In this document: positions 1-23,120 of the stretch, in pieces
Numbering within the stretch: the first letter of the stretch is position 1
Layout of the letters: every line of letters starts with the position of its first letter
IMG/VR virus record: IMGVR_UViG_3300002132_000163
Location: 1 to 23,120 of that record
DNA: 23,120 nt
Reading direction: 5' to 3' (one strand)
Source of the DNA: a virus
Notes under the pieces: generated by a model
What the model saw: only the letters and a program-made list of their open reading frames with translations
Database searches by the model: none
Told to the model about the DNA's origin: nothing
Translations under genes and position numbers: made by a program

Positions 1-4
1 AGTT

Positions 5-598
5 ATGAACGCATTAACAAACATCCAATTAGAAGCACAGGTTATAGTAGAGCGAGTAGCCGATCGTCAAATCAATGAAATGAAGGAGCGATATAATGAA
101 TACCAGGAATGGGTTCAAATCGCTAGCAACCCCGTTATGAGAGTTAGTTATTATTATGAAGGTAACTCATTTAACCCCATTGATGAGAGTGAGAGTATAT
201 TCAAGTACATCTACATGACCAAATTTAAACGATATAACCATGAATTAAAGCAAAGTGTGTTATCAACCGAATACCCAACCGATAGACAATTACTACGTGC
301 CATGATGTGTAATGGGGAAATGATGGATCAAGTAAGGGAATTGCGTGAGCAAACACGTGCCAATTGGGATGTTCGTTACCGTGAGCAATTCATAAGCAAA
401 AATTCATTTAAATTAAACCGTGCGTTAGCAAAACATTTAACCGACGACATGACAGCAAGCAATATTAAAGTGTTGGTGGGTGATGATGGTGCAGAGGTAA
501 CAGCAGTAGTAGATAATATGATATTCAGAACATTCGGAACGTTGTGTGGTGGATATATTCAGTGTTACCATTACCGATATAGAAGTAGCCTGAAGTAA
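5..598 (+). CDS. hypothetical phage protein, 197 aa
   Basis: The function is not recognised. The reading frame is open from an ATG four bases into the window to a TAA at 598. The start is supported by the bases AGTT directly before ATGAAC, the same start context seen at 1006, 1915, 2650, 3093 and 4894. The protein is soluble, mixed in charge and rich in helix-forming residues: residues 1-35 are Glu/Arg/Gln-rich and 85-140 form a charged helical stretch. It has no signal peptide, no membrane segment and no catalytic motif I can name. The C-terminus ends in an aromatic/basic tail (YIQCYHYRYRSSLK) that looks like a natural end rather than a frameshift. It stands alone before a 400-bp non-coding region, so its neighbours say little. 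The promoter must lie outside the window. Confidence 0.75.
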   Translation: MNALTNIQLEAQVIVERVADRQINEMKERYNEYQEWVQIASNPVMRVSYYYEGNSFNPIDESESIFKYIYMTKFKRYNHELKQSVLSTEYPTDRQLLRAMMCNGEMMDQVRELREQTRANWDVRYREQFISKNSFKLNRALAKHLTDDMTASNIKVLVGDDGAEVTAVVDNMIFRTFGTLCGGYIQCYHYRYRSSLK

Positions 599-1005
599 TA
601 TATAATATAGATCGTCGACGGGTGGATATCCCGTCGTCGTACTTACATATAATGTTGGTGTGGCGGTCGGCGGCCGTACCGCGTAATATCCGCGTAATAT
701 ACCACGCGCGCCGATGTCCATCGATGCGTGTATGCGCGGAGAAAGGGTTTAGCGTCATTCACAGAGCTTATACAAAAGTACACCACCGAGGAGTATATAC
801 AAATATACCCCCATAAATGAATATAAAGGCCCAAAATGGAAAAAAGGATAAAAAATCGTGGATCCAAAACCTCTTTTTTAAACAAAATTTTCACCGTCGA
901 TGAAGTATATACAGTAATTTGAAAGTAATGTACAGGAAACTTGGCTTAGCCAAGGAGCGGTCGTATATTACGGACGTAATAAGAAATAATAAATAAATAA
1001 AAGTT
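599..1005. other. 407-bp non-coding region with GC-rich hairpin cluster
   Basis: I see no convincing gene on either strand here. Short open frames exist, but they are Arg/Tyr/Ile-rich with no start context like the neighbouring genes. The first part (about 610-745) is unusually GC-rich: 38 of the 60 bases in 661-720 are G or C, against about one third in the flanks. Visible inverted repeats are CGACGGG (616-622) with CCCGTCG (630-636); GCGGT+CGG (663-670) with CCG+ACCGC (674-682, one bulged T); and CGCGT (691-695) with ACGCG (704-708). CGCGTAATAT occurs twice in a row (680-689 and 691-700). The second part is AT-rich, with a hairpin GTATAT/ATATAC (793-808), AGTATATAC at 792-800 and 904-912, and a promoter-like element near 940-980. 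A structured RNA or a regulatory region is possible. Confidence 0.6.
940..981 (+). promoter_or_regulatory. putative promoter, TTG-N20-TATATT type (copy 1)
   Basis: TTG (941-943), a 20-nt spacer and TATATT (964-969) are followed by CGG and GTAATAA, 36 nt before the DUF932 start. The layout is near-identical at 2393-2433, where TTGGCT also lies exactly 20 nt upstream of TCGTATATT. It resembles the Bacteroidota -33 TTG / -7 TAnnTTTG promoter, although the -7 match is incomplete. A perfect 6-bp hairpin (CTTGGC, loop TTA, GCCAAG; 940-954) overlaps the -33 part and could be an operator. The assignment is inferred from recurrence and position. Confidence 0.45.
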
Positions 1006-1797
1006 ATGAATTTAAACAACACAAAAACACTATCAAGAGAAGAAATTAAATCAATTGCTCCATCAGCATTTACAACTAAAGGTCATGAAGCTACTTCATC
1101 CCATTATGTTCACATTCCAACAGATCGTATCATCAACGATATGGAATTATTAGGTTGGGGAGTTGTCGATGCTAAAGAGGTTAAAGCCCGTAAAGGTATT
1201 GGTTTCCAAAAACACTTACTAATATTCCGTAATGAGGAGGTAGTAATTAATGGAGAAGATGGAGATACAGTGTATCCCCAGATCCTATTAACCAATTCAC
1301 ACGATGGTAAAAATGCATTTACCTTCACAGCCGGTTTGTTTAGAATGATTTGTGAAAATGGTTTAGTTATATCTACGGAGGAATTCGAAAATGTTAAGAT
1401 CCGTCATATGGGTTATGATTTCGAAACTCTACAATCAACTATTAAAATGATGGTTGAACGTTTACCGTTAACTGTTGAATCTATGAATAAATTGAAACAA
1501 ACACAATTATCCCAAGAGCAAGCACTTGCATTTGCTAAGGATGCATTGGAAGTTAGATTCGGAACCGATACCCAACATTTCAGTTTTGATCTAGAAGATA
1601 TATTAAACCCAGTCCGTAGGGAAGATTACGGTAATGATTTATGGAGTGTGTTTAACGTCGTTCAGGAAAAAATAATGGACGGAGGATTCCAATATTCATC
1701 CGGTAATAAAGTACGTAAAGCACGTAAGATCAAGAACTTCAAACAGGATATTGATTTGAATTCTAAATTGTTTGATTTAGCGTTACAATACGCTTAA
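1006..1797 (+). CDS. DUF932-family phage protein
   Basis: This 263-aa protein resembles the DUF932 family (phage/plasmid-related proteins), whose biochemical role is unknown. The recognisable core is the segment around residues 94-123, with TNSHDGKNAFTF followed by AGLFRMICENGLVIS. The usual N-terminal pattern of a conserved His/Tyr-rich loop followed by a helix with GWGVVDAKEVKAR is also present. The length is within the range of phage members. A basic C-terminal part (about residues 225-250, KVRKARKIKNFKQD) suggests nucleic-acid contact, but that is inference. The start is supported by an A/T-rich leader ending in AAAAGTTATGAA. A promoter-like element lies 36 nt upstream and a strong hairpin terminator follows directly, so it is probably a single-gene transcript. 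DUF932 genes are common in large phages, usually outside the virion modules. Confidence 0.85.
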   Translation: MNLNNTKTLSREEIKSIAPSAFTTKGHEATSSHYVHIPTDRIINDMELLGWGVVDAKEVKARKGIGFQKHLLIFRNEEVVINGEDGDTVYPQILLTNSHDGKNAFTFTAGLFRMICENGLVISTEEFENVKIRHMGYDFETLQSTIKMMVERLPLTVESMNKLKQTQLSQEQALAFAKDALEVRFGTDTQHFSFDLEDILNPVRREDYGNDLWSVFNVVQEKIMDGGFQYSSGNKVRKARKIKNFKQDIDLNSKLFDLALQYA

Positions 1798-1812
1798 TCT
1801 ACATATTAAATT

Positions 1813-1848
1813 GATGTGTCCCACTACGGTGGGGCACGTCTTATATTT
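1813..1848 (+). terminator. strong hairpin terminator after DUF932 gene
   Basis: A 12-bp stem (1813-1824 with 1829-1840, two G-U wobbles) encloses the loop TACG closed by C-G. This is a C(UNCG)G-type tetraloop, known to be exceptionally stable. The stem core is GTGTCCCAC / GTGGGGCAC. It is followed by the T-rich stretch TTATATTT. It lies 15 bp after the stop codon at 1797, as expected for an intrinsic terminator. Confidence 0.75.
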
Positions 1849-1914
1849 AAGTATATACGTATAGATGTAGTGGGTATGTCTAAGAGAAGGTTTAGGTTTT
1901 AATGTTAAATAGTT

Positions 1915-2388
1915 ATGAAAAGAATTACATTTGAAGAAGCACAAAAATATATTTCCTGTGAAGATGACTTTACATCTAAAGGAATGGCTAGTGCTTATTA
2001 TTTTACTTTAACCCCTTCACCTGATGGTGATGGTTGGGAGGATGTTACATATTATACTAAGCGTCCTACTGCTATGTATACTAATAGAGATGGAGATTTT
2101 GACTCTTGGGTTTACATTATGTCTAACCCTACTATGCCCGGTTATTATAAAATTGGGTATACTAAAAATACTCCTGAAGAGAGAGCTAAGCAAATTTCAA
2201 ATGCTACGGGGGTTATTGTTCCTATGAAAGTAGAATGGGCATTCCATTGTTATAATGGGTTTGCTTTGGAACAGGAAGTACACCATAAATTAGAGGCTTA
2301 CCGTATTAATCATAATAGAGAGTTTTTTCAAATCTCTTTAGATGAAGCCCAACAAACTATTGAAGAAATTGGAAAGAGATATGTGTAG
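1915..2388 (+). CDS. T5orf172/MUG113-type GIY-YIG-like protein
   Basis: This 157-aa protein has the core of the T5orf172/MUG113 branch of the GIY-YIG nuclease superfamily in its C-terminal two thirds. The pattern is VYIM at 66-69, GYYKIGYT at 76-83, Arg90 in the following helix, Glu119 before an HH pair (123-124), and REFF near 135-138. These correspond to the two tyrosine-bearing strands, the helix arginine and the metal-binding glutamate of the fold. Residues 1-62 are an extra N-terminal part (FEEAQKYIS...), possibly for binding DNA or a partner. Members of this family occur singly in phages, where the substrate is mostly unknown. It could be a homing-type or recombination nuclease or a catalytically altered binder. 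The start uses the AGTTATGAA context, 75 bp after the upstream terminator. Confidence 0.8.
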   Translation: MKRITFEEAQKYISCEDDFTSKGMASAYYFTLTPSPDGDGWEDVTYYTKRPTAMYTNRDGDFDSWVYIMSNPTMPGYYKIGYTKNTPEERAKQISNATGVIVPMKVEWAFHCYNGFALEQEVHHKLEAYRINHNREFFQISLDEAQQTIEEIGKRYV

Positions 2389-2392
2389 GGAT

Positions 2393-2433
2393 TTGGCTAC
2401 CCGAGGATTTGTTCGTATATTCCGGGGGTAATA
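2393..2433 (+). promoter_or_regulatory. putative promoter, TTG-N20-TATATT type (copy 2)
   Basis: TTG (2393-2395), a 20-nt spacer, TATATT (2416-2421), then CCGG and GTAATAA. It aligns without gaps to the element at 941-982: both have TTGGCT exactly 20 nt before TCGTATATT, and both share CGG and GTAATAA downstream. It lies in the 65-bp gap, 32 nt before the 2454 start. Probably it drives the cluster of small genes 2454-3046. Confidence 0.45.
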
Positions 2434-2453
2434 AAAAATTAAAAACAAACAAT

Positions 2454-2657
2454 ATGTATAAAGAAGAATTAAAAGCAGAAGCAATAAGAATTATTAAAGC
2501 AAATCCTGAACTTAAATCAGAAATACAGGAATTGTATTCGTTAGCCATTTCAGAGATTGAAGAAGGCGGATCAGAATATCATGAGTGTGATTTAGCTCAT
2601 AATGATATGTTAGAACTTGAATTTCAGAAGCATAATGAAAATAAGAGTTATGGATAA
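2454..2657 (+). CDS. small acidic hypothetical protein, 67 aa
   Basis: The function is not recognised. The frame is open further upstream (an ATG at 2409), but that start would lie within the promoter-like element TCGTATATT (2413-2421). The ATG at 2454 follows an A-rich leader like other starts here, so I choose it. The resulting protein is helical, with a Lys/Glu-rich amphipathic N-terminus (MYKEELKAEAIRIIKAN) and an acidic, His-containing C-terminal half. It has no membrane segment. It is the first of a tightly packed set of tiny genes: the next gene starts inside its last codons with an 8-bp overlap at 2650. Small acidic helical proteins of this size are common in phage early regions and include host-takeover inhibitors, but nothing here identifies a target. 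Confidence 0.65.
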   Translation: MYKEELKAEAIRIIKANPELKSEIQELYSLAISEIEEGGSEYHECDLAHNDMLELEFQKHNENKSYG

Positions 2658-2847
2658 ATTTAAAGAGATATTATTAGAAACAATTGAAGAAAATCGACTA
2701 GAGATGTTGATACCTTCAAGAGATTATTCCGAAGAGGAGCTTGTCTATATGCGTGGTTATAATCAAGCGCTGGAGGATATGCTTGAGGATTATGACGACG
2801 ATTTATACACTATTAACCACGAATCTCACGCATTTTTATTGAATTAA
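2650..2847 (+). CDS. small acidic hypothetical protein, 65 aa
   Basis: The function is not recognised. Earlier in-frame ATGs exist at 2617 and 2635. The ATG at 2650 has the recurrent AGTTATGGA context and gives a short overlap with the preceding gene, which suggests translational coupling. The protein is strongly acidic, with a cluster LEDMLEDYDDDLYT near residues 44-57, and it is predicted helical. RDYSEEELVYMRGYNQALEDM resembles the Tyr/Gly-turn-helix seen in many small phage proteins of unknown role. Only one base separates its stop from the next start. It is likely part of one short transcript from the promoter-like element at 2393-2433. Confidence 0.65.
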   Translation: MDKFKEILLETIEENRLEMLIPSRDYSEEELVYMRGYNQALEDMLEDYDDDLYTINHESHAFLLN

Positions 2848-2848
2848 T

Positions 2849-3046
2849 ATGAATAAAATAAAAGAACAATTTATAGAAAAATCATCAAGTGAAGAAATGC
2901 TTGATATTGTAGAATGCCTTGATAGAGCTGAACAATCAAATCTTTTAATTGAGGTAGTTTACACTGCTTTAAAGGAGATGAAATCTAATCCTAAATCTTC
3001 TCCATTACTCTGTTTACAGATTTCTCTAGATAGTTGGGATTGTTAA
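2849..3046 (+). CDS. small hypothetical protein, 65 aa
   Basis: The function is not recognised. It starts one base after the preceding stop codon (TTAATATG), which supports co-translation. The protein is an acidic, largely helical polypeptide: SSSEEMLDIVECLDRAEQ looks like an amphipathic helix, and the C-terminus SSPLLCLQISLDSWDC is more hydrophobic. It has two cysteines in the last dozen residues but no zinc-finger spacing. The stop at 3046 is followed at once by another promoter-like element, so it probably ends the small operon 2454-3046. Confidence 0.6.
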   Translation: MNKIKEQFIEKSSSEEMLDIVECLDRAEQSNLLIEVVYTALKEMKSNPKSSPLLCLQISLDSWDC

Positions 3047-3075
3047 GGATAGTTTCGTATATTGATAATATAAAT
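3034..3075 (+). promoter_or_regulatory. putative promoter, TTG-N21-TATATT type (copy 3)
   Basis: TTG (3034-3036), a 21-nt spacer and TATATT (3058-3063) within TTTCGTATATTGATA, 29 nt before the ATG at 3093. It shares TCGTATATT with copies 1 and 2 but lacks the downstream CGG and GTAATAA. The -33 part overlaps the end of the preceding gene. Confidence 0.35.
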
Positions 3076-3092
3076 AAATAAAAATAAAAGTT

Positions 3093-3269
3093 ATGAACGA
3101 ATTGAAAAATGAATTAGTAAACGAGTTGGCATTTTTGAGTGGATTAAAAGATAAAGTTTGGAAATACCATCCAAACAATCCCGATAGAGTATCAGTGGTA
3201 GATGAATATGCTCAACTACAGATGGAGATTGAGGAAATAGAAGACAGATTAGACCAGTTAGGTTTTTAA
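3093..3269 (+). CDS. small hypothetical protein, 58 aa
   Basis: This 58-aa frame, MNELKNELVNEL... to ...DRLDQLGF, has a full A/T-rich leader ending AAAAGTTATGAA, the strongest start context in the window, and a promoter-like element 29 nt upstream. I therefore regard it as a real gene. Two heptad-like helices (residues 1-20, and 38-56 with LQMEIEEIEDRLDQL) flank a short Trp/Tyr/Pro segment, KVWKYHPNNPDRV (21-33). This suggests a small antiparallel helical hairpin or a coiled-coil dimer. No enzymatic motif is present and the role is unknown. It ends 7 bp before the tRNA-Leu gene, so the tRNA may be processed from the same transcript. Confidence 0.7.
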   Translation: MNELKNELVNELAFLSGLKDKVWKYHPNNPDRVSVVDEYAQLQMEIEEIEDRLDQLGF

Positions 3270-3276
3270 TCAATAT

Positions 3277-3360
3277 GCTGCTGTGGTGGAATAGGTAGAC
3301 ACGTGGGACTTAAAATCCCATTCCCTAAACGGAGTACCGGTTCGATTCCGGTCAGCAGTA
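3277..3360 (+). tRNA. tRNA-Leu (anticodon TAA)
   Basis: A complete cloverleaf of 84 nt. The acceptor stem is GCTGCTG (3277-3283) with CAGCAGT (3353-3359), the first pair being G-U. The D-stem is GTG/CAC with the GG pair of the D-loop present. The anticodon stem is TGGGA/TCCCA with loop CTTAAAA, giving anticodon TAA for UUA codons. There is a long class-II variable arm, and the T-arm is ACCGG-TTCGATT-CCGGT (3336-3352). The discriminator base is A73, as leucine tRNAs need. CCA is not encoded. UUA codons are very frequent in the phage genes, so the tRNA plausibly supports their translation. Confidence 0.95.
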
Positions 3361-3534
3361 CAGAAAACCAAAAGGAGGAAAAAGTAATATCGCTATTAAT
3401 TTCCCAATTATAGCGTTTGGCCGTAACAGATAAGTAATGACGATTACGAAACTTAAGGGTAGCCTTTAAAATTTTTTGATTACAGGTTGGATACCTAAAA
3501 TCTCCATTATATATTTATCGTAAATTATTTAAAA
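3361..3534. other. 174-bp spacer between tRNAs with a hairpin; possible small RNA
   Basis: No reading frame of note is present. There is a strong hairpin, CGCTAT(T)AATT / AATTATAGCG with loop TCCC (3391-3415; ten pairs, one bulged T). Further on, TTAAGG with CCTT(T)AA around loop GTAG (3453-3469), followed by six Ts (3472-3477), could be a weak terminator. The region does not fold into a tRNA that I can see. It may be a processed spacer or a small RNA. TATTTATC lies at 3512-3519, 15 nt before the next tRNA. AAGGAGG at 3371-3377 is a purine run with no gene after it. Confidence 0.4.
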
Positions 3535-3607
3535 GCGAGAGTAGCTCAGTTGGTAGAGCATTAGTTTACCAAACTAAGGGTCGCGAGTTCGAATCTCGTC
3601 TTTCGCT
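3535..3607 (+). tRNA. tRNA-Gly (unusual anticodon ACC)
   Basis: A complete 73-nt cloverleaf. The acceptor stem is GCGAGAG (3535-3541) with CTTTCGC (3600-3606), one G-U pair. The D-stem is GCTC/GAGC with loop AGTTGGTA. The anticodon stem is TTAGT/ACTAA (3561-3565, 3573-3577) around loop TTACCAA, so positions 34-36 read ACC. The T-arm is GCGAG-TTCGAAT-CTCGT and the discriminator is T73. The body and T73 closely match ordinary bacterial tRNA-Gly(GCC), including the block GGTCGCGAGTTCGA, so glycine identity is well supported. The wobble base is A instead of G, which is very rare in bacterial glycine tRNAs. CCA is not encoded. Confidence 0.93.
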
Positions 3608-3644
3608 CTAAGTAAGTTGTTTCAAATTAAATAAATTAAAAATT

Positions 3645-3935
3645 ATGGAACAAATTATTTTAGCTTTCGGTTTAGGTATTGTATTGGTCATTGACATTGT
3701 CTTGGTCTATGTGGTACTACAGTCAAATAAAAAAGTTAATGAATGTGAAAATCATATTCGTAACTTCGAACAAACTATCAGTGATACTTATAAAATCATT
3801 GATGAAAAAGATCGTAACCTAGGTGGTTACATTAGTGAGGTCGATCGTAAGGTTGATTCTCGAATTGATAAACTCGATGCTCGGGTGGTGATGGAACTTG
3901 AGCGTTTTAAACAAACATACATCAAATCTTATTAA
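3645..3935 (+). CDS. small membrane-anchored coiled-coil protein, 96 aa
   Basis: The function is not recognised. One hydrophobic segment (about residues 4-26, IILAFGLGIVLVIDIVLVYVV) forms an N-terminal membrane anchor. It is followed by a charged helical cytoplasmic domain with coiled-coil character (residues 30-90: NHIRNFEQTISDTYKIIDE, DRKVDSRIDKLDARV). With one short segment and Lys residues after it, the N-out/C-in topology is likely. The layout is like the 91-aa protein at 5679-5954, and both carry YISE-x-D-[RK] at the same relative place, so they may be distant paralogues. A membrane-associated phage scaffold, lysis-control or superinfection function is possible, but no motif decides it. 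It follows the tRNA genes and is closed by the terminator at 3968-3990. Confidence 0.7.
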   Translation: MEQIILAFGLGIVLVIDIVLVYVVLQSNKKVNECENHIRNFEQTISDTYKIIDEKDRNLGGYISEVDRKVDSRIDKLDARVVMELERFKQTYIKSY

Positions 3936-3967
3936 ATAAACTTTCACCGAGACAACTTACTTACATT

Positions 3968-3990
3968 AAAGGGGCATTTGCCCCTTTTTT
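3968..3990 (+). terminator. intrinsic terminator
   Basis: AAAGGGGC (3968-3975) pairs perfectly with GCCCCTTT (3980-3987) around loop ATTT. The T-run TTTTTT (3985-3990) makes a textbook rho-independent terminator, 32 bp after the stop at 3935. It ends the tRNA/membrane-protein unit and separates it from the genes starting at 4088. Confidence 0.9.
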
Positions 3991-4014
3991 GTGTTTATAT
4001 GTGATTACATATGA

Positions 4015-4060
4015 TTTGTACGTGGTTATGTGAATTATATTCGGTAACGTATAATACACA
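4015..4060 (+). promoter_or_regulatory. putative promoter, variant TATATTCGG element (copy 4)
   Basis: TATATTCGG (4036-4044) followed by ACGTATAATA (4047-4056) resembles the TATATT-nCGG-...-GTAATA layout at 964-982 and 2416-2433. A TTTG lies at 4015-4018, 17 nt upstream of TATATT, which is shorter than the 20-21 nt of copies 1-3. It is downstream of the terminator and 46 nt before the 4088 start, where a new promoter is expected. Confidence 0.3.
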
Positions 4061-4087
4061 CGTAAAAAACGGAATAAACACATATTT

Positions 4088-4537
4088 ATGTACATGGATA
4101 TAGAAAAAGTATTTGGATTATTTGATAATGAGGAACCGGATTCATTGCTTGAAAAAGCGAGACTGGTGGATCAATTATTAGATTATAAAGAACATCCTTT
4201 GTTCTGGGTAGGTATGTTTAAAAAACTTATTCATAATCATAAAACATTCAATAGTAAAGTTTTAGAGTTTTATTCAAAAATGGATGAGGAATTAGACATA
4301 TATGATGTTGAAGTTGCCGGTGAATTTGTAGTCTACAATAGAGCTTGGTTTTGGATATCAAAAATAAATATTCAAGATAGGGATAACCAGGAAGCTATAT
4401 TACATTACGGAGACGAATATCTAACAACTTATTTTAAGTTTATAATATCGTATTTTGAAGAATTTGAAGAATATGAAAAATGTGCCCATATAAAAACACT
4501 TCTAGACTATACCCAACTTACTTTAAAAATAAATTAG
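4088..4537 (+). CDS. hypothetical phage protein, 149 aa
   Basis: The function is not recognised. Translation could begin at 4088 (MYMDIEK) or at the ATG at 4094 (MDIEK), and neither has the AGTT context. The protein is acidic and rich in aromatic residues. It looks all-helical: LLEKARLVDQLLDYKEHPLFWVGMF, then a Glu/Asp/Tyr segment (DEELDIYDVEVAGEFVVYNRAWFWISKI), then FIISYFEEFEEYEKCAHIKTLLDYT. The helical-pair pattern and the last third (SYFEEFEEYEKCAHIKTLLD) recall small TPR-like or adaptor folds, but I cannot assign a family. No membrane segment or catalytic signature is present. It has its own promoter-like region after a terminator and is followed by a non-coding purine-rich stretch, so it may be transcribed alone. 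Confidence 0.75.
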   Translation: MYMDIEKVFGLFDNEEPDSLLEKARLVDQLLDYKEHPLFWVGMFKKLIHNHKTFNSKVLEFYSKMDEELDIYDVEVAGEFVVYNRAWFWISKINIQDRDNQEAILHYGDEYLTTYFKFIISYFEEFEEYEKCAHIKTLLDYTQLTLKIN

Positions 4538-4548
4538 GAAGTATAAAA

Positions 4549-4679
4549 TATTATTCGTATCTTGGGAGTACAGGAAATGTAAATGAGGGGATGAGAGGAA
4601 GGGAATAAGAGAGATGGATGGGATAAAGGGGTAAATAGGTACCCGGGGTTATAAAATTAATAAAGTAAATAAATATAAT
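4549..4679 (+). promoter_or_regulatory. putative promoter (copy 5) with purine-rich leader
   Basis: TTCGTATCTT (4554-4563) resembles the TTCGTATATT elements at 2412 and 3054, with one change in TATATT. The stretch that follows is extremely strand-asymmetric: in 4571-4630, 51 of 60 bases are purines and only one is C, with G-runs at 4587-4590, 4601-4603, 4620-4622 and 4628-4631. GGGTA (4629-4633) can pair with TACCC (4640-4644). No gene fits here. The ATG at 4680 follows an A/T-rich leader. If transcription starts near 4570, the mRNA would have about 110 nt of purine-rich 5' leader, unlike the short leaders of other genes in the window. Confidence 0.35.
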
Positions 4680-4868
4680 ATGCAACATAGAGAAGCAATC
4701 ACCACAAAACTAGAGAGAGCAGAAGGCTCTATCTCCCGACTACAATCACTATTATCTAGAAATGGAACATTAAGTGATATTAATAAATTAATAGAGGAAA
4801 CTAAGGATTCTATTCAAGATGCGAAGGATTATATCCAACGTGAACCTAGAACAGCAGTAGAAAATTAA
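4680..4868 (+). CDS. small coiled-coil hypothetical protein, 62 aa
   Basis: The function is not recognised. The protein is almost entirely two amphipathic helices with a turn near residues 27-30 (SRNGTL): ITTKLERAEGSISRLQSLL, then LIEETKDSIQDAKDYI. This is a helical-hairpin or coiled-coil shape without a catalytic or membrane motif. The start follows AAATAAATATAAT, an A/T-rich non-Shine-Dalgarno leader. The stop is 25 bp before the HD-domain gene, whose leader has its own AAAAGTTATGAA context. It is probably the first gene of the unit 4680-6654, which carries the HD hydrolase, a membrane protein and the late sigma factor. Confidence 0.65.
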   Translation: MQHREAITTKLERAEGSISRLQSLLSRNGTLSDINKLIEETKDSIQDAKDYIQREPRTAVEN

Positions 4869-4893
4869 AAAATTAATAAAATAAATAAAAGTT

Positions 4894-5682
4894 ATGAATC
4901 TAACAGCAGAAAAAATCCAATTAAATTGGAGCGAATTTATGGGTAATATTGATACCTATATCTCATCACCTCGTAAAGAGAAATTAATCGAATTTTATGA
5001 AACGTATCAAGAGCGTATTATACTTATGCCTGCTTCTCATAAAAAAGAATACCATTCTGCCTTTCCCGGAGGTTATGTTGACCATGTAAATCGTGTTGTA
5101 CGAGGAGCATTATCAATGTCTGGGTTGTGGGAAGGTTTTGGATGTGATATGACTACCTTTACTACCGAAGAATTAGTATTCTCAGCTATTAATCATGATT
5201 TAGGTAAAATGGGTTCGGAAACCGAAGAATCATATATATCCCAGGACGATAAGTGGAGACGTGAAAAATTAGGAGAGGATTATAAATTCAATACTAAAGT
5301 ACCATTTGCTTCTGTACCCGATCGTGGATTATTTATGTTACAATCACATGGTATAACGTATACATTCAATGAAATGGTAACAATCCAGACTCACGATGGA
5401 TTGTATGATGATGCGAATAAAAAATACCTAATGACGTATATGCCCGAACAAAAACCTCGTACATCATTACCTTTTATATTACACCAGGCCGATATGATGG
5501 CTGCTAGAATTGAGTTTGAAGTTGAATGGTTACCTAAATTTAAAGGTAGCGTGGCTACCCCAAATAAAGTATTTACATTGGGTACCAATAATAAAACGAA
5601 CACTGTTAATTCGACAGTTAAAACTAAAGCCCTTGGATCTATTAAAAGTCAAGGACTTAAAAATATGTTAGATAATTTATGA
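4894..5682 (+). CDS. HD-domain metal-dependent phosphohydrolase
   Basis: This 262-aa protein has the HD-superfamily metal-site pattern: His64 in GGYVDHVNRVV, His101-Asp102 in AINHDLGKMG, His152 in LQSHGI, His167 in TIQTHDG, and Asp200 in HQADMMAARIE. HAFPGG-type segments before the first helix (here HSAFPGG, 54-60) are typical of phage HD proteins. The family cleaves phosphate esters, for example of nucleotides or cyclic nucleotides, using divalent metals. The substrate here cannot be told. Residues 215-262 are a Thr/Asn/Lys-rich tail outside the core. The start has the full AAAAGTTATGAA context. The stop overlaps the next ATG by four bases (ATGA). A role in nucleotide metabolism or in removing host signalling nucleotides would fit an early or middle gene, but that is inference. 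Confidence 0.85.
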   Translation: MNLTAEKIQLNWSEFMGNIDTYISSPRKEKLIEFYETYQERIILMPASHKKEYHSAFPGGYVDHVNRVVRGALSMSGLWEGFGCDMTTFTTEELVFSAINHDLGKMGSETEESYISQDDKWRREKLGEDYKFNTKVPFASVPDRGLFMLQSHGITYTFNEMVTIQTHDGLYDDANKKYLMTYMPEQKPRTSLPFILHQADMMAARIEFEVEWLPKFKGSVATPNKVFTLGTNNKTNTVNSTVKTKALGSIKSQGLKNMLDNL

Positions 5683-5954
5683 TATACTTAACAATAATAT
5701 TATCGGTATTGGTCGTTGCCTTAGGGTATACGACCTTTAACCTTTTACGGAAAAATGAAAAACAAGAAGATATACTCTCCGGGTATATGTCTTACTTGAA
5801 TAAAATTTCAATGTATATCTCCGAAACGGATAAACGTTTAAAAGAGATAGATGCTAAAGAAACATTCAAATCGGATGATGAAATTGGATTTTTCTTTGAA
5901 CAAATAAAAAATATTCAAACCGTTCTTAACAGCTTTAACGTTAAGAATATTTAA
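5679..5954 (+). CDS. small membrane-anchored helical protein, 91 aa
   Basis: The function is not recognised. Residues 1-23 (MIYLTIILSVLVVALGYTTF) form a membrane anchor. Residues 24-91 are a charged helical domain, including KNEKQEDIL and ISETDKRLKEIDAK. The start overlaps the stop of the HD gene (ATGA), and the stop is one base from the sigma-factor ATG, so the three genes are almost certainly translated from one mRNA. The architecture matches the 96-aa protein at 3645-3935: anchor, then coiled coil with YISE-x-D-[KR] followed by I-D-A-K/R. Two such proteins in one window suggest a small phage family of membrane-bound helical proteins. A Bacillus-type holin-like or inner-membrane anchor role is possible but unsupported. 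Confidence 0.7.
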   Translation: MIYLTIILSVLVVALGYTTFNLLRKNEKQEDILSGYMSYLNKISMYISETDKRLKEIDAKETFKSDDEIGFFFEQIKNIQTVLNSFNVKNI

Positions 5955-5955
5955 T

Positions 5956-6654
5956 ATGGCTAAAAGGAGAAAAAAAGGTATTCAATATTTTACCCAAGAA
6001 ACCGAAGATTTTATTGTATTATATAATGAAACAGAAGATTTCGATGTAAAGAGTAGAATATACAATGATAAAATCCATTATGCTTTTTTCAAACTAACGG
6101 AAAACATAATTCATACTTTTAAATTTTATTATACTGAAGTAGATAATATTGAAGATCTACAACACGAGGTAATAACATTTCTTCTTTCAAAAATCCATTT
6201 ATTTGATCAATCACGAGGTGCCAAAGCATTTTCTTATTTTGGCACCATAGCAAAACGATATTTAATATTATCAAATCAGAAAAATTATAAAAAACGTGTA
6301 GATACTGCACCTATTTCTGTTTTAGAAGATGATGAAAACCATTCATATAATATTTTAGAAGGACATAAGAATGATTTATTATCTAAATTTATAGATGAAT
6401 ACACAGAATATTGTACTACAAATATTTATAAATTATTCCCTAAAGGTGATGATGCTACAATAGCAGATGCTATTTTAGAATTATTTCGTAAAAGAGAAGA
6501 TATTGATATTTTCAATAAAAAAGCATTATACATTTATATTCGTGAAATGGTAGATGTTAAAACTCCTAAAATTACAAAAATAGCTAATCAGCTATATGAT
6601 GTGTTTAAAACACATTATGTCTTTTATTTGGAAAACGGTTATACAAAGTTTTAG
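5956..6654 (+). CDS. T4 gp55-like late sigma factor
   Basis: This 232-aa protein looks like the reduced sigma factor of T4-like phages (gp55), which directs host RNA polymerase to late promoters. The region-2-like core is residues 64-106: NIEDLQHEVITFLLSKIHLFD, then SRGAKAFSYFGTIAKRYLI, which follows the sigma pattern of an acidic helix, FDxxRG, then FxYxxxxAxxxL with aromatic residues for promoter melting. The N-terminus is basic (MAKRRKKG). There is no clear region 4, as in gp55, and the length is close to gp55 family members. The C-terminal helices (MVDVKTPKITKIANQLYDVF) may contact polymerase or a co-activator. It follows the membrane-protein gene by one base and lies just before the structural block. 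TATTTATA elements sit in the three wide gaps of that block. Confidence 0.8.
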   Translation: MAKRRKKGIQYFTQETEDFIVLYNETEDFDVKSRIYNDKIHYAFFKLTENIIHTFKFYYTEVDNIEDLQHEVITFLLSKIHLFDQSRGAKAFSYFGTIAKRYLILSNQKNYKKRVDTAPISVLEDDENHSYNILEGHKNDLLSKFIDEYTEYCTTNIYKLFPKGDDATIADAILELFRKREDIDIFNKKALYIYIREMVDVKTPKITKIANQLYDVFKTHYVFYLENGYTKF

Positions 6655-6660
6655 TTTCTA

Positions 6661-6668
6661 TATTTATA
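6661..6668 (+). promoter_or_regulatory. putative late promoter TATTTATA (copy 1)
   Basis: TATTTATA lies in the 35-bp gap after the sigma gene, 21 nt before the ATG at 6690. The same octamer occupies the two other wide gaps of the structural block at 18-19 nt from the start. It would serve the first late gene unit (6690-9692). The octamer is the reverse complement of the T4 late consensus TATAAATA, so the orientation needs care. AT-rich octamers also occur by chance. Confidence 0.5.
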
Positions 6669-6689
6669 ACGGAATTAAACGTATGTATT

Positions 6690-7031
6690 ATGTCACAATT
6701 AGATAGTGTAGTATTTGGTAAGAAAAAATTCTCGGATATTCTTCAAGAAATATATAATAACCAAACAGAAAAAAAAAGACAAGTTAGCGCATTAATATCG
6801 GAATTAAAACCCTTAATATCCGATATAGGTGATGCTACTCTTATTGTTCCCTTGATTAAGGAATATATGGAAATTGGAGTTAAAAATGATGAACAACTCA
6901 TCAAAATGGCTACCATTATTCAACGTGTATTACAAAATCAAACAACTGAGGGAGAATATACAATTTCAGAAGATGAGAAAGACCAACTTTTATCAGCAAT
7001 GGAAGAACTTCAAACTAAAAAATTAAAATAA
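6690..7031 (+). CDS. hypothetical protein, 113 aa, first gene of late block
   Basis: The function is not recognised. The ATG at 6690 is chosen over the in-frame-neutral ATG at 6683 because it lies 21 nt after the candidate late promoter and gives the only long frame. The protein is soluble and helical: residues 9-20 FGKKKFSDILQE, 27-46 RQVSALISELKPLISDI, 50-60 TLIVPLIKEYM and 68-84 DEQLIKMATIIQRVL. The last third is Glu/Lys-rich (SEDEKDQLLSAMEELQTKKLK). The pattern of short amphipathic helices suits a tail-assembly chaperone or small virion protein. The stop TAA overlaps the spike gene ATG (TAATG), so the two products are probably coupled. Its neighbours are baseplate genes, which makes an assembly role plausible but unproven. 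Confidence 0.7.
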   Translation: MSQLDSVVFGKKKFSDILQEIYNNQTEKKRQVSALISELKPLISDIGDATLIVPLIKEYMEIGVKNDEQLIKMATIIQRVLQNQTTEGEYTISEDEKDQLLSAMEELQTKKLK

Positions 7032-8269
7032 TGGCAACTTATGGGTTTTCATCTTTAAACAAATCCCTTAACTCTAATGATAAAGGACAACTATCAACGC
7101 CTAAACCAGATCAAATAACAGTAGGTAGAGTAACAAAGGTTTATATAGATCCTAACAATCCATCCCAAATAGGATGGGTAGAATATGTAAATGTTAATAA
7201 ACCTACTACACCTCCTAGTGATTTATCTGTTTCTAATACAAGCATATTACCAATAGCAAAACCCATATTATCCCATACTAGATATATTCCATTAATTAAT
7301 GAAATTATATTATTAATAACTGAAGCAGATATAGGAATATCATCTTCTATATCTAGTAAATCAGTATATTATATGTCGGTTATTAATATGTGGAATCACC
7401 CACATTTAAATGCATTTCCACAATATGAGGGTAATACCTCCCCCACTCAACAAAAGTCATATGTTCAAACAAGTTTAGGAAGTACAGTAAAACAACCCAA
7501 TCAACCATCTACAATAACATTAGGTGATACATTTATTGAATTACCTAATATCCACCCATTACAACCCTTTGAAGGAGATTTAATTCAAGAAGGTAGATGG
7601 GGAAATAGTATTAGATTTGGATCAACCATATTATTAAATGGTGACCCACAAAATTGGTGGTCATCCGGGAGTATAAGTGGTAATCCTATTACTATCATCA
7701 GAAATGGTCAAGGAGAACAATCAAATGAGGGAACAACGGTTGTGGTTGAAGATATAAATAATGATGAATCTTCTATTTGGTTAGCAAGTAACCAACAAAT
7801 CCCACTTACACCAGCAAGTGATGATTATACCAGTTATAAAAATGCACCAACATCCCCAACAGAGTATTTAGGAAAACAAATAATAATAAATTCAGGTAGA
7901 TTAGTATTTAATACTACTGAAGATCATCTATTATTAAGTTCAAATAAATCTATAAATTTAAATGGAGTAGAAAGTGTAAACACAGATACACCTTTATTTG
8001 TAGTACAAGCAGATAAAATATATTTAGGTTCAAAAAATGCTGATCAACCATTATTATTAGGAAATAATACAAAAGATTTACTTAATTCATTATTAATAGA
8101 TATCAAAACTCTACTAACTGTTCTATCAGCACAACCCGGAGTACAACCAGGAACTCCACTTGAACCAACAAGAACAACTGCTGAAAATATGATACCATCT
8201 ATTAATCAATTAATTAGTGATATTAATGAACCTGGGTATTTAACCTCTAAAGACAATTTTACATCGTAA
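7031..8269 (+). CDS. OB-fold baseplate spike protein (gp5/VgrG-like)
   Basis: This 412-aa protein has the layout of a central-spike/hub protein without the lysozyme domain of T4 gp5. Residues 28-120 look like an OB-type barrel: QITVGRVTKVYIDPNNP, then RYIPLINEIILLI, then YYMSVINMWNHP. Residues 175-205 carry FEGDLIQEGRWGNSIRFGST, a pattern I associate with phage spike proteins. Residues 214-310 are strand-rich (NPITIIRNGQ; IIINSGRLVFNTTEDHLLLS; SINLNG), consistent with a beta-helical needle. The C-terminus (DLLNSLLIDIKTLL) is helical. The protein would sit at the tail axis and puncture the cell surface at contraction. It overlaps the preceding gene by TAATG and precedes the 473-aa gene by one base. 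Confidence 0.7.
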   Translation: MATYGFSSLNKSLNSNDKGQLSTPKPDQITVGRVTKVYIDPNNPSQIGWVEYVNVNKPTTPPSDLSVSNTSILPIAKPILSHTRYIPLINEIILLITEADIGISSSISSKSVYYMSVINMWNHPHLNAFPQYEGNTSPTQQKSYVQTSLGSTVKQPNQPSTITLGDTFIELPNIHPLQPFEGDLIQEGRWGNSIRFGSTILLNGDPQNWWSSGSISGNPITIIRNGQGEQSNEGTTVVVEDINNDESSIWLASNQQIPLTPASDDYTSYKNAPTSPTEYLGKQIIINSGRLVFNTTEDHLLLSSNKSINLNGVESVNTDTPLFVVQADKIYLGSKNADQPLLLGNNTKDLLNSLLIDIKTLLTVLSAQPGVQPGTPLEPTRTTAENMIPSINQLISDINEPGYLTSKDNFTS

Positions 8270-8270
8270 T

Positions 8271-9692
8271 ATGGGACCATTTGAAGATATCAATAATATA
8301 AAAGGAAGTATAAAAGATAACTTAAAATCAAAAATACCTTCTAATCCTCTTAATGGGGTGTTTCCCTCAAATAAAAATACCCCTACATTAGATCCTAAAA
8401 ATGTATTTCCTACTACTGCTACATTAAATGATGATCAAAAAACACCAATTACTGCTTTCTGGGAAAAAGGTATTAGCGGATACCCTGTATTTAGTTGTCA
8501 AGCCGTAAAACAATATTCTGAAGGTCCAAAAACATTTACTAGTAAAAAATTATCAATTCCCTCAAAACCTACAGAAGATGAATTAAATTCATCCCTTTCA
8601 AATATATTCTTTAATTTATCTCAAGAAATATATGTTTATGATTCTAAACTAAAATTAGAGAATGGTAAAACTGAATATAGTCCTGAATTATATAATTTTG
8701 TTTACCCAACAAATGTTCCCTGGAAAGAACCAAAACCTTCACCCCAAGATAAAGAAGAGGAAAGAGAAGCAATAAAAATAACAAATAAGAAACGTACTAA
8801 AAAAACAAAATCTCTTAAAGTTAATGAGGAGGCTATATTAAATGCAACCCCAAGTGATTTAAAAACCACAGGAGCAAGTAAATTACCCGAGTTAATATAT
8901 AAACTAGGAGAAACAATCCCTATAATAATACTCCCCGTATTAGAAAATTTAATCATTGAATATATAACAAATTATATTAAAGATAATATTGACTTATGTC
9001 CCCCACGAAATGTTTTAGAAAATTTAACAATTTTAAGAAATAGAATTGTAAATCAATTAAATAAAATAGTTAATAATATAGAAAAAATAGGTAGTTCTAT
9101 ATCAGGTATACAACAATTTTTAAAGGGTGTATTAAAATCAATAACTGGAATTGAATTAGCATCTATAGGAATATCAGCAGGAGCAAAAGCATTAGTACCT
9201 CCTGTAATTATACCCGGTGCTATAACTTCAGCTTTAAATGATGCTCAAACATTTATTAGAAAACAAACATTTGATAAATTAGGTAATTCTAAATTATCAA
9301 AAGCCACAGCAACAGTAGCATCAGCATCAATGGTTATGTCCTTAATTGCAGGATATGTTCTTCAAGCTTTAGCACTCCTTGAAATAATAGATAATATATT
9401 AAAAAAATGTGCTCCTGATTTAACACTTGATTCTATATCGGATGAGGTAAAGACAATGTCCCTTTTACAATTAAATGCTCAAAATACACAAAATGATACA
9501 ACCTATAAAGGATTTGTAATAGATATAATTACCGTTCCCTATACTCCTACCGTAAATAGAATACAAGCAGTTGCTAAAAATAAATACGGAATTATAATGA
9601 TTACGGGTAATCTATCATTTACAAGTAGCAACCAAACACTAATTAACGAACTTAAATTAATAATTGACAGAGATAATTTAACAGGTTACTAA
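8271..9692 (+). CDS. virion-module protein with hydrophobic C-terminal half, 473 aa
   Basis: I do not recognise a family. The N-terminal 150 residues are Pro/Asn/Thr-rich with a strand-like aromatic part (TPITAFWEKGISGYPVFSC, 58-76). Residues 156-184 are a very charged linker (DKEEEREAIKITNKKRTKKTKSLK). The second half contains three hydrophobic stretches: 214-232 (ETIPIIILPVLENLIIEYI), 274-320 (Gly/Ile/Ala-rich, with LVPPVIIPGAI) and 348-374 (TVASASMVMSLIAGYVLQALALLEII). The last 70 residues appear to be a small alpha/beta domain. Direct adjacency (1 bp) to the spike gene suggests a partner of the spike or hub, possibly a membrane-inserting or channel-forming component. That is inference. 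It is too short to be an obvious tape measure, but a tape-measure fragment cannot be excluded. Confidence 0.7.
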   Translation: MGPFEDINNIKGSIKDNLKSKIPSNPLNGVFPSNKNTPTLDPKNVFPTTATLNDDQKTPITAFWEKGISGYPVFSCQAVKQYSEGPKTFTSKKLSIPSKPTEDELNSSLSNIFFNLSQEIYVYDSKLKLENGKTEYSPELYNFVYPTNVPWKEPKPSPQDKEEEREAIKITNKKRTKKTKSLKVNEEAILNATPSDLKTTGASKLPELIYKLGETIPIIILPVLENLIIEYITNYIKDNIDLCPPRNVLENLTILRNRIVNQLNKIVNNIEKIGSSISGIQQFLKGVLKSITGIELASIGISAGAKALVPPVIIPGAITSALNDAQTFIRKQTFDKLGNSKLSKATATVASASMVMSLIAGYVLQALALLEIIDNILKKCAPDLTLDSISDEVKTMSLLQLNAQNTQNDTTYKGFVIDIITVPYTPTVNRIQAVAKNKYGIIMITGNLSFTSSNQTLINELKLIIDRDNLTGY

Positions 9693-9698
9693 TATTAA

Positions 9699-9706
9699 TA
9701 TTTATA
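9699..9706 (+). promoter_or_regulatory. putative late promoter TATTTATA (copy 2)
   Basis: TATTTATA lies in the 32-bp gap between the 473-aa and 111-aa genes, 18 nt before the ATG at 9725. It is flanked by AATA upstream and CATAA downstream. The position matches copies 1 and 3. It would start a unit containing the 111-aa, gp25-like and gp6-like genes and those following, up to 19450. Confidence 0.5.
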
Positions 9707-9724
9707 CATAAACAATAACAATCA

Positions 9725-10060
9725 ATGAAAACCTCAGAACTTAAAAACCTCCTTAAAGAAGCAGTAAAGGAAGCAATCCAAGAGGAGTTACGTGATATTT
9801 TACTGGAAGCAGTTAAAGGATCCAAACCCCAAATTAATGAATCATATGCTCAACCCGTAATTAACCAACCTAAACAACTTACTTCTGAAGAACGAAGAAA
9901 TATGTTTTCAGGTATATTAGGTGAAATGCAACAAGGTGGTGTAGCAAATACAGCATATGCTGGAACAATGCAAGCTTCTGGTCCTGTAGATGCTATTAAT
10001 GGATCATTACCTGAAGGAAGTGTAGGATTAGATCAAATAATGAACTTAATGAAAAAATAA
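9725..10060 (+). CDS. hypothetical virion-module protein, 111 aa
   Basis: The function is not recognised. The first 30 residues form a Lys/Glu-rich amphipathic helix (ELKNLLKEAVKEAIQEELRDILLEAV). A Pro/Asn/Gln linker follows (residues 35-52), then a segment EERRNMFSGILGEM (54-68), and then a Gly/Ala/Ser-rich tail with LPEGSVGLDQIMNLMKK at the end. The helical N-terminus and low-complexity middle resemble capsid- or tail-associated connector peptides, but nothing decides which. The stop overlaps the gp25-like ATG (TAATG), so translation of the two is likely coupled. The start is 18 nt after a candidate late promoter. Confidence 0.7.
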   Translation: MKTSELKNLLKEAVKEAIQEELRDILLEAVKGSKPQINESYAQPVINQPKQLTSEERRNMFSGILGEMQQGGVANTAYAGTMQASGPVDAINGSLPEGSVGLDQIMNLMKK

Positions 10061-10467
10061 TGGCATTCGGAGCAAGAAAAATATTTCCTATAGACACTAA
10101 ACCGGGAACGGCTGTTGGTGTGTCTTTACCATTTAATGCTCCCGCTGTATTTAATTCAACATATACTACACAAGATGCAATTAGAAATAATCTAATTAAC
10201 TTTTTCCTTACAGACCAACCAGAACGATATTTAAATCCATTATTTGGAGGTAATTTAAGATCATTTGTTTTTGAACAAATGTCTGCGGATAATAATGAAA
10301 AAATAGATACTTATTTATTACAACAATTATCTCAATATTTTTCAAATCTTGAAGTAGTTAATCTAAATACCAAATTCTCACCAGATATTAATACTGTGGA
10401 TATATCATTAACATATTTAATAAAAAACACAGGAATAACAGACTCAATACAATTAGAATTTAACTAA
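10060..10467 (+). CDS. gp25-like baseplate wedge protein (GPW/gp25 family)
   Basis: This 135-aa protein matches the GPW/gp25 family, small wedge subunits that link the baseplate sheath to the hub and trigger sheath contraction. The diagnostic segment is residues 37-72: TTQDAIRNNLINFFLT, then ERYLNPLFGGNLRSFVFE, equivalent to the family's RxxxPxFG-x-L-x-xxFE. The length is close to T4 gp25 (132 aa). The C-terminal half (NTVDISLTYLIKN) fits the family's last strands. It overlaps both neighbours by TAATG. Placement immediately before the gp6/J-like gene is the canonical wedge order in myoviruses, which strongly supports the assignment. Confidence 0.9.
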   Translation: MAFGARKIFPIDTKPGTAVGVSLPFNAPAVFNSTYTTQDAIRNNLINFFLTDQPERYLNPLFGGNLRSFVFEQMSADNNEKIDTYLLQQLSQYFSNLEVVNLNTKFSPDINTVDISLTYLIKNTGITDSIQLEFN

Positions 10468-12329
10468 TGGCTACTAAAAAAAATATACAATATATCAATA
10501 AAGATTTCTCTGAATTGAGAGCATCTTTGGTTGATTATGCTAAAACATATTTCCCCACAACTTATAATGATTTTACCCCTACATCACCTGGTATGATGTT
10601 TATGGAACAAGCAGCATATGTTGGTGATGTTTTATCATTTTATCTTGATAATCAAATCCAAGAAACATTTTTACAATACGCTCGTCAAACAAATAATTTA
10701 TATGAATTAGCTTATATGTTTGGGTATAAACCAAATGTAACACAAGTAGCTACTACTATTATGGATATATACCAATGGGTTCCTGCTATTACTAATTCCG
10801 GAAGTCAATATCCTGATTTTAACTATACTTTAAATATACCATCAAACACAGTAGTAACTCAAATATCTAATAATAAAATTCCATTTTTAATGGAAAACCC
10901 AGTAGATTTTTCAGTTTCAAGTTCATCAGATCCAACAGAAATTTCAATATATGAAATATCAGGTATAACACCAACAAAATTCCTATTAAAAAAACAAAGA
11001 AGAGCAATATCCTCTACTATATCCACCCAACAATTTTCATTTACTACTCCACAACAATTTACTACTATAAATTTAAATGCTAATAATATAGTTGGAATTT
11101 TAGATATTATAGATTCTGATAGTAATGAATGGTATGAGGTTGATTATCTTGGTCAAGAAATGGTATATAATTCAATAAAAAATACCAACGTAAATGATCC
11201 AAATTTATCACAATATAAAGGTGATACTCCCTATTTATTAAAATTAGAAAAAATACAACGTAGATTTGCTACCCGTTTTCTTGATTCAGGATCATTACAA
11301 ATCCAATTTGGATCAGGAACAGCAATAGATAGTGATGAAGATATAATACCTAACCCAGATAATGTTGGATTAGGATTACCATTTGAAAAAGATAAACTTA
11401 CACAAGCTTACTCACCCTCTAACTTCTTATTTACAAAAACTTATGGTATAGCACCTTCCCAAACAACACTCACTGTTAGATATTTAACAGGTGGTGGTGT
11501 TACTTCGAATGTAGATGCTAATACTTTAACATCAATTAATAAAAATAATATTACATTTTTAAATAGTAATATATCTAATACTACAGTAGCTCAAGAAGTT
11601 TATAATGGTTTAGCAGTTTCAAACCCAATAGCAGCCGATGGTGGTGGTGATGGAGATACAATAGAAGAATTAAGACAAAATTCATCTGCTAATTTTGCTT
11701 CTCAATTACGTAACGTAACACAGGACGATTATTTAGTTAGAGCACTTTCTATGCCTGCTAAATATGGAGTGGTATCAAAAGCATATATTGAACCAACTAA
11801 AGCAGCAACGTTATCTGCTGGTGAATCTAATTCTGTATTAGATTTATACGTTTTATCATATAATGCATCTAAACAATTAAATACATCTACCCCAGCATTA
11901 AAATCAAATATTACAACATATCTATCTCAATATAGAATGGTAAATGATGCTATTAATATTAAAGATGGATTTATAATTAATATAGGAATTAATTTTGATA
12001 TAATTGTTCTTCCTGATTATAATAGTAATGAAGTATTAATAAAATGTATTGAAGCTTTAAAAGTATATTTTTCAATTGATAATTGGCAAATCAATCAACC
12101 AATTATTTTAAGAGATATATATGTTCTTTTAGATAAAATTGAAGGTGTACAAACAGTTAAAACAATATCAATACCTAATTTTACAGGAGAAGCATTAGGT
12201 TACTCTCCTTATTCATATAGTATATCAGCGGCAACTGTAGGTAATGTTATTTATCCTTCACTTGATCCAAGTATTTTTGAAATTAAATATCCTAACACAG
12301 ACATTCAAGGTAGAGTAGTACCTTTATAA
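10467..12329 (+). CDS. gp6/J-like baseplate wedge protein
   Basis: This 620-aa protein resembles T4 gp6 and P2 gpJ, the large baseplate wedge subunit. Residues 10-80 carry the family signature: KDFSELRASLVDYAKTYFP, then FTPTSPGMMFMEQAAYVGD, then LDNQIQETFLQYARQTNNLYELAYMFGYKP. Residues 390-440 contain EELRQNSSANFASQLRNVTQDDYLVRALSMP, the typical middle domain that binds neighbouring wedges. The C-terminal third (about 500-620) has helical and strand segments and ends in KYPNTDIQGRVVPL. Its length is close to T4 gp6 (660 aa). It overlaps the gp25-like gene by TAATG and precedes the DNRLRE-type gene by 10 bp. Assignment as wedge protein is firm; the exact equivalence to gp6 is inferred from family and gene order. 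Confidence 0.9.
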   Translation: MATKKNIQYINKDFSELRASLVDYAKTYFPTTYNDFTPTSPGMMFMEQAAYVGDVLSFYLDNQIQETFLQYARQTNNLYELAYMFGYKPNVTQVATTIMDIYQWVPAITNSGSQYPDFNYTLNIPSNTVVTQISNNKIPFLMENPVDFSVSSSSDPTEISIYEISGITPTKFLLKKQRRAISSTISTQQFSFTTPQQFTTINLNANNIVGILDIIDSDSNEWYEVDYLGQEMVYNSIKNTNVNDPNLSQYKGDTPYLLKLEKIQRRFATRFLDSGSLQIQFGSGTAIDSDEDIIPNPDNVGLGLPFEKDKLTQAYSPSNFLFTKTYGIAPSQTTLTVRYLTGGGVTSNVDANTLTSINKNNITFLNSNISNTTVAQEVYNGLAVSNPIAADGGGDGDTIEELRQNSSANFASQLRNVTQDDYLVRALSMPAKYGVVSKAYIEPTKAATLSAGESNSVLDLYVLSYNASKQLNTSTPALKSNITTYLSQYRMVNDAINIKDGFIINIGINFDIIVLPDYNSNEVLIKCIEALKVYFSIDNWQINQPIILRDIYVLLDKIEGVQTVKTISIPNFTGEALGYSPYSYSISAATVGNVIYPSLDPSIFEIKYPNTDIQGRVVPL

Positions 12330-12339
12330 ATAAAAAATA

Positions 12340-13512
12340 ATGGCAGTATATAAAATATTCCCTTCAAAAGATGCTACAATGTATTCAATGTATCCTACAA
12401 TGAATACAGGATTAGATGAGATAATTGAATCTACATTAACATCAATAGCACCAACTGATCCAAATCCTCAAGTTAGTAGATTTTTAATTAAATTCGATCA
12501 ATCGAATATTGAAAATGTAATGACTAATCTAGTTAATGGATCTGAATGGCAAGCTAATTTAAGATGTTTTGTTGCTATAACAACAGGTTTAGATTTAGAT
12601 ACAACAGTAGATATATGGGCTGTATCTGGTTCTTGGGATATGGGAACTGGTAAATATTTAGATCAACCATTATCTACTGATGGAGTTTCTTGGATATATA
12701 GAACATATAATACCGGCTCTCCGTGGAATGCTATATCCCCAGGTCCTAATGTAACTTCTGATTATGATCTTAATTACGCACCACCTGGAGGTGGTACGTG
12801 GTATAATCAAATATCTTCTGGATCTACAAATACTTATTTATCATCATCACAAGTATATTCATATGCACAAGATAAAGATTTAAATGTTGATGTTACTAAT
12901 ATAGTAGATGTATGGTTATCTGGTTCTATTTCTTATTATCCGCCAGCATCCATAGTTACAAGTAGTCTTTCCGTTATTAATGAAGGATTTCTTGTAAAAC
13001 AACAACTTGAGTGGGTTGATTCAAATAATTACCAACCAGAAATTAAATTTTTCTCTATAGATACCCACACCATATATCCTCCAGTATTAGAGATTAAATG
13101 GGATGATTATATATATAATACCGGAAGTTTATCTACACTTAACACCCTCCCAGCAACATTAACATTAGCCCAAAACCCAGGTACATTTTATTCAGAAAGT
13201 ATAAATAGATTTAGAGTCAATTCCCGACCTGAATACCCACCCCAAGTTTGGCAAACATCATCAGTATATTTAACTAATTATGCTTTACCAACAGCATCCT
13301 ATTGGGCTTTAAAAGATCTAGATACTAATGAATATGTAATTGATTTTGATACAACCTATACTAAATTAAGTTGTGATAGTAATGGAAGTTATTTTGATAT
13401 GCATATGAGTGGTTTGGAACCACAAAGATACTATCAAATAATAATTAAAACTAATATAGATAATTCTACAATTGTATTTGATGAAGAATATTATTTTAAG
13501 ATAATTAATTAA
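12340..13512 (+). CDS. baseplate-associated DNRLRE-type jelly-roll protein, 390 aa
   Basis: Residues 1-258 resemble the DNRLRE (CBM96-like) jelly-roll: KDATMYSMYPTMNTGLDEI at the start (compare the family's ...ntnyG pattern), SRFLIKFD at 46-53, SWIYRTYNTGSPW at 117-129, LNVDVTNIVDVWLSG at 181-195 and NEGFLVKQQLEWVDS at 214-228, then PPVLEIKWDD. The Trp in SGSWD and the V-DVT-x-x-V-x-x-W block are typical. In bacteria this domain occurs in secreted or carbohydrate-binding proteins. Residues 260-390 form a second part with Tyr/Asp-rich strands (PEYPPQVWQTSSVYLT...). It could be a baseplate component such as the gp8-type wedge, or an adhesin. No gp7/gp8 similarity is clear. It starts 10 bp after the gp6-like gene and ends 2 bp before the next. 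Confidence 0.65.
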   Translation: MAVYKIFPSKDATMYSMYPTMNTGLDEIIESTLTSIAPTDPNPQVSRFLIKFDQSNIENVMTNLVNGSEWQANLRCFVAITTGLDLDTTVDIWAVSGSWDMGTGKYLDQPLSTDGVSWIYRTYNTGSPWNAISPGPNVTSDYDLNYAPPGGGTWYNQISSGSTNTYLSSSQVYSYAQDKDLNVDVTNIVDVWLSGSISYYPPASIVTSSLSVINEGFLVKQQLEWVDSNNYQPEIKFFSIDTHTIYPPVLEIKWDDYIYNTGSLSTLNTLPATLTLAQNPGTFYSESINRFRVNSRPEYPPQVWQTSSVYLTNYALPTASYWALKDLDTNEYVIDFDTTYTKLSCDSNGSYFDMHMSGLEPQRYYQIIIKTNIDNSTIVFDEEYYFKIIN

Positions 13513-13514
13513 TT

Positions 13515-13844
13515 ATGGAGATAGTTAATTTAAATAAACAGGTATATAATAAAAATCAATATGTAAAAGTAATTAATACTTCCTTTACCCAATTGATACC
13601 TACCCCTGTAATTGAGCCAGCTCTTATTGTTCCTACACTACAGGATTTTTTTAATAATTATAATTCTCTCTTTTTCCAAATACCTAAATTTGGAGACACG
13701 AATTCTCATCAGTATATTATTAACACAAGTAGTAATTATATTGGGGAAAATCAAGATAATGAAACTATACAAGCATTGATTGATGAAATAACTCAATTAA
13801 GAGAAGAAAATTTAAATTTACAACAACAACTATTTGCAATCTAA
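13515..13844 (+). CDS. hypothetical protein with C-terminal leucine zipper, 109 aa
   Basis: The function is not recognised. Residues 1-65 are strand-rich with a Pro-rich turn (IPTPVIEPALIVPTLQDFF), followed by a Ser/Asn stretch. Residues 83-107 (ETIQALIDEITQLREENLNLQQQL) form a clear heptad coiled coil with Leu/Ile at the a/d positions, suggesting a trimer or dimer stalk. It is 2 bp after the DNRLRE-type gene and 11 bp before the 1864-aa gene, so it is certainly part of the same transcript. A small trimeric connector that holds the next protein, or a fibre/baseplate attachment protein, would be a natural reading, but this is inference. Confidence 0.7.
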   Translation: MEIVNLNKQVYNKNQYVKVINTSFTQLIPTPVIEPALIVPTLQDFFNNYNSLFFQIPKFGDTNSHQYIINTSSNYIGENQDNETIQALIDEITQLREENLNLQQQLFAI

Positions 13845-13855
13845 TCACCAGTTTA

Positions 13856-16800
13856 ATGGAAGATATAATTACAATATTACCTATAAATCCAAATAATTTT
13901 GAATTACAAGAATATTCAACTAGTGATACTTCTTTAATTCAAACAAATATTATATCTGTTGATTTTGACCCTCAAACGGATAATATTGAATATTTTGTAT
14001 ATAATCTTAATAATGAGATTATAGCAAGTCAAGAAGCAAATTTTGGAGGATATTCAATTATTAATAATAATGTATCAATAGATCCTGTATCTGACTTAAA
14101 AAATAATGGTCAAGATGAGGGTAGTTTTAATACATTATATAATTTTCAAACAGATAAAATAGGTTCATACTTTTACCAACTATTCATACAAGAAATATCA
14201 TCAGACAGAACTGAAATTAGGCTTAGTAGTAATAAATTATTAGATATAGAATTAATCACCCAAGCCGAAGATCTAATAAATGAGATTAATAATGCTCCAG
14301 TCGATTATGTTGATTTTTTATTAAATTTTGGTAAAAATCAACTAATAATAGCCAATAATATATTATTAGATACAAGTAACACAGACACACCCTCCATTTT
14401 AATTAAATTATATGACCCATTACCTAATAATTTCAACACCCAGTCAGAATGTTGGGTTGTGGAACAATTAGCAGAGTCGATTGCTTATAATATTTCTATA
14501 TCTCCTAATTTTTCAGAAATAGATAATAATATTTATCTAAAGGGTCCTAATTTAAACATACCTATTAAAGATAGAATTAATAACTCTACACCTTATGGTA
14601 ATTATAATTCATTATCATCAACAAATTCTATCCAAGGATCAGGAAGCCTCCAATACCAATTAAATAGTTTATTAGTTGAAAAAGGAATTGAAATAAATAT
14701 TGATTATAGTGATTATAGTAATTTTATAAATTTCTCATCTGCCCAAACTAGAGTAGAAAATTTTTATTATAAATTATCATTAATTGAAACATATAATGAA
14801 AGTGCTAGTTACTCATCAGGAATAACAACCAACACCTATATATCCTCAAGTAATAATGTTTGGCAAACTAAAATAAATGAACTTATTACTGGTTTTGATA
14901 GTTATGAGTATTTTTTATATTTTGAATCAGGTTCAGCAAATTGGCCTAAATCAAATTCAACATATCCGTATGTAAACGAAACATCAACTTCAGTTATAGG
15001 TCAAAATTGGTTAGTAAATCAATCAACAATAGCTGAATCCTTTGATCTTGAGAATAATAATTCATTAGTAAATTCAATTCCTTTATATATACGGGAAGAT
15101 GCTGCTAATTCACAATTTGAATTATTTATTGAGATGATTGGTCAACATTTTGATAGTATCTTTGTATATTTACAAGATGTTACTAATAAATATAATGCTG
15201 ATAATCGTTTAGATTATGGTGTGTCTAAAGATTTAGTAGCAGATATTATACGAGATTTAGGTGTAAAAATATACCAAAATAATTTCTCATCCAATGATTT
15301 ATACCAAGCATTATTAGGTATAACACCTTCAGGTAGTTTATATAATTTACCTTACACCACTGGTATATTACCTACTCCATCAGGGTGGGAGTATATTGAC
15401 ACTTATACAACAGCATCAGCAACAGGTTCTTTAGAGCCAACAGATGATGTTAATAAATCTATATATAAAAGAATATACCATAATTTACCTTATTTACTTA
15501 AGAAAAAAGGAACAGTAGAAGGATTAAGGGCACTTATCTCAATTTATGGTATCCCAGATACAATATTACGTGTAAATGAATTTGGAGGTAAAGATAAAGA
15601 TAATTCAAATGATTGGGATTTTTGGTATAATCAATTTGACTATCAATATAATACTAATAATGATGGTATAATACAATCAAATTGGGAAATTAACTCATTA
15701 TGGAATTCTGAAGATGACCGTCCTCAAACAGTTGAGTTTAGATTTCAAACCCCAGGACTAGAATCAGCATTATCTAAAAATACTCAAAGTTTATGGAGTT
15801 TAGATAGTGATGTTAGAATTGATCTTGAATACACAGGTTCAGGATATACATCCGGATCATATAGTGGTTCAATACCAAACCCAGAAAATGAATATGCTAC
15901 TTTAAAGTTTATTACTAATAATGAATCTGCTAGTATTTATTTACCATTTTATGATGGTGGTTGGTGGTCAGTAGCCGTAACTCGTGATGGTGATAATTTT
16001 AATCTATTTGCTGGAAATAACATTTATACAGGTGAAGAAGGATCATCAATAGGTTTTACAGGATCAGCAACATTAAATTCATCAGCAACCGAATGGATAA
16101 ATGGAACATATTCAGATTTATCACCCCTTTCAATAAATAATAAATTCAGTGGATCATTCCAAGAACTTAGATTTTATAATACTCCAATATTAAGGAGTGT
16201 ATTTGATGATTATGTGATGAATCACAATTCTATAGAAGGTAATCAAATAAACTCATCACCAGAGCAATTAGCTTTTAGAGCATCTTTAGGTGGTGAATTA
16301 TATGTAGGTAATGAATCTATACATCCTAAATCTACAGGTTCAATAGAATATATAACTTCATCATTTACTTCAGGAAATGTATTTGATATTACAAATGGTG
16401 AGTTTACATCTAAAGAAGAATATGTTTATTTTGATCAAGTACCAGCAGGTATAAAAAATAGAAATTCTAATAAGATTAAACAATCTACATTAGTATTACC
16501 TTATACTTCATCAACATTAAATAACCTCCCTAATAACAATATATTATCCCCACTAATCCGTGTACAACAAAATTCATATGTAAGTGAAAGTTACACTCAA
16601 GATTTAGATTATGTTGAAGTTGCTTTTTCACCCCAAAATGAAATAAACGACGATATTATTAATAGTATCGGGTATTTTAACATAGGTGATTATATTGGTG
16701 ACCCAAGACAGGTATCGTCATCCGCTGACTTTTACCCTGAATTAAATACGCTTAGAGACGAATATTTTAAAAAATATAAATCGAATTATGATATTTGGGA

Positions 16801-19450
16801 TTATGTTCGTTTAATAAAATATTTGGATAATTCGTTATTTAAAATGCTTAAAGATTGGGTACCTGCTAGAACTTCATTGGCTGCTGGTGTTGTTATTAAA
16901 CAACATTTACTAGAGAGAAATAAATACCCAGTACCTCAAGTAGATACTTATACAACAACATCGTTCCAAATGCAAAATCAACCTTTTGTATTCCAAAACA
17001 TAGAAATTACAGGTTCACCAATCCAAATGTATACTATAACAGGTAGCAATGGTGGATCAATGCCTAATTTAGAAGGTGAAGTATCAGGTAGTGGACCAGG
17101 ATTTAATATATCTCCAATAACACAAAGTTGGACAGGTTCAACTCCCTCACTTTTAGGATCAGTTGGATTTACAGAAACATACCAATATGAATTCTATAAT
17201 GGTGAATTAAGTGGTTCTGAATTTATTGCTACTAATGGTGAATTAAATACAGAATGTGATCCTTTCAAATCAGTAGATACAACTGTAATTACTTATAATT
17301 TATCTGGAAGTTTTTCATCTAGTTTTAGTGAATTTAATGCTGAAACAAATGCTCAAACCGATAATGGAGAAATTCATATATGGTTTGATCGTACACTTGT
17401 TTCCAATTCACCTAATGATGTTGCCGGTGGTACATTCTATTATAGAATAACAGCACTTTCAATTGCTAAAGAATCATTAAATAGTTTAGATTTAAATAAT
17501 TACATCCCACAAGCATTAGAAATAATACTAAATGCTAATTATATTACTGCTAATTTTACATTAACGGGTTGGAGTAATTCATTTCCATATACAGGAACAA
17601 CAATTGCTCCATCTTGGGTAGGTAATCCAAATCCTACATTAGTAATAGATAATATTCAAGAAAGAACATCATTAAGTGGAGATGGATATTATTTACTTCA
17701 GTGTGTACCTAATCAAGATTCATATTTCAAAATATACACTGATTATACAGGCATAGGTACAGTCTCAGTAACCCCAAAATCATCAGTACTAACAATTATA
17801 GAACCATTTGTACCTGCTTCATTTCAAATAAGCGATTGTAATGTTATATTAAATAATGCGCCTGTAGCACGTTTTAACACGTTATATATGGATGTAGATT
17901 ATAGCTCCAATGCTATTGTCGCTGTTAACCAACAATCGATTATAAACGGTAATGCTACTAAAGCAGAAGTACAAGCATCTAATTATACTACAGCAAGAGT
18001 AATATATCCTAGATATATAGGTTCTAAAAATACCTCACCTGATTTTAATGTTGGATATAATTCTTCTAATATTAATGAACAATCAATATTTAATAATTCT
18101 GAAACATCTTTATCCCCACCTTCACTCCCATCAGTAGAATCAGATGGTGTTTATTTTGCTTATTTTGATTGGGTAGGAGGTACAACACCTGAACTTATAA
18201 ATAAGTCAGCAGCTCATATTATGTATTTAATTGATACTAAGGGAAATGCTTATACTCCTAATTTAACAAGTTCTTATTATTATAATTTAATTGATAGTTT
18301 TAATTCCAACAATAATAAAGCAAATGTATTATTAATAGGTTCTAATATAGAAACAACGGGTTCAAATAATTCCCAAATACCAGGAACCGTAGGAATTATC
18401 AAACCATCGGCACAACCAAAAGCAATTATATTCTCACAAACAGGTAGTTTATCTAATATACTTCCTTCTATGAGTTTTTCAAATCCAAATGTTTTACATG
18501 ATTATACAATTTCATGTCCATTAGATGCTTCTCCTCCAAATTTTCCAAAAGATGTAATAGATTGGCTTCCATTTGGAACCCCAACATTCCCATCTGGATC
18601 AGATGTTAGAGCATATCCATTACTTGATCAAATTGAAATACTTGAAAGTGATAATAATATTAATATATCTTTAAATTTAAGTCTTGATTTTCAAGTACCT
18701 CCTATCATATATTCAAAAATATTTTTGGATTTCCAAACATCAACGGATGGTGGATCTACTTGGACTAGTATTTATCAAGACCAAACACCATTAGTACAAG
18801 GTACTAATACTTTCAGATCATCAACCCCTTTTAGACCAGCAATAGCTGGAGATTTATATGCCGTGCGTTTTTCTTGTACTTATGGTGGAGCTGATTCTAA
18901 TCCATTATATATAAATCCAAGTAGTTTTCTATCTGTTACACAAAATCCACTACCTGGAGATGATGTATATTATACATCAGGTTCTATTGATTATTGGACA
19001 ATAGGAGGAGGTACAGGAAATGTATTAACAGGTTCTCAATTTACTTCTTTAATATATGGATCAAATCAAAACCAAGTTACTTCATCTACTGGTCAACCCT
19101 CATATGATTACCCATATATTAACTTTAATATACAACCTATGGATGAGATTAGATTTTCAGCTAATGAAGAATTATCATACCAAATTCTAGAAGTAACCCC
19201 ACCTTCAGATACTACTACTGATGAATTATACATAAAAATAGATAGAACAATATCTACAGGATCCATAGATATCAATTCATTTATGATTAGAAGATATGTT
19301 CCAAACCCAAATTTTGTAGTTTTAGATTCATCTAAACCATCAGGATTACAAATTGGAGCAGGATTTTTACTTCCTGAATACTCTTCTAATGAACTAAATA
19401 CCAAATTTGATGAAATAATACAAAACCTTACAGAAAAAGGATTAATTTAA
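13856..19450 (+). CDS. 1864-aa mosaic baseplate/tail-fibre protein
   Basis: This is by far the longest gene in the window. Residues 1-450 are Asn/Ser-rich strands. Residues 530-580 carry IYKRIYHNLPYLLKKKGTVE, then GLRALISIYGIPDTILRVNEFGG, a block I associate with marine-phage baseplate proteins. Residues 625-795 look like a LamG/concanavalin-type sandwich: WWSVAVTRDGDNFNLFAG, then GSFQELRFYNTPI. Residues 975-1025 carry WDYVRLIKYLDNSLFKMLKD, then WVPARTSLAAGVVIKQHLLERNKYP. The C-terminal 800 residues are Ser/Thr/Gly-rich beta segments with repeated TGS/SGS. Its position after the gp6-like gene suggests a gp7-like wedge or an adhesin base fused to glycan-binding domains. The exact role is uncertain. 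No frameshift is visible in the open frame. Confidence 0.7.
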   Translation: MEDIITILPINPNNFELQEYSTSDTSLIQTNIISVDFDPQTDNIEYFVYNLNNEIIASQEANFGGYSIINNNVSIDPVSDLKNNGQDEGSFNTLYNFQTDKIGSYFYQLFIQEISSDRTEIRLSSNKLLDIELITQAEDLINEINNAPVDYVDFLLNFGKNQLIIANNILLDTSNTDTPSILIKLYDPLPNNFNTQSECWVVEQLAESIAYNISISPNFSEIDNNIYLKGPNLNIPIKDRINNSTPYGNYNSLSSTNSIQGSGSLQYQLNSLLVEKGIEINIDYSDYSNFINFSSAQTRVENFYYKLSLIETYNESASYSSGITTNTYISSSNNVWQTKINELITGFDSYEYFLYFESGSANWPKSNSTYPYVNETSTSVIGQNWLVNQSTIAESFDLENNNSLVNSIPLYIREDAANSQFELFIEMIGQHFDSIFVYLQDVTNKYNADNRLDYGVSKDLVADIIRDLGVKIYQNNFSSNDLYQALLGITPSGSLYNLPYTTGILPTPSGWEYIDTYTTASATGSLEPTDDVNKSIYKRIYHNLPYLLKKKGTVEGLRALISIYGIPDTILRVNEFGGKDKDNSNDWDFWYNQFDYQYNTNNDGIIQSNWEINSLWNSEDDRPQTVEFRFQTPGLESALSKNTQSLWSLDSDVRIDLEYTGSGYTSGSYSGSIPNPENEYATLKFITNNESASIYLPFYDGGWWSVAVTRDGDNFNLFAGNNIYTGEEGSSIGFTGSATLNSSATEWINGTYSDLSPLSINNKFSGSFQELRFYNTPILRSVFDDYVMNHNSIEGNQINSSPEQLAFRASLGGELYVGNESIHPKSTGSIEYITSSFTSGNVFDITNGEFTSKEEYVYFDQVPAGIKNRNSNKIKQSTLVLPYTSSTLNNLPNNNILSPLIRVQQNSYVSESYTQDLDYVEVAFSPQNEINDDIINSIGYFNIGDYIGDPRQVSSSADFYPELNTLRDEYFKKYKSNYDIWDYVRLIKYLDNSLFKMLKDWVPARTSLAAGVVIKQHLLERNKYPVPQVDTYTTTSFQMQNQPFVFQNIEITGSPIQMYTITGSNGGSMPNLEGEVSGSGPGFNISPITQSWTGSTPSLLGSVGFTETYQYEFYNGELSGSEFIATNGELNTECDPFKSVDTTVITYNLSGSFSSSFSEFNAETNAQTDNGEIHIWFDRTLVSNSPNDVAGGTFYYRITALSIAKESLNSLDLNNYIPQALEIILNANYITANFTLTGWSNSFPYTGTTIAPSWVGNPNPTLVIDNIQERTSLSGDGYYLLQCVPNQDSYFKIYTDYTGIGTVSVTPKSSVLTIIEPFVPASFQISDCNVILNNAPVARFNTLYMDVDYSSNAIVAVNQQSIINGNATKAEVQASNYTTARVIYPRYIGSKNTSPDFNVGYNSSNINEQSIFNNSETSLSPPSLPSVESDGVYFAYFDWVGGTTPELINKSAAHIMYLIDTKGNAYTPNLTSSYYYNLIDSFNSNNNKANVLLIGSNIETTGSNNSQIPGTVGIIKPSAQPKAIIFSQTGSLSNILPSMSFSNPNVLHDYTISCPLDASPPNFPKDVIDWLPFGTPTFPSGSDVRAYPLLDQIEILESDNNINISLNLSLDFQVPPIIYSKIFLDFQTSTDGGSTWTSIYQDQTPLVQGTNTFRSSTPFRPAIAGDLYAVRFSCTYGGADSNPLYINPSSFLSVTQNPLPGDDVYYTSGSIDYWTIGGGTGNVLTGSQFTSLIYGSNQNQVTSSTGQPSYDYPYINFNIQPMDEIRFSANEELSYQILEVTPPSDTTTDELYIKIDRTISTGSIDINSFMIRRYVPNPNFVVLDSSKPSGLQIGAGFLLPEYSSNELNTKFDEIIQNLTEKGLI

Positions 19451-19452
19451 TA

Positions 19453-19460
19453 TATTTATA
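19453..19460 (+). promoter_or_regulatory. putative late promoter TATTTATA (copy 3)
   Basis: TATTTATA lies in the 29-bp gap after the 1864-aa gene, 19 nt before the ATG at 19480. The local context TATATTTATAAC repeats that of copy 1 at 6659-6670 exactly. It would drive the 218-aa virion protein and the tail proteins after it, allowing stronger expression than the long upstream transcript. Confidence 0.5.
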
Positions 19461-19479
19461 ACAAAACAAAAAATAAAAA

Positions 19480-20136
19480 ATGGGATATTTAAATAACTCA
19501 GTAGTAACAGTAGACGCTATTTTAACAACAAAAGGACGTCAGTTATTAGCTCAAAATGATGGAGCTTTTAGAATTACACAATTTGCATTAGCGGATGATG
19601 AAATAGATTATACTCTATACAATCCTAATCACCCATCAGGATCAGCATATTATGGTGAAGCATTACAAAATATGCCTTTACTTGAAGCATTTCCACAAGA
19701 AACTCAAGTAATGAAATACAAATTAGTAACATTACCTCGTGGTACTGCTAAGATGCCTATCCTAGATTTAGGTTACCAATCAATAGTAATCAAACAAGGT
19801 GCTTCATTAGCAATCACACCTCAAACATTAAATTATCAAGGTGGAAATACATATGAAACAGCAGGATATACAGCTACAATTTCAGATGTTAGATTATGTT
19901 CAACCTTCGAAGGTGTTGGTATTAATACTCCTGAAGTACAAGCATTAAATGCAACAACAACTTTAGGTACAAGCGTATCTAAAACAGTAGTTGGTACAAC
20001 AATTAATTTACGTGCAACAACAATAAATACATTATTTGGTACTTCTAATACCGCATTATATGCTACTTTAACTGTAGTAGGTAGAGACAGTGGTGCTAGG
20101 GTAACTATTCCAATAACCGTAACTAAAGTATCTTAA
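19480..20136 (+). CDS. conserved phage structural protein, 218 aa
   Basis: I know this sequence type from marine myoviruses but cannot name a molecular role. Residues 1-110 are the conserved part: VVTVDAILTTKGRQLLAQND, then FRITQFALADDEIDYTLYNP, then MPLLEAFPQETQVMKYKLVT and LPRGTAKMPILDLGY. Residues 120-218 look like a beta-sandwich (YTATISDVRLCSTFEG, then ATLTVVGRDSGARVTIPITVTKVS), possibly Ig-like. Such add-on domains on virion surfaces often bind weakly to glycans. It is preceded by a candidate late promoter and followed, after 11 bp, by two paralogous tail proteins. A tail or baseplate surface protein is the most economical reading. Confidence 0.75.
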   Translation: MGYLNNSVVTVDAILTTKGRQLLAQNDGAFRITQFALADDEIDYTLYNPNHPSGSAYYGEALQNMPLLEAFPQETQVMKYKLVTLPRGTAKMPILDLGYQSIVIKQGASLAITPQTLNYQGGNTYETAGYTATISDVRLCSTFEGVGINTPEVQALNATTTLGTSVSKTVVGTTINLRATTINTLFGTSNTALYATLTVVGRDSGARVTIPITVTKVS

Positions 20137-20147
20137 AAATAAATATT

Positions 20148-21197
20148 ATGTCATTTAATAGATTAGAAGCCGACGATTTTGTAGTATCCGCTGATAGCAT
20201 CAGTTCTACGTTATGGTCAAACGGTAGTCCAAACTTATCATCATTTTCCACTTCATCAACCCAAGAAGCAGGTTCATCTGGAAATTTTTATCTAAATATA
20301 TACTCAGGATCAACTTTTGAAAATATCCAATTTGCAATAGCATATGGCAATTCAGAAGGTTCTGGTAGTTTAGTATATAACACAGCAGTTGATGGTAGAT
20401 CACCATCCTCTACCGTTTATGGTCAATACCAAAACCTAGTAATTGGAGATGAAAATACAAATTTTACATTTGGTTCCGTTACATCAACTGAGTTTTTTGC
20501 TTTACCTATAGAAAGAGCAAGATATAAAGAAAAAATATTTTTAGGATCATTAGGTTTAACAATTACAGGATCATCAGGGATAATACAACTTACCGATGAT
20601 AGTGCATATGTTAGTTCAGTTCAATTTAATGAAGCAGGAAGAGTATTTCAATTAATATCGGGATCTAGAGGTGTTAAAACAGCAACTCCACTAACAACCG
20701 AAGGATATTCACTTAACTCAGGTTCATATGGTTGGTTACTTCCAGATATTGGAACTATCATATTAAATCCATTAGCTTTAGCATCAAATGCAGCTGGTGG
20801 TGGTTGTGGGTTTGTGTATAGTGGATCAACTTCAGGATCAGTAGATCCAATTAAATCTCCAATGGCTTCACTATATCAAGCTATATCAGGATCAGCAACT
20901 GGGGTAGCACCAAATACAGGGTCGTTCTATCTAAATTCAGAAGAAACAATTACTTCAGATTTTATATTTGTAAGACCTAGAAGTTCAGAATTTAATTACT
21001 CCGAAAATCCATCTTATATTTCAGGATCAACAGGTGAAGTATTATATAGTAATTTTATAAACAACCCACAAACATATATTACAACAGTAGGTTTATATAA
21101 TGATACTAATGAATTATTAGCAGTAGCTAAATTATCAAGACCACTACTTAAAGATTTTACAAAAGAAGCTCTAATTAGAGTAAAACTTGATTTTTAA
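20148..21197 (+). CDS. tail-fibre-like protein, paralogue A (349 aa)
   Basis: This Ser/Gly/Thr-rich, strand-rich protein has no membrane segment. The C-terminal 80 residues are FVRPRSSEFNYSENPSYISG, then YITTVGLYNDTNELLAVAKL, then SRPLLKDFTKEALIRVKLDF. They match the C-terminus of the next protein (SEFNFSLNPSLSSG, YVTTIGLYDDYQNLLAIGKL, SQPLP). The N-termini also align loosely (DDFVVSADSI and SDIVVTPFEV), so the two are tandem paralogues. Residues 120-150 (RARYKEKIFLGSLGLTITGS) form a conserved-looking centre. The shared end domain is likely a common attachment or trimerisation module. The start follows AAATAAATATT, without a Shine-Dalgarno sequence. It probably assembles on the tail or baseplate surface; the receptor role is inferred. 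Confidence 0.7.
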   Translation: MSFNRLEADDFVVSADSISSTLWSNGSPNLSSFSTSSTQEAGSSGNFYLNIYSGSTFENIQFAIAYGNSEGSGSLVYNTAVDGRSPSSTVYGQYQNLVIGDENTNFTFGSVTSTEFFALPIERARYKEKIFLGSLGLTITGSSGIIQLTDDSAYVSSVQFNEAGRVFQLISGSRGVKTATPLTTEGYSLNSGSYGWLLPDIGTIILNPLALASNAAGGGCGFVYSGSTSGSVDPIKSPMASLYQAISGSATGVAPNTGSFYLNSEETITSDFIFVRPRSSEFNYSENPSYISGSTGEVLYSNFINNPQTYITTVGLYNDTNELLAVAKLSRPLLKDFTKEALIRVKLDF

Positions 21198-21202
21198 AAT
21201 GA

Positions 21203-22213
21203 ATGAATGCATTCAAACAATTTTTAGCATCAGACATAGTAGTAACCCCTTTTGAGGTTAATAAATCATTCTCTTTTAAAGGGAGTGAATTGGTAGCACC
21301 AAACGTAGAAATTAATAGATTTTTAGGACAAAACATTGGTGGATTATTTGATCCATCAACAGACCCAACAACTGGTTATGATAATTCTCAATATAAGAGA
21401 CTAGTATATAACTCGGTTAAAGAATTATATTATTCAAATTACATAAGCTCCTCATATGGGGATGATATTAATATGGGTTATATATTTCCTGGATCTCAAC
21501 CTGAAGGAGATAGATTAGTAGGTACAACCCAATCAGATGGTAGATATTTTAATTATTTACAAACTGATTTAACTTTTGAAAAATATTTTCCAACAGGTTC
21601 AAATAATATAGTAGGTGTTATATCTATACCATCTCGATTATATGGAAATTACATTCAACCCAATTCATTTTATTTTCAAGCACCTAGTGGTTCAATATCC
21701 GATGATGGAGAAGGTAATGTAATTTTAACCTCTACAAATGAAATATGTGGTAATATATTCTATTCTCATGGATTAATTGTACTTACAAGTGATAGCGATC
21801 CCCAAAATGATGGTTATGGTGCTGCTATATATGGTTCTGCTCTTTATGGATTAGGTGATACTACATTTATTGATAATTTTATAACAGCAACTAACGTAAC
21901 CTGTTCCTTTTCCTCATCTTTAGATATATTTGAAACACAATATAAATGTACACTTAGAGAAAGTGAATTTAATTTTAGTTTAAACCCATCACTTTCTTCA
22001 GGTAGTACTCAAATTACAGCACCTCAAGGAACGTTTTACACCCCTGGACAATATGTTAGTAATTTTGTAACAGAGTCATATTTTAGTCCTTATGTTACAA
22101 CTATAGGATTATATGATGACTATCAAAATCTATTAGCAATAGGTAAATTATCACAACCTTTACCTACTTCTCCAACAACAGACACAACAATACTTATAAA
22201 CATAGACAGATAA
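21203..22213 (+). CDS. tail-fibre-like protein, paralogue B (336 aa)
   Basis: Homologous to the preceding protein in its C-terminal 80 residues: LRESEFNFSLNPSLSSG, then YVTTIGLYDDYQNLLAIGKL, then SQPLP. The N-terminal 25 residues also resemble it. Residues 60-175 differ, with NMGYIFPGSQPEGDRLVG, then FEKYFPTGSNNIVGVISIPS, then SFYFQAPSGSISDD, consistent with a variable outer part. This layout (shared ends, divergent middle) suits duplication followed by specialisation of the exposed part. It starts 5 bp after the previous stop, though the start context ATGAATGAATGC leaves two possible ATGs (21199 is out of frame, 21203 is in frame). It is followed at 4 bp by the 205-aa gene. Confidence 0.7.
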   Translation: MNAFKQFLASDIVVTPFEVNKSFSFKGSELVAPNVEINRFLGQNIGGLFDPSTDPTTGYDNSQYKRLVYNSVKELYYSNYISSSYGDDINMGYIFPGSQPEGDRLVGTTQSDGRYFNYLQTDLTFEKYFPTGSNNIVGVISIPSRLYGNYIQPNSFYFQAPSGSISDDGEGNVILTSTNEICGNIFYSHGLIVLTSDSDPQNDGYGAAIYGSALYGLGDTTFIDNFITATNVTCSFSSSLDIFETQYKCTLRESEFNFSLNPSLSSGSTQITAPQGTFYTPGQYVSNFVTESYFSPYVTTIGLYDDYQNLLAIGKLSQPLPTSPTTDTTILINIDR

Positions 22214-22217
22214 TAAA

Positions 22218-22835
22218 ATGGCAACTTTAAATAACGCAAATATCATAAACGGTAATCCAGTAGAAACAGCTGATATATTACAATTATACACAGCCTTAGG
22301 TACAGGAAGTCCAGGTGATATTACTGGATTAGTAATAACTGGTAGTTTAGATGGAAGTGCAACTTCTATAGTTATCCCTACTCCATCAACAATTACAGGA
22401 ACTTACTATCCAGCATTAGTCCCAGGAAATGGCACCCAAAACCCAGAAATTTCAGATTTTTTATCATACAATGCAGCAACTAAAGTATTAACAACCACAG
22501 CATCATATGCAACAACTGCTGAAAATGCATCTGTAATACAAGTTAATAGCCAAAAATATGATGATGGAGGTATTGTAACTGGTGATTTTAAATTTATTGC
22601 TGGTAAAGTAGCTATGGGTACTGGTACTGCTGTTAGTAGTGCTTTTCTTAATTTAGTAGGTAAAACTTTAGGAACAGATGCTTTTATAACAGCAAATTAT
22701 ATATCAGGAAATGGTCCAACAGATTCAGTAATTGTAGATTCAATTGACTTTGCCACGGGGGTTATAACTTTTATAAATAATACTTCTGGATCTCCAGTAG
22801 TTGCTACTATAGTATTTACTGGAATTTATATTTAA
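22218..22835 (+). CDS. small tail-fibre-like protein, 205 aa
   Basis: This Thr/Ser/Ala/Gly-rich, low-charge protein shows typical fibre traits. The N-terminus LNNANIINGNPVETADILQL resembles attachment domains of fibre proteins. The middle, LSYNAATKVLTTTASYATTAENA (residues 85-107), is a stalk-like segment seen in fibres. The C-terminal 80 residues are short strands (VVDSIDFATGVITFINNTSG and VVATIVFTGIYI). A chaperone cleavage site or a metal site is not visible. It follows the paralogous pair by 4 bp and is the last structural gene before a nuclease-like gene, separated by 11 bp. It may be a short fibre or a fibre-tip protein. Confidence 0.65.
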   Translation: MATLNNANIINGNPVETADILQLYTALGTGSPGDITGLVITGSLDGSATSIVIPTPSTITGTYYPALVPGNGTQNPEISDFLSYNAATKVLTTTASYATTAENASVIQVNSQKYDDGGIVTGDFKFIAGKVAMGTGTAVSSAFLNLVGKTLGTDAFITANYISGNGPTDSVIVDSIDFATGVITFINNTSGSPVVATIVFTGIYI

Positions 22836-22846
22836 AAAACAATAAA

Positions 22847-23120
22847 ATGTGGTTATATAAACAAAAGGAAATGGAGTCAATCTCCGATTTTCCTGAAAAC
22901 TCTCACGGATTTGTATATCGAATCACTCATAAAGAATCAGGCAAATCATACATTGGTAAAAAAATACTCCAAAATACATCTAAAGTAAAATTAGGTAAAA
23001 AGGAACTAGCAGAATATGCTGGTGTTGTAGGACGACGCCCCTCCTATAGATTAGCAGTTAAAGAATCAACTTGGAAAACATATTGGGGTTCAAATAAATA
23101 TCTTACGGAATTATATAAAA
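22847..23120 (+). CDS. GIY-YIG-like nuclease, 3' end outside window
   Basis: The frame is open from the ATG at 22847 to the window edge (91 codons visible) and is truncated only by the window. Residues 21-24 GFVY and 34-39 SYIGKK fit the two tyrosine-bearing strands of the GIY-YIG fold. A Lys-rich insertion follows (KVKLGKKELAEYA), and then STWKTYWGSNKYLTEL (75-90), the Trp/Tyr/Gly-Ser pattern seen in phage GIY-YIG-like proteins. The catalytic glutamate expected later is not visible because the end is missing. The leader AAACAATAAAATG lacks a Shine-Dalgarno sequence. It lies directly after the fibre genes, on the same strand. It could be a free-standing homing endonuclease or a resident phage nuclease. 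Confidence 0.65.
   Translation, partial: MWLYKQKEMESISDFPENSHGFVYRITHKESGKSYIGKKILQNTSKVKLGKKELAEYAGVVGRRPSYRLAVKESTWKTYWGSNKYLTELYK

Follow-up and report, generated by a model that had tools for sequence, protein, structure and literature searches.

Gene layout and octamer sites in the window

The window (the whole 23,120-nucleotide stretch analyzed here, positions 1 to 23,120 of IMG/VR record IMGVR_UViG_3300002132_000163) carries a sigma factor gene just upstream of a block of structural genes. The octamer TATTTATA lies ahead of three genes of this block, and a variant lies ahead of a gene outside it. The features are as follows.

4083-4090, plus strand: variant octamer TATTTATG, 3 nt 5' of the ATG at 4094, outside the structural block
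4094..4537, plus strand: gene, function not assigned, with a probable start at 4094 judged by homology to relatives
5956..6654, plus strand: phage sigma factor (sigma-70 region 2; "late sigma," PHROG 234)
6661-6668, plus strand: putative late promoter octamer TATTTATA, 21 nt 5' of the ATG at 6690
6690..7031, plus strand: first late-block gene, 113 aa, function not assigned
9699-9706, plus strand: putative late promoter octamer TATTTATA, 18 nt 5' of the ATG at 9725
9725..10060, plus strand: 111-aa gene directly 5' of the gp25 baseplate gene
10060..12329, plus strand: gp25-like and gp6-like baseplate genes, within the putative second unit (Pfam GPW_gp25, 2.3e-6; PHROG baseplate wedge)
19453-19460, plus strand: putative late promoter octamer TATTTATA, 19 nt 5' of the ATG at 19480
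19480..20136, plus strand: conserved 218-aa virion-block gene, which opens the putative third transcription unit

The initial annotation had placed TATTTATA in the three wide gaps of the block, 21, 18, and 19 nt before the start codons, and had found none in the smaller gaps. Coordinates and distances were confirmed, and the remaining gaps (10, 2, 11, 11, 5, and 4 nt, or overlaps) had no TATTTATA. A copy inside the sigma gene, which it had put at 6424, is present but occupies 6423-6430; this is the fourth on the plus strand, and there are no further plus-strand copies in the window. Over the whole window and both strands, TATTTATA occurred 10 times versus 11.1 times expected from shuffled sequence, a total at chance, so the count is no evidence. 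In contrast, none of 200,000 simulations under a first-order Markov model built from the block's upstream regions put TATTTATA in all three gaps, which bears out the earlier argument that position, not count, is what matters. For the gene at 4094, the listed start at 4088 falls within the variant octamer, and the true start is probably 4094 rather than 4088, as judged from relatives. The window also has, at 3535-3608, a tRNA-Gly whose anticodon is ACC (with A as base 34), which is unusual for glycine.

Conservation of the octamer at orthologous genes

Searches of IMG/VR with the window sigma and with the 19480 protein yielded 80 loci apiece, at 76 to 91% identity. We scored the octamer up to 45 nt upstream of orthologous starts, counting distinct sequences and calling genes in unannotated contigs with a simple ORF finder. 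Among these loci, which are interrelated so that the counts are not independent (the safeguards, here and below, being family-level counts, with 103 and 61 families, and three separate lineages), TATTTATA preceded 36 of 42 orthologues of the gene at 6690, all 53 of the gene at 9725, and 66 of 68 of the gene at 19480. It preceded 0 or 1 orthologue of the other window genes, except for the gene listed at 4088 (6/43), an exception that reflects the shifted variant site which this gene has of its own at 4083-4090. The starts of the gp25-like and gp6-like genes had none (0/60 and 0/56), nor was TATTTATA found upstream of the sigma gene (0/36). In the orthologues of the gene at 19480, ATATTTATAA was constant while the flanks were free to vary; thus, the element itself is conserved and not merely the region.

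A second clade was assembled from 80 loci fetched with the sigma of Flavobacterium phage immuto, with sigmas 43 to 51% identical to that of the window. In this immuto-like clade, an octamer lay no more than 60 nt past the sigma stop codon in 58 of 70 loci. The immuto orthologue of the gene at 6690 (at 78906) is likewise preceded by the sigma gene and an octamer.

De novo recovery and strand specificity

With no motif supplied, we ranked upstream 8-mers relative to the counts predicted by a second-order Markov model, and the octamer emerged in three lineages: immuto, Microcystis phage Mel-JY01, and the clade of the window itself. The first or nearly first place went to TATTTATA, or to 8-mers shifted from it by one base, in G001 (149.8 kb; 21 observed versus 1.5 expected, with 1 reverse complement), G006 (10 versus 0.84), G002 (9 versus 1.3), and Mel-JY01 (12 versus 2.0). 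The excess was also strong in immuto (21 versus 2.4), and across the immuto-like clade CTATTTAT ranked first (118 versus 3.65). The octamer was strand specific in the relatives' genomes; for instance, the 14-mer ATATTTATAAYAAA had 36 copies in eight contigs, all on a single strand within each contig. The family consensus is [A/C]TATTTAT[A/T]. We rejected a reading of the octamer as a TATAAT-like -10 element (TATAAY at its 3' end) because its last base and the next base vary between clades while TATTTAT is constant.

The same pipeline run on T4 gave TATAAAT 19 times (4.5 expected) and TATTTAT 6 times (4.2 expected), and on S-PM2 it gave ATAAATA 14 times (2.0 expected) and TATTTAT 2 times (1.0 expected). 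In these two phages it thus recovered TATAAATA, the T4 late box, and not TATTTATA. In immuto, G001, and G009, TATTTAT was enriched and TATAAAT was at expectation, and upstream k-mer counts gave no enrichment of TATAAATA in immuto or the window clade. The initial annotation had pointed to a genome-wide scan before start codons as a check on its reading; with T4 and S-PM2 as controls, enrichment was found in immuto, G001, G009, and G010. The sigmas of Mel-JY01 and of LR756508, used as queries, retrieved no or almost no additional contigs.

Two observations on these phages stand apart from the octamer. A different upstream motif, ATATTTAGGTATCAATAATT, is repeated about 16 times in immuto, with a GTATCTTTAGG variant in G009. 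Although the record of Mel-JY01 lists it as infecting Microcystis, the sigma and gp6 of this phage are similar to their counterparts in the window and in Flavobacterium phages; a gene for ribosomal protein S21 is also present.

Association with late genes

We took as late the two structural blocks of immuto, delimited by annotation and not by expression (78.9 to 101 kb and from 114 kb), and assigned genes of G001, G009, and G010 as late or non-late via homologues mapped onto the immuto division. With late genes so defined, the octamer was associated with them in all four genomes (Fisher P values of 4.4e-6 for immuto, 0.0038 for G001, 2.2e-6 for G009, and 3e-5 for G010). In immuto, the genes with an octamer in front include those for the terminase, gp20, the tail sheath, tail completion, the hub, and the tape measure, along with the orthologues of the window genes at 6690 and 19480. 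The association is not complete: of the 29 genes in the immuto late blocks that follow a gap of at least 25 nt, 14, including the major capsid gene, have no exact octamer, and some immuto octamers sit before genes outside the structural blocks. Octamer sites are followed by AT-rich DNA and have an A-rich flank on the sense side, and there is no strong upstream element (between -40 and -2, relative entropy did not exceed 0.32 bit).

Spacing to the start codon

The distance from octamer to start codon was bimodal in both clades, at either 3 to 5 nt or 10 to 24 nt, with 6 to 9 nt rare. The window-like clade had 126 sites at 3 to 5 nt and 24 at 6 to 9 nt, with the remainder mostly at 10 to 24 nt; the immuto-like clade had 74 and 6, respectively, with the remainder mostly at 10 to 19 nt. 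The T4 late box occupies -13 to -6 (PMC2988020; PMC1524935), and the 8-bp -7 element of Flavobacterium johnsoniae ends 4 to 5 nt before the start site (PMC6847099). Given these offsets, a spacing of 3 to 5 nt would put the start codon at or beside +1, and the messages of such genes are probably leaderless. This mode is consistent with a T4-type start about one helical turn downstream, with the box at -13 to -6. If transcription starts about 4 nt past the box, the dip at 6 to 9 nt may arise because a leader of 1 to 5 bases would be neither leaderless nor adequate for a leadered start.

The gene at 9725 falls on both sides of this division. Most relatives have the octamer 3 to 5 nt from the homologous start codon, while the window copy is 18 nt away, and we predict a leaderless message in most relatives and a leadered one in the window; the start is not miscalled, since homology extends through the N terminus (MKTSELK...) up to the first methionine. 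The message of the gene at 4094 is also predicted to be leaderless. Among its 82 orthologues, 37 had an octamer variant 3 to 4 nt before an ATG or GTG (15 ATG and 15 GTG at exactly 3 nt and 7 more at 4 nt), and 45 had no match to the pattern used. In Mel-JY01, many sites have a spacing of 31 to 39 nt, and the leaders contain Shine-Dalgarno-like GGAG or GAGG. As a separate observation, Pelagibacter phage HTVC008M, from a group whose late promoters were previously not predictable (PMC7029224), has five WATAAATA sites 3 to 5 nt before start codons and possibly has leaderless late genes.

The adjoining sigma factor

The protein encoded at 5956..6654 is a sigma-70 family member with an extra helical C-terminal domain. 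On its own it matched PHROG 234 (late sigma) at 0.0035, with Pfam Sigma70_r2 below the cutoff. Sigma region 2 is nonetheless present, as 38 of the 89 proteins of the family matched Sigma70_r2 (best, 5.7e-5, with modest scores), and 12 of the 89 matched PHROG 234 (best, 4.6e-4). An AlphaFold2 model (pLDDT of 81 with a deeper alignment and 59 with a shallow one) matched mostly sigma factors by fold, including the sigma-like factor of Klebsiella phage KPV15. The family also has a conserved aromatic C terminus, with no role assigned.

The initial annotation had called this protein a gp55-like sigma and had suggested that it may read the octamer. The presence of sigma region 2 agrees with the first part, but the protein bears little resemblance to gp55 of T4: the fold match (7d7c_F) had a TM score of 0.51 by target but an E value of 7.8, profile comparison was not significant (hhalign probability of 1 to 2%), and a PDB sequence search with the sigma profile gave no sigma match. 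A T4-type clamp, gp45 (PF02916), was found in 0 of 6 related genomes, a search that may miss distant homologues. In these two respects, the weak gp55 homology and the gp45 result in the six genomes, the system may differ from that of T4. The window sigma appears to take the place of gp55 and is a putative member of the gp55 family; that it recognizes the octamer we infer.

DISCUSSION

We consider it quite probable that TATTTATA is a gp55-class single-element late promoter, with the box inverted, in immuto-related T4-like myoviruses. It would act as a single -10-like element in the way that TATAAATA does in T4: the core RNA polymerase of the host, carrying the phage sigma encoded just upstream of the late block as the proposed reader of the box, would probably initiate 4 to 5 nt past it. 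The sigma gene has no box of its own and probably belongs to an earlier stage of expression, so that the three units that begin at 6690, 9725, and 19480 would be turned on by its product. A box 3 to 5 nt from a start codon would place the start of the transcript there, leaving it leaderless; at other sites the leader would be short.

With the T4 gp55 system this arrangement shares a single 8-bp AT box before late genes, AT-rich DNA downstream, no -35 element (T4 late promoters have none [PMC2988020]), a phage-encoded sigma with region 2, and T4-like virion genes. It differs in the box, TATTTATA being the reverse complement of TATAAATA or, equivalently, having TT in place of AA at two central positions. 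The initial annotation had made the same identification of the octamer as an inverted T4 late box and a late-class element, and the genome-wide tests support it. The altered late box of the T4-type phage Aeh1, CTAAATA from -12 (PMC1524935), is changed at its 5' end, while the change here is in the center. S-PM2 (ATAAATA) is also a T4-like phage with a single-element late box, but in the T4 orientation. Neither T4 nor S-PM2 has boxes at 3 to 5 nt, whereas many copies here have this leaderless spacing. Literature searches on the motif, Mel-JY01, and immuto transcription returned nothing relevant, and we found no paper describing the motif.

A promoter read by the host primary sigma, or by some factor other than the gp55-like protein, is the strongest competing explanation, though an unlikely one. 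The octamer is in the same register as the Bacteroidota -7 element TAnnTTTG and agrees with it at some T/A positions; that element is also 8 bp long and, in F. johnsoniae, ends 4 to 5 nt before the start. Moreover, LR756508 has a related sigma (39% identical) but no octamer, and its upstream regions gave no alternative motif; the linkage between sigma and octamer is thus imperfect. However, where the host element has T6 and G8, the octamer has A and A, and it also has no counterpart of the -33 TTTG; lacking T6, G8, and any upstream element, TATTTATA does not match a Bacteroidota sigma-A promoter. The octamer also tracks late genes, and sigma and octamer occur together in immuto, the window clade, and Mel-JY01, while T4, S-PM2, HTVC008M, and PTm1 had neither a sigma homologue (single-sequence search) nor comparable octamer enrichment. 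Finally, the same scan found in these genomes a distinct two-element class, TTTGG-N19-TATATT, with leaders AAAGGTTATG or AAAAGTTATG, which is close to the host -33/-7 promoter and closer than the octamer class. Its existence speaks against the earlier suggestion that the octamer is a hybrid with the -7 element. The window has three such promoters, all upstream of the structural block and before early-region genes.

961..969, plus strand: host-like promoter core TCGTATATT, with upstream TTGG, before the gene at 1006
2413..2421, plus strand: host-like promoter TTTGG...TTCGTATATT
3055..3063, plus strand: host-like promoter TTGG...TTCGTATATT, before the ORF at 3093

Several host-like promoters of the window share a repeated leader ending in AAAGTTATG. 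In Tenacibaculum phage PTm1, upstream ATATTTG, which resembles the host -7 element, was observed 34 times versus 4.5 expected.

The position of the octamer just 5' of start codons would also suit a signal acting in RNA, such as a translation enhancer or processing site in late leaders, with no promoter. We regard this as improbable, as the octamer preceded 199 of 543 starts with a gap of at least 12 nt but only 11 of 949 with a gap of at most 11 nt. In addition, the dip at 6 to 9 nt agrees with initiation at a constant distance past the octamer, and the spacing in Mel-JY01 is longer, as if accommodating a ribosome-binding site after the octamer. Less probable still is antisense transcription, with TATAAATA being read by the phage sigma from the other strand: the reverse complement of the octamer is exactly the T4 box, but the fixed downstream spacing and the A-rich flank are both on the sense side, and copies of TATAAATA on the coding strand are neither spaced in this way nor enriched. 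A chance origin in AT-rich DNA, suggested by the window total alone, is refuted by orthologous conservation, de novo recovery, the junction test, and the immuto-like clade counts, and we give it practically no weight.

With an inverted-box late promoter as the preferred reading, we lean slightly toward a broader one, in which these phages have a T4-type late system whose sigma's box is inverted and whose geometry would leave the late messages of a fixed set of genes without leaders, the hosts being bacteria that do not use Shine-Dalgarno sequences. The fixed spacing of 3 to 5 nt predicts leaderless late messages, unlike most F. johnsoniae transcripts, which are leadered (PMC6847099). The swapped box would also offer a naturally occurring test of DNA recognition by a minimal sigma, in which two related systems use reverse-complement boxes. 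On this reading, the late promoter of a large group of aquatic phages can now be read from sequence, and late operons may thus be called in hundreds of uncultured genomes.
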